DNA from: Rhizobiales bacterium Ga0077545
GTDB lineage: Bacteria > Pseudomonadota > Alphaproteobacteria > Rhizobiales > Methylopilaceae
Direction: 5' to 3'
Assembly: GCA_001464335.1 (NCBI GenBank)
Contig: LNEV01000014.1
Span: forward strand, 1-64,000
Length of the DNA: 64,000 nucleotides
In this document: piece by piece, positions 1 through 64,000 of the stretch
Layout: the number at the start of each line of letters is the position of its first letter
How positions within the stretch are numbered: position 1 is the first letter of the stretch
Made by a program: the position numbers and the translations under genes
Notes under the pieces: model-generated
Database searches by the model: none
Told to the model about the DNA's origin: nothing
The model's input: only the letters and a program-made list of their open reading frames with translations

Positions 1-515
<515 letters not shown>

Positions 516-701
516 AATTGAGATTTTTTACTGGCCTGGTCACGTTTTACTTGACGAGGTTACATCCTGTCGCCTCACGGCGATTGGACATGAACCTTGA
601 GAAAACGTGATGGCCAAAGTCTCGCTTCGATGACCTTCGATCCGAGGATCGATGGTCCGCAAGGACTCCGCCGCCTACGTTTCTCTTTCTTCCGATTTAA
701 A

Positions 702-713
702 TGTCAAAGAGCG
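702..713 (-). promoter_or_regulatory. rrn leader boxA antitermination element
   Basis: Read on the minus strand this is CGCTCTTTGACA, close to the rRNA boxA consensus TGCTCTTTAACA/GACA bound by NusB-S10. It sits about 190 bases upstream of the 16S 5' end and downstream of the promoter at 867-896, the expected place in an rrn leader. No boxB or boxC was assigned. Confidence 0.7.
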
Positions 714-866
714 GTGGCAACCAAGGCTGCCGAAAATTCTGTTCACACTTTAAAGCGCGAGGAGCAAAATTGCTCCCTGGTTTCCCAGGAAGTTTTGGCC
801 CTCACAGCCTTTCAATGAGACACCGTCGTGTGGGCCGCTCAGCGGCGCCGCGTCCGGTGTGGGGGT

Positions 867-896
867 TATATAGTCCCCGGCCTGATCGGGTGTCAA
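867..896 (-). promoter_or_regulatory. rrn operon promoter (sigma-70 type)
   Basis: The minus strand reads TTGACA (896-891), an 18-base spacer, then TATATA (872-867); with a 17-base spacer the -10 would be CTATAT. A perfect -35 with a near-consensus -10 is typical of alphaproteobacterial rRNA promoters. Transcription would start near 860, giving a leader of about 345 bases that contains boxA. No second rrn promoter was recognised. Confidence 0.75.
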
Positions 897-1189
897 CTCG
901 CGTTTTCAAAAAAATGACGATGAGGCGACAGTTTCTTTTCCGCCCCTCTGATCGAAGGGCAGGCCGGTCGAAAACTCGCTTCAAACTGGCCCCGTCAGGC
1001 TGTGCAAAACGTAGGAATCGCCCCTGCGCCGCGCAAGAGTCAGCCCCGTTTCGTGTGAAGTTTTCCCGCCCCTTCGATTGCGGCGCAGACCCGAAGAGCC
1101 CCATTGAGGCCATAAAGATTTTCGCTAGTCTTTCAGCACTGTCCGTCGCAGGGGTGGCGGGTTTCGAATTCGAACGAGGACAGGGACCT

Positions 1190-3127
1190 TTGCACGCTCG
1201 CGCCTACAGGGACTCTTTCAACCGCGTGCGCGCAGTGGAGATCGGCGACGAGCCGCCGCTGCGCACCGACGGAGAAGACCCCGGCTCCAGCCGCTCGGTG
1301 AACATTCGCTGGTTCGCGTCGACGATTCTTGCCGGCGTGCTCGGCATGGGCCTGCTCGGAGCGGCGATCGCGACATCGCTCGATGGCGTCGCCACGAGCG
1401 CGAGCCCTGGCGTCTTTGCCCGCCTCGATCCCAACGGCAACCGCGCGCTGCGCGGCACCAACGCTGTCCGCAAGGGAGACCAGATCGCGCTCGGCCGCGG
1501 CATGGACGAAGACCGGCAGACATTTCGTGTGTCGACGACGACCAAGGTCGGCAACCGAGAGGTCGTTCGCACGCGCCCGGTCACCCGCATCTCGGCCAAC
1601 CTGTCGCTGACCTCTCTCAACGTCGAGGTTCCGTCCTTCAACCCCGCAGCCATGTTTGCTGAGAACGACGAGCCCTTGCCGGCTCTTGACGCGGAGCCCG
1701 CGGCGGACGGCGATATCTCTTATGTCGTCAGCAATCTCGACGGGATGAAGATCGGCATCGATGACGGACCGACGACCCCGCTCGAAGAGGTCTTGGCGAG
1801 CGTGCGCGACACCGCCTCCATCGAGATGGTTCGCGGGAACGACTTCCAGTCGGCCTTCGGCGGCCTCCAGATACCTGGCCAGGAAAGCGCCGCGCTGACG
1901 CCGGTCATGCCGGCCTCCAACATGACCGTTATTGCAAAGACGTCGGCACATACGGCGACGGCGGGCGAGGACGGGGAACGCGTCGTCACCGTCCAGTCGA
2001 ACGAACGGCTCACCGAAATCCTGATCCGCGAAGGCGCCTCGCAAGACGAAGCGCGCGACATCGCCGCCGCCTTCGGGGCCCAGTCGGGGTATGGCACCCT
2101 CGGCCTTCAGCCCGGACAAAGCGTGCGCATCCTGATGGCCCCGACGCCGAACGGGCCCCAGCAGCCGGTGCGCATCATTGTAGTCTCCGGCAAGACGGAG
2201 AGTATTGTCGCGCTGTCGGATACAGGCGGCTATGTGTCGGTGGCCGATGCCCCCGAAATCGCGCAGGAAGGCGAAATCGTCAGCGACGAGGAGACCGCAT
2301 CGGCGGGCAGCACCAGCCTCTACAAGAGCTTCTACGCCACCGCGCTGACGAAGGGCGTGCCGAAACCCGTCGTCGACGAACTCGTTCGCGTGTTCAGCTA
2401 CGACACGGACTTCCAGCGCAAGGCCGGACGCGGCGACAGCTTCCAGGTTCTGTACGCCAGCGACGATGCGGGGCAGATCGACGGCAAGCCGGAAATTCTC
2501 TACTCTGCGCTCATCTCGGGCGGCGAGGCGCGGCGTTACTACAGATTCCTGACGCCCGACGGGACGGTCGATTATTACGACGAGGAAGGCCGCTCGGCCC
2601 GCAAGTTCCTCGTCCGCAAGCCCATCGGCCAGGCCGTCCTGCGTTCGGGCTTCGGCATGCGGCGGCATCCGATCCTCGGCTATTCGAAAATGCACACCGG
2701 CATCGACTGGGCCGCGCCGCGCGGCACGCCGATCTATGCCGCCGGCAACGGCGTCGTCGAGCATGCCACCCGCAAGGGTGCGTACGGCAATCAGGTCCAG
2801 GTCCGTCATGCCAATGGCTACGAGACGGCGTATTCACACATGACCGGCTTCGCGCGCGGCCTGAAAGCAGGCCAGCGCGTGCGTCAGGGTCAGGTGATCG
2901 GCTATGTCGGCTCGACCGGCCTGTCGACAGGCCCGCATCTTCATTACGAGGTTCTGGTGAACGGCCGTTTCGTCAATCCGATGCGCATCAAGGTGCCGCG
3001 CGGGCAGGAGCTCGAAGGCGCCGTGCTCACCGAGTTCCAGCGCGAACGCGACCGCATCGACACGCTCACCGGAAACACGGGAACCGGCTCCGCCCAGCTC
3101 ACCCGGCTGGACCAGAGCGGCGGCTGA
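1190..3127 (+). CDS. M23 family murein endopeptidase, membrane anchored
   Basis: About 645 residues. The N-terminus carries the conserved cytoplasmic tail ending in GDEPPL and then one transmembrane segment (about residues 43-66). A long periplasmic middle part follows, and then a C-terminal LytM/M23 zinc peptidase domain. The zinc ligands are visible as HTGID and, about 80 residues later, HLHYE. Such proteins cleave peptide cross-links in peptidoglycan. The open frame extends back to 701, into the rrn leader, which cannot be the real start. A TTG at 1190 is preferred because GAGGA lies nine bases upstream; an in-frame GTG at 1154 is the alternative. The gene diverges from the rRNA operon and ends flush against the haemoglobin gene on the other strand. 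Confidence 0.85.
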   Translation: MHARAYRDSFNRVRAVEIGDEPPLRTDGEDPGSSRSVNIRWFASTILAGVLGMGLLGAAIATSLDGVATSASPGVFARLDPNGNRALRGTNAVRKGDQIALGRGMDEDRQTFRVSTTTKVGNREVVRTRPVTRISANLSLTSLNVEVPSFNPAAMFAENDEPLPALDAEPAADGDISYVVSNLDGMKIGIDDGPTTPLEEVLASVRDTASIEMVRGNDFQSAFGGLQIPGQESAALTPVMPASNMTVIAKTSAHTATAGEDGERVVTVQSNERLTEILIREGASQDEARDIAAAFGAQSGYGTLGLQPGQSVRILMAPTPNGPQQPVRIIVVSGKTESIVALSDTGGYVSVADAPEIAQEGEIVSDEETASAGSTSLYKSFYATALTKGVPKPVVDELVRVFSYDTDFQRKAGRGDSFQVLYASDDAGQIDGKPEILYSALISGGEARRYYRFLTPDGTVDYYDEEGRSARKFLVRKPIGQAVLRSGFGMRRHPILGYSKMHTGIDWAAPRGTPIYAAGNGVVEHATRKGAYGNQVQVRHANGYETAYSHMTGFARGLKAGQRVRQGQVIGYVGSTGLSTGPHLHYEVLVNGRFVNPMRIKVPRGQELEGAVLTEFQRERDRIDTLTGNTGTGSAQLTRLDQSGG

Positions 3128-3550
3128 TCAGCTCGTCCGCTTTACATGGCGCGGCGCGGCAAGTTCACCACGCTGATTGGCAATCCCGAATTCGAAACTG
3201 TCGGCGATCATGCGCGCGCGCTGGATGAAGACGCCCGCGGCCTCTGCCGTCAGAACATCGCGGGCCGTCGCTTCGAAAAGATCGAGCCAGCGGTCGAAAT
3301 GTTCGGCACGGATGTCCGGCAGCATAAGATGCGCCCGCATCGGCCTGCCCTCATAGCGCCGCGTCCGCAGCACGACGGACGACCAGAAATCGCACAATTT
3401 GGCCAGATGCTCGTCCCAGTCGCCGACCGCGCGGCTGAAGACAGGCCCGATGACATCGTCTTCGCGCACGCGTCCGTAAAACGTATGGACGAGATTGCGG
3501 ATCTCGTCCTCACCGATTCCCGGCGGCGGTGCGGTGCCCATCAGCGACAT
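3128..3550 (-). CDS. Group III truncated haemoglobin
   Basis: 140 residues, the usual size of a trHb3 globin. The region around HTFYGRVREDDVIGPVF, the middle stretch with WSSVVLRTRRYEGRPM and the later HFDRWLDLF are typical of the group (seen). The His of the HFDRW segment is the likely proximal haem ligand (inferred from the family). These globins bind O2 or NO in the cytoplasm; the physiological role here is unknown. The stop codon abuts that of the M23 gene with no spacer, so the two genes are convergent. Confidence 0.88.
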   Translation of the reverse strand: MSLMGTAPPPGIGEDEIRNLVHTFYGRVREDDVIGPVFSRAVGDWDEHLAKLCDFWSSVVLRTRRYEGRPMRAHLMLPDIRAEHFDRWLDLFEATARDVLTAEAAGVFIQRARMIADSFEFGIANQRGELAAPRHVKRTS

Positions 3551-3864
3551 GTTTCAAGCCTTGCAGAACGAGGTTGACGTACGGGTACAGATGTCGATGC
3601 ACGGCGCCATTGACAATGCGGCAGAAGGCGACATGCTTGTGCGCATGATCGAAACACCGGCCGTCAGCCGCATGCAATTGCGGATTTTCCCCATCGCGGG
3701 ACATTAACCCCCGGTTCGCCCGCGCCCGCGAGCCGTGGGGACCGGGTGCCGTTCGATCGTTTCCAGCACGTCCCGCACCGAACGGGCGCTTTCACACCAG
3801 AGCTTGAGCCGTTTTCACGGCGAATTCCCGCTGCCTCGCGGCGGAAGAACAAGAGGTATTCGAC
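3551..3864. other. Divergent intergenic region, no gene seen
   Basis: 314 bases separate the divergent truncated haemoglobin and rnk genes. Short ORFs exist on both strands but have no recognisable product and no good ribosome binding site. No RNA gene, repeat or clear promoter was identified. It must contain the promoters of both flanking genes. Confidence 0.5.
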
Positions 3865-4263
3865 ATGCCCCGCTTACCGAAGATCGTCATCGGACAATCG
3901 GACTTCGACAGCCTGTCCGGACTTGCGAGCGAAGCGCTCGGGCGCGTTCCTGCTGCCGAGCAATTGCTCTCCGAGCTCGAGCGCGCAAAAATCGTCACGG
4001 ATAAAGCCCTGCCCGCAGACGCGGTCCGCATGGGCTCCGCCGTCGTCTTCCGTGCAGGCGAAGCGGAGGCGCGGCAAGTCGAGATCGTCTATCCCGGAAA
4101 GGCCGACATCGCGCAGAGCCGGATTTCCGTTCTGACCCCCATTGGCGCCGCTTTGATCGGGCTTTGTCCCGGACAGTCGATCCGCTGGACCGCCCGGGAT
4201 GGGCGCGATCAATCGCTCACCGTGATTTCCGTGGGGCAAGCCGCCGCCATGGCCTGCGCATAA
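3865..4263 (+). CDS. rnk: Nucleoside diphosphate kinase regulator (GreA/GreB-like)
   Basis: 132 residues, matching the Rnk family. An N-terminal short coiled coil (about residues 8-50) is followed by a C-terminal GreA/GreB FKBP-like domain with the typical segment VEIVYPGKADIAQSRISVLT and a G-ALIGL step. Rnk binds RNA polymerase in the secondary channel but lacks the long GreA coiled coil, so it does not stimulate transcript cleavage (family knowledge). The ATG has AGAGG upstream. A strong hairpin follows directly. Confidence 0.88.
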   Translation: MPRLPKIVIGQSDFDSLSGLASEALGRVPAAEQLLSELERAKIVTDKALPADAVRMGSAVVFRAGEAEARQVEIVYPGKADIAQSRISVLTPIGAALIGLCPGQSIRWTARDGRDQSLTVISVGQAAAMACA

Positions 4264-4291
4264 AAAAGGGCGGCCGAGAGGCCGCCCTTTT
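4264..4291. terminator. Bidirectional intrinsic terminator between rnk and clpB
   Basis: GGGCGGCC at 4268-4275, loop GAGA, and GGCCGCCC at 4280-4287 form a perfect 8-bp stem. It is flanked by A-tract and TTTT, so it can act in both directions. It lies between the convergent rnk and clpB genes. Confidence 0.9.
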
Positions 4292-4308
4292 CATCTGTAA
4301 TGGCGTTG

Positions 4309-6939
<2,631 letters not shown>

Positions 6940-7134
6940 CCGGGAACCCTCCTCCGGCCGGCTTGTCCAAGCCCGGTCCGGCGCATTTGATCCGAGGCCC
7001 CTCCAAGAGGCGGCCGTTGGTGACTATGTGGGTGCGGTCTCCTCGGGGGGAAAGTGCCCGGACCCGGGCAGCCTGAATTTTTCCCTCCGGGCGCATCCCG
7101 GCCCGCATTCCGTCACGCAAAAAGGCAAGCAGCA

Positions 7135-7890
7135 ATGATTTCGGTCAAATCCCTCCAGCGCTACCCGGTCAAAGGCCTGTCTGCCGAGACATTGTCCGAG
7201 GTGAGGCTGGAGCGGGGCCGGACCTTCCCCGCCGACCGGGCATTTGCGGTCGAGAACGGCCCGTCGGGCTTCGATCCGGAGGCCCCGGCATGGTTTCCGA
7301 AAATAAAATTTCTCTGCTGGATGAAGAATCCGAAACTCGCCCTCGTCGAGAGCCGCTACGACGAGGCGGCCGGAACGCTGACCCTGAGCCATGAGGGTGG
7401 CCAGGTGACCGGCGATCTGTCGACGTCCGAAGGACAGGCCCTCATCGAGAGTTTCCTGTCTTCTTATATGGGCGAGGAACAGCGGGGGCCGCTGAAAGTA
7501 CTCTCCTCACCCGGCCACAGCTTCTCGGACGTTGCCAAACGGGTCGTCTCCTTCATCAATCTTGCGAGCGCCGAGGAGATCGGCCGCGAAGCGGGCGCAC
7601 AGATCGATCCGATCCGTTTTCGCGGCAATGTGCATGTCGCAGGCCTCGATCCGTGGGTCGAGGCGACATGGATCGGAAAGCGTTTCCGCGTCGGGCCCGA
7701 AGCCGAGTTCAAGGCCGTCAAGATGATCCAGCGCTGCCTTGCAACGCATGTCGATCCCGCGCGCGGCGTGCGCGATGTCGATGTGATGGGCACGATCCGC
7801 ACCATGCGCGGCGATATGGATTGCGGAGTTTACGCCGAAGTCGTCACGCCGGGCACGATTCGCCCCGACGACAGCGTGGTTCTTCTCTAG
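7135..7890 (+). CDS. MOSC domain-containing protein
   Basis: 251 residues from the ATG at 7135. An N-terminal beta-barrel (MOSC_N, with YPVKGLSAE near residue 10) is followed by a MOSC domain with the conserved cysteine in QRCLATHVDP (about residue 202). MOSC proteins transfer sulfur or handle molybdenum cofactor; relatives such as YcbX and mARC reduce N-hydroxylated compounds. No ferredoxin domain is fused. The actual substrate is unknown. The upstream in-frame extension to 7054 has no start signal and was discarded. Confidence 0.85.
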   Translation: MISVKSLQRYPVKGLSAETLSEVRLERGRTFPADRAFAVENGPSGFDPEAPAWFPKIKFLCWMKNPKLALVESRYDEAAGTLTLSHEGGQVTGDLSTSEGQALIESFLSSYMGEEQRGPLKVLSSPGHSFSDVAKRVVSFINLASAEEIGREAGAQIDPIRFRGNVHVAGLDPWVEATWIGKRFRVGPEAEFKAVKMIQRCLATHVDPARGVRDVDVMGTIRTMRGDMDCGVYAEVVTPGTIRPDDSVVLL

Positions 7891-8468
7891 AGCCCGAGAT
7901 CCGCCCGCAGCGCATCCGCCTTGGCCCGGACATCGGCGGCGAACTGCGCGCGCAATTGTGCCTCGTCCTCCTGCATTTTGAGAACGGCCGTGCCGTCGTC
8001 GGTCTGCTGGGGCAGCGGCGGAATGCGCGGATCGGTGTAAAGCGGCGCAAGATCGCCGTCGACGGCCAGCTTTCCGATCAGCCGCAGCCGCGTGAAAGGG
8101 CTGGTGAAGCCTTCCTGCTCATAAAGCCATTCCGCCGCTTCGATGCCGGACAGATTGTTGCGAAGATCCTTGTAGGTCTCCGGCGACCAGTCGACCTGCG
8201 GTTTGACATAGCGTTCGGCCCATTCGTTCGTCTCGCCGAGCCAGATCACCGCTTTCGCCGCGCTGTCTGCTCCGCGCAGCGGGCGAAGCCAGGAATAGAC
8301 CTCGGCCGCCGCATAGGCGTGCTTGATCGCGTTGTGATCCGTCGGCGCCAGGCCCCGCTCACGAATGGCGAGAGACGCCGCCATCGAAAAACCGTGCATC
8401 ACAAGGGCAAGGCACACGACGGGAGCAAGAAGAACCACGGCGACAGCAAGAACACGGCGAAGCTTCAT
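7887..8468 (-). CDS. Hypothetical secreted or membrane-anchored protein
   Basis: 193 residues. The N-terminus is a signal peptide or anchor (KLRR followed by about 20 hydrophobic residues, 5-30). A His-containing motif NAIKHAYAAAEVY lies near residue 47, followed by a Trp/Glu-rich stretch. This resembles small families of unknown function with a DA-x-RHAY-like motif, but I cannot name one with certainty. The 3' end overlaps the MOSC gene end by four bases on the opposite strand. It lies downstream of the DUF4167 terminator, so it probably has its own promoter in the 76-base gap. Confidence 0.65.
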   Translation of the reverse strand: MKLRRVLAVAVVLLAPVVCLALVMHGFSMAASLAIRERGLAPTDHNAIKHAYAAAEVYSWLRPLRGADSAAKAVIWLGETNEWAERYVKPQVDWSPETYKDLRNNLSGIEAAEWLYEQEGFTSPFTRLRLIGKLAVDGDLAPLYTDPRIPPLPQQTDDGTAVLKMQEDEAQLRAQFAADVRAKADALRADLGL

Positions 8469-8492
8469 GGTGGCGCGGGGCCCCCTTCAAAC

Positions 8493-8527
8493 GAAAAGCG
8501 CGGCATCGGAGAGATGCCGCGCTTTTC
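8493..8527 (-). terminator. Intrinsic terminator downstream of the DUF4167 gene
   Basis: A perfect 15-bp inverted repeat (8493-8507 with 8513-8527, loop of five bases) begins with GAAAAGCGCGGCATC and ends with a T-rich arm. It sits 18 bases after the stop of the DUF4167 gene in the direction of its transcription. It is nearly symmetrical and might act in both directions. Confidence 0.85.
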
Positions 8528-8544
8528 TCAAAAAACTGGAAATT

Positions 8545-9369
8545 TTATTCGCCCGGAGCGACTTCCGGCTCGTTGCTGGGAGCGCTTCCCTCGGGAGCCC
8601 CCTGCTCGGCGCCAGCGCCGCGGGCGTAGCGCCCCATCCGGCGGCGGGGACGGCCGCGGCCGGCGCCTTCACCATTCTCGGCGGCCTCCTCGGGAGCCGG
8701 CTGTTCCTGCCCACCGGTGATGAAGGCCGGCAGACCAGCCGGCACATCACCGTTCACGGGGCGCGGCTGGCGCGGTTCGCGGGGCTGGTACTCCCGGCTC
8801 TCGCGCGGCTCGCGGTTTTCGCGAGGTTCGCGGTTTTCACGCGGCTCACGCTGTTCACGGGCCTCGCGAGGTTCACGATTTTCGCGGGGCTCGCGGTTCT
8901 CACGCGGCTGGAAGTCCCGGCGCTGCTGGCCATTGTCGGAATAGGGCTGCGGCGCGTGGGGCGGATATCCACCCTGCTGAGGGCGCTGTTCGCCCTGTCC
9001 GTCGAAGCTGTTTGGCTGCTGGCCGTCGCCGTCCTCGAAGCCGTCCTCGTCGCGCGAATCCTCGTCGGGACGCTGATAGACCTGCTGCTGCGGAAACTGC
9101 TGCTGAGCCGCCGCGACGATGCGGAAATAATGCTCGGCATGCTGAAGATAGTTTTCCGCCGAAATCGGGTCGCCGGACGACGAGGCGTCACGTGCGAGCT
9201 GGACGTATTTCTCGGCGATGTGGGCCGCATTGCCGCGGATTTTCACATCCGGGCCGTTGGATTCATAACTGCGGCTGAGCGGGTTCGGGCCCTTGCGGTT
9301 GTTGTTGTTATTATTGTTGTTGTTGTTGCTACGACCGCGCATACGCTTCTGCTGCTGACCTTGCCTCAT
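8545..9369 (-). CDS. DUF4167 protein with Asn and Arg-Glu repeat tracts
   Basis: 274 residues. The folded part (about 28-100, with NPLSRSYESNGPDVKIRG and HAEHYFRI) is the DUF4167 domain, found almost only in Alphaproteobacteria and of unknown function. It is preceded by ten consecutive Asn (15-24), encoded by a GTT/ATT-type trinucleotide run on the plus strand. After an acidic linker comes a degenerate tandem repeat of the unit REPREN (about 152-202), and the C-terminus is Arg-Gly rich. The basic, low-complexity make-up suggests RNA or nucleic acid binding (inference). It follows prmC on the same strand, a conserved arrangement in Hyphomicrobiales. Confidence 0.9.
   Translation of the reverse strand: MRQGQQQKRMRGRSNNNNNNNNNNRKGPNPLSRSYESNGPDVKIRGNAAHIAEKYVQLARDASSSGDPISAENYLQHAEHYFRIVAAAQQQFPQQQVYQRPDEDSRDEDGFEDGDGQQPNSFDGQGEQRPQQGGYPPHAPQPYSDNGQQRRDFQPRENREPRENREPREAREQREPRENREPRENREPRESREYQPREPRQPRPVNGDVPAGLPAFITGGQEQPAPEEAAENGEGAGRGRPRRRMGRYARGAGAEQGAPEGSAPSNEPEVAPGE
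8764..8916 (-). repeat. Coding tandem repeat (18-base-like units, REPREN peptide)
   Basis: Within the DUF4167 gene, about eight imperfect copies of an 18-base unit encode REPREN, REPREA, REQ and REPRES variants. The nucleotide repeat is visible on the plus strand as alternating GCGGTTCTCGCG and GGTTCGCGG blocks. Copy number is likely to vary between strains through slippage or recombination (inference). Confidence 0.8.
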
Positions 9370-9679
9370 GGCTCTCGAATCTTTGCTGTTAAAAGCCCCG
9401 TTCCCGGCAAACGGCTTACTCCGCAGGCAGACCTGATGGTCGGCCCTGCACGGCCTCCGCGACGTATCGCCGGTATTCGTTAAACCCGGTTCGTGGCCCC
9501 TGTGCGAAGCCGGGTATCGCTCGTATCAAAGCCGACCCTTTGAATCTTGATCAGCCATGATGTGCGACAAATGTCTCAGAACCTTGACCTCTTGGGTCGG
9601 TGCTGCCGGATGTATCGGCGCTGTGGTTCTCCATTGCGGCGAACCTAACCCGCTCGCCTCTTCTTTCCAAGTGGGAATT
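9370..9679. other. Intergenic region upstream of the DUF4167 gene
   Basis: 310 bases between prmC and the DUF4167 gene, both on the minus strand. A hairpin with one bulge is possible at 9485-9514 (CCCGGTTCG with CGAAGCCGGG). It may lie in the 5' untranslated region of the DUF4167 transcript or end the prmC transcript, though no T-tract follows. No other gene or RNA was seen; a plus-strand ORF here is antisense to prmC. Confidence 0.4.
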
Positions 9680-10525
9680 TCAGCCCCTCACAACAAGGGC
9701 TCGGGGCACGCCTCCAAGGTCGGAGCGCGCGGGACCATCCACTTTGAGCCCCGCATCTCGCATGAGGGCCGCAACATCCGCCTCCTGCCCGATCCCAAGT
9801 TCGGCGACGAGAACCCCGTTTGGCGCCAGGCGTCGCCGCGCACATGCGGCAAGCGCTCGATAGGCGATCAGCCCATCCTTGCCGCCGTCGAGGGCACGCA
9901 TGGGATCGTGCAGCCTAACTTCCTCGGAAAGCTCAGGAATATGGCCTGATGGAATATAAGGAGGGTTGCTGACGATGAGGTCGAACTGCTCGTCTATCCT
10001 CTGATCCCAATCCGAGACGACGAAGTGCGCGCGGCCGGAAAGATTGAGGTTTTTGGCGTTGCGGCGGGCCGTTTCCACGGCCTCGGGGGAGATATCCACG
10101 CCGGTTCCGGTTGCAAGAGAGAGTTCATGCAGAATGGCAAGAAGGATGCAGCCGGTCCCGGTTCCCAGATCAAGAACGCGCGGGGCGTCCGCGCGACCGA
10201 ATGACGCGAGTGCGGCCTCGACCAGGGTTTCCGTGTCCGGTCGGGGAACGAGCGTGTCCGGCCCGAGCTCGAATCGCAGCCCCCAGAACTCGCGGTGGCC
10301 GAGAATCCGGGCCACTGGCTCTCCCGAGATGCGGCGGCAGACGAGATTTCGGTAAAGCATCTCGCCTTCGGGCGAAGCCGTCGCGTCCTGGGCGGCGATC
10401 AATTCGGCATCGCTCAGCTTCAGGGCGTCCTTGAGCAGAACGCGCGCATCGAGTTCCGGCGTCTCGATCTTGGCCATCCGCAACCGCTCGACGGCCTCAC
10501 ACAGTAATTGTTTTCGCGTCGTCAC
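9680..10525 (-). CDS. prmC: Release factor glutamine methyltransferase
   Basis: 281 residues. An N-terminal helical domain recognises the release factor. The SAM-binding domain has motif I in [16 protein letters not shown] (about residue 118) and the catalytic NPPY motif in [13 protein letters not shown] (about residue 188). It methylates the Gln of the GGQ motif in RF1 and RF2. Its start overlaps the prfA stop by four bases, so the enzyme and its substrate are translationally coupled. Confidence 0.95.
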
Positions 10526-11601
10526 CCTTCCGCCTCGGCGGCCAGCAGCCGCGCCTGATGTTCAGCAACGAGCGCGTCGACCACTTCGCCGAGCCCGCCG
10601 CCTTCGACAATCTCAGGAAGATTATAGAGCGTCAGCCCGATCCGGTGATCCGTCACGCGGCCTTGCGGAAAATTATAGGTTCGGATGCGCTCCGATCGGT
10701 CCCCCGAGCCCACCTGCCCTTTGCGGTCGGCGGCGCGGGCATTGTCCTGCGCGGTGCGCTGCTGGTCGAACAGTTTGGCGCGCAGCATGGCCATGGCGCG
10801 GGCCTTGTTCTTGTGCTGCGAACGCTCGTCCTGAACGGCGACGACAATGCCGCTCGGCATATGCGTGATGCGGACGGCGGACTCGGTCTTGTTGACGTGC
10901 TGGCCGCCCGCGCCCTGCGCGCGATAGACGTCGATCCGAAGATCGGCGTCGCGAATGTCGACATCCACCTCCTCGGCCTCGGGGAGAACCGCAACTGTAG
11001 CTGCGGAGGTGTGAATACGCCCTTGCGTCTCGGTGTCGGGGACGCGCTGCACGCGATGAACGCCCGATTCGAACTTCAGACGGGCATAAACTCCGCGCCC
11101 CTCGACGACGGCGATGATCTCGCGATAGCCGCCCATCGTGCCCTCGCTGGCGGAGAGCACATCGACTTTCCATCCCTGAAGATCGGCGTAACGACTGTAC
11201 ATGCGAAAAAGATCGCCCGCGAAGATCGCCGCCTCGTCGCCACCCGTTCCGGCGCGCACTTCCAGAATGACGCCGCGCTCGTCCGCCGCATCGCGCGGAA
11301 GAAGAAGGAGCTGCAAGGCCCGTTCGACGGTATCGAGGCTCGCAGCCTTCTCGTCATATTCCTCACGCGCCAGATCGCGCATGTCGCCATCGGCCAAACT
11401 GTCTTCGGAGAGTGTTTTCAGCTCTGCGATCTCGGCAACCAGCGCCTTCCACCCGCGCACCGCCTCCACGATCTCTGCAAGCTCGGAGCGCTCGCGCGTC
11501 AGCTTGACGAGCGTGGCGCCATCGGGCGCACCGTGCGCAAGCTCGGCGTCGATGGCCTCGAAGCGGCGGACGAGTGCATCAAGTTTTTCGCCCGGCAGCA
11601 T
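10522..11601 (-). CDS. prfA: Peptide chain release factor 1
   Basis: 359 residues. Domain 2 contains the PxT-type anticodon tripeptide (PDT in [15 protein letters not shown]), which fits UAG/UAA reading. It is followed by the universal GGQ loop in [15 protein letters not shown]. Because this organism also decodes UGA as selenocysteine in fdnG, it is relevant that RF1 does not read UGA. The gene is three bases downstream of ptsP and overlaps prmC. Confidence 0.97.
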
Positions 11602-11604
11602 GGC

Positions 11605-13863
11605 TCAGGACGCGTCGGCGACGGATGCGAGATCGATGAAGCGCTGCCGCGCCTGATCGTCGTCGTTGCGCAAAAGATCGGCGACCGCGCTCTGGACATC
11701 CGCCAGCTTCGTCTTGCGGATCATGGCCTTCAGCGGACCGATCGCGGCGGGTGATACGGACAGGCTGCGATACCCAAGGCCAATCAGCACAAGGGCGCCG
11801 ATGAGATTGCTGGCAAGCTCGCCGCAGACCGTGACGGGTTTGTCCTTCTCGATGGCCTTGTCCACGATCTTCTTGAAGACGCGGACCATGCTCGGCCCGA
11901 GCGGATCGAAGCGGTCCGACACGCGCGAATTGCCGCGATCGGCCGCATACATGAACTGGATGAGATCGTTCGATCCGATGGAGACGAAATCGACACGGTC
12001 GAACAATTCGTCCAGCTCGAAGAGGAGCGCCGGCACTTCCAGCATCGCGCCGAGCATCAGCGTCTGCGGCAGTTCGTGCCCCCATTTTCGCAGATGCGTC
12101 AGCTCGCGTTCGACGATCTCGCGCGCTTCGTCGAATTCGCTGCAGGTCGCCACCATCGGAAACATCATGCGAAGCGTGCGTCCGGACGCGGCGCGCGCCA
12201 GTGCGCGAACCTGCGAGCGCAGAATGCCCGGCCGGTCCAGCCCGAACCGGATCGCGCGCCAGCCAAGCGCCGGGTTCTCTTCCTCGATCTTGCGCAGATA
12301 AGGAAGAACCTTGTCGCCGCCGATATCGAGCGTGCGGAAGATGACCGGCTTCTCGCCCGCCGAATCGAGCACGCTGCGGTAAAGCGCCTCCTGCTCGCCG
12401 GCGCGAGGAAGCGTCGGAGACACCATGAACTGAAGCTCGGTGCGGAACAGCCCGATGCCTGCCGCGCCGGTTTCCTCCACATAGGGAAGATCGACCAGAA
12501 GACCGCCGTTCATCATAAGGCTGATGGCGGTGCCGTCCTTCGTTACGGCCGGAAGGTCGCGCAGCTTCTGGTACTGCGCCTGACGCCGCGCCCGCAGGCG
12601 CACCTTGTCGGCGTAATTCTTCTGCACGTCTTCGGGCGGGCGTACATGCACGTCGCCGGTGCCGCCGTCGACGATGAGCGCATCGCCCGGCTCGACCATG
12701 CTTGCGATGTTGGTGATCTGCGCAACCGTCGCGATGCCGATGGCCCGCGCGACGATGCTGACATGGCTCGTCGGGCCGGCTTCCTCGATGATAAGGCCGC
12801 GCAGCTTTGTTCGGTCGTAATCGAGCAGGGCGGCCGGCGCCATCGAGCGTGCGACGAGAATCGCGTTGTTCGGCATTTCCTCCGCCGGTCCATGATCGCG
12901 GCCGGTCAGAATGCGCAGCAGCCGGTTAGCCAGATCGTCGAGATCGTGCAGACGCTCGCGGATATAGGTGTCGGTGGCGCGCAGCATGCGGGCGCGGGTG
13001 TCGGACTGCACGCGCTCCACCGCCGCCTCGGCGGTGAGGCCCTGCAGCACGGCTTCGCGCATGCGCCGCACCCAGCCCCGGTCATGCGCGAACATGCGGA
13101 ACGCTTCAAGCACGTCGCGGTGCTCGCCCTGCGGCGCCACATTGTCCCCGCTCAGCATTTCATCGAGCAGGACGCGGAGCTTCTCCACCGCCTCGTCGAG
13201 ACGCGTGGCCTCTTTCGTCACGTCCTGCGCGATCAGGTTTTCGACCGCGACGGTGCGCGGCTCATGCAGAACCGCAATGCCGAGGCCGATGCCCTCCGCC
13301 AGCGGCACGCCCTTGGCCTGGATCGGCCGGCGGACGGCCGGCTCGGCGCCCGGCCGCGCAATCGCCGAAAGCTCGCCCGAGGCGATCATCTCGGCCAGCA
13401 CCATGGCCGTGGTCTGAAGCGCCTCGACTTCCTCTTCGGAATAGGTGCGGTGCGCCTTGTTCTGAACGACGAGCACGCCGAGCGTGTTGCCCGCGCGCAG
13501 GATCGGAACGCCGAGGAAGGAGTGAAAGATTTCCTCGCCCGTCTCCGGCTTGTAGGAATAGGCCGGATGCGCCTGGGCATCGGAGATGTTGAGCGGTTCG
13601 CCCGCTCCGGCAACAAGGCCGACAAGGCCCTCGCCGCGCGCCATGGTCGTCTGGTGAACCGCCTCCGGGTTCAGGCCTTCGGTGGCGTAAAGCTCAAGCT
13701 CGCCGTCGACGCGGAGCACATAGGTCGAGCAGACTTCCGCAACCATGTTGGCCGCGATGAGAACGACGATCCGGTCGAGCTTGTCCTGAGCGGTGACCGG
13801 CTCCGCCATGACCTCGCGAAGGCGCCGCAGCAGAACGCGCGGACCGCCATATGCACCTCGCAT
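11605..13863 (-). CDS. ptsP: PTS-Ntr enzyme I (PtsP) with GAF sensor domain
   Basis: 752 residues. An N-terminal GAF domain (about 18-160) is followed by the PEP-utiliser N-terminal domain, the phosphohistidine domain with the active His in GPTSHVSIVARA, and a C-terminal PEP-binding barrel with signatures such as GIGLFRTELQFM and VSIGSNDLIQF. The GAF domain marks the nitrogen-related enzyme I, which senses glutamine or 2-oxoglutarate in relatives and phosphorylates NPr. It lies between lysC and prfA, the arrangement common in Hyphomicrobiales. Regulation by the 47-base gap after lysC is not evident. Confidence 0.95.
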   Translation of the reverse strand: MRGAYGGPRVLLRRLREVMAEPVTAQDKLDRIVVLIAANMVAEVCSTYVLRVDGELELYATEGLNPEAVHQTTMARGEGLVGLVAGAGEPLNISDAQAHPAYSYKPETGEEIFHSFLGVPILRAGNTLGVLVVQNKAHRTYSEEEVEALQTTAMVLAEMIASGELSAIARPGAEPAVRRPIQAKGVPLAEGIGLGIAVLHEPRTVAVENLIAQDVTKEATRLDEAVEKLRVLLDEMLSGDNVAPQGEHRDVLEAFRMFAHDRGWVRRMREAVLQGLTAEAAVERVQSDTRARMLRATDTYIRERLHDLDDLANRLLRILTGRDHGPAEEMPNNAILVARSMAPAALLDYDRTKLRGLIIEEAGPTSHVSIVARAIGIATVAQITNIASMVEPGDALIVDGGTGDVHVRPPEDVQKNYADKVRLRARRQAQYQKLRDLPAVTKDGTAISLMMNGGLLVDLPYVEETGAAGIGLFRTELQFMVSPTLPRAGEQEALYRSVLDSAGEKPVIFRTLDIGGDKVLPYLRKIEEENPALGWRAIRFGLDRPGILRSQVRALARAASGRTLRMMFPMVATCSEFDEAREIVERELTHLRKWGHELPQTLMLGAMLEVPALLFELDELFDRVDFVSIGSNDLIQFMYAADRGNSRVSDRFDPLGPSMVRVFKKIVDKAIEKDKPVTVCGELASNLIGALVLIGLGYRSLSVSPAAIGPLKAMIRKTKLADVQSAVADLLRNDDDQARQRFIDLASVADAS

Positions 13864-13910
13864 GAGCGCAATCTCCGTATCCGGCGCCGCCGTGACGCCG
13901 GGTCAGACGC

Positions 13911-15164
13911 TCAGGCCTGATCCAGCCCGTATATCGAGTGGAGGGTACGAACCGCAAGTTCGGTATGCGCGGTATCGATCAGCACCGAGATCTTGATCTC
14001 GGAGGTTGCGATGACGCGGATGTTGATGCCGTTCGCCGCCAGCGCCGCAAAAGCCTTGGCCGCGACACCCGCATGCGAGCGCATTCCGATGCCGACCACC
14101 GACACTTTCACCACATCGCTCGCCCCATCGATCTTGGCATAGCCGATGGCGCCGTTGCCGGCGCGGAGCGTCGCCATCGCGCGCTCGTAATCGGCAACCG
14201 GCACCGTGAAGGTGAGGTCCGTCGTCGTGCCGTCGTCCGAGATGTTCTGGACGATCATGTCAACATTGATATGAGCCTCGGCGAGCGGTCCGAACACGGC
14301 CGCGGCCACGCCCGGCTTGTCCTGAACGCCGCGAAGCGTGATCTGCGCTTCGTCCTTGGAATAGGCGATGCCCGTGACGACCTGCTGTTCCACGATCTCT
14401 TCCTCGTCGCAAATGAGCGTTCCGGGCGGCAATCCGCCGGGGCCGATCTGGGGGGCGTCCGGCGCATCGAAGGAGGAGCGCACGAACACCCGGACATTGT
14501 GAACCATCGCAAGCTCGACCGAGCGAACCTGCAACACCTTGGCCCCGAGCGAGGCCATTTCCAGCATTTCCTCGAACGCGACCCGCGGCAGGCGGCGCGC
14601 CTTCGGCACGATGCGCGGATCGGTCGTGTAGACTCCGTCGACATCGGTGTAGATGTCGCAGCGGTCGGCCTTGATGCCGGCCGCGATCGCCACCGCCGAG
14701 GTGTCCGAGCCGCCGCGCCCGAGCGTCGCGATGCGCCCTTCGGGCGAAACACCCTGGAAGCCGGCGATGCAGGCAACCGTGCCCGAGGACAGGTCTTTCG
14801 AGAGCGCATCGCCCTCGATGCCCTGGATGCGGGCCGAACCGTGGGTCGAATCGGTGCGCAGCGGGATCTGCCAGCCCTGATATGAGCGGGCCTTGATGCC
14901 CAGATTGTTGAGGGCGATGGCCAGAAGGCCGGAAGTCACCTGCTCGCCCGACGACACCACCGCATCATATTCGGACGTCGCATAGTTCGGCATCGCTTCC
15001 TTGCACCAGGCGACAAGCTGGTTCGTTACGCCCGCCATGGCCGAAACCACGACCGCGACCTCATGGCCGGCCTCGACCTCGCGCTTCACATGCAGCGCGA
15101 CATTCTGGATGCGTTCGATGTTGGCGACCGACGTGCCGCCGAATTTCATCACTATGCGGGCCAT
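13911..15164 (-). CDS. lysC: Aspartate kinase
   Basis: 417 residues. The kinase domain starts with [16 protein letters not shown] and includes [13 protein letters not shown] (about 165). It is followed by two C-terminal ACT domains that bind lysine and threonine. It catalyses the first step to Lys, Met, Thr and diaminopimelate. The start MARIV at 15164 is chosen because the kinase fold begins there; the open frame runs 34 residues further without family support. It heads the lysC-ptsP-prfA-prmC series and diverges from ubiG. Confidence 0.96.
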
Positions 15165-15309
15165 TGAAGGGTCCGGCAGGTTCGATTGAGGTTTCCGGCG
15201 CTTCCCGAAGCGGGTGGCGCCTCGAAAAAGGCGCGTATACATAACGGCGGCGCATCCGGAGGGCAATCGCCCTCTCGGGACCGTCAGTCGCAGGCAATGT
15301 GAGGCTTTC

Positions 15310-16038
15310 GTGACAGGATCCGTCGACCGGGACGAAGTGGCGCGTTTTGCGGCTCTGGCCGAGGAATGGTGGAATCCGGACGGGCCTTACGGGCCGCTTC
15401 ACAAGATGACGCCGGTTCGCGTCGGCTATATCCGCGACCGCCTGATCGAGCGTTTTTCACTCGCCCGTGAAAACCTGAAGAGCCTGAAGGGCCTTTGCGT
15501 ACTCGATGTCGGCTGCGGTGGCGGCATTCTGGCCGAGCCGCTGGCGCGCCTCGGCGCGAAGGTGACCGGGATCGAGCCCGCGCCCGAAAGCATCGAAATA
15601 GCCAGGGCACACGCGGCGGAAGCAGGTCTCGACATCGCCTACAGGACAGCGACCGCAGAAGACCTGCTCTCCGAAGATGCACGTTTCGACGCCGTGATCG
15701 CCTCCGAAGTCATCGAGCACGTGGCCGATCCCGCCGCGTTCGTGCACACGTTGTCGGGTCTTGCGAAGCCGGACGGTATGGTTTTGCTCTCGACCCTCAA
15801 CCGCACGCCCAAAAGCTTCGCGCTTGCCATTGTCGGCGCGGAATATGTGTTGCGCTGGGTGCCGGCAGGAACCCATGACTGGAAGAAGTTCGTCACACCC
15901 GACGAACTGAAAACCTATTGTACGGACGCGGGGCTGGATGTATCCGACGTGACCGGCATGATCTTCGATCCGCTGCGCGGGCAATGGCGGCTCGGGCGCG
16001 ACACCGGCGTGAATTACTGGCTGGCCGCCGGGAAGTAA
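15310..16038 (+). CDS. ubiG: Ubiquinone biosynthesis O-methyltransferase
   Basis: 242 residues from a GTG start (reads VTGSVDRDEVARF). SAM motif I is LDVGCGGGILAEPLA and the family hallmark WWNPDGPYGPLHKMTPVR lies near the N-terminus. It performs both O-methylations in ubiquinone synthesis, consistent with an aerobic or respiring organism. An open frame upstream to 15214 has no family similarity. The 3' end overlaps the convergent esterase gene by 25 bases. It diverges from lysC over 145 bases, a known alphaproteobacterial pair. Confidence 0.93.
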   Translation: MTGSVDRDEVARFAALAEEWWNPDGPYGPLHKMTPVRVGYIRDRLIERFSLARENLKSLKGLCVLDVGCGGGILAEPLARLGAKVTGIEPAPESIEIARAHAAEAGLDIAYRTATAEDLLSEDARFDAVIASEVIEHVADPAAFVHTLSGLAKPDGMVLLSTLNRTPKSFALAIVGAEYVLRWVPAGTHDWKKFVTPDELKTYCTDAGLDVSDVTGMIFDPLRGQWRLGRDTGVNYWLAAGK

Positions 16039-16967
16039 CGCGCCAGCCATGTGTGCGCGTAGTCATGCGTTTTCTTCGCGACCTCGATGGGCAGGCGGCT
16101 GAAGGCGTGGGGCGCCTCGGGAACGATCAGAAGTTCCGAATTGCCGTTCGCCTCCTGCCAGCGCGCATGAAGATGGCGGCTTTCCTCGACCAGAGGATCG
16201 CCATCGCCCGCGATCATCAGCACCGGCGGCAGGCCCCCGAGGTCCGCGAAGGCCGGTGAAATTTCCGGATCGCGGCGCTCGTCCTCGGTGCGCTCTTCGG
16301 TCAGCTTTTCGAGACAGGCCAGCATGGTCGGGCCGTGAAAGATGAGCGTGTCGCGCGGCGCGTTGCGAAACGCCTCCGAGCCGGACAGATCGTAAATACC
16401 GTAATGCAGCATGGCGGCACGAAACAGGCCGGGGCGCCGCAGCAGAACGCAGGCCGCCAGATGAGCCCCGGCGCTGTCGCCGCCGATGGTCAGCGCATCG
16501 GTGCCGAAGTCAGCCTGCACGTTTTCGGACAACCAGACGGCGGCGGTCTCGCAATCGTCGATGATCTCGGTCACGCGCGCTTTCGGCGCATGGCGGTATT
16601 CCACGCTGACGACGGCAATGCCCAGTGCCTGCACCAGCTCGGCATTGGGGCGGTCGTTCACCTCGGCCGTGCAGGTGCACCAGCCGCCGCCGTGCATATC
16701 GAGGTGCACGCCCCGGACAGCGCCGCAGGGACGCAGCACCCGCACGCCGACCTCGCGCCCGAGAGCAGCAACGCGCCGGTTCTCGACGGTGAGGCCAAGA
16801 CGCCGGATTTGCGGCCGCACGACAGTGATCGCAAGCAGCGTCAGCGCATGGGCAATGGCCCGCGCGGGGGCCGAAAGCATACGCACGCGCGGGATCTTTC
16901 GGAGAACATCGTTGGCCCGCCGAAGTTCGGCCATTTCGGCTTCGGTAAAGACCGGATGCACGGACAC
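16014..16967 (-). CDS. Alpha/beta hydrolase, hormone-sensitive lipase (HSL) type
   Basis: 317 residues. The oxyanion motif HGGGW (about residue 92), the nucleophile elbow GDSAGAH (about 164), an acid in AGDGDPLVE (about 254) and the catalytic His in PEAPHAFSR (about 288) form the HSL-family esterase pattern. The Asp is an inference from spacing. Substrate is unknown. There is no signal peptide, so it is cytoplasmic. It abuts the DUF1178 gene start and probably belongs to its operon. Confidence 0.88.
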   Translation of the reverse strand: MSVHPVFTEAEMAELRRANDVLRKIPRVRMLSAPARAIAHALTLLAITVVRPQIRRLGLTVENRRVAALGREVGVRVLRPCGAVRGVHLDMHGGGWCTCTAEVNDRPNAELVQALGIAVVSVEYRHAPKARVTEIIDDCETAAVWLSENVQADFGTDALTIGGDSAGAHLAACVLLRRPGLFRAAMLHYGIYDLSGSEAFRNAPRDTLIFHGPTMLACLEKLTEERTEDERRDPEISPAFADLGGLPPVLMIAGDGDPLVEESRHLHARWQEANGNSELLIVPEAPHAFSRLPIEVAKKTHDYAHTWLARYFPAASQ

Positions 16968-17399
16968 TCAATTGCTCTCGTCGGGAATGTGCGGGAGCGG
17001 ATGGAACTCCACGCCGTCCTCCCTGAGCGCCTGCACCTCATCCTTCGAGGCGATGCCGTAGACGGAGGACTTCTCGATTTCGCCGTCGTGCATCTGGCGC
17101 GCCACCTCGGCAAAGCGCGGCCCGACATTTTCGGCGTTGCGGGTCACCTCGTCGCGCACCTCTTTCAGAAGGCGGCGCACATGCGCCTCGCGCTCTCCCA
17201 GAAGAACCTGCCCGCCGGCGGGAGCCTCCTCGGCAGACGTCGCGACATTCGGCGCCATCAGGCCCTTGCCGATTTTGGCCGACCCGCACACCGGGCAGGA
17301 CAAAAGCCCTTTCTTCTCCTGCCGCGCATAATCCTCGGAGGAACGGAACCAGCCGTCGAATGTATGGGCCTTGTCGCAGGCGAGAGTGTAATGGATCAT
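16968..17399 (-). CDS. DUF1178 protein, putative zinc ribbon
   Basis: 143 residues. It begins MIHYTLACDKAHTFDGWF and has a C-x2-C pair in LSCPVCGSAKIGKGLMAP, which is the DUF1178 pattern. The first Cys plus the pair could bind zinc (inference). Function is unknown. Its start overlaps the nitrilase stop by four bases, so the two are coupled. The nitrilase-DUF1178 pair is common in Alphaproteobacteria. Confidence 0.88.
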   Translation of the reverse strand: MIHYTLACDKAHTFDGWFRSSEDYARQEKKGLLSCPVCGSAKIGKGLMAPNVATSAEEAPAGGQVLLGEREAHVRRLLKEVRDEVTRNAENVGPRFAEVARQMHDGEIEKSSVYGIASKDEVQALREDGVEFHPLPHIPDESN

Positions 17400-18277
17400 G
17401 GCGCCGTCTCGTCGAGACGAACGACATCCGGAGAGGAAACGGAAAACCGCCGCCCGTTCTCAAGAACCGGAATCTTGCGGCGCGCTTCGGAGACGAGCCC
17501 GGGATCGATCCTGGCCGTAATAACGCCGGGCTCTGCGCCGCCTTCGGCCAGAATGCGGCCCCACGGGTCGATGATGAGGCTGTGCCCGAAGGTCTCGCGG
17601 CCATCCTCGTGCGCGCCGCCCTGCGCCGCCGCAAAGACGAAGCATCCGGTCTCGATCGCGCGCGAGCGCAACAGAACGTGCCAGTGTGCCTCGCCGGTCT
17701 GGCGCGTGAAGGCCGCCGGAACGGCCAGAAAATCCGCGCCCGTTTCGGCCAGCGCACGGTGGAGTGCCGAGAACCGCAGATCGTAGCAGATCGTCAGCCC
17801 GAGCCGTCCCCACGGAAGATCGGCCGAAACAGCAACCTCGCCGGGTTGGTAGGTACGCGATTCGCGCCAGCTTTCGCCGTTGTCGAGATCAACGTCGAAC
17901 ATATGGATCTTGTCGTAGCGGCTGCGGATCTCGCCGTCCGGAGAAATGAGGAAACTGCGATTGGCGACCCGTTCGCGCTCGTCGTCGAAGCGCACCGCCA
18001 TGGAGCCGATGTGAAGCCAGATGTTCAATTCGCGCGCCAGCGCACGAAAGACCGCAAGGCCGGTATCATGCGCTTCATCCGTGATGCGGGCGAGCAGAAG
18101 CTCGCGGTCGCGGACAAGCAGGGTCGTCATTTCCGGCGTCAGCACGTATTGCGCGCCGCATTCCGCCGCTTCGCGGATCAGCGCGGAGGCCGCCTCGATA
18201 TTGGCGGCAACATTCTGCCCGGTGCGCATCTGCACCATTGCGGCAATGAAGGCTTGCGAACCTGCCATTGGCGTCAC
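17396..18277 (-). CDS. Carbon-nitrogen hydrolase (nitrilase superfamily, Nit type)
   Basis: 293 residues. The catalytic triad of the superfamily is visible as Glu in LTPEMTT, Lys in RYDKIHMFDVD and Cys in TICYDLRF. The KIHMFD form is typical of Nit1/Nit2-like omega-amidases and deaminated glutathione amidases, so a metabolite-repair role is likely (inference). Its start overlaps the glutaredoxin stop by four bases. A link to glutathione chemistry fits that neighbour. Confidence 0.9.
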   Translation of the reverse strand: MTPMAGSQAFIAAMVQMRTGQNVAANIEAASALIREAAECGAQYVLTPEMTTLLVRDRELLLARITDEAHDTGLAVFRALARELNIWLHIGSMAVRFDDERERVANRSFLISPDGEIRSRYDKIHMFDVDLDNGESWRESRTYQPGEVAVSADLPWGRLGLTICYDLRFSALHRALAETGADFLAVPAAFTRQTGEAHWHVLLRSRAIETGCFVFAAAQGGAHEDGRETFGHSLIIDPWGRILAEGGAEPGVITARIDPGLVSEARRKIPVLENGRRFSVSSPDVVRLDETAP

Positions 18278-18531
18278 GCGGTCAGAGCCGTGTCGAGTTC
18301 GCCGCGCGCGTCGAGAGCATAGATGTCGTCACAGCCGCCAAGATGGCGATCTCCGGCGAAGATCTGGGGCACCGTCATGCGGCCGCCCGAACGCTGGATC
18401 ATTTCGGCGCGCGCGTCCGGCTTTCCGCCGATGTCGACTTCGCTGAACACGATGCCCTTGCGCTCCAGAAGATCGCGTGCGGCGTCGCAGTAGGGGCAAT
18501 AGGGTTTCGTGTACATCGTGACAGCGGCCAT
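18274..18531 (-). CDS. grxC: Glutaredoxin 3
   Basis: 85 residues. The redox centre is CPYC in YTKPYCPYCDAARDLL. The glutathione-binding TVPQIF and GGCDDI motifs follow. This is the dithiol Grx3 class. The start ATG at 18531 gives the standard length; the larger open frame upstream is spurious. It overlaps the downstream nitrilase gene by four bases and follows comF by 38 bases. Confidence 0.95.
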   Translation of the reverse strand: MAAVTMYTKPYCPYCDAARDLLERKGIVFSEVDIGGKPDARAEMIQRSGGRMTVPQIFAGDRHLGGCDDIYALDARGELDTALTA

Positions 18532-18569
18532 AAGCGTGCAAACCTCATCTGACACCGACAGATATGAGG

Positions 18570-19337
18570 TCAGACCCGCTCCGCGACAAGCGCGAAAACG
18601 AGCACATCCACGCTGGCCGCCCCCGACCTCTTGAGAACGCGGGAGGCGGCGTTGAGCGTCGAGCCGGTCGTCATCACGTCGTCGACGAGAACGACACGCC
18701 TGCCTTGAACGTCCGCGCGGCGGTTCTCCAGCACCGCAAAGGCGCCGGTGACGTTGCGCGCGCGTTCGGTCAGGGAAAGACCGACCTGGCTTCGGGTGGG
18801 CTTGCGGCGCACCAGAACATCGCACCGCACGGGCACTTGGCTCTGCCGGGCAACCGCTTTGGCAAGTTCCCCGGCCTGATTGAAGCGCCGTCCCAAGAGG
18901 CGCCGCACGTGAAGCGGCACCGGCACAAGAACATCGGCGCCGTCGAGCACTTCGGCTCCGGAACGGGCCATCAGGCCCCCCATCGCATCGGCGAGATCGA
19001 GGCGGTCCGAATATTTCAGCCGGTGGACGAGAAAACGGCTCGTGCCGTCATAGCGCGCGACGGCCCGCGCCCGGCCGAAAACCGGCGGCTCGGCAATGGC
19101 CTTCAGCGAAAGGATGCCCGCGCCAAGATCGGTTTCGAACGGCGTTCCAAGACGCTCGCAATAAGGGCGCGTGATGAAATCCATGCCCGTCCAGCACCGC
19201 GGACAGATCGCTCCGGGCGAGGACACGGGCTTCGTGCAGGCCAGACAGAGCGGCGGGAGCAGAAAATCCAGCGCCATGCGCCCGGTGCGGCGCACCAGCC
19301 CCGGCATTCGGCCACCGAAAATCCCGCTCATTTCCAT
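18570..19337 (-). CDS. ComF family phosphoribosyltransferase-like protein
   Basis: About 255 residues. An N-terminal zinc-ribbon-like part with CLACTKPV, ICPRCW and a further Cys is followed by a phosphoribosyltransferase fold with the PRPP loop VVLVDDVMTTGSTL near the C-terminus and RFNQAGELA before it. ComF is needed for DNA uptake in competent bacteria, but most proteobacterial members have no proven role. The start is uncertain: Met codons at 19337, 19331, 19307 and 19277 are all possible. It diverges from the methyltransferase gene. Confidence 0.85.
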   Translation of the reverse strand: MEMSGIFGGRMPGLVRRTGRMALDFLLPPLCLACTKPVSSPGAICPRCWTGMDFITRPYCERLGTPFETDLGAGILSLKAIAEPPVFGRARAVARYDGTSRFLVHRLKYSDRLDLADAMGGLMARSGAEVLDGADVLVPVPLHVRRLLGRRFNQAGELAKAVARQSQVPVRCDVLVRRKPTRSQVGLSLTERARNVTGAFAVLENRRADVQGRRVVLVDDVMTTGSTLNAASRVLKRSGAASVDVLVFALVAERV

Positions 19338-19383
19338 GCGCGGACGAGACGCGAAAATTGATTTTGGCGCAAGGCGGGCGCAT

Positions 19384-20274
19384 ATGCGGCCCATGTCACC
19401 TCCCCGCCTTTTCGACCAGTCCCTGCGCCGCATCCGTGCCCTTCGCGCCCGGCAGGCGGGGCTGCGCGACGAGGTTCTTCTGCCGCGCATCGCCGAGGAC
19501 ATCGCCGACCGGCTCGATCCCGTGCTGCGCGATTTTCCGCTCGCCGTCGATCTGCTGAGCCCGGGCACGGATGTGGCCGAGGCCCTGGGGCGCGTGCCGA
19601 AGGTCGGGCGCGTGCTGCGGGCGGTCGAGGGGGCGGACGCGGATATTTCGATTCAGAACGAGGCGCTGCCGTTTCAGGCCGAATCGCTCGATCTCGTCGT
19701 TTCGGGCCTTGCTTTGCACTGGGCGGAAGACCTTCCGGGCCTTCTCGTGCAGGTCCGCCGCGCTTTGAAGCCGGACGGCCTGTTCCTCGCGGCCGTTCTC
19801 GGCGGCGAGACCCTGTTCGAGCTCAGGCAGGCCTTCGCGGAGGCGGAAACCGACACGACGGGCGGCATCAGCCCCCGCGTCATCCCGTTTGCGAGCGTGC
19901 AGGATTTCGGCGGTCTGCTCCAGCGGGCGGGATTTGGCCTTCCGGTTGTCGATTCGGAGCGGATCACCGTCCGCTACAGCGATATTTTCGGCCTGTTCCG
20001 CGATCTGCGCGCGCTCGGGGCCACCAATCCCCTGCTCGACCGCACGCGCAAGCCGCTGCGGCGCGAGACATTGGCGCGGCTTAACGACATTTATCGGGAA
20101 GGGTTTTCCGACCCCGACGGCAAATTGCGCGCGACGGTCGAGATCGTCTGGATTTCGGGCTGGTCGCCCCATGAGAGCCAGCAAAAGCCGCTGCGGCCGG
20201 GCTCTGCGAAGGCGCGCCTTGCGGACGCGCTCGGCACAATCGAGATTTCGACGGGCGTCAAACCCGGCAGCTGA
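19384..20274 (+). CDS. SAM-dependent methyltransferase-fold protein, NDUFAF5/BioC-like
   Basis: About 296 residues. It opens with RLFDQSLRRIRALRAR and contains LDLVVSGLALHWAEDLPG, the hallmark of the family that includes the complex I assembly factor NDUFAF5 and BioC. The usual motif I glycines are degraded (VDLLSPGTDVAEAL), as in NDUFAF5, which hydroxylates an arginine in complex I rather than methylating. So this may be a complex I assembly factor (inference). A second ATG nine bases on is an alternative start. Confidence 0.82.
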   Translation: MRPMSPPRLFDQSLRRIRALRARQAGLRDEVLLPRIAEDIADRLDPVLRDFPLAVDLLSPGTDVAEALGRVPKVGRVLRAVEGADADISIQNEALPFQAESLDLVVSGLALHWAEDLPGLLVQVRRALKPDGLFLAAVLGGETLFELRQAFAEAETDTTGGISPRVIPFASVQDFGGLLQRAGFGLPVVDSERITVRYSDIFGLFRDLRALGATNPLLDRTRKPLRRETLARLNDIYREGFSDPDGKLRATVEIVWISGWSPHESQQKPLRPGSAKARLADALGTIEISTGVKPGS

Positions 20275-20277
20275 CGG

Positions 20278-20466
20278 TCAGCCGCCGACCGCCTTCTGCA
20301 TCTCGTCCTGCACGAAGGTATAGATGTCGAGCAGCGACGACTGCACGAGCAGAAGAGCGCTGATGATGGCCACCGAGACAAGGACGCCGACCAGTCCATA
20401 TTCGATCGCGGTCGCGCCGCTGTCGTCACGGACGAAAGCTCCGATGCGCCGGGAAAGACCTGTCAT
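20278..20466 (-). CDS. Flp-type pilin
   Basis: 62 residues, the normal size. The sequence has RDDSGATAIEYGL, where the prepilin peptidase site and Glu5-Tyr6 pilin motif lie, followed by a hydrophobic helix (about 22-42). Flp pilins are exported and assembled by the Tad machinery. No tad or cpa genes are near, so this is an orphan pilin copy or one served from a distant locus. GGGAG lies upstream of the ATG. It converges with the methyltransferase gene with three bases between the stops. Confidence 0.88.
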   Translation of the reverse strand: MTGLSRRIGAFVRDDSGATAIEYGLVGVLVSVAIISALLLVQSSLLDIYTFVQDEMQKAVGG

Positions 20467-20477
20467 GCTCCACTCCC

Positions 20478-20894
20478 TCACAAAAGATCGATGAGGGCCG
20501 GTATGAGGGGCTCGTCCGCGGGCGGCATCGGATAAGACCTCAGCCGCTTCGGTTCCACCCAGGTCAGTGTCTGTCCTTCCAGGGGGCGAGGCTCCCCTTC
20601 CCAGCGCCGGCACACATAAAGCGGCATGAGAAGGTGCTTCGTCTCATAGGCATGGCTCGCAAAACTCAGCGGCGCCAGACAGTCTGATTTGACCTTTATT
20701 CCCAGTTCCTCGGCCAGCTCACGGATCAGTGTTTCCTCCGGTGTCTCGCCCGCTTCGATCTTCCCGCCGGGAAATTCCCACAGGCCCGCCATCGGCTTGC
20801 CTTCGGGACGTTGCGCCAGAAGAACCCGCCCGTCGGCATCGACGAGCGCGCAGGCAGCAACCAGAAGAAGCGTTCTTGTCACCGGTGGATGCAC
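20478..20894 (-). CDS. mutT: NUDIX pyrophosphohydrolase, MutT type
   Basis: 138 residues. The Nudix box is complete: GGKIEAGETPEETLIRELAEEL, with all the metal-binding Glu residues present, preceded by GLWEFP. This matches 8-oxo-dGTP diphosphatase, which sanitises the nucleotide pool. It lies 58 bases downstream of argJ on the same strand, a conserved pair in Hyphomicrobiales. Confidence 0.93.
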   Translation of the reverse strand: MHPPVTRTLLLVAACALVDADGRVLLAQRPEGKPMAGLWEFPGGKIEAGETPEETLIRELAEELGIKVKSDCLAPLSFASHAYETKHLLMPLYVCRRWEGEPRPLEGQTLTWVEPKRLRSYPMPPADEPLIPALIDLL

Positions 20895-20952
20895 TATCGC
20901 CCCGAAAAGTTAACCGGCCATGCTGCCGATGCTCGACCTGAAACCCTGAGGA

Positions 20953-22185
20953 TCAGGACCGGTAATCCGCGTTGATCGCGATGTATTCGGCCGTGAGGTC
21001 GCAGGTCCACACGCGCGCTTTCCCCGAACCGAGCCCCAGTTCCGCGCGCACCTCGATGTCCTGGTTCTTCATGTAGCGCGAGACTTCGGCCTCGTCGTAC
21101 CCGGCGTCGCGCTCGCCCTCGACGGCGACGCGGATCGGCCCGAACCAGATGGCGAGGCGATCGCGGTCGGCCGGCTCTCCGGCCTTGCCGACGGCCATCA
21201 CCACCCGGCCCCAATTGGCGTCCTCGCCCGCAATCGCGGTTTTGACGAGGGGGGAATTGGCGATCGAGAGCGCGATCCGGCGGGCAGAAGCGTCGCTCTC
21301 GGCGCCCCCGACATGGACGGTAACGAATTTCGTCGCCCCCTCGCCGTCGCGCGCGACCTGCTGCGCAAGATCGGCAAGGACGATGTCGAACGCCGTTTTC
21401 AGAGCGGAAAAGCGCGGATCGCCCTCATCGGTCAGCGGTGCACCGCCCGCCGCGCCTGTCGCGAAGGCGAGCAATGTGTCGGATGTGGATGTGTCGCCGT
21501 CGATCGTGACGCAGTTGAAGGTCGTGGAGGTCGCGCCGTTCAGGATGGACTGCAGAACCGGGGCGGAAACGGGCGCGTCGGTCGCAACGAAGCTGAGCAT
21601 GGTCGCCATGTCCGGCGCGATCATCCCCGCGCCTTTGGCGACACCGGACACCGTGACGCGGGTGCCGCCGAGGTCGATCGTCACGCTCGCCCCTTTGGGG
21701 AAGGTGTCCGTCGTCATGATGGCGCGGGCCGCCTTCTCCCAGCCATCGGGAGCGGCCGATCCGGCGAGGGTGGACAACACCCCATCGAATTTCGTGGCGT
21801 CCAGCGGCTCGCCGATCACGCCCGTGGAGGCAAGAAAAATCTCATCCTCCCGGCATCCGACCGCTTTGGCCGCGAGTTCCGCCGTGAGCTTCGTCGCCGT
21901 GCGGCCCTTCTTGCCGGTGAAGGCGTTCGCATTGCCGGAATTGACCACGAGAGCCCGCGCGGTGCCGCCGTTCAGCACTTCGCGGCACCAGTCCACCGGG
22001 GCGGAGGGGCAACGCGATTTCGTGAAAACCCCGGCCACCGTCGTGCCGGGATCGAACAGCATCAGCAGGACGTCGGTGCGGCCCTTGTAGCGGATGCCGG
22101 CTTCGGCGGTCGCCATGCGGATGCCCGCAAGCGCGGGCATCGCCGGGAAGCTCTTCGGCGCAAGAGGCGAGACCTTGGCGGCCAT
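20953..22185 (-). CDS. argJ: Bifunctional glutamate N-acetyltransferase / amino-acid acetyltransferase
   Basis: 410 residues. The autoprocessing site is present in [16 protein letters not shown], where the Thr of ATML becomes the N-terminal nucleophile of the beta chain after self-cleavage. It recycles acetyl groups in the cyclic arginine pathway. It follows the peptidyl-prolyl isomerase gene by five bases, so the two are cotranscribed. Confidence 0.96.
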
Positions 22186-22190
22186 GGATG

Positions 22191-23066
22191 CTACGGCGCG
22201 GGCGCGGGAGCTGCTTTTTCGTCCGGCTTCTTTGGCGCCGGACGCTCGACCTTGGCCTGGTCGAGCAGCTTCTTCACAGCCTCTTCCTGCGCCTTCTTGT
22301 AGAGATGATCCTCGATCTGCGGACGCACTTCCTCAAGCTTCGGAACCGCGCGCTCGCGCTTTTCCTCGACCTTGATGATGTGGAAGCCGAACTGGGACTT
22401 CACCGGCGCGGAAACCTTGCCGGGCTCGAGCTTGAAGGCGACATCAGCGAATTCCGGAACCATCTGATCCTTCAGAAAGAAACCGAGATCGCCTCCCTGC
22501 GCGCCGGAACCCGGATCCTTGGAGACTTCCTTCGCGATGGCCTCGAAATCCTCGCCCTTTGCAAGGCGCGCCTCGACGGCCTTGGCCTCGTCCTCAGTCT
22601 CGACGAGGATGTGACGCGCCCGGACTTCCTGCTCCGGCTTGATGTCCTTGATGGTGTCCGCGTAGAGCTTCTTGATCGCGTCCTCGGACACCGCATCCTT
22701 GCCGGCCTTCTCGAGGAAAACCTGCATCAGCGCCTTTTCGCGCAGGAATTCGACACGGGCGGCGAAATCCTCGCCCTCACCCAGCTTGGCGTCTTCCGCG
22801 GCCTTGGCCACAAGCTTCACATTGATGAGAAAGCCGATGACCTGCTCGCGCTTCTGCTCGTCGAGCGCCACGCCCGGCGCGATCTCGCTGAGGGCAATCT
22901 CCAGTTCGCGCTCGGTCAGCGTTTCTCCGTTGACCGTCGCGACGACGGCGTTCGGGTCGGCCTTGGGCGCGGCATCCTGGGCGTTTGCGGAGGTCACGGC
23001 CAGCACAGAAAGAACGGCCGACGCTCGCAGGAAACGGCCAAAGCCTGTGGAACGATCACTCATCAT
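22191..23066 (-). CDS. Periplasmic parvulin-type peptidyl-prolyl isomerase
   Basis: 291 residues. A signal peptide ends at the ANAQD-like site (about residue 29). An N-terminal SurA-like helical part follows, then a rotamase domain (about 145-250) with [22 protein letters not shown] and [10 protein letters not shown]. The tail is rich in Pro, Ala and Lys. It folds outer membrane or periplasmic proteins. ATG codons at 23066 and 23063 are both possible. It diverges from secA, so export motor and periplasmic foldase share a control region. Confidence 0.92.
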
Positions 23067-23312
23067 GGGTAGCGAAACCTCGTAAGGCGGCACCAAGCAC
23101 CGCTGGCGGCGGACACTGCCCAAAACGGGGCGCATTGACAACCCTCGGGGGCGTTCATAATTCTCCCCCGTCCGACGTGCCGCCGGACCGTTTTTCCAAG
23201 GACCGAACGCCCGCGTTCTCTCTCTATCTCTCTGTGCCGCCTTTCGGCGCCGGGCCCTGCGGCTGGAAGGCCGATCACATCGCGCTCCGGCGGCGACATT
23301 CACGAGGCTTTG

Positions 23313-26102
<2,790 letters not shown>

Positions 26103-26121
26103 CCGCCCGATCCCGAACGCA

Positions 26122-26149
26122 AAAAGGGCCGCATCAGCGGCCCTTTTTT
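26122..26149. terminator. Bidirectional intrinsic terminator after secA
   Basis: A stem with AAAAAGGGCCGC (26122-26133), loop ATCA and GCGGCCCTTTTT (26138-26149) lies between the convergent secA and L,D-transpeptidase genes. Both arms carry A/T tracts, so it can stop transcription both ways. Confidence 0.92.
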
Positions 26150-26170
26150 ATTGGTCGGAACGCGGCGTCC

Positions 26171-27715
26171 TTACTGGAACGAGCCCGGATTGACGATCTG
26201 CGGTGCGCCGAATTGCTGGAACGCTGCGTCGGCGCGGGAGGCCGGCGCCTGCGGAGGCGAAGGGGCGGCCTGAGGCTGGGTCTCTACGGCAGGCGGCGTG
26301 GTCTGCTGTGCGGCCGGAACCGGAGCCTGAGACGCGCGCGGGGCCGGCGCAGGAGGAGCGACGACCGCGCGCGGGGCAGGCGACGACGCCGGACGCGTGG
26401 CGGCCGGACGCGGCGCGGGCGGCTGTTCGGCCTGCGGCTTGGCCATGAAGCCGAGCCAGCGCGAATAGAACGGCTTTTCTTCGGATGTCGGCGCCAGTGA
26501 AGCGGTGATCGCACGATCGGGCTCGACGCCGCGGCGGGTTTGCGCGGAAGCGGTCTGCGGAGCGGCCGCGGCGGGCGTCGTCGAGCCGGTCGTTTCCGTC
26601 GACTTGCCGCCACGGAGCCAGGCGAATGCACCGGTGGATTTGGCGGGTTTTTCCTGCTGCTCCGAATAGGGAGAGGGAACCGGCATCGGCACCGCGCTCT
26701 GCGTGTCGGCCATCGCCAGCGCGAAGCTCGACTGCGGTGTACGGGCGGCGGCATCCGACGTCATGACGACGGATGCGGGAGCCGGCTTCGGCTGGTGGAT
26801 CGGATCCTTCAACGAGCGCCGCAGACGCCCGTTCTGCGGCGTGTAGGCCTCGGCTGTCTGAAGCCCGCTGGACACCAGTTTCTCGAACTTCTCGGTGTCC
26901 TGACGCTGCTTTCCGGAGACGGCGGACGCGATCAGCGGATTGACCTCGTGAACGGGGCAGGCCGCACCCGGCTCGAAGGCGCCGTCCTTGGCGTCGGCGT
27001 TGAAGACGTATTTGCGATCGCAGACATTCACCTTCGGCTCGAGCTTCGTCACCTCGAACTGGTCTGCGCCCTCTTTGAGGTTCTTCCAGAACTCGAAATT
27101 CGGATCGTTGCGGCGACGGGCCATATTGTCGGCCGTCATGCGGAACGGAAAGGCCTGAACCTGGAAACTCGGCTGCCCGGCGCTGAGCGCCTCACGCGCC
27201 AGCGCGTAAACTTCGCCCATCTGCTCGTCGGTCATGGCGTAGCAGCCCTTGGAGAGGCAATCGCCATGAACCATCAGATGCGCGCCGGTGCGCCCGTGGC
27301 TGCGGTCGAACGCGTTCGGGAAACCGAGATTGAACGACAGGTAGTATTGCGAGTTCGGATTCATCTGGCCCATCGAGACCTGATAGAATCCCTCGGGCGA
27401 CTGGCCGTCGCCCTCGGTCTTCTTCGGCCCGAGCGTCCCTGAGAAGCGGCAGATCTCGTAGGTCTTCAGAAGCGCGTAGCGGCCCTTCTCGTTCTGCTTC
27501 CAGATTTCGAGCTCGCTGTCCTCCTTGTAGATACGCACAAGGATCGGGTCGCGCCGCGTCATGCCCTTTTCTTTCATCAGGGCCAGCGTCTTGTTGGGGA
27601 TCTGCTGGAGATGCCTGTTCGCGCCCTTGGCAACGACCGTGTCGGTCTGGCATCCGCCCAGCGCGAGCGCGGCGAGACCGAGAGCAACCAGAACGAAGAG
27701 CGGGCGACGGGTCAT
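26171..27715 (-). CDS. L,D-transpeptidase lipoprotein (YkuD fold) with long Pro/Ala tail
   Basis: 514 residues. The lipobox LALGGC places a lipid-modified Cys at about 22. The catalytic domain (about 55-250) holds the active-site motif HGDCLSKGCYAM, where the second Cys is the nucleophile. The rest (about 300-514) is a Pro, Ala and Gln-rich low-complexity tail. YafK-type members form or remove meso-diaminopimelate links or release Braun lipoprotein. Upstream, at 27823-27848, three TTAA blocks spaced 11 bases apart look like CtrA sites. Confidence 0.88.
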   Translation of the reverse strand: MTRRPLFVLVALGLAALALGGCQTDTVVAKGANRHLQQIPNKTLALMKEKGMTRRDPILVRIYKEDSELEIWKQNEKGRYALLKTYEICRFSGTLGPKKTEGDGQSPEGFYQVSMGQMNPNSQYYLSFNLGFPNAFDRSHGRTGAHLMVHGDCLSKGCYAMTDEQMGEVYALAREALSAGQPSFQVQAFPFRMTADNMARRRNDPNFEFWKNLKEGADQFEVTKLEPKVNVCDRKYVFNADAKDGAFEPGAACPVHEVNPLIASAVSGKQRQDTEKFEKLVSSGLQTAEAYTPQNGRLRRSLKDPIHQPKPAPASVVMTSDAAARTPQSSFALAMADTQSAVPMPVPSPYSEQQEKPAKSTGAFAWLRGGKSTETTGSTTPAAAAPQTASAQTRRGVEPDRAITASLAPTSEEKPFYSRWLGFMAKPQAEQPPAPRPAATRPASSPAPRAVVAPPAPAPRASQAPVPAAQQTTPPAVETQPQAAPSPPQAPASRADAAFQQFGAPQIVNPGSFQ

Positions 27716-27822
27716 GGGAACTCTATATCTCGCGCCGGATGCGCGTGCCTTGTCTCCCTCAGACGAGTGAGATTTACCCCCAGTGAAGAGTTACTGCAAT
27801 CCCGCCCTGCCGCACTGTCTCG

Positions 27823-27848
27823 TTAACCTTGCGTTAACAATAGGTTAA
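27823..27848. promoter_or_regulatory. Candidate double CtrA binding site
   Basis: TTAA at 27823, 27834 and 27845 are each separated by seven bases, giving TTAACCTTGCGTTAAC and an overlapping second TTAA-N7-TTAA. The CtrA consensus in Alphaproteobacteria is TTAA-N7-TTAA(C). It lies 108-133 bases upstream of the L,D-transpeptidase start and touches the accA stop codon. Regulation is inferred from the motif only. Confidence 0.55.
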
Positions 27849-28804
27849 GCGGGTATGTGGCGGCCGATGGCGAGGAACTTCTCGCGGCGGTGATTGCGGA
27901 TTTCCGTCCGGTCCATCCCGCTCAGCCCCTCCAGAGCCTGCCAGACCACGCGTCCGACGGAGGCGATCGTCGCGTCGCGATCGCGGTGTGCCCCGCCAAC
28001 CGCCTCGGGAATGATCCCGTCGATGATGCCGAGCCGGAGCAGATCCTGCGCGGTGATCTTCAGATTTGCGGCCGCATCCGCCGCACGGGCCGAATCGCGC
28101 CACAGGATCGAGGCCGCTCCTTCGGGCGAAATCACGCTGTAGATCGAATGCTCCAGCATCTGGACATTGCTTGCCGTGGCCAGCGCGATGGCCCCGCCGG
28201 AGCCGCCTTCTCCGATGATGACCGCCACGTTCGGCACGCCGAGATTGAGGCAGGCTTCGGTGGAGCGGGCAATGGCCTCGGCCTGCCCGCGCTCCTCGGC
28301 GTCGATGCCCGGATAGGCGCCGGCGGTATCGACCAGCGCGATGATCGGCAGATCGAAGCGATCGGCGGTCTCCATCAGGCGCACCGCCTTGCGGTAGCCC
28401 TCCGGACGCGCCATGCCGAAATTGTGCTTGAGGCGGCTTTCCGTATCGGAGCCCCGCTCATGGCCAATCACCAGCACGCTCTCGCCGTAGAAGCGGGCAA
28501 AGCCGCCGACGATTGCGGCGTCGTCGCCGAATTTGCGGTCTCCGGCAAGTTCGGTGAAATCTTCGAACAGGCTCGCAATGTAATCGAGGAAATGCGGGCG
28601 GTTCGGGTGCCGCGCGACCTGCGTCTTCTGCCAGGGCGTCAGCTTGCCGTAGAGATCGACCAGCGCCTCGTCCGCCTTGGACCGCAGGCGGCCGATCTCA
28701 TCTTCCACGTCGACGCCTTCGCCGCTCGCACCGAGCGCCTGAAGCTCGTCGACCTTGGCTTCGAGTTCCGCGACGTGTTTTTCGAAATCGAGATAGCTGC
28801 GCAT
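27845..28804 (-). CDS. accA: Acetyl-CoA carboxylase carboxyltransferase subunit alpha
   Basis: 319 residues, the standard AccA length. The N-terminal coiled region with [15 protein letters not shown] is followed by the crotonase-like carboxyltransferase with [36 protein letters not shown] and [11 protein letters not shown]. It catalyses malonyl-CoA formation with AccD. Its stop TAA overlaps a TTAA of the putative CtrA site. Confidence 0.97.
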
Positions 28805-28901
28805 GCGTTTTTTGGAGCCTCTGTCCGCTCCGGACCGACGGAGCGCGAGAGGCCCGGGCGAGCGGCGCGCAAACTGCTGTCACATCGCCGCCAAGTCAAG
28901 C

Positions 28902-29828
28902 TTAGTCCGAATCGCCGAGCGGGTGAAGGTCGCGAACCATGCTCGCCAGACGCTCGTCCAGGACATGCGTGTAGATCTGTGTGGTGGCGACATCGGCATG
29001 GCCGAGCAATTGCTGCACCGAGCGCAGATCCGCCCCGTTCTGAAGAAGATGGCTCGCAAAAGCGTGGCGAAGGACATGCGGGCTGACACGCTTCGGTTCG
29101 ATGCCCGCGCGGATCGCGACGGCCTTGAGATCGCGGGCAAAAGCCTGCCGTGTCAGGTGCCCGTTCTCCGCGAGAGCCGGAAAAAGAAACGGGGCGGGCT
29201 TCTCCTGCCGCGCATCGAGCAGGTCGAGATAAAGTTTCGCCGCGCGCCGCGCTGCCTCGGTCAGCGGCACAAGGCGCTCGCGGCCGCCTTTGCCGCGGAT
29301 CGACAGGATCTGCGTGCCCGCCCGCGCGGCCGAGCGCGGAAGCGTGACGAGTTCGGACACACGAAGCCCGCTCGCATAGAGGATTTCGAGCAGCGCCGAC
29401 ATGCGGGCCGCCCGAAGACGTTCGATCAGTGGCTTCTCCTCGTCATCCGCGCCTTCGGCTGCCGCGGTCAGGAGATCGTCGACTTCTTTCACCGAGAGCA
29501 CTTTGGGCAGCGGGCGCCCGCGTTTGGGCCCCGTCAGCGCCGCGCCGGGATCATCGCCCCTGATGTTTTCGGTGTAGAGGAAGCGGTGGAACTGCTTCAC
29601 CGCCGAAAGCCGCCGCGCGGCGGAGGAGGCCGCGAAGCCGCGCGCCGCCAGATCCGACAGCCAGCCACGCACGTCTTCCGCCGTCACCGTAAGAGCATCG
29701 CGGCCCTGGGAGACGAGAAAATCGGCGTAATCGTCGAGATCCCGGCGATAGGCCTCAAGCGTGTTGTGCGCCGCACCGCGTTCGGCCGACAGCATTTCGA
29801 GGAAACTCTCGACGTGACGCGCGGTCAT
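28902..29828 (-). CDS. xerD: Tyrosine recombinase XerD
   Basis: 308 residues. The N-terminal SAM-like core-binding domain (about 1-90) is followed by the catalytic domain with the full set: Arg in LYASGLRVSE, Lys in RGKGGRERLVP, His-x-x-Arg in HVLRHAFASHLL, His in LLGHADV and nucleophile Tyr in TQIYTHV. With XerC it resolves chromosome dimers at dif. The ATG at 29828 overlaps the stop of a small upstream ORF (ATGA). No accessory mobile element surrounds it, so it is the housekeeping enzyme. Confidence 0.93.
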   Translation of the reverse strand: MTARHVESFLEMLSAERGAAHNTLEAYRRDLDDYADFLVSQGRDALTVTAEDVRGWLSDLAARGFAASSAARRLSAVKQFHRFLYTENIRGDDPGAALTGPKRGRPLPKVLSVKEVDDLLTAAAEGADDEEKPLIERLRAARMSALLEILYASGLRVSELVTLPRSAARAGTQILSIRGKGGRERLVPLTEAARRAAKLYLDLLDARQEKPAPFLFPALAENGHLTRQAFARDLKAVAIRAGIEPKRVSPHVLRHAFASHLLQNGADLRSVQQLLGHADVATTQIYTHVLDERLASMVRDLHPLGDSD

Positions 29829-29965
29829 TTGTCGATGTCGATGGGCACCGTGACCGTCATTTCCCGGGGCGTCGGCTCGACGAAGGTCGCGAGCGCCCAG
29901 ACCACGGCAAAGACGATCCCGCCCAGAACGGCAAGATTGCGCAAGAGTCGAAATGTGCTCGGCAT
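29825..29965 (-). CDS. 46-residue single-pass membrane protein coupled to xerD
   Basis: The minus strand encodes 46 residues: a short basic start (MPSTFRLLRN), one hydrophobic helix (LAVLGGIVFAVVWALATF, about 11-28), then a C-terminal segment with EPTPREMTVTVPID. It ends in a four-base ATGA overlap with xerD, so it has ribosome-level coupling. I recall similar short ORFs ahead of xerD in other Hyphomicrobiales but cannot check this. Function is unknown. It is not an artefact of GC bias in the usual sense, as it has a coherent hydrophobic helix and a start and stop in exact operon position. Confidence 0.72.
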   Translation of the reverse strand: MPSTFRLLRNLAVLGGIVFAVVWALATFVEPTPREMTVTVPIDIDK

Positions 29966-30091
29966 GGGGGTAGGACCGGCCTCCCGGCCTCAAGGATTCA
30001 CCTCCGGGATTAAGAATCACGCCGGGACCGGGAACGCAACGCCCTTGCGGAGGGGCGAGCTTTGGTGGAAACCACCGGCCCGGAGACGAAC

Positions 30092-30703
30092 ATGACGGCC
30101 GCCGCGCAATCCCCGAACACGGATGAGAAACTTCAGGAAGAAGGCGCCAGGGCCCGCGCGCTCCTGAACGGCCGCTCGATCGTGCTTGTCGGCATGATGG
30201 GCGCGGGCAAAAGCTCTGTCGGCCGCCGCCTCGCCAAAGCCCTCGATCTGCCGTTCGTCGATGCCGACACCGAGATCGAGAAGGCCGCGGGCATGAGCAT
30301 TCCCGACATCTTCGCGACGCACGGCGAGCCGGAATTCCGCGCCGGGGAGCGGCGCGTCGTGGCGCGCCTTCTCGAAGAGGGCCTTTCCGTCATCGCGACC
30401 GGGGGCGGCGCGTTCATCGATGACGGCACGCGCGAGAAGGTGCGGGCACGCGGCATTTCGGTCTGGCTCAAGGCCGAGGTCGATGTGCTGCTGAAGCGCG
30501 TCAAGAAACGCGGCGGACGCCCGCTTCTGAAGAACGGCGATCCCGAACAGATTTTGCGCGATCTGCTTGCCCAGCGCGAGCCGATCTACGCGCTTGCCGA
30601 CATCACCGTCATCTCGCAGGACGTGCCTCACGAGGCCATGGTGGCCGAGACCTTGCGCGAAATCGGTCAGCATCTTTCCGAAGAGAAACAGGATTCCGCA
30701 TGA
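30092..30703 (+). CDS. aroK: Shikimate kinase
   Basis: 203 residues. The P-loop GMMGAGKSSVGRRLA (about 34), the shikimate-binding VDADTEIE, and GGGAF (about 108) are all present, as is the lid region with RGGRPLL. It phosphorylates shikimate for aromatic amino acid synthesis. A GGAG site precedes the ATG at 30092; an upstream GTG at 30065 is less likely. It overlaps aroB by four bases (ATGA). Confidence 0.96.
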   Translation: MTAAAQSPNTDEKLQEEGARARALLNGRSIVLVGMMGAGKSSVGRRLAKALDLPFVDADTEIEKAAGMSIPDIFATHGEPEFRAGERRVVARLLEEGLSVIATGGGAFIDDGTREKVRARGISVWLKAEVDVLLKRVKKRGGRPLLKNGDPEQILRDLLAQREPIYALADITVISQDVPHEAMVAETLREIGQHLSEEKQDSA

Positions 30704-31815
30704 GCACTACCGGCTTTGTCACCGTTCCGGTCGCGCTCGGCGAGCGCTCCTATGAGATCCGCATCGGATCGGGCCTGATGACGGGGGTCGGCGCGGACGC
30801 GAAGGCGCTCGGGGCGCGCGCCGCAACCGTGGTGACGGATGCGCATGTCGGCCCGCTTTATCTCGATTCCGTCCGCGCAAGCCTTGAGGCCGCAGGTCTC
30901 GCCGCCTCCGACATCGTGCTTCCGCCCGGCGAAAGCACCAAAAGCTTCCGGCATCTGGAAGAGGTCAGCAACGCCCTTCTTGCGGCGAAGATCGAGCGCG
31001 GCGATCTCGTCATCGCGCTGGGCGGCGGCGTCATCGGCGATCTAGCCGGTTTTGCCGCCGCGATCCTGCGGCGCGGCGTCCGGGCGATCCAGATCCCGAC
31101 CTCGCTGCTGGCCCAGGTCGATTCCTCCGTTGGCGGCAAGACGGGCATCAATACGAAAGCCGGCAAGAACCTCATCGGCGCCTTCCACCAGCCGAGTCTC
31201 GTTCTGGCCGACACGGACGTCCTCGACACGCTGTCGCCGCGCGAATTCCGGGCGGGCTATGCCGAGGTCGTCAAATACGGGCTGATCGACGACCTGAGCT
31301 TTTTCTCGTGGCTCGAAAAGAACTGGACCGAGGTCTTTGCCGGCGGCGAGGCGCGCACGAAGGCGATCGCGACGAGTTGCACATCGAAAGCCTCGATCGT
31401 GGCCCGCGACGAATTCGAAACCGGAGACCGTGCGCTTCTCAATCTCGGCCACACCTTCGCGCACGCGCTCGAAGCCGCCGTCGCCTATGATGGCACGCGT
31501 CTCGTCCACGGCGAGGCGGTTGCCATCGGTCTGGCGCTGGCCTTCGAGTTTTCCGCGCGCCTTGGCCTCACCTCCGAGGACGATGCAGACCGCGTCCGCG
31601 ACCATCTCAAGGCGGTGGGGCTGCCGACCCGCATCCAGGATATTCCCGGCGAGGTCGGCGATGCGGCCCATCTCCTCGATCTGATGGGGCAGGACAAGAA
31701 GGTGTCGGGCGGGCGGCTGACCTTCATCCTCGCACGCGGCATCGGGCGCTCCTTCATCGCCTCCGACATCCCGCCGCAGAACGTGCTGGGCTTCCTGTCC
31801 GAAAAACTCGCCTGA
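30700..31815 (+). CDS. aroB: 3-dehydroquinate synthase
   Basis: 371 residues. The NAD-binding GGGVIGDLAGFAA, the substrate and zinc region with SVGGKTGIN, GAFHQP, EVVKYGLI, and the zinc His residues in NLGHTFAHALE and VHGEAVAIG are visible. It forms 3-dehydroquinate from DAHP. It is translationally coupled to aroK. Confidence 0.97.
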   Translation: MSTTGFVTVPVALGERSYEIRIGSGLMTGVGADAKALGARAATVVTDAHVGPLYLDSVRASLEAAGLAASDIVLPPGESTKSFRHLEEVSNALLAAKIERGDLVIALGGGVIGDLAGFAAAILRRGVRAIQIPTSLLAQVDSSVGGKTGINTKAGKNLIGAFHQPSLVLADTDVLDTLSPREFRAGYAEVVKYGLIDDLSFFSWLEKNWTEVFAGGEARTKAIATSCTSKASIVARDEFETGDRALLNLGHTFAHALEAAVAYDGTRLVHGEAVAIGLALAFEFSARLGLTSEDDADRVRDHLKAVGLPTRIQDIPGEVGDAAHLLDLMGQDKKVSGGRLTFILARGIGRSFIASDIPPQNVLGFLSEKLA

Positions 31816-31819
31816 CGCC

Positions 31820-31838
31820 GCAGGAAACCAATTCCTGC
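31820..31838 (+). terminator. Possible weak terminator after aroB
   Basis: GCAGGAA (31820-31826), a five-base loop and TTCCTGC (31832-31838) form a 7-bp stem a few bases after the aroB stop. Only a short T-containing stretch follows, so it may be weak or unrelated. Confidence 0.35.
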
Positions 31839-31896
31839 TTCCGCGAGTTTATGTCGCGAGGGCGGGAGATATCCCGCGAGAGGGTTGAGGCTTCCG

Positions 31897-32271
31897 ATGA
31901 AAGCGATCTCGAAAATTGCGACCGGCGTGGTGGTTACGGCCTTTATGGGCGCCGCGGTCTATATCGCGCTGACACCCGGCCCCGCCGATGCAGGTTATGG
32001 TGTCGCGCCAGCTCCGGAAGTCACCTCCAACGTCGCCGCCAAGGGCGATCGCCTCGAAAGCCGCCGCGCGGCGCTCCCGAACACGGTCGAAGTGGCCGAA
32101 ATTCACCACGAGGGCGAAGACTTCGTGCTGGTCGATGCGGAGGGCCGCGAGGTCTACCGCAGCAACCGCACGATGCGCACGACGACCGTGGATGAGAGCG
32201 CGGACGTTCCGCTGCTGACAGGCCTTGGCGTCGCGACGAGCCGCCCTGCCTCCACCGCAATGGCCGACTGA
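31897..32271 (+). CDS. Small hypothetical protein with signal peptide
   Basis: 124 residues. The N-terminus MKAISKIATG is followed by a hydrophobic core and a likely cleavage after PADA (about residue 30). The rest has no familiar domain; a segment VAEIHHEGEDFVLVDAEGRE could be a beta-rich fold. It is probably periplasmic. It lies 81 bases behind aroB and converges with the cupin gene, leaving four bases between their stops. I do not recognise it. Confidence 0.6.
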   Translation: MKAISKIATGVVVTAFMGAAVYIALTPGPADAGYGVAPAPEVTSNVAAKGDRLESRRAALPNTVEVAEIHHEGEDFVLVDAEGREVYRSNRTMRTTTVDESADVPLLTGLGVATSRPASTAMAD

Positions 32272-32275
32272 CCCT

Positions 32276-32779
32276 TCAACTGTCGAGAGGCTGCCCCGTC
32301 ACGGGATCGCGCCCGGGGTCGGCAAGTGCGGCGATGTTGGCCCGCACCTCGTTCAGCTCGTCTTCGGCCCCGCGCCGCAGATCCCAGTCACGCCCGGCAT
32401 CATAGGCGCCGACGATCAAAAGATCGTCCGAGCTGCCTTCGGATTTGTGCCCCGTCCCGGCCGGAAGAAGGATGACATCTCCCATATTCAGATCGAGCAC
32501 AGGCCCGCTGTCGCCGCCGATGCGCGCGCGAACAGAGCCGGTCGCGATGCCGAGCACTTCATGTGCCGTCGAATGGAAGTGGTGAAAATCATACAGCCCG
32601 TTGCGCCATGATCTGGTCCAGCCATTGCGCTGGAACAGGCGCTCGAACGCATGTGCGCTGTCGCTCCAGCCCATGACGCCGCGATAGACGAGAACCGGCA
32701 GGCGCTGATTGTTTGGAATCGGTCCGGCCTCGCTAAGATCGAACCGTTCGATCAGAAGATCCTTGTCGATCGCGTTCAT
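32276..32779 (-). CDS. Cupin-fold protein
   Basis: 167 residues. The cupin metal site is visible as HHFHSTAHEVLGI (motif 1) and PAGTGHK (motif 2), with RIGGDSGPVLDLNMGDVILLP between. It resembles small YjlB-like cupins of unknown function. ATG at 32779 gives a sensible length; the upstream frame overlaps the carbonic anhydrase gene on the other strand. It diverges from that gene by 94 bases. Confidence 0.85.
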   Translation of the reverse strand: MNAIDKDLLIERFDLSEAGPIPNNQRLPVLVYRGVMGWSDSAHAFERLFQRNGWTRSWRNGLYDFHHFHSTAHEVLGIATGSVRARIGGDSGPVLDLNMGDVILLPAGTGHKSEGSSDDLLIVGAYDAGRDWDLRRGAEDELNEVRANIAALADPGRDPVTGQPLDS

Positions 32780-32873
32780 GGCGGCACCCGTGCTTGTTCC
32801 TGAACGTAACGCCGCAGCCGCGGCTTTGGCTCCAGGGGTGCGCGCGAACCGGCAATCTGCTATCAGGCCCCTC

Positions 32874-33404
32874 ATGCCGCTGCACACGCTCGGGGCCCTT
32901 CGCCCCATCCTCCCCGAAGGCCCGCATTTCATCGCACCCGACGCGGTTCTCGTCGGCGATGTGCTGCTGGAAGACAATGTGATCGTGATGTTCGGTGCCG
33001 TTCTGCGCGCCGAATTCGAGCGCATCCATATCGGCGCGGGATCGAACGTGCAGGACCGGGTGGTGATGCATGTCGACCCCGGTTTTCCGATAAAACTCGG
33101 CAGGAATGTCTCGATCGGCCACAGCGCCATCGTGCATGGCTGCACGGTCGAGGAAGGCACCGTGATCGGGATGGGATCGACGGTCATGAACGGTGCCGTC
33201 ATCGGCGCGCATTCGCTTGTCGGGGCCAACGCGCTCGTGACGCAGGGAAGCGTGTTTCCGCCGCGCTCGATGATCCTCGGCGCACCGGCGAAACGCGTGC
33301 GCGAACTGACCGACGACGAAGTGGCGGGCTGTCTCAAAACGGCGGCGGGCTACACCGCGCACATCGCCCGCTACACCAGCGGGTTCGGGAATCTGCCGCT
33401 CTAG
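32874..33404 (+). CDS. Gamma carbonic anhydrase-like hexapeptide-repeat protein
   Basis: 176 residues. Left-handed beta-helix repeats run from about residue 15 to 140. The zinc His ligands are visible in the segments VVMHVD, IGHSAIVHGC. This is the YrdA/PaaY class of gamma-carbonic anhydrase relatives; activity is not certain. It ends in a four-base overlap with the convergent DUF924 gene. Confidence 0.88.
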   Translation: MPLHTLGALRPILPEGPHFIAPDAVLVGDVLLEDNVIVMFGAVLRAEFERIHIGAGSNVQDRVVMHVDPGFPIKLGRNVSIGHSAIVHGCTVEEGTVIGMGSTVMNGAVIGAHSLVGANALVTQGSVFPPRSMILGAPAKRVRELTDDEVAGCLKTAAGYTAHIARYTSGFGNLPL

Positions 33405-33967
33405 CCCGAGAAGCCGCCGTCCTTCAGGAACTGCAATTCGGCGTGGCTCGTCGCGCGGCCGAGCGCCTCGTTGCGGTGCGGAAAGCGACCGAATTTCTGG
33501 ATGATGTCGAGATGCTCCTGCGCCCATTTCGCGCCGTTCGCATCGTTCATGTTCTCATACAGTGCAAGGCACAATTCCTGATCGCGCTCATCCTCCGAAT
33601 GCATGAACGGAAGATAGAAAAAGGTACGCATCTTTTTCGGAATGCGCTGATCGAGACCGCGCGAGATGGCGAAGCGGGCAATGTCGCGCGCATGCCCGTC
33701 CGTCGCAAACGAACGCGCGGTGCCCCGGAACATGTTGCGCGGCGCCTGATCGAGCAGAATGATCAGCGCGAGCGCGCCTTCGGCCGTATGTGCGAGATGA
33801 TCGAGCATTCCGGCCGCCGCCCAGAAATGCAGCGTGCCGAGCCGGCGGCCGACCTCCGCATCGAACGTCGCGGATTTCGAAAACCAGCGGCCCGGCCCCG
33901 CCGCGCGCCAGAACGACACCACGGCACGCGGCTCGACACGATCGGGATCGCGAAAATGCGTGTTCAT
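33401..33967 (-). CDS. DUF924 family protein
   Basis: 188 residues. The hallmark features are VVSFWRAAGPGRWFSKSATFD at the start, ALIILLDQAPRNMFRGTARSF and FYLPFMHSEDERDQELC, followed by FGRFPHRNEALGR. The family has a helical TPR-like fold and no proven function. It overlaps the acyl-CoA ligase stop by four bases, so it is translationally coupled and may assist that enzyme (inference). Confidence 0.9.
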   Translation of the reverse strand: MNTHFRDPDRVEPRAVVSFWRAAGPGRWFSKSATFDAEVGRRLGTLHFWAAAGMLDHLAHTAEGALALIILLDQAPRNMFRGTARSFATDGHARDIARFAISRGLDQRIPKKMRTFFYLPFMHSEDERDQELCLALYENMNDANGAKWAQEHLDIIQKFGRFPHRNEALGRATSHAELQFLKDGGFSG

Positions 33968-35751
33968 AATCTGACCTGTCCCTCACAGATGCGCGCCCGC
34001 AGATCGTCCGACATAGGGATGTACGTGTTCTGAACGGGATCGCGAAAAAAGAGTGGATCCGAGACCTTCGCCGGATCGAAGCCGTCCTTCTGAAATTCCA
34101 GACGGCGCTGCTTGAAGGTGCCCGTGACGTCGATGACGCCGGTCTGCCGGAGAAAAACGGGCCGAGCATATTCAGGCAGGTGTTCGCTGACGTGACGGGC
34201 AAAACCCGCCACATCGAAACTGCCGTCGGCGACGACCGTCACCATGCCCGCACGGCCGTCATTGCCCGGAATTTCCACGCCGTAGACGATGGCATCCTCG
34301 ACGCCCGGAAAATCGGTCAGCGCCTGCGAGACCTCGATCGTCGAGACGTTCTCGCCCTTCCAGCGGAACGTGTCGCCGATGCGATCGACGAAATAGAAAT
34401 AGCCGTTCTCGTCCTTGCGCATCAGATCGCCGGTGCGGAACCAGACATCGCCCTTTTTGACGACATCGCGCAGGATCTTCTTTTTCGTCGCCTCGCTGTC
34501 GGCATAGCCCTCGAAGCGATTGGCGGGCTTCTGCGGATCGTTGACGATCTCGCCGATCACCTCGCCCACTTCTCCGGGCTCTGCCTCGATGCACAAACCG
34601 TCCGGCCCGCGCACCGGCTCTTCCTTCTCGACATCGAAGCGCACCACCTTCACGCTGAAGCGGCTTTCCATCCACCACGGAATGCGCCCCACCGCGCCGG
34701 GCGTTCCGTCCCAGTTGAACACGGCGACATTGCCTTCGGTCGCCGCATACCATTCGAGAATTTTGGGAACCGCGAAACGCGCCTGAAATTCCTTCCACAC
34801 ATCGCCGCGCAGCCCATTGCCGCAGAACATGCGCACTTTGTGCTTACGCTCGGAGGCGCTCTCCGGGGCGTTGAGAAGATAACGGCACAGCTCGCCGATG
34901 TAGAAGACGAGCGTCGCCTTGCTGCGCGCCGCATCGTCCCAGAAATCGCGCGCCGAGAACTTTTCGCGGATGATGACCGCGCCGCCGCCGACAAGGGTTG
35001 CGCCGGTCGCAATGACGCCGCCGTTCGAATGATACATCGGCAGAACGTCGAGCATGACGTCGTCCGGCTGCACGTTCATCACACCGCTGAAGCCATGCGT
35101 GATCGCCATCAGACGGTAATGATTGATGTTCGCCGCCTTGGGCAGGCCCGTCGTGCCGCTGGTGTAGATGAACAGCGCGCGGTCCTCGATCGTCAGCGCG
35201 GGTTTTTCCTGCGCGTCGAGTGGGTCGCCGGAAAAGGCTTCCACCGCCTCGTCGAGCCGCGCCTCGCTGGGCGAGCCGTATGTCCAGACGCGAGGCGCTG
35301 TCTTCAGAAGCCCGCGCGCGGTGGAGAAGTTCGCGTCGAGATCGGGGCCGACGATCACATGTTTCGGCGTCACGATGTCAATGCAATGGGCAAGGCCCTG
35401 CCCGCTGAGATTGGTGTTCAGCAACGCAACGACACCGCCGGCGCGCGTGATACCCAGCCAGATCGCCATATAATCCGGGCGGTTCAGCATCAGGAGAGCA
35501 ACCGCCTCTCCCTTGCCGACGCCGTTGGCCTGTGCCCATCGCGCGTAACGGTTGGCACGCGCGTCGAGTTCGCGGTAGCTGAAGCTCTCGCGCGTCGAGA
35601 TCAACGCCGGGCGCTCGCCGTGTTGGGCCGCAAGCTCGGCAATCACATCCGGGAAGGTGCGTTCCCTGTTCTGGGTGATGGGCTTCATCTTGCGCAAGGT
35701 GCGCAAGGCGCCGGTGAGCAGCGCCCAATCTTTTCGCAGGCGTTCGAACAC
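33964..35751 (-). CDS. Long-chain acyl-CoA synthetase of the FATP type
   Basis: 595 residues. The AMP-binding motif is IYTSGTTGLPKAANINH (about 200), with later WFRTGDLMRKDENGYFYFVDR and the C-terminal lysine region with KQRRLEFQKDGFDP. The N-terminal FERLRKDWALLTGALRTLRKMKPI is typical of the FATP/very-long-chain group. A GTG at 35751 with AGGA eight bases upstream is chosen because the family conserves the residues before KPITQ. It activates fatty acids for degradation or lipid synthesis. Confidence 0.9.
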   Translation of the reverse strand: MFERLRKDWALLTGALRTLRKMKPITQNRERTFPDVIAELAAQHGERPALISTRESFSYRELDARANRYARWAQANGVGKGEAVALLMLNRPDYMAIWLGITRAGGVVALLNTNLSGQGLAHCIDIVTPKHVIVGPDLDANFSTARGLLKTAPRVWTYGSPSEARLDEAVEAFSGDPLDAQEKPALTIEDRALFIYTSGTTGLPKAANINHYRLMAITHGFSGVMNVQPDDVMLDVLPMYHSNGGVIATGATLVGGGAVIIREKFSARDFWDDAARSKATLVFYIGELCRYLLNAPESASERKHKVRMFCGNGLRGDVWKEFQARFAVPKILEWYAATEGNVAVFNWDGTPGAVGRIPWWMESRFSVKVVRFDVEKEEPVRGPDGLCIEAEPGEVGEVIGEIVNDPQKPANRFEGYADSEATKKKILRDVVKKGDVWFRTGDLMRKDENGYFYFVDRIGDTFRWKGENVSTIEVSQALTDFPGVEDAIVYGVEIPGNDGRAGMVTVVADGSFDVAGFARHVSEHLPEYARPVFLRQTGVIDVTGTFKQRRLEFQKDGFDPAKVSDPLFFRDPVQNTYIPMSDDLRARICEGQVRL

Positions 35752-35815
35752 GTCTGTCCTGTCTTTGTCGTTTCCTCGCGGGCAGTGAACCCGCGTGGGC
35801 GCATGAAAGCAAGCC

Positions 35816-36880
35816 TCAGCGGCGCACAAGTCCGGGCGGGGCCAGCGGATTTTCGAGCAGGGCCGTGCGGTCCGGTGCATCGAGCCCCGGCACGCCCGCA
35901 AACGCATCGTAGAGTCGCGTGATGAGATCGGTGTCGAGATCTTGCGCGATCACCACCATGCGCGTGCGGCGGTCTTCGTCGGGCCAGGCGGGAAGGCGGC
36001 GCGGCGGATGAAAAATGTGCTGGACGCCGTGGATCGCGACCGGACGCTCGGGATCCTCGCTCGTGCGGACGAGGCCCTTCAGCCGCAGGATCTTCTCTCC
36101 GTATTGCGAGCGCAGAAGATCGGTGAACATGCCGAACGCCTGCGGCGGCAAAGCCGCATCGCTCCAAAGAACCTGCGTGCGCACGCCGTCGCGATGGGCC
36201 GTTGACGTCCCCTCTCCCGCGAACGCCGCGAGAGCTTCTCGGTCTGCCGCCTGTGCGCCGCTCGCGCCGAACAGGCGTGCCGGCACCGCCTCGCCGCGCG
36301 CCGCATCGAGGATCAGGCGCCCCGGGGCAAGGCGGGAAATTTCGGCCCTCAGCGCGGGCCATGAATTCGCAGCCGCGCTCATGTCGGTTTTCGTCACGAC
36401 GACGGCGTCGGACAGAAAAAGCTGCCTGCGCGCTTCCTCGAAGCGTTCGAGCGTCGACAGGCCGTTGACGGCGTCCACGACCGTCACAACGCCGTCGAGG
36501 GTAAAACGCAGGGCGATATAGGGATGCAGAACGAGCGAATGCAGAACCGGCACCGGATCGGCCAAACCCGTCGTTTCCAGAACCACGCGCTCGAACGCGG
36601 GTATCTCGCCGGCATCGCGCCGGGCGAGCAGATCCTCCAGCGTGGCCAGCAGATCGCTGCGCACCGTGCAGCACAGACAGCCGCCCGACAGCGCCACGAC
36701 ATCTCCCGCCACCTCTTCCATGAACAGGTGATCGAGCGCGATTTCTCCGATCTCGTTCACCAGAACGAGCGTGCCCGACATGGACGGATCGGCCAGCAGG
36801 CGATTGAGAAGCGTGGTCTTGCCCGCTCCAAGAAATCCCGTCAGTACGACCAGCGGAATGGGAGAGGCTGCGGCGGGCAC
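35816..36880 (-). CDS. CobW/COG0523 family metal-handling GTPase
   Basis: 354 residues. The P-loop is LTGFLGAGKTTLLNRLL (about 12), followed by the metal-binding GGCLCCTV motif, ETTGLADP, VVTKTDM and a C-terminal CobW domain with GVQHIFHPP. Family members insert or deliver Zn, Co or other metals. The start is a GTG at 36880, two bases after the dacA-like stop, so it is in the same operon. The metal is unknown; the neighbouring cell-wall genes suggest a zinc enzyme client (weak inference). Confidence 0.88.
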   Translation of the reverse strand: MPAAASPIPLVVLTGFLGAGKTTLLNRLLADPSMSGTLVLVNEIGEIALDHLFMEEVAGDVVALSGGCLCCTVRSDLLATLEDLLARRDAGEIPAFERVVLETTGLADPVPVLHSLVLHPYIALRFTLDGVVTVVDAVNGLSTLERFEEARRQLFLSDAVVVTKTDMSAAANSWPALRAEISRLAPGRLILDAARGEAVPARLFGASGAQAADREALAAFAGEGTSTAHRDGVRTQVLWSDAALPPQAFGMFTDLLRSQYGEKILRLKGLVRTSEDPERPVAIHGVQHIFHPPRRLPAWPDEDRRTRMVVIAQDLDTDLITRLYDAFAGVPGLDAPDRTALLENPLAPPGLVRR

Positions 36881-36882
36881 GC

Positions 36883-38193
36883 TCAATTCGGCTTGGGCTT
36901 CGGTGCCGGCGGCGGTGGGGCGGGTTTTGCGGCTTTTTGTGCCGCGGGCTTCTGCTGCGCCTGCGCCTTCTTTTCGGGTTGCTTCTTCTGCTCTGTCTTC
37001 GGCTTGGCCGCAGCCGGCTTCTTCGCGTCGGTCTTCTTCGGCTTCGGCGCTGCCTTTTTGGGTTTCGGCTCCGGCACGGCCGGGGCGGCGGCCACGGGCG
37101 CAAGCTTGTCCGCGAGCGCGATATATTCCGGCTTTCCGTTCGGGTTCGGGCCAAGGAAAATCGGCACGGGCACGACCGGCGCCGGAGGCAGAAGAAGCTG
37201 CTTCGGCTCGGCGGCGTAATTGGACGTCACGAGACCCGACAGGGCCGCGTTCTGCGAACGGGCCTCGACCATATGGCGCCCGTCGTCCTCGACCTCGCCG
37301 ACCGCCGCGGGAGCCGCCTTCCTCTCGCAGACTTCGGCGCGCAGATTGGGCGCAGCGCCGTTGACCACAGGAAGCGTCGCCACCTCCTGGCCGGTGCGCC
37401 AGAACGTCCATTTGCCGAAACCGGCCTCGAGCAGCGCGGCCGCACGCTCGGTGCGCTCGTTTGCGCTGGCATGGCCGAGCACCACTACGATGAGATGGCG
37501 CTTGCCCCGCTGGGCGCTGGCGACAAGGTTGAAGCCGGACGGGCAGGTAAAGCCCGTCTTCATGCCGTCCGCACCGGGAAAGCGCGTCAGCAGCGCGTTG
37601 TGGCCGCGGATGGTGCGATTGCCGAGCTGGAGCGCGGCGATCTTGTAGAGCGATGCCGATCTCGGAAAATCGCGGTAGAGCGCGCGGCCAAGAATCGCCA
37701 TGTCGCGCGCGGAGGTGACCTGCTCCGGGTCGTGCCAGCCGTTGGGGTTCCTGAAGCGGCTCTGCGTCATGCCGAGGCCGCGCGCCGTGCGGTTCATCTC
37801 ATCGACAAAGGCCGGCACGCTGCCGCCGACGCCTTCGGCCAGCGTCACGGCGACATCGTTGGCCGATTTGACCATCAGGATCTTCAGGGCGTTGTCGACG
37901 GTCAGGATCGTATTGACCGGAAAACCCATTTTGCTCGCGGGCTGCGCCTGCGCGGCCGCCGTGTAGAGCAGCGGCGTGTCGCCGGTGACGCGCCCTTCGC
38001 GGATGGCGGACAGGACGACATAGGTCGTCATCAGCTTGGTCAGCGAAGCCGGATACCAGGATCGCGTCGCGTCCTCGGCGTGCAGGACCCGCCCGCTGTC
38101 GGCGTCGACGACAAGAGCAGGATTGGCCGCCGCCATGCCTGGCAGGAGCAAAGCAAGCGCGACGACGAAAACAGGTGCGGACCGACGAAACAT
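36883..38193 (-). CDS. D-alanyl-D-alanine carboxypeptidase (DacA/PBP5 type)
   Basis: 436 residues. A signal peptide (about 1-24) precedes a penicillin-binding domain with SxxK in PASLTKLMTTYV, SxN in VKSANDVAVTL and KTG in DGMKTGFTC. The C-terminal third is an extreme Lys, Pro and Ala-rich tail (about 350-436), a possible peptidoglycan- or membrane-associated linker. It trims pentapeptides in the periplasm. ATG at 38193 with AGAGAAG upstream is preferred over a TTG at 38223. Confidence 0.92.
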   Translation of the reverse strand: MFRRSAPVFVVALALLLPGMAAANPALVVDADSGRVLHAEDATRSWYPASLTKLMTTYVVLSAIREGRVTGDTPLLYTAAAQAQPASKMGFPVNTILTVDNALKILMVKSANDVAVTLAEGVGGSVPAFVDEMNRTARGLGMTQSRFRNPNGWHDPEQVTSARDMAILGRALYRDFPRSASLYKIAALQLGNRTIRGHNALLTRFPGADGMKTGFTCPSGFNLVASAQRGKRHLIVVVLGHASANERTERAAALLEAGFGKWTFWRTGQEVATLPVVNGAAPNLRAEVCERKAAPAAVGEVEDDGRHMVEARSQNAALSGLVTSNYAAEPKQLLLPPAPVVPVPIFLGPNPNGKPEYIALADKLAPVAAAPAVPEPKPKKAAPKPKKTDAKKPAAAKPKTEQKKQPEKKAQAQQKPAAQKAAKPAPPPPAPKPKPN

Positions 38194-38219
38194 CAGCTTC
38201 TCTTTTGGGGCCTTGAGGC

Positions 38220-38837
38220 TCAATAGGCGCCGGGAAACACCGGCGGCGGACCGGCAAGGGCCTGAGCCGGTGCCGTGTCTGGTTCGGCCACCACCATGGC
38301 CCAGAAAACCTTGTATTTGAACCCCGGGGCCTGCGCGACGGCTATGCCCATCCGCGTGGCCTGCGGCATCAGCATGTTCTTCTTGTGATCGGGACTGTCG
38401 CGCCAGCCGGAAAAGGCTTCCGCCAACGTCTGGTAACCGCCTGCCACGTTTTCGGAAATGCGCGCATAGCGATATCCCGCCGCGCGGGCCCGCACATCGA
38501 GGTTGCCCGAACCGACATCGTGGCCGACGCGGGTCTTGCGGGCCATTTCGTTTGCGTGGGCCTTGGCAATCTGGGTGAGAACCGGATCGATCGTCAGCGG
38601 GCCGCGCCCGTTGTTCGCGCGGTAGCCCGAAATCATTGAAGCCGCCGCCTGCGAATCGACCTCCGAACCCGGCGCCGACAGATTGAGATAGAAACTCGGC
38701 TTGTCCGGCATGGTCGTCTTCGCCGTGCAGGCCGACAGAAAGACCGCTCCGGCGACGGCGGCGAAATTCAGAAAGCCGGACAGGCGGAACGCGGAAGAGC
38801 GGATCAAGATGACCTCGAACGGATAAGAGAACGGCAT
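38220..38837 (-). CDS. CAP-domain (SCP/PR-1-like) lipoprotein
   Basis: 205 residues from the ATG at 38837. The N-terminal hydrophobic segment ends in the lipobox FLSAC, so it is likely a lipoprotein. The CAP domain has AKAHANEMARKTRVGHDVG, ENVAGGYQTLAEAFSGWRDS and DHKKNMLMP, with the His and Glu of the putative active cleft. Bacterial CAP proteins are of unclear function, often near cell-wall enzymes. The start codon overlaps the stop of the channel gene (TGATG); a GTG just before is also possible. Confidence 0.9.
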   Translation of the reverse strand: MPFSYPFEVILIRSSAFRLSGFLNFAAVAGAVFLSACTAKTTMPDKPSFYLNLSAPGSEVDSQAAASMISGYRANNGRGPLTIDPVLTQIAKAHANEMARKTRVGHDVGSGNLDVRARAAGYRYARISENVAGGYQTLAEAFSGWRDSPDHKKNMLMPQATRMGIAVAQAPGFKYKVFWAMVVAEPDTAPAQALAGPPPVFPGAY

Positions 38838-41179
38838 CACGCCGTAATACGGATCTTTCTGGACTGAAATTCTTTCAGAACAGCAAAGTAAAGGTCACCC
38901 TTGGCGGTGCCGACCTGACGCGGCGTCGGCACCGAGCAGGTCAGCAGCCATTGCACACCTATATCGGTGGTGCCGGTGATCAGAACCTCGGGCACCGGCT
39001 TGCGGAGAATAGAGCCATTGTCCGCGGCGGCGTGCAGCAGGATGTCGCGCACTTCCATCACGTCCGCGTCATGCCCCGTGCCCACCGTAACCTTCACCAC
39101 TCCAAGAGGGTTCTGAAGTGTGCGGTTGCGGACGGGTTTGGTGATGAGATCGGAATTCGGCACGATCAGCATGCTCTTGTCGAACATCTCGATCTGCGTC
39201 GAACGGACGGAGATGTTGCGCACATTTCCTTCGTCCGTACCGACGGAGACCCAGTCCCCGACCTTGATCGGGCGCTCGGCCAGAAGAATGAGGCCGGACA
39301 CGAAATTCGACACGACCGATTGAAGACCGAAACCGATACCGACCGACAGGGCGCCGGCCACGATGGCCAGGCGATCGAGCCCGAACCCGAGCGAGGACAC
39401 CGCAAGGCCTGCCGCCAGAAGAACACCCGCATAGCCGGTCGCGGTGCGGATCGAATTCTTCAGGCCATCGTCAAGCTTGGTTCGCGGCAGATAGCTCTTG
39501 TCGAGCCAGCTCTGGATGGAACGCGTCGCAACGACGCCGATGATGAGCAGCGCAAAAGCGCCGAACACCGCCGAGAAGGAAATCGAAAAGCCCGCGACGG
39601 CAATGCCGCTGAAGGCGCGCCCCACCCAGCCCGTCACATCGCCCGACTGGACACCCCAGGGCGCGGCGATCAGAAGAAGCGCCATCACGATCAGGAACAA
39701 ACGGACCACGCCGGAAACGAGCACGCAGATCTGTTCGAAGCGCCCGTTGCGCAGGCCGACCGTCGAATGCGCGAAGCGGCCGACGCGGCTTTTCGGCCCC
39801 CAGCCCGTCAGAAGATCGTCGACGAGCGCGAGCAATATGTACAGAAGGCCGCCGAGGACGCCGATCCACAGGATCTGCTGGGCAAGGAAATAGCTGAACG
39901 CCAGATAGCCGATGACGAGGGCAGCAATGATGACGGCGAACGCGCCCCACGACACCAGACGCAAGACCGAGAACACGACATTGTCCTCGATCGGCGGCTC
40001 GGCGGGCTTGTCGTCTGCGCTGTCGTCCGCATCGCCATCCCGTCCGACGCGAAGCGCAAGCGCGAACAAAAGCGCCATCAGAAGCGCAGCCGCGCCGTTG
40101 ATCGCCATGACAGTCGACAGGCCGACGCCGGTCACGTTCAACAGAGCCAGAAGCGCCTTCGACAGCGCAAAGACAATCGCGATCCAGATCGGATAGGGCG
40201 CGAGGGCATATGCGACCTCGTCCGAAATCTGCGGCAGGCGCCAGCTTGGCCGCGTCGGCGCGAAAATAGCCCGCGTCAATCCGGCGACGACCGCGGTGAA
40301 GATCGCAATCCGCAGAAGATTGCCGATGAAGGGTTCGGCACGCTCGGGCACAAAGCCCGGCACCTTCAATCCGTAAAATATGAGCACGGCCGCGATGGAC
40401 GGCGCCGCCGTCACGATCAGCGCGATCCACAACGCACCCGCCGAACGGCGCAGGCGTGTCGCAGGTGTCGTTTCCGCGAAATAGCGCTGCCCGAATTTCT
40501 GTCCCCATTTACGCAGCGGCCAGGCGACGAACAGTGCGATTGCCAGCGCCCCGAACAGAATGCTTCCCGTGCGCACATTCATGCGCTCGGAGATCAGGGC
40601 GCGCCACTGGTCGACAAGCGCCGAGACGGCCGCGAACCGGCGCGGGCCCTCATCGATCACCGCACCCCACAGGCCCGGATCCAGGATCGAAGTCGTTCGC
40701 ACAAGAACGCGCGTCGCAAAGAGGTCGCGGCGCTTGCGCGACGCATTCTCGGTGAGTTGGTCGGCCTGGATGTTGAGCGCGCTCGCCCGCCGCAACACTT
40801 CATCGACGGGCTTCTTGGCGTCGATCTGCGCCTGCCGCTCCTGCGTCAGTTCCGGGCTTTCGGGCGGCTGCCCCTCGGCAGGCGCTGCGCCAAGCTGATC
40901 GAGGCGCGTCTGGAGGGTCTGCGCGCGGGGCCCGAGACTTTCCGTAGCCGCCGCAATGTCGCGGCGAGCCGCCTCGATCCGCTCCTGGACGGCGACAAGC
41001 GCCTCGTCGTCGAAGGAGCCTGACGAAAGATGCTGTTCGATTTCGCCGAGCGTAACTTTGACGGCGTCGAGCCGGCGGCTCTCTTCCTCCTGCGCGAACG
41101 CCGTCGCTGCCACGGCCGCGAAGAGGGCCAGGACAATGAGAAGGCGGCGCAGCAAAGCGACAGGGTAAACGGGGATCAT
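38837..41179 (-). CDS. Mechanosensitive channel, MscS family with DUF3772
   Basis: 780 residues. A signal sequence is followed by a periplasmic coiled-coil DUF3772-type region (about 30-190), about ten transmembrane helices (about 205-560) and a MscS domain with the pore-lining Gly/Ala pattern in VGIGFGLQSVVSNFVSGLILL and the cytoplasmic vestibule with RSTQIEMFDKSMLIVPNSDL. It releases solutes on hypo-osmotic shock. ATG at 41179 starts a proper signal peptide; the longer frame was rejected. It heads an operon with the CAP, carboxypeptidase and CobW genes. Confidence 0.92.
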   Translation of the reverse strand: MIPVYPVALLRRLLIVLALFAAVAATAFAQEEESRRLDAVKVTLGEIEQHLSSGSFDDEALVAVQERIEAARRDIAAATESLGPRAQTLQTRLDQLGAAPAEGQPPESPELTQERQAQIDAKKPVDEVLRRASALNIQADQLTENASRKRRDLFATRVLVRTTSILDPGLWGAVIDEGPRRFAAVSALVDQWRALISERMNVRTGSILFGALAIALFVAWPLRKWGQKFGQRYFAETTPATRLRRSAGALWIALIVTAAPSIAAVLIFYGLKVPGFVPERAEPFIGNLLRIAIFTAVVAGLTRAIFAPTRPSWRLPQISDEVAYALAPYPIWIAIVFALSKALLALLNVTGVGLSTVMAINGAAALLMALLFALALRVGRDGDADDSADDKPAEPPIEDNVVFSVLRLVSWGAFAVIIAALVIGYLAFSYFLAQQILWIGVLGGLLYILLALVDDLLTGWGPKSRVGRFAHSTVGLRNGRFEQICVLVSGVVRLFLIVMALLLIAAPWGVQSGDVTGWVGRAFSGIAVAGFSISFSAVFGAFALLIIGVVATRSIQSWLDKSYLPRTKLDDGLKNSIRTATGYAGVLLAAGLAVSSLGFGLDRLAIVAGALSVGIGFGLQSVVSNFVSGLILLAERPIKVGDWVSVGTDEGNVRNISVRSTQIEMFDKSMLIVPNSDLITKPVRNRTLQNPLGVVKVTVGTGHDADVMEVRDILLHAAADNGSILRKPVPEVLITGTTDIGVQWLLTCSVPTPRQVGTAKGDLYFAVLKEFQSRKIRITA

Positions 41180-41327
41180 GGCGGAGAAGGCCAAAACGCC
41201 TGCGAAAGAACAGAAGGACTTGCGAACCCCTTCCCTCGCGCACGAATGTGGCAGAGGCAAGAATTAAGTCGCCGGGCATCCGCGCTCTGGCGCTGCCATC
41301 CCCGAGTGTCCTTTGCCGGTCAACATC

Positions 41328-41383
41328 TTGGCACGTCACTCGGCCGTGATACCGTTGCCGGGCCGAGTGCACGAACTTGGCAC
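41328..41383. repeat. Inverted repeat flanked by direct repeats upstream of the ATP-grasp gene
   Basis: CACTCGGCC (41337-41345) and GGCCGAGTG (41361-41369) form a perfect 9-bp inverted repeat with a 15-base spacer. The heptamer TTGGCAC occurs on each side (41328-41334 and 41377-41383). The set lies 24 bases before the ATP-grasp start codon and might be an operator or leader hairpin (inference). Confidence 0.4.
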
Positions 41384-41406
41384 CCTTGTGCGGAGACTGA
41401 CCTCCA

Positions 41407-42624
41407 ATGGCCCGCTCCCTGCGTATTCTCCTGAGTGAAGGAGCCTCGACCTCGGCGCGGGAAGCCGTCACCGCTCTTGGCCTTGCGGGCCATCACATCG
41501 AGGTGATGGACCCGGATCTGCACTGCATCTGCCGGTTTTCGCGCTTCGTCGCGCAGCTCCACCGCTGCCCGCCTCTCTCAACCGAGCCGCACGCTTATCT
41601 TGCTTTCGCGCTTGAGGTTCTGCGGCAGCGCCGGATCGACGTCCTTCTGCCGATCCATGAGCAGGGCCTCATTTTCGCCAGGGCGGCTCATCTGTTGCCG
41701 ACGAGGGTCGGCGTGGCGTTGCCCAGCTTCGAGGCTTACGAGACCGGTCTCGACAAGGGGAAGTTCTACACCCTCCTCGACACGCTCGGCGTGCCGCAGC
41801 CCAAGACGCACTTCATCGATGGACCGGAGTCTATTCCCGACACAGGCTTTCCCTATGTTCTGAAACGCCCGGTCAGCACCGCAAGCCGGGGCGTTCACAT
41901 GGTGCGGACGGCCGAGGACGCCGCCGAAGCCCGCGCGGCGGAATTGGGAACACCCGGCATGCTCCTCGTTCAGGACCTCGTGGACGCGCCGCTCGAACAT
42001 GCGCAGGGTGTGTTCGACCGGGGGCGTTTTGTCGGCATGCATTTCTACCGGCAGATCGTGCGCGGCGCGGGCGGCGGCGAGGCGATCAAGGAAAGCGTCC
42101 ATCGCCCGCAGGTGCGCGCGGAACTCGAAAAGGTCGCCCGTCACCTCGATTGGCATGGCGCGCTGTCGGTGGATTATCTCCTCAAGGAGGATGTTCCGTA
42201 TTTCATGGATTGCAATCCCCGCCTTGTCGAGCCGATGAGCGCGCACTTTGCGGGGCTGGACCTTGTGGGGCTTCTCCTCGCCGTCTCGCTTGGAGAGCAC
42301 CCGCCCGAAGCCCCGCCCAGCCGCGCGGGGGTGCGTACGCGCCTGTCGCTTCAGGCATTGCTCGGCATTGCCATGAAGACGCGCTCGCGCATCGAGATCG
42401 TTCGCGAAATCTACCGTTTTCTGACGGGCACCGGTCCTTATGCCGGGACGCGCGAGGAACTCACTCCCGTCCGCATCGACTGGAAATCCTTCGCTCCCGT
42501 TGCTGCCACCGCGACCGCCGTTCTCGCCCATCCCGGCTCCGCGGAGCTTTTGCCGAAGCTCGGCTGGGGCGGAGGGCTGCTGACGCCCGAGGCGGTCAGG
42601 ATCATTCGCGAGGAGATCGGCTGA
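41407..42624 (+). CDS. ATP-grasp domain protein, unknown substrate
   Basis: 405 residues. An N-terminal Rossmann-like domain (RILLSEGASTSAREAV) is followed by an ATP-grasp module: the Lys in PYVLKRPVSTASRGV, the acidic ADP/Mg site in DYLLKEDVPYFMDCNPRLVEP, with the Asn-Arg pair. The C-terminal part is unlike CarB or PurK. It is likely a carboxylate-amine or similar ligase with an unknown substrate. The last 23 bases overlap the convergent hutD. No biosynthetic cluster surrounds it. Confidence 0.8.
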   Translation: MARSLRILLSEGASTSAREAVTALGLAGHHIEVMDPDLHCICRFSRFVAQLHRCPPLSTEPHAYLAFALEVLRQRRIDVLLPIHEQGLIFARAAHLLPTRVGVALPSFEAYETGLDKGKFYTLLDTLGVPQPKTHFIDGPESIPDTGFPYVLKRPVSTASRGVHMVRTAEDAAEARAAELGTPGMLLVQDLVDAPLEHAQGVFDRGRFVGMHFYRQIVRGAGGGEAIKESVHRPQVRAELEKVARHLDWHGALSVDYLLKEDVPYFMDCNPRLVEPMSAHFAGLDLVGLLLAVSLGEHPPEAPPSRAGVRTRLSLQALLGIAMKTRSRIEIVREIYRFLTGTGPYAGTREELTPVRIDWKSFAPVAATATAVLAHPGSAELLPKLGWGGGLLTPEAVRIIREEIG

Positions 42625-43186
42625 GACCGGGAAAGATCTGCGCCGTCAGCATATCCCCGCCCGCAGACCGCAAGGCAGCAACGGCTTCATCCTGCAGAAA
42701 AAGCGTTTCTCCCGCCGAAAGGACCTTTCCCCCGTCCGCTTTCCACGTGCCCGTCACCGCATACGCGATCGCATATCCGCCTGCTGGCGCGTGCACCTCG
42801 ATGTCGCGCGCGTTTTCCTGCGTCCTGACCTCCGATTGCCAGATGCCGCGTCGCGTCATGACATTGAAAACAAGCGCGGGGCCATCGGGCAGGCGCGACT
42901 GCGGCTGCAGCACGCTGTCGAAGAACAACGGCTGAAGCCGCGGCAGTATTATCGCCTCGTGCTCGAATTCCAGCACCAGCCCGGCCGCGCTCAGTCGCGT
43001 GATGCGACGGTCGATCCCCGGAAAACGCGAAAACGGCCCCTCGGCCGTGATCGGCGCAAGGCTGAGCCGGATCTCGAAATCCTCATGCGCTGATCCGGGC
43101 GGATACAGGAAGACATCCTTCGTGACGCCTCCGCCGTTCTTCCACGGCACGAGGTCATAATCGGAATCGGTAAGGACTTTCAGCAC
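42602..43186 (-). CDS. hutD: HutD family cupin
   Basis: 194 residues. It starts with the HutD hallmark YDLVPWKNGGGVTKDVFLYP and goes on with FEIRLSLAPITAEGPFSRFPGIDR. HutD is a two-cupin protein connected with histidine use in Pseudomonas, where it is thought to modulate the hut operon. No other hut genes are nearby, so its role here is unclear. It converges with the ATP-grasp gene and diverges from phnC. Confidence 0.88.
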   Translation of the reverse strand: MLKVLTDSDYDLVPWKNGGGVTKDVFLYPPGSAHEDFEIRLSLAPITAEGPFSRFPGIDRRITRLSAAGLVLEFEHEAIILPRLQPLFFDSVLQPQSRLPDGPALVFNVMTRRGIWQSEVRTQENARDIEVHAPAGGYAIAYAVTGTWKADGGKVLSAGETLFLQDEAVAALRSAGGDMLTAQIFPGLSRSPRE

Positions 43187-43293
43187 ATCAAATCCTCTCT
43201 GCGAGTTTCAAAGGCCCTGCCGCCGCGGAACTCGCTCGATCCATCGCTTGCGCCGATACAGGGCATGGAAAGGAATGCGACCACACTCCGGAA

Positions 43294-43311
43294 ATGTCAT
43301 TCAAGCGTCAT
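43294..43311 (+). promoter_or_regulatory. Candidate PHO box upstream of phnC
   Basis: The 18-base site matches the PhoB consensus CTGTCATAAATCTGTCAT at 12 positions by hand count, including both half-site cores TGTCAT (43295-43300) and CGTCAT (43306-43311) at the correct 11-base spacing. It lies about 42 bases ahead of the phnC ATG. Phosphonate uptake genes are classic Pho regulon members, so PhoB control is likely. Confidence 0.65.
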
Positions 43312-43352
43312 GCGAGGCTCCTAGGAGTCAGGCGCTTCTGGAGACTCGTCCA

Positions 43353-44201
43353 ATGTCCTATGCTCTGTCGATCGACGGCATAACAAAGTCCTACGGCTCG
43401 GTCATGGCCGTCAGCGAACTCGATCTGCGCATCGCTCCCGGCGAGCGCGTCGCGCTGATCGGTGCGTCGGGCTCCGGAAAATCGACCCTGATCCGCCTCG
43501 CTTCCGGGCTGTTGATCAGCGATTGCGGTGAAGTCAAAGTGTTCGGCGAAGCCATCCAGCGCAATGGTGCGCTGACCAAGGACGCGCGCCGCATTCGCCG
43601 CCAGATCGGCCTCATTTTTCAGAAATTCAATCTCGTGAACCGCCTGTCGGTCATGACGAATGTGCTCGTCGGATCGCTCGGACGGATTTCGCCGCTGCGC
43701 GGCACGCTCGGCCTGTATGCGCGCGAGGATCGCGAGGCTGCCTACGCCGCGCTCGCGCAGGTCGGGATCGAGAAGCACGCCTTCAAGCGCGCCGAAGCGC
43801 TTTCCGGTGGCCAGCAGCAGCGCGCCGCCATCGCCCGCGCCCTTGTCCAGCGCGCGAAGATCGTCATCGCCGACGAGCCCATCGCCTCGCTCGATCCGAA
43901 ATCCGCCAAGCGCGTCATGGATCTTCTCTCCGAGCTGAACCGCACGCAGGGCATCACGCTGCTCGTTTCGCTGCATCAGGTCGACTATGCGCGCGCCTAT
44001 TTCGACCGCGTGATCGCCATGCGCGCGGGCGAGATCGTCTTCGATGGAGCGGCGGAAAAGCTGACGCCCTCTTTCCTCACCGAGCTTTACGGCGCTTCCG
44101 CCGAAGAACTGATCCTGCCGGGCCAGAGCGGCCCGGAACCGGACACGCATAGCTTTGTCATGCGTACACAAACCGAGGCGCAAATCGCCCGGGTCAACTG
44201 A
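43353..44201 (+). CDS. phnC: Phosphonate ABC transporter ATP-binding protein
   Basis: 282 residues. Walker A GASGSGKSTL (about 38), Q-loop in LIFQKFNLVNRLSVMTNVLVG (typical of PhnC), signature LSGGQQQRAAIARAL, Walker B IVIADEPIASLD and switch His in SLHQ are present. ATG at 43353 is chosen because the fold begins there and the PHO box lies upstream. It is the first gene of phnC-phnD-phnE, which imports phosphonates and phosphate esters. Confidence 0.95.
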   Translation: MSYALSIDGITKSYGSVMAVSELDLRIAPGERVALIGASGSGKSTLIRLASGLLISDCGEVKVFGEAIQRNGALTKDARRIRRQIGLIFQKFNLVNRLSVMTNVLVGSLGRISPLRGTLGLYAREDREAAYAALAQVGIEKHAFKRAEALSGGQQQRAAIARALVQRAKIVIADEPIASLDPKSAKRVMDLLSELNRTQGITLLVSLHQVDYARAYFDRVIAMRAGEIVFDGAAEKLTPSFLTELYGASAEELILPGQSGPEPDTHSFVMRTQTEAQIARVN

Positions 44202-44220
44202 CCGACACGGAGACTTTAAA

Positions 44221-45222
44221 ATGAAGAATTTCATTCTGGGCGGCCTCGCCGCGCTCGCGCTTGCGGGCACGGCTTCGGCGCAGGAAATCAAGGAGCTCAA
44301 CTTTGGCATCATCTCGACCGAATCCTCGGCCGGACTGTCGAAGAGCTTCGAGCCGATTCTGAAGGATCTCGAGAAGGCCATCGGCATCCCGGTCAAGGCG
44401 TTCTTCGCGCAGGATTACGCCGGCGTGATCGAAGGCATGCGCTTCAAGAAGGTCGACCTTGCCTGGTACGGCAACAAATCGGCAATGGAAGCGGTTGACC
44501 GCGCCAATGGCGAAGTGTTCGTGCAGACGACCAAGCCGGACGGCACCAAGGGCTATTACTCGCTCATCATCACGCAGGCGGGCCGTTCGGACGTCAACGA
44601 GCTGAAAGACGTGCTCGATTGCTCGAAGGGGTTCAACTTCGGCAACGGCGACGTGAACTCGACCTCGGGCAACCTCGTGCCGAGCTATTATGTGTTCGCG
44701 CTCAACAAGACCAACCCGAACGATTGCTACAAGCGCGTCGTTGTCTCGAACCATGAAGGCAATGCGCTGGCCGTCGCCAACAAGCAGGTCGATTTCGCCA
44801 CGAACAACACCGAAAGCATGGACCGCCTCGCCAAGACGCGTCCGGAAGACGCCGCGAAGGTGAAGGAAGTGTGGCGTTCGCCGCTCATTCCGTCCGATCC
44901 GCTCGTGTGGCGCAAGGATCTCCCGGAAGAGCTGAAGGCGAAGATCCACTCCTTCTTCCTGAGCTATGGCCGTCTGGGCAGCGAAGACGAAGTGAAGCGT
45001 CAGCGCGAAGTCCTCGCCGGCACGTCCGATGGCTGGGGCGTGTTCGTTCCTTCGTCCAACGCGCAGCTTTACCCGATCCGTCAGCTCGAACTGTTCAAGG
45101 AAAAGCTGAAGATCGAAGGCAATGAGAAGCTTGCCGCCGACGACAAGAAGACCAAGGTCGCCGAGATCGAGAAGCAGCTCGCCGATCTCGACAAGCTCTC
45201 CACCAGCGTCCCGAACATGTAA
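44221..45222 (+). CDS. phnD: Phosphonate ABC transporter periplasmic binding protein
   Basis: 333 residues. A signal peptide ends at TASAQE (about residue 20). The mature part has NFGIISTESSAGLSKSFEP, the ligand loop with WYGNKSAM and FGNGDVNSTSGNLVPSYY, and ends in a Lys-rich helical tail, all typical of PhnD. It binds 2-aminoethylphosphonate and related compounds. It starts 19 bases after phnC; a hairpin follows its stop. Confidence 0.95.
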   Translation: MKNFILGGLAALALAGTASAQEIKELNFGIISTESSAGLSKSFEPILKDLEKAIGIPVKAFFAQDYAGVIEGMRFKKVDLAWYGNKSAMEAVDRANGEVFVQTTKPDGTKGYYSLIITQAGRSDVNELKDVLDCSKGFNFGNGDVNSTSGNLVPSYYVFALNKTNPNDCYKRVVVSNHEGNALAVANKQVDFATNNTESMDRLAKTRPEDAAKVKEVWRSPLIPSDPLVWRKDLPEELKAKIHSFFLSYGRLGSEDEVKRQREVLAGTSDGWGVFVPSSNAQLYPIRQLELFKEKLKIEGNEKLAADDKKTKVAEIEKQLADLDKLSTSVPNM

Positions 45223-45240
45223 CAACGCGCTGTGCGCGGC

Positions 45241-45270
45241 GGAGGGACCCAAGGGTCCCTCCCTTTTTTT
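45241..45270 (+). terminator. Terminator-like hairpin between phnD and phnE
   Basis: GGAGGGACCC (45241-45250) and GGGTCCCTCC (45253-45262) form a 9-10 bp perfect stem, followed by CTTTTTTT. It has the form of a rho-independent terminator but lies within the phnC-phnD-phnE series, 16 bases before the phnE ATG. It would attenuate phnE relative to phnD, or protect the phnD mRNA. Confidence 0.85.
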
Positions 45271-45285
45271 ATCCGGAGACATGTG

Positions 45286-46104
45286 ATGACGACGAACGGT
45301 TCCGCTTCCGCGATCTCCCCGCCGCAAATGCCTGTCGCTCCGATGTCCGTCATTGGGATCGTGACCAAGACGGTCCTGCTCGCGGTCGGCGTCAGCATTC
45401 TCGTCTGGGCCTGGCATTCTGCCGAGATGAACCCGGCGCAGCTTGCCCGCGACGCCGGAAACATGGCGGACCTGGGCAAGGACTTCTTTAAACCGGATTT
45501 CGCGGAATGGGAGTTCTATCTCAAGGGCATGCTCGAAACGCTGGCGATCGCCATCTGGGGTACGTTGCTGGCCGTCATTCTCGGCATTCCGCTGGCGCTG
45601 CTGTCCGCCGGCAACATCGCGCCCGCCTGGATCACCTTTCCCGTTCGCCGCGTGATGGACGCGCTGCGCGCCATCAACGAACTCGTCTTCGCGCTGATCT
45701 TTATCGCGGCGGTCGGCCTCGGCCCCTTCGCGGGCGTGCTGGCGCTGTTCCTGCACACGACGGGTGTGATCGCAAAACTGTTCTCGGAAGCCGTCGAGGC
45801 CATCGACCACGGACCGGTGGAAGGAATTCGCGGCACAGGCGCCACCAAGCTTCAGGAGATCGTCTACGGCGTCATCCCGCAGGTGCTGCCGCTGTGGATT
45901 TCCTTCACGCTCTACCGCTTTGAATCGAATGTACGCTCGGCAACCGTGATCGGCATTGTCGGCGGCGGCGGCATCGGCATGACGTTCAACGAGACCATGC
46001 GCTCGTTTCAGTATGAACAGGCGGGCGCCATTCTGCTCATCGTCGTCGTGACGGTTTCGCTGCTCGACATCGTCAGCCAGCGCATCCGCGCCCGCTTCAT
46101 CTGA
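45286..46104 (+). CDS. phnE: Phosphonate ABC transporter permease
   Basis: 272 residues. About six hydrophobic segments (25-45, 84-110, 133-165, 203-215, 225-238, 245-265), with the cytoplasmic EAA-like loop in [31 protein letters not shown]. It forms the homodimeric channel served by PhnC. Only one phnE is present; some rhizobial loci have two. ATG at 45286 follows a GGAGA site. Confidence 0.93.
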
Positions 46105-46110
46105 GAGCGT

Positions 46111-46192
46111 CATCCCGGACGCGCGGCAGCGCGCGCCGGGATCGCAGCATCATCGACAACGGTCCCGGATCATCGCCACGCGATGTCCGGGA
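46111..46192. repeat. Paired palindromic repeat (REP-like) between phnE and the PPOX gene
   Basis: Two hairpins lie side by side. The first runs 46111-46143 with ATCCCGG and CCGGGAT arms, the second 46163-46192 with TCCCGGATCATCGC against GCGATGTCCGGGA. Both share the TCCCGGA core. Such CATCCCGGA palindromes are dispersed in many Hyphomicrobiales genomes. Here it also fills the gap between convergent operons and may end both transcripts, though there is no T-tract. Confidence 0.65.
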
Positions 46193-46198
46193 CGACCC

Positions 46199-46819
46199 TC
46201 ACCACAAGGTTGCCTGCGCGCGGGCCTGCCACGCCTCGTCATAGGGCTTTCCGCCGACCCGGCCCTCGCTCATCTCCAGCAGAATGTCGCCGGGCGTGGG
46301 AAGGCCCTTCGGATCGACATGCCGTTCCGGGTTCCAGAGCTCCGAACGCACGATGGCGCGGGCGCACTGGAAGTAGACCTCGTCGACATGGAGAACGATG
46401 ACCGAACGCGGCGCCTTGCCGTCCACCGCGAAACTCGCGCACAGATCGGGATCGACGTTCACCTGCGCGCGTCCGTTGACACGAATCGCATTGCCATGAC
46501 CGGGAATGAGAAACATCAACGCGACGCGCGGGTCCCGCACGATGTTTCGTAGCGAATCGATTCGGTTGTTCCCGCGCCTGTCCGGCATCATCAAGGTCCG
46601 GTCGTCATGGATGCGTACAAATCCGCCGAGATCGCCGCGCGGCGAGCAGTCGAGACCTTCGGGGCCTGAGGTCGCCAGCGCTGCGAAGGGCGCAGTCTCG
46701 ATGAAGGCGCGGTAATGCGGCGTGATGCGGTTTGTCACTTTGGCCGTCGAGGCTTCGGCGAGCACGCCGGTGACGCCGTAGATGGCTTCGAGTTCCTCGA
46801 TCGAGCTTACGATACTCAA
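46199..46819 (-). CDS. PPOX-type flavoprotein (pyridoxamine 5'-phosphate oxidase-like)
   Basis: 206 residues from a TTG start at 46819, with GGAGG four bases ahead; no in-frame ATG lies near it. The split beta-barrel signatures are FIETAPFAALATSGPEGLDCSP, DRRGNNRIDSLRNIVRDPRVAL and FLIPGHGNAIRVNG, typical of the MSMEG_1061-like FMN group. It is the last gene of the phnG-N operon, 14 bases behind phnN. It has no established role in C-P lyase chemistry, so its presence is notable. Confidence 0.87.
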   Translation of the reverse strand: MSIVSSIEELEAIYGVTGVLAEASTAKVTNRITPHYRAFIETAPFAALATSGPEGLDCSPRGDLGGFVRIHDDRTLMMPDRRGNNRIDSLRNIVRDPRVALMFLIPGHGNAIRVNGRAQVNVDPDLCASFAVDGKAPRSVIVLHVDEVYFQCARAIVRSELWNPERHVDPKGLPTPGDILLEMSEGRVGGKPYDEAWQARAQATLW

Positions 46820-46833
46820 TGTTCCTCCCTTTC

Positions 46834-47433
46834 TCAGCCGAAGCGGGGGACGAGCCTGTCCTCCATCGGCGTCTTGCCGGTGCTTATGCCCTTGTGATGT
46901 CCGGCGATGAAAGCGACAAGTTCGCCGCCTGCTTCGTCGATCGTCCGGTCGTTGACGATGCTCGCATCGACCGGAGTCCAGACTTCGAGAGACCGCGTCA
47001 GCCGCGCGACGAGATCGCCATCTTCGAGGCGCGCGCGCCCCGCAAGGCGGGCCGCCAGCACATCGACCGGGGCCGTGACCTCCACGACCGCGACATTCGG
47101 CAGATGCACGCGGCTCCAGGGCACCATGCGTCGCGAAATATTGCAGACGGCGACACGCCCGCTGTTCACCTCGTCGAGAGCGGCTTTCGGGATCCCGTAG
47201 CCAAGGCCGTGGGCGCGCCAGCACAGCGCGAAAGCCCCTTCCTGCTCGGCTTGCGCGAACGCCGTCTCGTCGAGACTGTCGTGATCTTCGAATTCCGAAC
47301 TCGGCCGCGTCACGACACGACGCGGAAAAATCACATGCGCATTGTCCGCGAACGCGCCACGCGCATAGGCGATGAGACTGTCCTTGCCCGCGCCACTGGG
47401 GCCGACGACGAAGACGAAGCCACCCGCCATCAC
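46834..47433 (-). CDS. phnN: Ribose 1,5-bisphosphokinase
   Basis: 199 residues. The P-loop VVGPSGAGKDSLIAYA (about 10), the region RRVVTRP and a C-terminal guanylate-kinase-like lid with RLTRSLEVW are present. It makes PRPP from ribose 1,5-bisphosphate at the end of the C-P lyase route. Its start overlaps the phnM stop by four bases. Confidence 0.93.
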   Translation of the reverse strand: MMAGGFVFVVGPSGAGKDSLIAYARGAFADNAHVIFPRRVVTRPSSEFEDHDSLDETAFAQAEQEGAFALCWRAHGLGYGIPKAALDEVNSGRVAVCNISRRMVPWSRVHLPNVAVVEVTAPVDVLAARLAGRARLEDGDLVARLTRSLEVWTPVDASIVNDRTIDEAGGELVAFIAGHHKGISTGKTPMEDRLVPRFG

Positions 47434-48575
47434 AGCACCCGAACGCCTTCGCGCCAGACTCGGCGCACGACAGGAACACCTCCCGCAAGCGCGATGCGCA
47501 CGAGATCCGCGCGCTTTCCTTCGGCGATCTCGCCGCGGTCATGCAGTCCGGCGGCCACGGCCGGCGCCTTCGTCACGGTGCGGATCGCCGCCGAAAGATC
47601 GATTCCGGCGACCCGGTCCGGCATCTGGAACGCGGCCATCAGCAGGCTTCCCGGCACATAATCGGAGGAGAAAATGTCCAGACATCCTCGCTCGGCGCTT
47701 TCGACGGCCGAGAGGTTTCCGGAATGCGAACCGCCGCGAATGAAATTCGGCGCCCCCATCATCACCGCGATGCCCTGCTCGCGCAACGCCAGAGCGGATT
47801 CGAGTGTGGTCGGAAATTCGGCCAGCGCCACGCCTTCCTCGATCGTCTGGGCGACCTCGTCGAGCGTGGTGTCGTCATGGCTTGCGAGCGGAATGCCCTG
47901 CTCGCGGGCAAAGGCAATGACTTTCGGGCGATTGACGGCGCTGTGGGCGCCGTTCTGCGCGACCCGCGCATCCATCTGCGCCCTGAACTCCTCGACCGAA
48001 CCGCCGCGCTTGCCCATGTAATAGATCAGATATTTCTCGAGATCGCGGAACTGCCGCTGGCCCGGCGTATGGTCCATCAGGGAAATGAGATGGACCGGGT
48101 AAAGCTCTGCAAAAGCCGCGAGCGAGTCCGTCACGTCCGGCGAGGGAACCTCGCAGCGCAGATGCGTGAGATGTTCGGCCCGGAAGAGGTCGCCGCGCCG
48201 CGCGGTTTCGAGCGCTTCGGCAAGCTGCATCAGATCGCCGCCGAGGCCGCCGCCGTCGAGGTCCGAGCCGCAGCGCAGCGAATCGTACACCGTCGTGATG
48301 CCGGATGCGGCGATCTGCGCGTCATAGGCCAGAACCGCGCCCATCGTGTTCCAGCGCACTTTCGGGCGCGGCACGTAATGACTTTCGAGATGGTCGGTGT
48401 GCAGTTCGATGAGGCCGGGAATGAGATAATCGCCGGCGAAGTCCTCGCCGCGCTCGGGCGCCTTGCCTTCGCCGGTTTCGACCACACGACCGTCTGCGAT
48501 CGCCGCCCAGCCGCGCTGCACGCGGTCGGCAAGCACGATCGTCGCATTGTCGATCAGGAAGCTGTTCTCGTTCAT
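47430..48575 (-). CDS. phnM: Alpha-D-ribose 1-methylphosphonate 5-triphosphate diphosphatase
   Basis: 381 residues. The amidohydrolase metal motif IPGLIELHTDHLESHYVPRP is present, with later HLISLMDHTPGQRQF, SHDDTT and MMGAPNFIRGGSHSGN. It removes pyrophosphate from the PhnI-PhnL product before PhnJ acts. The ATG at 48575 is chosen; a GTG at 48596 that overlaps the phnL stop would add seven residues. Confidence 0.95.
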   Translation of the reverse strand: MNENSFLIDNATIVLADRVQRGWAAIADGRVVETGEGKAPERGEDFAGDYLIPGLIELHTDHLESHYVPRPKVRWNTMGAVLAYDAQIAASGITTVYDSLRCGSDLDGGGLGGDLMQLAEALETARRGDLFRAEHLTHLRCEVPSPDVTDSLAAFAELYPVHLISLMDHTPGQRQFRDLEKYLIYYMGKRGGSVEEFRAQMDARVAQNGAHSAVNRPKVIAFAREQGIPLASHDDTTLDEVAQTIEEGVALAEFPTTLESALALREQGIAVMMGAPNFIRGGSHSGNLSAVESAERGCLDIFSSDYVPGSLLMAAFQMPDRVAGIDLSAAIRTVTKAPAVAAGLHDRGEIAEGKRADLVRIALAGGVPVVRRVWREGVRVL

Positions 48576-48592
48576 CGTGATTCTCTGTCCGC

Positions 48593-49300
48593 TCACGCCG
48601 CTTTAGCCCGGAAGCGTGTCACATCGACGACACGACTTGCCACGCGCTCGCGCACATCCTCGTCGTGGAAAATGCCGATGATCGCGGTCCCCTTCGCCTT
48701 TTTCTCCTCGATCAGCCGCACGACGACGTCGCGGTTGGCCGCATCGAGCGAGGCGGTCGGTTCATCGAGCAGAAGCACGGGAAGATCGGCGATGAAACCG
48801 CGCGCGATGTTGACGCGCTGCTGTTCCCCACCGGAGAACGTCGCGGGCGGCAGATCCCACATGCGCTCCGGCACGTTGAGATCCGACAGCAGACGCCGCG
48901 CCCGGCTTCGCGCCTCGTCGGCGTCGAGCCCGCTTTCGCGGCCGACAGCGGCAACGATTTCCAGTGTACCGACACGCGGAATGACCCGCAGGAACTGGCT
49001 GACATAGCCCATGACGTCCCGGCGCAGCGCAAGAACGCGGCGCGGCTCGGCCTTCGCGACATCGACGAACTCCGCCCCATCGCGAATGAAAACGTGCCCC
49101 CGGTCGCAGCGGTAATTGCCGTAGATGATCTTGAGCAGCGAGGATTTCCCCGCGCCGGACGGCCCGCCGAGCACGGCGCATTCGCCGGGCGCGACCTCGA
49201 AGGACACACGATCGACGACGTCGAGCCGGACGCCGCCGCGCAGATGCAGCGTGAAGGCCTTCGAGACGTCCGAAAGCTTGACGAGAGGCTGACTGTTCAT
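48593..49300 (-). CDS. phnL: C-P lyase subunit, ABC ATPase PhnL
   Basis: 235 residues. Walker A GGPSGAGKSSLLK, signature FSGGEQQRVNIARGF and Walker B LLLDEPTASLD are intact. The segment RRDVMGYVSQFLRVIPRV is typical of PhnL. It acts with the PhnGHIJ core and is not a transporter ATPase. Its start overlaps phnK by four bases (ATGA). Confidence 0.94.
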   Translation of the reverse strand: MNSQPLVKLSDVSKAFTLHLRGGVRLDVVDRVSFEVAPGECAVLGGPSGAGKSSLLKIIYGNYRCDRGHVFIRDGAEFVDVAKAEPRRVLALRRDVMGYVSQFLRVIPRVGTLEIVAAVGRESGLDADEARSRARRLLSDLNVPERMWDLPPATFSGGEQQRVNIARGFIADLPVLLLDEPTASLDAANRDVVVRLIEEKKAKGTAIIGIFHDEDVRERVASRVVDVTRFRAKAA

Positions 49301-50067
49301 GCCGCGAGCACCGAAGAGACGAGAAGCTGCGTGTAAGGCTCGCGCGGATCGTCGAGCACCTGGTCTGTCAATCCGGTCTCGATGACACGCCCGCCCTTCA
49401 TCACCATGATGCGATGCGACAGAAGCCGCGCCACCGCGAGGTCGTGGGTCACGATGATGACGGCAAGCCCAAGCTCGGACACAAGCCCGCGAATGAGATC
49501 GAGCAGGCGCGCCTGTACAGATACGTCGAGGCCGGATGTCGGCTCGTCCATGAAGACGAGGCGCGGATGCGTGACGAGGTTGCGCGCGATCTGCAGACGC
49601 TGGCGCATGCCGCCCGAAAACGTCTTCGGGCTGTCGTCCATGCGTGCCGTTTCGATCTCCACGCGCGAAAGCCAGTCGGCGGCTGTCGCACGGATGTTTC
49701 CGTAATTGCGGTTGCCGATCGCCATCAGCCGTTCGCCGACATTGCCGCCGGCCGAGACGGGCATGCGCAGTCCCTGCGTGGGATCCTGACGGATGAAACC
49801 CCAATCGGTGCGCGTCAGCACACGGCGATCGGCTTCCGAAAGCGTCTGAAGATCGCGGACCTCGCCATCGCGGAAGCGGTAATGCACCTCGCCGCCATCG
49901 GCCTCGACATCGCGGGCGAGAAGCCCGAGCAGCGTCGATTTGCCGGAACCGGATTCGCCGACCACCGCGAGAACTTCGCCTTCGTGAAGATCGAGAGAAA
50001 CATCCGCGCAGGCGGTCCGCGCCCCGAAGCTCTTGCGCAGATTGCGCGCTGACAGAAGCGGGCTCAT
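49297..50067 (-). CDS. phnK: C-P lyase subunit, ABC ATPase PhnK
   Basis: 256 residues. Walker A GESGSGKSTLLG, DWGFIRQDPTQGLRM (a PhnK-type Q loop), signature FSGGMRQRLQIARNL and Walker B LVFMDEPTSGLD are present. PhnK docks on PhnJ in the E. coli complex. It overlaps both neighbours by four bases. Confidence 0.95.
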   Translation of the reverse strand: MSPLLSARNLRKSFGARTACADVSLDLHEGEVLAVVGESGSGKSTLLGLLARDVEADGGEVHYRFRDGEVRDLQTLSEADRRVLTRTDWGFIRQDPTQGLRMPVSAGGNVGERLMAIGNRNYGNIRATAADWLSRVEIETARMDDSPKTFSGGMRQRLQIARNLVTHPRLVFMDEPTSGLDVSVQARLLDLIRGLVSELGLAVIIVTHDLAVARLLSHRIMVMKGGRVIETGLTDQVLDDPREPYTQLLVSSVLAA

Positions 50068-50960
50068 TCCGCCGCCTCCCCATAGGGCGCTTGTCCCGAT
50101 AGCGCACCGCGATGGCCGGCTTCGCGGCGCTCCTCGCAATGATCGGTGTCCGAACACACAAACATCCGCCCGCCGCGGTCGTCGAGAACGACCTCATCGA
50201 GATAGACGTTCTCGGCGGCGCACAGCGCGCAGGGCTCATCGAATGTCTGCACGCGAAACGGATGGTCCTCGAAATCGAGGCTGCGCACCTCGGTGTGCGG
50301 CGGGACTGCGTAAATGCGCTTTTCGCGGCCCGCGCCGTAGAGCTGAAGCGCCGCGCAATTACCGATCTTCGGATTGTCGAATTTCGGCACCGGCGACGGG
50401 TCCATCACATAACGCCCCGCGACTTCGACCGGATAGGCATAGGTCGTCGCAATGTGCCCGTGCTTTGCGATGTCCTCGTAGAGCTTCACATGCATGAGGC
50501 CATATTCGGCAAGCGCATGAAGCTGGCGCGTCTCGGTTTCGCGCGGTTCGAGGAAACGCAGCGGCTCGGGAATCGGCACCTGATAGACGAGCACCTGATC
50601 GTCGCGAAGCTTTTTCTCTGGCACACGGTGGCGCGTCTGGATGATCGTCGCCTCGTCCGTCTTCGTCGTCGTCTCGACGCCGGATGTCCGCGCGAAGAAG
50701 GAGCGGATGGAGACCGCGTTCGTCGTGTCGTCCGAGCCCTGGTCGATGACCTTCAGCACATCGTCCGGCCCGAGAATCGCGGCCGTCACCTGCACACCGC
50801 CGGTGCCCCAGCCATAAGGCATCGGCATTTCACGGCTAGCGAACGGCACCTGATAGCCGGGGATCGCGATCGCTTTCAGGATCGCGCGGCGGATCATGCG
50901 TTTCGTCTGCTCGTCGAGATAGGCGAAATTGTAGCCCGAAGCGCTCACGGTCTCGTTCAT
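50064..50960 (-). CDS. phnJ: C-P lyase catalytic subunit, radical SAM enzyme PhnJ
   Basis: 298 residues. The cysteines that hold the 4Fe-4S cluster and the catalytic thiyl radical are all present: C-x2-C in EPCALCAAEN, then C-x21-C and C-x5-C in FVCSDTDHCEERR, matching the E. coli spacing. The segment YGAGREKRIYAVPP is also conserved. It breaks the C-P bond of ribose methylphosphonate cyclically, releasing methane or another alkane. It overlaps phnI and phnK. Confidence 0.97.
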   Translation of the reverse strand: MNETVSASGYNFAYLDEQTKRMIRRAILKAIAIPGYQVPFASREMPMPYGWGTGGVQVTAAILGPDDVLKVIDQGSDDTTNAVSIRSFFARTSGVETTTKTDEATIIQTRHRVPEKKLRDDQVLVYQVPIPEPLRFLEPRETETRQLHALAEYGLMHVKLYEDIAKHGHIATTYAYPVEVAGRYVMDPSPVPKFDNPKIGNCAALQLYGAGREKRIYAVPPHTEVRSLDFEDHPFRVQTFDEPCALCAAENVYLDEVVLDDRGGRMFVCSDTDHCEERREAGHRGALSGQAPYGEAAE

Positions 50961-52054
50961 TCCGCCGCCTCCAGGGCATCGTCCCGACGCGCTTCATATT
51001 CGGCGCGCATCTTCCGCACGAGGCCGAGCTCCGCCTGGAAGTCGACATAATGCGGCAGTTTCAGATGTTCGACGAAACCCGTCGATTGCAGATTGTCGCA
51101 ATGGGCGAGCACGAATTCCTCGTCCTGGGCAGGCGCCTGCACATCCTCGCCGAATTCGCGGGCCCGCAGCGCCCGGTCCACCAGCGCCATCGCCATCGCC
51201 TTGCGCTCCCCGCGCCCGAACGCGACGCCATAACCGCGCGTGAATTGCGGCGGCGCGGACGCCGATCCCTTGAACTGGGTGATCATCTCGCACTCTGTAA
51301 GCACAACATCGCCAAGCGGAACCGCAAAGCCGAGCTCTTCCGGCACGAACTCGATCTCGACGTCGCCGATGCGGATTTCGCCGGTGAAAGGATGCGTACG
51401 GCCAAAGCCACGCTGCGTCGAATATCCGAGCGCCAGAACGAAACCTTCATCGCCGCGCGCCAGCGCCTGCAGGCGCAGATCGCGCGGGGCCGGAAAATCG
51501 AGAGGCTCGCGCGTGAGATCGGAGACCGGGGCGCCTTCTTCTTCGGCGCTTTCCGGCTCGATCAGGCCTTCGCGGTCCAGCAGTCCCGTCACATGCGGCA
51601 TGGGCTCCAGCACCTTCTCGCTTTCGTCCGGCACGGGAGGCTCCGCACCCGCAGCAAGAAGAAAGTCGATCAGGCGATGTGTGTAATCGAATGTCGGCCC
51701 CAGAACCTGCCCGCCGGGAAGATCCTTGTAGATCGCGGAGACCCGCCGCACCGCGCGCATCGCGCCTGTGTCCGCCGGCACCGAATAGCCGAAGCGCGGC
51801 AAGGTCGTCCGGAAGGCACGCACGAGAAAGACGGCCTCGATGATGTCGCCGCGCGCCTGCTTGATCGCGAGCGCCGCGAGATCGGGATCGTAAAGCGACC
51901 CCTCCGTCATGACGCGGTCGACGAGCAACGTCATCTGCTCGCGGATCTGGGCCAGCGAGAGATCGGCCACGCCGCGGTCTCCGCGCCGCTCATGATCGAG
52001 AAGCCGATGCGCGTTGGCGATCGCCGCTTCTCCGCCTTTGACGGCAACATACAT
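50957..52054 (-). CDS. phnI: C-P lyase core subunit PhnI
   Basis: 365 residues, the normal length. It begins MYVAVKGGEAAIANAHRLL and includes RGFGRTHPFTGEIRIGDVE and VLTECEMITQFK, all family hallmarks. PhnI is the nucleosidase/ribosyl-transfer subunit that forms ribose 1-phosphonate 5-triphosphate from ATP with PhnG, PhnH and PhnL. It begins three bases after phnH. Confidence 0.96.
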   Translation of the reverse strand: MYVAVKGGEAAIANAHRLLDHERRGDRGVADLSLAQIREQMTLLVDRVMTEGSLYDPDLAALAIKQARGDIIEAVFLVRAFRTTLPRFGYSVPADTGAMRAVRRVSAIYKDLPGGQVLGPTFDYTHRLIDFLLAAGAEPPVPDESEKVLEPMPHVTGLLDREGLIEPESAEEEGAPVSDLTREPLDFPAPRDLRLQALARGDEGFVLALGYSTQRGFGRTHPFTGEIRIGDVEIEFVPEELGFAVPLGDVVLTECEMITQFKGSASAPPQFTRGYGVAFGRGERKAMAMALVDRALRAREFGEDVQAPAQDEEFVLAHCDNLQSTGFVEHLKLPHYVDFQAELGLVRKMRAEYEARRDDALEAAE

Positions 52055-52057
52055 GTG

Positions 52058-52645
52058 TCAGGCCCCAGTGAATTCGGTCGTACGCGGCAGGCCGACAAGC
52101 CACCCATCCGCGGCGAAAAGAACATCGACGCCGCGCGGGAAATAGCGCCGGTTCTCGGCCCATTCCCGCACGAAACCGGGCGGCAGAGGCTCTGCGCGCA
52201 GCACCGATGTTCCCGCAATGCCCGGCCCGCGCAAGGTATGCGAATCGGACGACCGCAATGTGTCGGTCTGGATCAGCACCGTTGTCGAGCGGTCCGGATA
52301 ATCGGCCGTGCCGAGCGTGAAGCTCATCAGAGCGGGGCAAAGCGCGGGATCGCAGACAAGCGCGAAAGCAGCTTCGACCGGATGACGGACGATGGGCGCG
52401 CCGGTGTGAAAACGCAGATAGTCCAGAACGTCGGTCGATTGCGTCAGCGCCGCATCGAGCCAGAGCGGCGTTTCGTGATCGGCGAGCGACAGCGCGAGCG
52501 CGGCAATCTCGGCCGGCAGTCCCTCGGGGGGGCGCACGCCGGCATCGAAGGGCTGAAGCTTGCCGGGCCGGGCGAGCGCGTTCATCGCGGTGCGGAACAC
52601 CCGCTGCGAATCGAAGACGGGATTGCTGAAGGCAACACTCATCAA
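52058..52645 (-). CDS. phnH: C-P lyase core subunit PhnH
   Basis: 195 residues. The features FSNPVFDSQRVFRTAMNALARPGK, FHTGAPIV and SHTLRGPGIAGTSVL mark the PhnH family, a PLP-transferase-like fold without cofactor. It is a structural part of the PhnGHIJ core. It overlaps phnG by four bases. Confidence 0.94.
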   Translation of the reverse strand: MMSVAFSNPVFDSQRVFRTAMNALARPGKLQPFDAGVRPPEGLPAEIAALALSLADHETPLWLDAALTQSTDVLDYLRFHTGAPIVRHPVEAAFALVCDPALCPALMSFTLGTADYPDRSTTVLIQTDTLRSSDSHTLRGPGIAGTSVLRAEPLPPGFVREWAENRRYFPRGVDVLFAADGWLVGLPRTTEFTGA

Positions 52646-53085
52646 TCTTCTCCCCGCACCATCGTGAAGAAGTCCACCTTCGTCGCCGCCGCGCGGCGCG
52701 CCTTGAGGTTCTGGTCTTCTTGGATTCGCGTACGTATTGGCGCCAGCGCTGCCTCGACCTCGGCAGCCCGGCCGGTCTGCAAAAGCGCATCGAGCAGCGC
52801 CGCGTCGCGTGCCTTCTTGCTGTCACGCCCAAGCTGGTAGGCTATTCCCGTCTCGCCGCTGGCCAGCCGGACGGCGGCGCGCGTGACGCTCACTTCGCCG
52901 ACATTGAACGGCGCACCGTTTCCGCCCATCCGGGCACGCGCCATCACGAGGCCCGCTTCGGGCGCGCGAAGTTCGTTGGCGGTCTCGGGGCGCCCGATCC
53001 TGTCGAGCGCGGCGGCAATCTCCTCCGCCGTGGCGCGAGCGCAGACGCCCATCGCACTCTGGCGCTTCTTCTGGATGTCTGTCAT
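52642..53085 (-). CDS. phnG: C-P lyase core subunit PhnG
   Basis: 147 residues. Recognised by RQSAMGVCARATAEEI at the start and the segment ETGIAYQLGRDSKKARDAALLDALLQ. It is the first gene of the C-P lyase operon. MTDIQ at 53085 is chosen; an ATG at 53100 touches the putative PhnF operator and has no ribosome binding site. The operator lies just ahead at 53101-53122. Confidence 0.92.
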   Translation of the reverse strand: MTDIQKKRQSAMGVCARATAEEIAAALDRIGRPETANELRAPEAGLVMARARMGGNGAPFNVGEVSVTRAAVRLASGETGIAYQLGRDSKKARDAALLDALLQTGRAAEVEAALAPIRTRIQEDQNLKARRAAATKVDFFTMVRGED

Positions 53086-53100
53086 AGGTCTGTCGTCCAT

Positions 53101-53122
53101 GTTGTCTATTAAACTAGACAAC
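53101..53122. promoter_or_regulatory. Candidate PhnF operator overlapping the phnG promoter -10
   Basis: A perfect inverted repeat GTTGTCTA-N6-TAGACAAC lies between phnG and phnF. The TCTA/TAGA halves resemble operators of HutC-subfamily GntR regulators. On the minus strand a -35 TTGGAC at 53135-53140 region and 17 bases later TAGTTT, inside the repeat, would form the phnG promoter. Binding of PhnF would then block it. Confidence 0.7.
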
Positions 53123-53138
53123 TCGACGCGGAAGTCCA

Positions 53139-53156
53139 ATGAAGATTTTATGACAC
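53139..53156 (-). promoter_or_regulatory. Candidate PHO box upstream of the phnG operon
   Basis: On the minus strand the site reads GTGTCATAAAATCTTCAT. By hand it matches 13 of 18 positions of CTGTCATAAATCTGTCAT. It lies upstream of the phnG -35 and operator and overlaps the region just before the phnF start. The second half-site is weaker than the first. Confidence 0.5.
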
Positions 53157-53157
53157 A

Positions 53158-53898
53158 ATGAGCACCTCAGAATCCTTGGCTTTCGACCCCAACCGCGGTG
53201 TCGCCGCCTGGCGGCGCGTAGCCGACGCCATCGAGGCGGACATTTCTTCGGGGCGTCTTTTGCCGGGAGACAGGGTCGCGCCGGAGCAGCAGCTTGCCGA
53301 ACGATTCGGCGTCAACCGCCACACCGTTCGGCGCGGCCTGTCGGCGCTCGCCGAGCGCGGGCTGGTGCGCGCGACGCAGGGCAGCGGAACCTTCGTCGAG
53401 GCGCGGCCGCTCGCCTATCCGATCGGCCTGAAGACCCGTTTCTCCGAGATCATGGCCAAAGCGGGCAAGGAGGCACGCGGCGAATTCGTGTCGGCCGAAC
53501 ACGGGACGGCCGACGCCGTGATCGCGGCCGCCCTTGGCGTCACGTCGGGCGCCCCGGTTCTGGAAATGCACACGATCAACCGTGCCGACGGCGTGGCGCT
53601 CTCGCTCGCCCGCAGCTTTTTCCCGCTGCCGCGTTTTCTCGGTCTCGATCAGATGTTTGCCACGAAGGGTTCGCTGACCAAGGCCTACAAGAAGCTCGGC
53701 ATCGACGATTACAAACGCCTGTCCACACGCATCACCGCCCGTCCGGCCGATGCGGGCGAAGCGCAGTCGCTCGACATTCCGCCGGGGCGCACGCTGCTGG
53801 TCGTCAACAGCATCAATGTCGACATGGCAGGCGAGCGCATTCAGGCGACACAGTCGCGTTTCGTGGCCGACCGGGTGGAACTCGTCGTCGAGCGCTAG
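53158..53898 (+). CDS. phnF: GntR/HutC family repressor of phosphonate genes
   Basis: 246 residues. The winged helix (about 14-82) holds EQQLAERFGVNRHTVRRGLSAL, with GSGTFVEARPL at its end. A UTRA ligand-binding domain follows (about 95-240) with LEMHTINRADGVALSLARSFFP and TLLVVNSINVD. The UTRA ligand is probably a phosphonate or C-P lyase intermediate (inference). It diverges from phnG and likely controls both itself and the lyase operon. Confidence 0.94.
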   Translation: MSTSESLAFDPNRGVAAWRRVADAIEADISSGRLLPGDRVAPEQQLAERFGVNRHTVRRGLSALAERGLVRATQGSGTFVEARPLAYPIGLKTRFSEIMAKAGKEARGEFVSAEHGTADAVIAAALGVTSGAPVLEMHTINRADGVALSLARSFFPLPRFLGLDQMFATKGSLTKAYKKLGIDDYKRLSTRITARPADAGEAQSLDIPPGRTLLVVNSINVDMAGERIQATQSRFVADRVELVVER

Positions 53899-53944
53899 AC
53901 ATTTGCGGTGACGCAACACCTGCGCCCGCTTGTGCTGGAATTGC

Positions 53945-54631
53945 CTAGATCGCGCGAATCATCGACGGAAGCGCGTCGTATTTTGCCGCGAAAGCCGCCG
54001 CATCCAGCGCGCGGAAATCGGGCATTGCTTCCTTCAGCTCCGCATGGCTCCAGTCCCACCATTCGATTCGCAGGAGCGCGGCTTCCGTCACCTCGTCCAC
54101 GCGGCGCTTGATGACGCGCGCCGGAGCCCCGACGACGACCGCATAATTGGGCACGTCCTTCGTGACGATGGCGCCCGAGCCGATCACCGCGCCCGTACCG
54201 ACATGCACGCCCGGCATGATGATGGCGCCATGCCCGATCCACGCATCCGGTCCGATGACGACACGGCTCTTCATCCGCCAGTCGAAGATTTCGCGGTCGT
54301 CCTCGCCCATATGGTGGCAGCGCGAGCGATAGGTGAAGTGATGCAGGCTGGCTCGCCACATCGGGTGGTTGGTCCGGTTGATACGGACATTGGTCGCGAT
54401 GTTGCAGAACTTGCCGATCTCGGCATTGAAGATCTGCACATTCGGCGTCGCATAGGCAAAATCCAGAAAATCGCTGTCGAGGATCTCGCATCCGCGCGCA
54501 ATCGAGGTCCACGGCCCGACGCGCGTGCGCAGCACGGTGGCAGATGGATGGATCACCGGCGTTTCGGACAGCCCGTCGGCGTCGTACCACGGCGCCTCCG
54601 GCTCTCCCTGATTGATCTCGACCAGCGCCAT
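53945..54631 (-). CDS. Phosphonate-locus hexapeptide-repeat acetyltransferase
   Basis: 228 residues. The left-handed beta-helix (about 30-190) has IHPSATVLRTRVGPW, GKFCNIATNVRINRTNHPMWRASLH and DAWIGHGAIIMPGVHVGTGAVIGSGA. The family is found in phn loci, where it may replace PhnO in acetylating aminoalkylphosphonates (inference). ATG at 54631 with GGGAG upstream is preferred; the TTG at 54661 is less likely. It converges with phnF. Confidence 0.88.
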   Translation of the reverse strand: MALVEINQGEPEAPWYDADGLSETPVIHPSATVLRTRVGPWTSIARGCEILDSDFLDFAYATPNVQIFNAEIGKFCNIATNVRINRTNHPMWRASLHHFTYRSRCHHMGEDDREIFDWRMKSRVVIGPDAWIGHGAIIMPGVHVGTGAVIGSGAIVTKDVPNYAVVVGAPARVIKRRVDEVTEAALLRIEWWDWSHAELKEAMPDFRALDAAAFAAKYDALPSMIRAI

Positions 54632-54684
54632 GCGCGTCTCCCGCGAAAGGGACGCAATCAAGCCGCGAGGCGTGACACCCTTGT

Positions 54685-54710
54685 GACGGCGCCCCTACAC
54701 AGGCGCCGTC
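54685..54710. terminator. Hairpin between the PRC-barrel and acetyltransferase genes
   Basis: GACGGCGCC (54685-54693) and GGCGCCGTC (54702-54710) form a perfect 9-bp stem with an 8-base loop, 7 bases after the PRC-barrel gene stop on the minus strand. No T-tract follows, so its action as a terminator is uncertain. Confidence 0.45.
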
Positions 54711-54716
54711 GACTCA

Positions 54717-55835
54717 CTACGGCCGGACGGGCTCAGGCGCAGGAGTGCTCGGCTGAAGGGTCAGGGCTACCGTGGGCTCATCAGCGGTTCCGCCGAGATT
54801 GAGACCGGAAAAAGCAACGGTCGTGTCCGGCTGACCTGTCTGCGACAGCACGACATCTTCGGCCCCGCCTGCTCCGAGGCGGACATCCTTCACCTCCAGG
54901 CCGTCGCGATCGCCGATCACCGGCGCGCCAACGATCTTGCCGATGCGCCACGATGTCGATGTGTCGGATGCTGCCATGTCGGGCGCGGCGGGAACGGATG
55001 ATGCCGGAGCAGGCGCGGCCGGTGCAGGTGGGGCAGCCGTGCCTGTGTCCGAAGCCGGCTGGCCTGCAGATTGCGCGTCCGTTGCCGCCCGGCCGGAACT
55101 GCTATCCTCCGTTTTGTTGGAGTCCGGCTGCATGTCGCGGCCATACTGCTGGTTGAGCTGCGGATCGGAACCTGCCGCATTGCCCTCTTGAGCCTGTGCA
55201 TTCTCATTCGCGGCCGGTGCGGCCTGCGTTGAGCCCGTCCCGGTTCCTTGCTGAGGCGCCATGCCGCCGCTGCCGGAACCCTGCGCGGTTTCTTCGCCCA
55301 AGGTCGGCGAGGCTGCCGGCGCACGGGATGAATCGGCAGCGGCCTTTCCTGCCGCCGCGTCATTTTCCGGTGTCGGCGGCAGCGACGTGTCTGCCTTCGC
55401 ATCGACCTGCGCGGGTGCCACCGGCACATTTGCGCTCGCGCTCTGGGGCGCGGTCTGGTTCGCACCGGACACCGGCGGAGATCCCTCTGCCTGTTTCTCC
55501 GTTTCCGCTGCGGAATAATCTTTCAGGGCGGCGATGGTGTCCGTGGTTTGGCCATCCAGCCGGATCTTGCCGTCGACGATCGCGGGAAGCGTGTCGGTCG
55601 GCATGAGCTTCAGCGTTTCGCCGATGCCCAGAACGCCGCCCTGCCCGATCAGGATCGCCTCGATCCGGCCGCCGCCATCGACCACGACATCGCGCAGCGC
55701 GCCGATTGCGGCGCCGCTTGCGTCCACCACGTCCGCGCGGGAAAAATCGGAGAAGTTTGTCGTCGGTACCTGGGCTTGGGCGGCTCCGGCCAAAGCGAGA
55801 AGCGAAACCGGAACGAACACGAATCGTAGGGACAT
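54717..55835 (-). CDS. Exported PRC-barrel protein with long disordered middle
   Basis: 372 residues. A signal peptide ends at AAQAQV (about 22). A PRC-barrel-like domain follows (about 25-100: DVVDASGAAIGALRDVVVD). The middle (about 110-290) is a long Ala, Pro, Gly, Ser and Gln-rich region without structure. A C-terminal segment returns to beta-rich sequence. PRC-barrel exported proteins are common in Hyphomicrobiales envelopes, with little known function. GGAG precedes the ATG at 55835. Confidence 0.82.
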   Translation of the reverse strand: MSLRFVFVPVSLLALAGAAQAQVPTTNFSDFSRADVVDASGAAIGALRDVVVDGGGRIEAILIGQGGVLGIGETLKLMPTDTLPAIVDGKIRLDGQTTDTIAALKDYSAAETEKQAEGSPPVSGANQTAPQSASANVPVAPAQVDAKADTSLPPTPENDAAAGKAAADSSRAPAASPTLGEETAQGSGSGGMAPQQGTGTGSTQAAPAANENAQAQEGNAAGSDPQLNQQYGRDMQPDSNKTEDSSSGRAATDAQSAGQPASDTGTAAPPAPAAPAPASSVPAAPDMAASDTSTSWRIGKIVGAPVIGDRDGLEVKDVRLGAGGAEDVVLSQTGQPDTTVAFSGLNLGGTADEPTVALTLQPSTPAPEPVRP

Positions 55836-56301
55836 TTGGGGCGCTCCAGATTTGCGCCTCGCACCGAGGACAGGTATCGCGAAAACGTGACAAGCCACTG
55901 GAAAGTTCCCGGAGCCCGAGTAATTTCAGTGCATCGCCAAAGCTCGAAAGCTGAGCCTGTGTCCAGCTATGTTCTTCTCTGCAACGGCATGAATAAACGC
56001 ATCCGATCAACCGATAGGGCGTATCAATCGAGATTTGGATGAAGAATTCACGTCGGCTATTCTGTCGCAGGCGACAGTTAAATTTTGTCGATTCATAGAA
56101 AGAAAATTCGATAAACTTACGATATCCGAAATTTTCTCAAGATTGATTTGCATATTCTCTGAACAAAGACGGAGATGTGGACCTGTTCTGACTTCGCTGA
56201 AATAATAGATGCGCTGGCAGCCGCGCGATCAACTTGACGTCCTTCCCGGACAATTACATTGTTCTAATTAAGAACCGTGGTCCGTTGGGAGGACATAACG
56301 C
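55836..56301. other. AT-rich intergenic region upstream of the formate dehydrogenase operon
   Basis: 466 bases without a gene. The part from about 56030 to 56280 is clearly richer in A and T than the surroundings. It holds a palindrome CTGTCGC-AG-GCGACAG (56062-56077) and a weak promoter-like TTGACG at 56234 with TACATT 15 bases later. No FNR (TTGAT-N4-ATCAA) or sigma-54 site was found. It must carry promoters for the divergent PRC-barrel gene and the fdn operon. Confidence 0.55.
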
Positions 56302-59300
56302 ATGCTGCATGATATTTCGCGCCGGCAGTTTCTGCGCGGCGCGGGCATAGGAGCAGGAGGGACGGCGATCGCCGCGCTCGGCTTCGGCGGGGCCGAAGAG
56401 GCCCAGGCCCAGGCCGTCAGACCCTACAAGCTCGCCCGAACCACGGAAACCCGCAACACCTGCCCTTACTGCTCGGTGGCCTGCGGCGTGATCCTCTACA
56501 GCCTTGGCGACAATTCGAAGAACGCCACGCCGGCGGTCATCCATGTCGAAGGCGACCCGGATCACCCGACCAATCGCGGCACGCTCTGCCCCAAGGGCTC
56601 GGCCTTGCTGGATTTCATCCATTCCGAAACGCGCCTGAAGGAGCCTCGCTATCGCGGGCCCGGCGAGCGCGATTTCCGCACGATCAGCTGGGATGAGGCG
56701 CTCACCCGCATCGCCCGCCTGATGAAGGATGATCGCGACAAGAACTTCATTGCCACCAACAAGGACGGCGTGACGGTCAACCGCTGGACGACGACGGGTT
56801 TCCTCGCCGCCTCCGCAACGACTAACGAAACCGCCTTCCTGACCTACAAGACGGTGCGCAGCACCGGTATTCTGGCGTTCGATAACCAGGCACGCGTTTG
56901 ACACGGACCGACGGTGGCGAGTCTCGCCCCAACATTCGGTCGCGGTGCAATGACGAATTCCTGGACGGACATCAAGAACACCGACCTCGTCATCATCATG
57001 GGCGGCAATGCCGCTGAAGCGCATCCGTGCGGCTTCAAATGGGTCACCGAAGCGAAAGCCAATCGCGGCGCGAAGCTCATCGTCGTCGATCCGCGCTTCA
57101 CGCGCTCGGCTTCGGTTGCCGATTTCTACGCGCCGATCCGTCAGGGTACGGACATCGCCTTCCTTATGGGCGTCATCCGCTACCTGATCGAGAACGACAA
57201 GATCCAGCACGATTACGTCAAGGCGTTCACCAACGTCTCGTACATCGTCAAGGAGGGCTTCTCCTATCAGGACGGCCTGTTCTCGGGCTATGACGAGGCA
57301 AAGCGCGATTACGACCGCTCGAGCTGGGAGTACGAAGTCGGCCCTGACGGTTTCGTCACCGTCGACGAGACGCTTCAGCATCCGCGCTGCGTGTTCCAGC
57401 TGCTGAAGCAGCATGTCGCGCAGTACACGCCCGAGCTTGTCGAGCGGATCTGCGGCACGCCGAAGGACAAGTACCTCACGATCTGCGAAATGATCTCGGA
57501 GTGCTCGGCGCGCGACAAGACCATGACGAGCATGTACGCGCTCGGCTGGACCCAGCATTCCAAGGGCTCGCAGAACATCCGCGGCATGGCGATGATCCAG
57601 CTTCTGCTGGGCAATATCGGCGTGCGTGGCGGCGGCATGAACGCGCTGCGCGGGCACTCCAACATCCAGGGCCTCACCGATCTCGGCCTGATGTCGAATC
57701 TCATTCCCGGCTATCTCACTCTGGCCACGGATAAAGAGGTCGACTTCAACGCCTATATGAGCACACGCGGGTTCAAGCCGCTGCGCCCCAACCAGATGAG
57801 CTACTGGCAGAATTACCGGAAGTTCATGGTGAGCTTCCTGAAGGCGATGTACGGCAAGGCGGCGACGCCCGAGAACGATTTCGCCTTCGACTGGCTGCCC
57901 AAGCTCGACGTGCCGGCATACGACATGCTGCGCATCTTCGAACTGATGCATCAGGGCAAGGTCAACGGCTATTTCTGCCAGGGCTTCAACCCCCTGCTCT
58001 CGCTGGCCAACCGCAACAAGAACGCCGAGGCGCTCGCCAAGCTCAAATTCCTCGTCGTCATGGATCCGCTCGAAACGGAGACGGCGCGGTTCTGGAAGGA
58101 TGAAGGCGTCTTCAACGATGTGAAGCCGGAAGACATCCAGACGGAAGTGTTCGAGCTTCCGACCTCGTGCTTTGCCGAGGACGAAGGCGCGCTCGTCAAT
58201 TCCGGGCGCTGGCTGCAATGGCACTGGCCCGCGGCGGCGCCTCCCGGCCAGGCCAAGCACGACACCTGGATCATGGCCAATATCTTCCTGCGTCTGCAGG
58301 ATCTGTACCGCAAGGAAGGCGGCGCCTTCCCCGATCCGATCCTCAACGTGCATTGGCCTTATCGCGATCCGGCGGATCCCAAGGCGGACGAGCTGGCCAA
58401 GGAAATGAACGGCTACGTCGTTTCCACCGTCACCGATCCGCTCGATCCGACCAAGATCGTGCTCGAGAAGGGCAAGCAGGTGGACACGTTCGGGCAGCTC
58501 CGCGACGACGGCTCGACCGCGTGCGGCTGCTGGATCTATTCCGGCTGCTTCACCGAGAAGGGCAACATGATGGCCCGGCGCGACACCAGCGATCCGGGCG
58601 ACACGGGTGCGTACGCCAACTGGGCGTTCTCGTGGCCGGCCAACCGCCGCATCCTGTACAACCGCGCCTCGGCCGACATCAACGGCCAGCCCTGGGATCC
58701 GACACGCCGTCTGATCTCATGGAACGGCGAACGCTGGACCGGCTTCGACGTGCCCGACATCGCCCCGACGGCAAAGCCGCAGGACGTCGGCCCGTTCATC
58801 ATGAACCCGGAGGGAACGGCACGCCTGTTCACCCGCGGCATGATGCGGGACGGCCCCTTCCCGGTGCATTACGAGCCGTTCGAAAGCCCGGTCGCGAACC
58901 TTGTCGCCCCGAAGATCCGCGGCAACCCCGCCGCGCGCATCTTCAAGGAGGACATGGCGGCGCTCGGCACATCGGACAAGTTCCCCTATGCCGCGACCTC
59001 GTACCGCCTGACCGAGCACTTCCACTTCTGGACGAAGCACGTCTGGGTCAACGCGGTGCTGCAGCCGGAATTCTTCGTCGAGATCAGCCATGAGCTGGCG
59101 GCGGAGAAGAACATCACGGCGGGCGGCTGGGTGAAGGTCTCGTCCAGTCGCGGCGAGGTTCATGCCAAGGCTGTCGTTACAAAGCGCATCAAGCCGCTCA
59201 TCTGCGACGGCAAGACCGTCCATGTGGTGGGCATTCCGCTCCATTGGGGCTTCACCGGTGCGGCGCGGAAGGGCTTCGGCCCCAACAGCCTCACCCCGTT

Positions 59301-59385
59301 TGTCGGAGACGCGAACATCGAGACGCCTGAATTCAAGGCGTTCCTCGTGAACGTGGAACCGTCGAACGGACCGGCAGTGGCTTAA
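56302..59385 (+). CDS. fdnG: Formate dehydrogenase-N/O alpha subunit, selenoprotein (UGA at codon 200)
   Basis: 1027 residues when the in-frame TGA at 56899-56901 is read as selenocysteine. The N-terminus has a Tat signal, [13 protein letters not shown] 4Fe-4S motif follows in [13 protein letters not shown] with the last Cys in GTLCPKGSA (about 95). The UGA is in the context [18 protein letters not shown], where E. coli FdnG and FdoG have the Sec that ligates Mo or W. The reading frame is unbroken on both sides (56302 to 59385). It is the catalytic subunit of a membrane-bound respiratory enzyme that oxidises formate in the periplasm. Standard gene callers will split it into two ORFs (56302-56901 and 56914-59385). 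Confidence 0.96.
56899..56901 (+). other. In-frame UGA read as selenocysteine
   Basis: The TGA at codon 200 of fdnG lies between conserved blocks QARV and HGPTVA. It is followed directly by the SECIS hairpin and selA is nearby. Recoding is inferred from homology and RNA structure. Confidence 0.95.
56906..56941 (+). promoter_or_regulatory. SECIS element of fdnG
   Basis: GACCGA (56906-56911) pairs with TCGGTC (56936-56941). Above it GG (56913-56914) pairs with CC (56929-56930), a U (56915) is bulged, and GGCGA (56916-56920) pairs with TCGCC (56924-56928), with loop GUC. The apical part begins 11 bases after the UGA. This fits the SelB-binding hairpin type with a bulged U and a GU in the loop. 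Confidence 0.88.
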
Positions 59386-59395
59386 GGAGGCGGCA

Positions 59396-60319
59396 ATGGC
59401 TGGACTACAGAGTCAGGATTTTGCCCGCATCTCGGCCACCACGTTCCGGCCGCCGGATGTGCGTCACGACTTCGAGGTCGCGAAGCTCATCGACGTGTCG
59501 AAATGCATCGGCTGCAAGGCCTGCCAGGCGGCGTGTCTTGAGTGGAACAACCTCAAGGAAGAAGTCGGGATCAATACGGGCGTCTACGACAACCCGCACG
59601 ATCTCACGCCCAATACGTGGACGCTGATGCGCTTCACCGAATGGGACAATCCCGACACGGGAAATCTCGAATGGCTGATCCGCAAGGACGGCTGCATGCA
59701 TTGCGCGGATCCGGGCTGCCTCAAGGCCTGCCCGGCGCCCGGCGCCATCGTGCAGTACAACAACGGCATCGTCGATTTCGTGTCGGAAAACTGCATCGGC
59801 TGCGGCTATTGCGTGAAGGGTTGCCCCTTCAACATTCCGCGCATCAGCCAGGCCGACAACAAGGCGTACAAGTGCACCTTGTGCTCGGATCGCGTGGCCG
59901 TCGGGCAGGCCCCGGCCTGCGCCAAGGCCTGCCCGACCGGCGCGATCGTGTTCGGCACCAAGGCCGCCATGATCGAGCACGCCAATGGCCGCATCACCGA
60001 TCTCAAATCGCGCGGTTTTGCGAATGCGGGCCTCTATGATCCGCCGGGTGTCGGCGGAACGCATGTGATGTATGTGCTGCATCACAACGATCAGCCGCAG
60101 CTCTACGCCAATCTTCCGAAGGATCCGGTCATCAGTCCGGTGGTCGAACTCTGGAAGGGTGTCACCAAATATGCGGGCCTTGCCGCTCTGGGTTTCGCGG
60201 CGACCTTCGCTTTCGTGCACGCGACCATTGCGCGCCGCAACGAAGTCAGCCGTGCGGAAGACCGTGAGGCCGAGCATCTCATCGACGAGGAGGCCGCCCA
60301 TGGTCGCCAGGGACAATGA
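59396..60319 (+). CDS. fdxH: Formate dehydrogenase iron-sulfur subunit
   Basis: 307 residues. Four 4Fe-4S clusters are encoded: [39 protein letters not shown] and CTLCSDRV plus CAKACP. A C-terminal hydrophobic helix (about 262-282) anchors it in the membrane. It carries electrons from FdnG to the cytochrome b subunit. It starts ten bases after fdnG. Confidence 0.97.
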
Positions 60320-61025
60320 CGAACGCACGGTTCGCCGCAGCGAAGAGCGCACGACGGTCGATCGCACCGAAGGCCGGGTGCGCGTCAATCACTGGGTCAC
60401 GGCGATCTCGCTGATCCTGCTCGCCTTCAGCGGGCTGGCGCTGTTCCATCCGAGCATGTTCTGGCTGTCCAGCCTGTTCGGCGGCGGCTCCATGACGCGC
60501 ATGCTGCATCCGTGGATCGGCGTCGTCCTGATGGTGAGCTTTGCGATCCTGTTCCTGCAGGTCTTGAAGCACAACTTCTGGAACAAACGCGACACGCACT
60601 GGATGCGCCATGTCGGCGATGCGATGTCGGGCAACGAAGAAAACCTGCCCGAAGTTGGTCGTTACAACGCAGCCCAGAAACTGATCTTCTGGACGATGAC
60701 GCTGGTCATCCTCGTCCTGTTCGGATCGGGCATCGTGATCTGGTACGAATATTTCGGCACAAGCTTCACCATCGACCAGCAGCGCGTCGGCCACATCGTC
60801 CATGCGCTTGCGGCGGTCGCCATCATGCTCGTCGTCATCGTCCATATCTACGCGGCCTTCTATGTCCGCGGCACGATCAGTTCGATGACGGAAGGCCGCG
60901 TGACGGGTGGGTGGGCGTTCCGCCATCATCGCCGCTGGCTCCGCGAGGAAGCGCAGAAGGGCGTCATCGACGAGCGGCAGAAGCCGCCGCCGGGACGTCC
61001 ACGTGACCTGCATCCCGCGGAATGA
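60300..61025 (+). CDS. fdnI: Formate dehydrogenase cytochrome b subunit
   Basis: 241 residues. Four hydrophobic helices (about 37-58, 70-92, 132-152, 172-194) carry His residues in RVNHW, LHPWIG and IVHIYAAF that would ligate two haems b. It passes electrons to quinone. The ATG at 60300 overlaps the fdxH end by 20 bases. An intercistronic hairpin follows the stop. Confidence 0.93.
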
Positions 61026-61032
61026 GAAAAAA

Positions 61033-61063
61033 CGGAGGCAGACGGACATGCCGCCTGCCTCCG
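61033..61063. terminator. Hairpin between fdnI and fdhE, terminator-like on the minus strand
   Basis: CGGAGGCAG (61033-61041) pairs with CTGCCTCCG (61055-61063), extended inward by CGG/CCG with one mismatch. On the minus strand the arm is followed by TTTTTT, so it is shaped as an intrinsic terminator in that direction. On the plus strand there is no T-tract, so it should not stop the operon. Confidence 0.55.
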
Positions 61064-61098
61064 GTCCACGTGGCCCGTGTGGTTCGTGAGGAGATGAG

Positions 61099-62019
61099 AT
61101 GAGCGAACAGGACAGTCTGGACGATTTCGAGCAGGTCGGCATTCCCGATCGCGACAAGCCCCCCTTCGTAAAGCTCCCCGACCCGGAAACCATGTTCGCG
61201 CTGCGCGCCATGCGCTTTGCCGCGCTTGCGCCGGGCCACCAGCTCGAACCCTATCTGAACTTCCTGGCGGGCCTTTCGCGCGCGCAGGACGAACTGGTCA
61301 GGGACATTTCCGCGCCGCCCCTGCCCTCGCTCGATCAATTGCGCCCGCGCGCCCGCAACGGAATGCCGGTCCTTCCGCGCGAAGAGCTTGCCGACGCGCC
61401 CGAGACCTATGCGGCGCTCGATAAACTGCTGACCCGCGCCTCCTTGCTCGACATGCCCGATGCCGCCCGCGCGGCGTTGGAACAGGCGTTCACGGCCGAC
61501 AAGGATGCGCGCCGTGTCATGGTCGCCGCGGTCCTGAGCGATGCCGTTCCGGTCGAAGAGGTCGCCGCGCATGTCTTCGTCGCAGCCGCGCTTCAGGTCG
61601 TTGCCGCGCTGCGCGCCGCGCGCCTGCCCGAGCAGCTTCCGCAGCCCGTTTCCGACGGTGTGTGCCCCTGCTGCGGCGGACCGCCGGTCTCCAGCGCGGT
61701 CATGTCGTTCGGCACGGTGGAAAACGCCCGCTACATTCAATGCGCCCAATGCGCGACGCGCTGGAACCATGTGCGCGTCAAATGTGTCTCCTGCGGCTCC
61801 ACCAAGGGCATCGCGTATCAGGTCATCGAGGGCGTGGCCGACACGATCAAGGCCGAGACCTGCGACGAGTGCCGCACCTATGTGAAAATTCTCTACCACA
61901 GCAAGGACGCCGAACTCGATCCCGTCGCCGACGATGTCGCAAGTCTTGGCCTCGATCTCCTCGTCGCCGAAGCCGGCTGGAAACGCGCGGGCGTGAACCC
62001 ATTTCTTCTTGGTTATTGA
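61099..62019 (+). CDS. fdhE: Formate dehydrogenase accessory protein FdhE
   Basis: 306 residues. Rubredoxin-like Cys pairs appear in order: CPCCGGPPV, QCAQCATRW, KCVSCGSTK and TCDECRTYV. It supports redox maturation and export of the catalytic subunit in E. coli. It lies between fdnI and selA. Confidence 0.95.
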   Translation: MSEQDSLDDFEQVGIPDRDKPPFVKLPDPETMFALRAMRFAALAPGHQLEPYLNFLAGLSRAQDELVRDISAPPLPSLDQLRPRARNGMPVLPREELADAPETYAALDKLLTRASLLDMPDAARAALEQAFTADKDARRVMVAAVLSDAVPVEEVAAHVFVAAALQVVAALRAARLPEQLPQPVSDGVCPCCGGPPVSSAVMSFGTVENARYIQCAQCATRWNHVRVKCVSCGSTKGIAYQVIEGVADTIKAETCDECRTYVKILYHSKDAELDPVADDVASLGLDLLVAEAGWKRAGVNPFLLGY

Positions 62020-62047
62020 TTCGGATGTCTCCCGGAGGGAGCCTGAT

Positions 62048-63437
<1,390 letters not shown>

Positions 63438-63451
<14 letters not shown>

Positions 63452-64000
63452 CCGCGTCTTCGGCAAAAAAGCACCGCTTTCCGCCCCGCTTGGTATGGAC
63501 GAGGCGCAGGCGGCTGCGGCGCGCGGAGATTACGAGACCGCGCTGGCGATCTGGGGGCCCTTCGCGCATGCGGGAGACGCGCGGGCGCAGAACAATATCG
63601 GCGCGTGCTTCGCCGAAGGCCTCGGCGTCCCGCGCGATCCGGCGCTCGCTTTGCGTTGGCTCACTCTGTCGGCCGAAGCGGGATATGCCGCTGGCCAGCG
63701 CAATCTGGCGGCGCTCTATTTCAAGGGCGAAGGCGTCGAGCAGAACGATGACAGCGCATTGCGCTGGTATCGCGCCGCCTCGGACCAGAACGACGCGCCC
63801 GCACAGGACATGCTCGCCTGGATGCTGCTGGAACGTGGCGACAAGGCCGATCTTCCCGACGTGATGAGCCTGTCGGAAGCGGCGGCAGAAGCCGGCATCG
63901 CGCACAGCATGACGCGCCTTGGAATGCTCCATCACGAAGCCCTCGGCGTCGAACGCTCGCCGGAGAAGGCCGCCCATTGGTGGCGCCTCGGCGCGGAAGC
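63438..64000 (+). CDS. Sel1-like repeat protein (incomplete at the right edge)
   Basis: At least 187 residues, cut by the window end. It has Sel1-type TPR repeats: ARAQNNIGACFAEGLGV, AAGQRNLAALYFKGEGV, and a later AHSMTRLGMLHHEALGV. Such proteins act as scaffolds. It starts inside the selA end and so is coupled to it. Its position next to selA suggests an accessory role in selenium or formate dehydrogenase maturation, but this is only inference. The name Sel1 comes from the repeat and not from selenium. Confidence 0.85.

Follow-up and report, generated by a model that had tools for sequence, protein, structure and literature searches.

A small membrane protein gene overlapping xerD is conserved in Alphaproteobacteria and appears to have an older partner gene

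INTRODUCTION

The window analyzed here is a stretch of 64,000 nucleotides from Rhizobiales bacterium Ga0077545 (contig LNEV01000014.1, positions 1 to 64,000). Within it a frame of 46 codons, here called SP, ends in the very bases that begin xerD, a tyrosine recombinase gene. The locus raises two questions: whether so short a frame is a real gene and whether its partner is the recombinase that it overlaps or something else. A first-pass annotation had suggested a membrane protein acting with the recombinase at the septum, or a peptide that simply drives xerD translation. Here SP is followed through Alphaproteobacteria, where the gene that it was earlier paired with seems to encode an unstudied exported protein, here called Big, and not XerD.

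RESULTS

SP overlaps xerD and is predicted to cross the membrane once

The features of the locus are as follows.

26171 to 27715, minus strand: murein L,D-transpeptidase-like gene (LdtF/DpaA/YafK-like, below cut-off), after accA in many relatives
27845 to 28804, minus strand: accA, acetyl-CoA carboxylase alpha subunit, the gene that follows xerD here and in many relatives
28902 to 29828, minus strand: xerD, tyrosine recombinase, the downstream gene (family models)
29825 to 29828, minus strand: ATGA, the SP stop overlapping the xerD start codon (-4 overlap), seen in the sequence and also in relatives
29825 to 29965, minus strand: SP, 46-amino-acid single-pass membrane protein, ATG start and TGA stop (conservation and selection)
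29828 to 29878, minus strand: SP tail, residues 30 to 46, EPTPREMTVTVPIDIDK, putatively periplasmic (positive-inside rule)
29879 to 29935, minus strand: predicted transmembrane segment, SP residues 11 to 29, LAVLGGIVFAVVWALATFV (mean Kyte-Doolittle value of 2.49 over 19 residues)
30062 to 30703, plus strand: aroK, shikimate kinase, divergent neighbor (open reading frame bounds; true start not settled)
30700 to 31815, plus strand: aroB, 3-dehydroquinate synthase, downstream of aroK (name taken from annotated aroB homologues in relatives)

The sequence confirms the first-pass description of a 46-residue frame with one hydrophobic segment that ends in an ATGA overlap with xerD; the frame, on the minus strand at 29825 to 29965, reads MPSTFRLLRNLAVLGGIVFAVVWALATFVEPTPREMTVTVPIDIDK. 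Its net charge is +2 ahead of the helix (residues 11 to 29) and -2 behind it, and because positive charge precedes the helix and negative charge follows, the tail is placed in the periplasm, with the N terminus presumably inside. Three alignments serve for comparison: A1, the first SP profile, from the window's order; A2, a profile from 48 sequences; and A4, a class alignment of 57 rows. A 19-residue stretch with a Kyte-Doolittle value of at least 1.6 is found in 48/48 rows of A2 and 57/57 rows of A4. In the tail, P31 is invariant in A1 and A2, and R34 and P41 reach at least 90% in A1. The window's SP has both family traits, one hydrophobic helix near the N terminus and a tail with P31 and an IP or VP near residue 41, and the idea that membrane protein and tail alike are conserved is borne out.

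The downstream gene was also named correctly. Its product scores 324.4 bits against the NCBIfam XerD model TIGR02225, slightly below the cut-off of 329.6 and ahead of the XerC model at 263.5; a second Xer copy in the same genome is only 36% identical to XerD. The xerD start is the ATG at 29828 to 29826, with the ATGA common to this start and the SP stop. Such -4 overlaps are common between bacterial genes. Over positions -20 to -1 ahead of xerD, no match to the Shine-Dalgarno sequence exceeds 3 bases, and since no Shine-Dalgarno-like sequence lies ahead of it, translation of xerD is likely coupled to that of SP in the window. The nearest Shine-Dalgarno-like GGAGG of SP itself lies 14 bases from its ATG, distant for a standard site, and a scan for sigma-70-type promoters over 29700 to 30200 found none.

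Two further observations concern the surrounding DNA. On the plus strand, a 430-codon open frame runs antisense to xerD and SP (28803 to 30095) and probably reflects the high G+C content of coding on the opposite strand. Beyond accA, the product of the L,D-transpeptidase-like gene scores 231 bits against the LdtF/DpaA/YafK model, whose cut-off is 365, and has a long C-terminal part rich in proline and alanine.

SP is conserved beside xerD and under purifying selection

A search with the SP protein gives hits at E ≤ 1 in 56 of 61 genomes, a count that takes in the window's genome and a few chance matches (e.g., G034); among relatives of the order, SP is unfound in G020, G033, and G034. The best 30 SP loci, comprising the window's own and those of 29 relatives, were examined for gene order. 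As in the window, where SP is the first gene after divergent aroK and lies upstream of xerD, SP is upstream of xerD in 29/29 relatives, with aroK divergent on the other side in 28/29. A possible xerD start at the -4 overlap is present in 21 of the 29 and missing in 8. For weaker SP matches, 20 further stretches were taken, 5 of them from genomes outside the order. Eighteen hold SP beside divergent aroK, while L062 and L068 are chance places. Sixteen of these 18 have xerD downstream, nine of them with Big between SP and xerD; the exceptions are L059, which stops at a contig end, and L065 (G024), where SP adjoins aroK and no xerD is found in the ~3.2 kb downstream.

A second set of 80 named xerD loci was picked by XerD, not by SP, although some of its genomes overlap those of the first set. 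SP adjoins xerD, upstream and within 256 bases, in 75 of them, so the conservation upstream of xerD that the first-pass annotation had put forward as a check is found in both sets. It is not found at xerD in L203, L215, L247, and L257, and L260 is uninformative, as it starts 56 bases before xerD. An xerD start at -4 occurs in 33 of the 75 loci with SP and none at -4 in the other 42; in 17 of the 75, some on short contigs, aroK is not found in the fetched upstream DNA.

High nonsynonymous change, like lack of conservation, would speak against a gene, and neither is found. Within the genus, the pN/pS ratio of SP is 0.204 to 0.304 (six same-genus pairs), and in a sister genus its median is 0.381, with a range of 0.053 to 0.742 (55 pairs, from 11 of 13 searched genomes). 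As controls, shifted frames of the sister-genus DNA give medians of 1.42 and 2.19, and its three antisense frames give 1.49, 0.58, and 2.25, one of these also being below 1. Conservation and purifying selection rule out a chance open reading frame, and by these sequence comparisons SP is a genuine conserved protein-coding gene for a small membrane protein.

The first-pass annotation had also called SP unannotated, which is only partly true. Orthologues in Sinorhizobium meliloti Ak57 (LZK74_30430, UIJ94391.1) and Rhizobium sp. NLR16a (WP_210632904.1) occupy the same aroK-xerD slot, with 46 to 49% identity over 41 of the 46 residues of SP; both are recorded as "hypothetical protein" with no function assigned. 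In S. meliloti Ak57, a pair resembling a RelE/ParE-type toxin and a ParD-type antitoxin sits between aroK and the SP-xerD operon (L035:1795-2213, minus strand).

SP is found in most surveyed alphaproteobacterial families

Among 385 genomes of the class, the A1 profile matched 17 at E ≤ 0.01 and the A2 profile matched 136 at E ≤ 0.1. Because many of the weak A2 matches are due to chance, the survey was made by gene order instead of by profile, and occurrence counts include only matches checked in this way. Of 96 genomes of the class, almost all from different families, 91 have an XerD-like match at E ≤ 1e-30. The best 64 of the 91 by E-value were taken, minus G000, G058, and G069 (already examined) and G087 (contig start), giving the DNA upstream of xerD at 60 loci, each from another family. 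As 27 of the 91 were not taken in, the survey leans to genomes with a window-like XerD.

In 42 of the 60 loci, aroK diverges from an array of SP, Big, and xerD. Seven have aroK, SP, and xerD without Big, one has SP and Big without aroK, and one (G123) has aroK adjoining xerD without SP. Five stop at a contig end (G067, G125, G076, G124, and G127), and in four xerD is apart from aroK (G146, G070, G106, and G080). SP is therefore at xerD in 50 of the 60, 49 by a domain E of <0.01 and one, L156, by place, its match being weak (E of 0.19). In G146 and G106, xerD is elsewhere and SP remains with aroK and Big, the Big frame of G106 having only 347 amino acids. G070 keeps aroK and Big with an SP-like frame that is only weak, and in G080 neither SP nor Big is found. 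Counting G146 and G106, and G076, where SP is on another contig, SP is present in 53 of the 60 surveyed families.

The class consensus of the SP tail is DxPxPxxxVEKxIPxDRF (A4), and that of the window's order is xPxPREMTVxIP (A1). In a search of 249 Pseudomonadota genomes, whose output does not state the share outside the class, every SP match at E < 1e-5 is alphaproteobacterial. The best match outside the class (2.4e-4) covers 33 positions within a 464-amino-acid frame and is probably a chance hydrophobic match. One survey locus, L184 (G086), has an SP-like protein of ~190 residues with a long extension past the usual tail (2803 to 3375 of the turned locus).

Big is a larger neighbor of SP with an exported, helical appearance

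In 43 of the 50 SP-bearing survey loci, the Big gene, of ~1.5 to 2.3 kb, lies between SP and xerD (e.g., L055:1946-4042 and L134:1531-3390, both plus strand). The calls hold with the own locus left out of the profile, at E-values of at most 3.3e-28. The protein has roughly 500 to 700 residues, start codons being not all settled, and signal peptides judged by eye suggest that it is exported. Six Big proteins gave no family match in Pfam or NCBIfam, and no Pfam TPR family was found in them at E ≤ 1. The predicted structure is all helical (mean pLDDT, 84; pTM, 0.81). TPR and other solenoid chains are prominent among its VIA-align rows, with a best Z of 9.7, where values below about 13 may reflect only a common repeat arrangement and a family missing from the rows carries no weight; Foldseek of the model against the PDB gave no match at E ≤ 0.001. 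Big looks like a widespread, exported, undescribed helical protein, and its fold may be TPR-like. Plasmid records hold no Big match at E ≤ 1e-5. Two cysteines are invariant in 23 Big sequences (C220 and C242 in L134 numbering).

Big starts at a fixed place within SP and is not found in the window's genome

In 28 of the 43 loci, or 29 counting a GTG, Big has an ATG in its own frame exactly 20 bases ahead of the point where the SP stop codon ends, and no other start offset between -60 and +150 in that frame is seen more than three times. Because Big starts inside the last SP codons, the two are expected to be translated together. The overlapping ATG falls mostly within an SP codon pair that encodes N or D and then D or E (AATGAC, GATGAC, etc.), which implies that tail conservation in Big-bearing lineages is partly a matter of DNA: the overlapping ATG, not the protein, may be behind part of it. 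The PREM..IP tail of lineages without Big is not accounted for in this way.

An overlapping Big start next to SP, common in the class, is absent in the window, where SP overlaps xerD. Big is not found at E ≤ 0.001 in the window's genome, which is 93.9% complete, nor in three genus-mates. Across 61 genomes searched for Big, 13 matched, two of them by short and weak matches, leaving 11 that are likely real, all from other families of the order; in G033, Big is at a contig start. Six of the seven surveyed genomes whose locus is without Big also lack it elsewhere at E ≤ 0.01, and in the seventh, G086, the sole match is a short one elsewhere (E of 0.001). Since Big commonly intervenes in the class and is not found in the window's genome, the SP-xerD overlap looks derived. 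The simplest reading of these gene orders would be that Big was lost and the SP stop then met the xerD start, an order of events that we infer. SP is kept without Big in 7 of the 50 SP-bearing survey loci, in the window's genome, and in the 50 of the 61 genomes searched for Big that show no convincing match to it; Big is therefore not required for SP to be retained.

DISCUSSION

We lean, with modest confidence, toward SP being an inner-membrane microprotein with an envelope role, encoded at the head of an old alphaproteobacterial operon from which Big was lost in the window's lineage, the xerD overlap coming later. The breadth of SP over the surveyed families suggests a basic envelope function. 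In the ancestral state, SP and Big would be made together as a pair, and SP would anchor, or work beside, such an envelope partner by way of its conserved tail. Loss of Big in the window's lineage would have left the SP stop codon overlapping the xerD start, with SP keeping its own envelope role while its translation feeds ribosomes to an xerD that has no ribosome-binding site of its own. The envelope role, like any contact between SP and Big, we infer from this pattern.

Three other accounts of SP have to be weighed against this one. SP could be a mere leader open reading frame that opens the start site of xerD, or of Big, the peptide itself being inert. The -4 overlap with xerD in the window, the -20 overlap with Big in 28/43 loci, and the missing ribosome-binding site ahead of the window's xerD would all fit. 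The pN/pS ratio, however, is well below 1 where shifted-frame controls exceed 1, helix and tail are kept over the surveyed families, and SP is retained without the -4 overlap in 8/29 relatives and 42/75 named loci. We regard an inert leader as unlikely. The earlier suggestion that SP simply drives xerD translation stands to the extent that coupling is likely, but as a sole role it is too little, because the amino acid sequence is under selection and many loci have no -4 xerD start.

A function with the recombinase itself, in which SP would be a membrane factor for XerD or FtsK-XerCD that tethers or tunes septal chromosome dimer resolution, draws on the position of SP within 256 bases upstream of xerD in 75/80 named loci. 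Moreover, Hyphomicrobiales that lack Big retain SP beside xerD even when no aroK is found in the fetched upstream DNA (17/75 named loci). The XerD recombinase is cytoplasmic, however, and the conserved tail of SP is predicted to lie away from it, in the periplasm. Nor is the gene constantly beside xerD: Big comes between them in 43/50 SP-bearing survey loci, SP remains beside aroK and Big in genomes with xerD elsewhere (G146 and G106) or adjoins aroK with no xerD near (G024), and xerD occurs without SP in G123 and four named loci. Because the recombinase is cytoplasmic and the commonest survey neighbors of SP are aroK and Big, we consider a role with XerD quite improbable; the septal role first suggested has gained no positive evidence beyond adjacency. 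The last account makes SP a membrane toxin of small size or a mobile selfish gene of another sort; SP is indeed short and hydrophobic, and a ParD/RelE-type pair adjoins it in S. meliloti Ak57. Yet SP keeps the same slot by housekeeping genes in most survey loci, has a single match in the window's genome, and has no constant antitoxin-like partner, which leaves this idea with very little credibility.

The envelope reading can be taken a step further, though only tentatively: SP and Big may form an alphaproteobacterial envelope module, of which Hyphomicrobiales like the window's organism have lost Big and kept SP, now tied to xerD. The SP tail probably contacts a partner in the envelope, which would be Big in the majority of surveyed families and a different one in the window's organism. 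That SP outlasted Big and became tied to xerD would point to a second partner. If the pairing is correct, an exported solenoid has its start codon within the last codons of a microprotein, and both are made in step. The window's locus also illustrates how a tight overlap such as that with xerD, seemingly a functional link, can arise as a by-product of gene loss.

SP and Big are widespread in the class yet match no Pfam or NCBIfam family above cut-offs. A literature search, judged from listings, found no paper describing the SP gene; neither xerD nor aroK occurs in the main text of PMC10117765, and the passages of PMC7901474 considered here are not relevant to the SP gene. PDB sequences hold no SP match of weight. 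SP resembles PsbY (PF06298) in its one hydrophobic helix, with a weak, helix-only match (E of 0.057), but it scores 13.7 bits, below the Pfam gathering cut-off of 24, and its conserved tail is unmatched; the match to PsbX is likewise weak and confined to the helix (E of 0.44 to 0.62). Kinship with PsbY or PsbX was rejected, the matches being read as a composition effect.

A general class is made up of small, single-pass proteins of the inner membrane that work next to a larger protein of the envelope. SP is like them in having fewer than 50 residues, one helix, a one-sided charged tail, and a place in an operon with larger genes, and differs in matching no curated Pfam or NCBIfam family above cut-off. 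Big resembles TPR and other alpha-solenoid proteins in its all-helical model and in the TPR chains among its fold matches (Z ≤ 9.7), and differs from them in lacking a Pfam TPR match (six proteins) and a Foldseek match at E ≤ 0.001. Set beside these systems, SP is a new, uncharacterized small single-pass membrane protein, and its fixed overlap with an exported-looking solenoid is the more unusual part.
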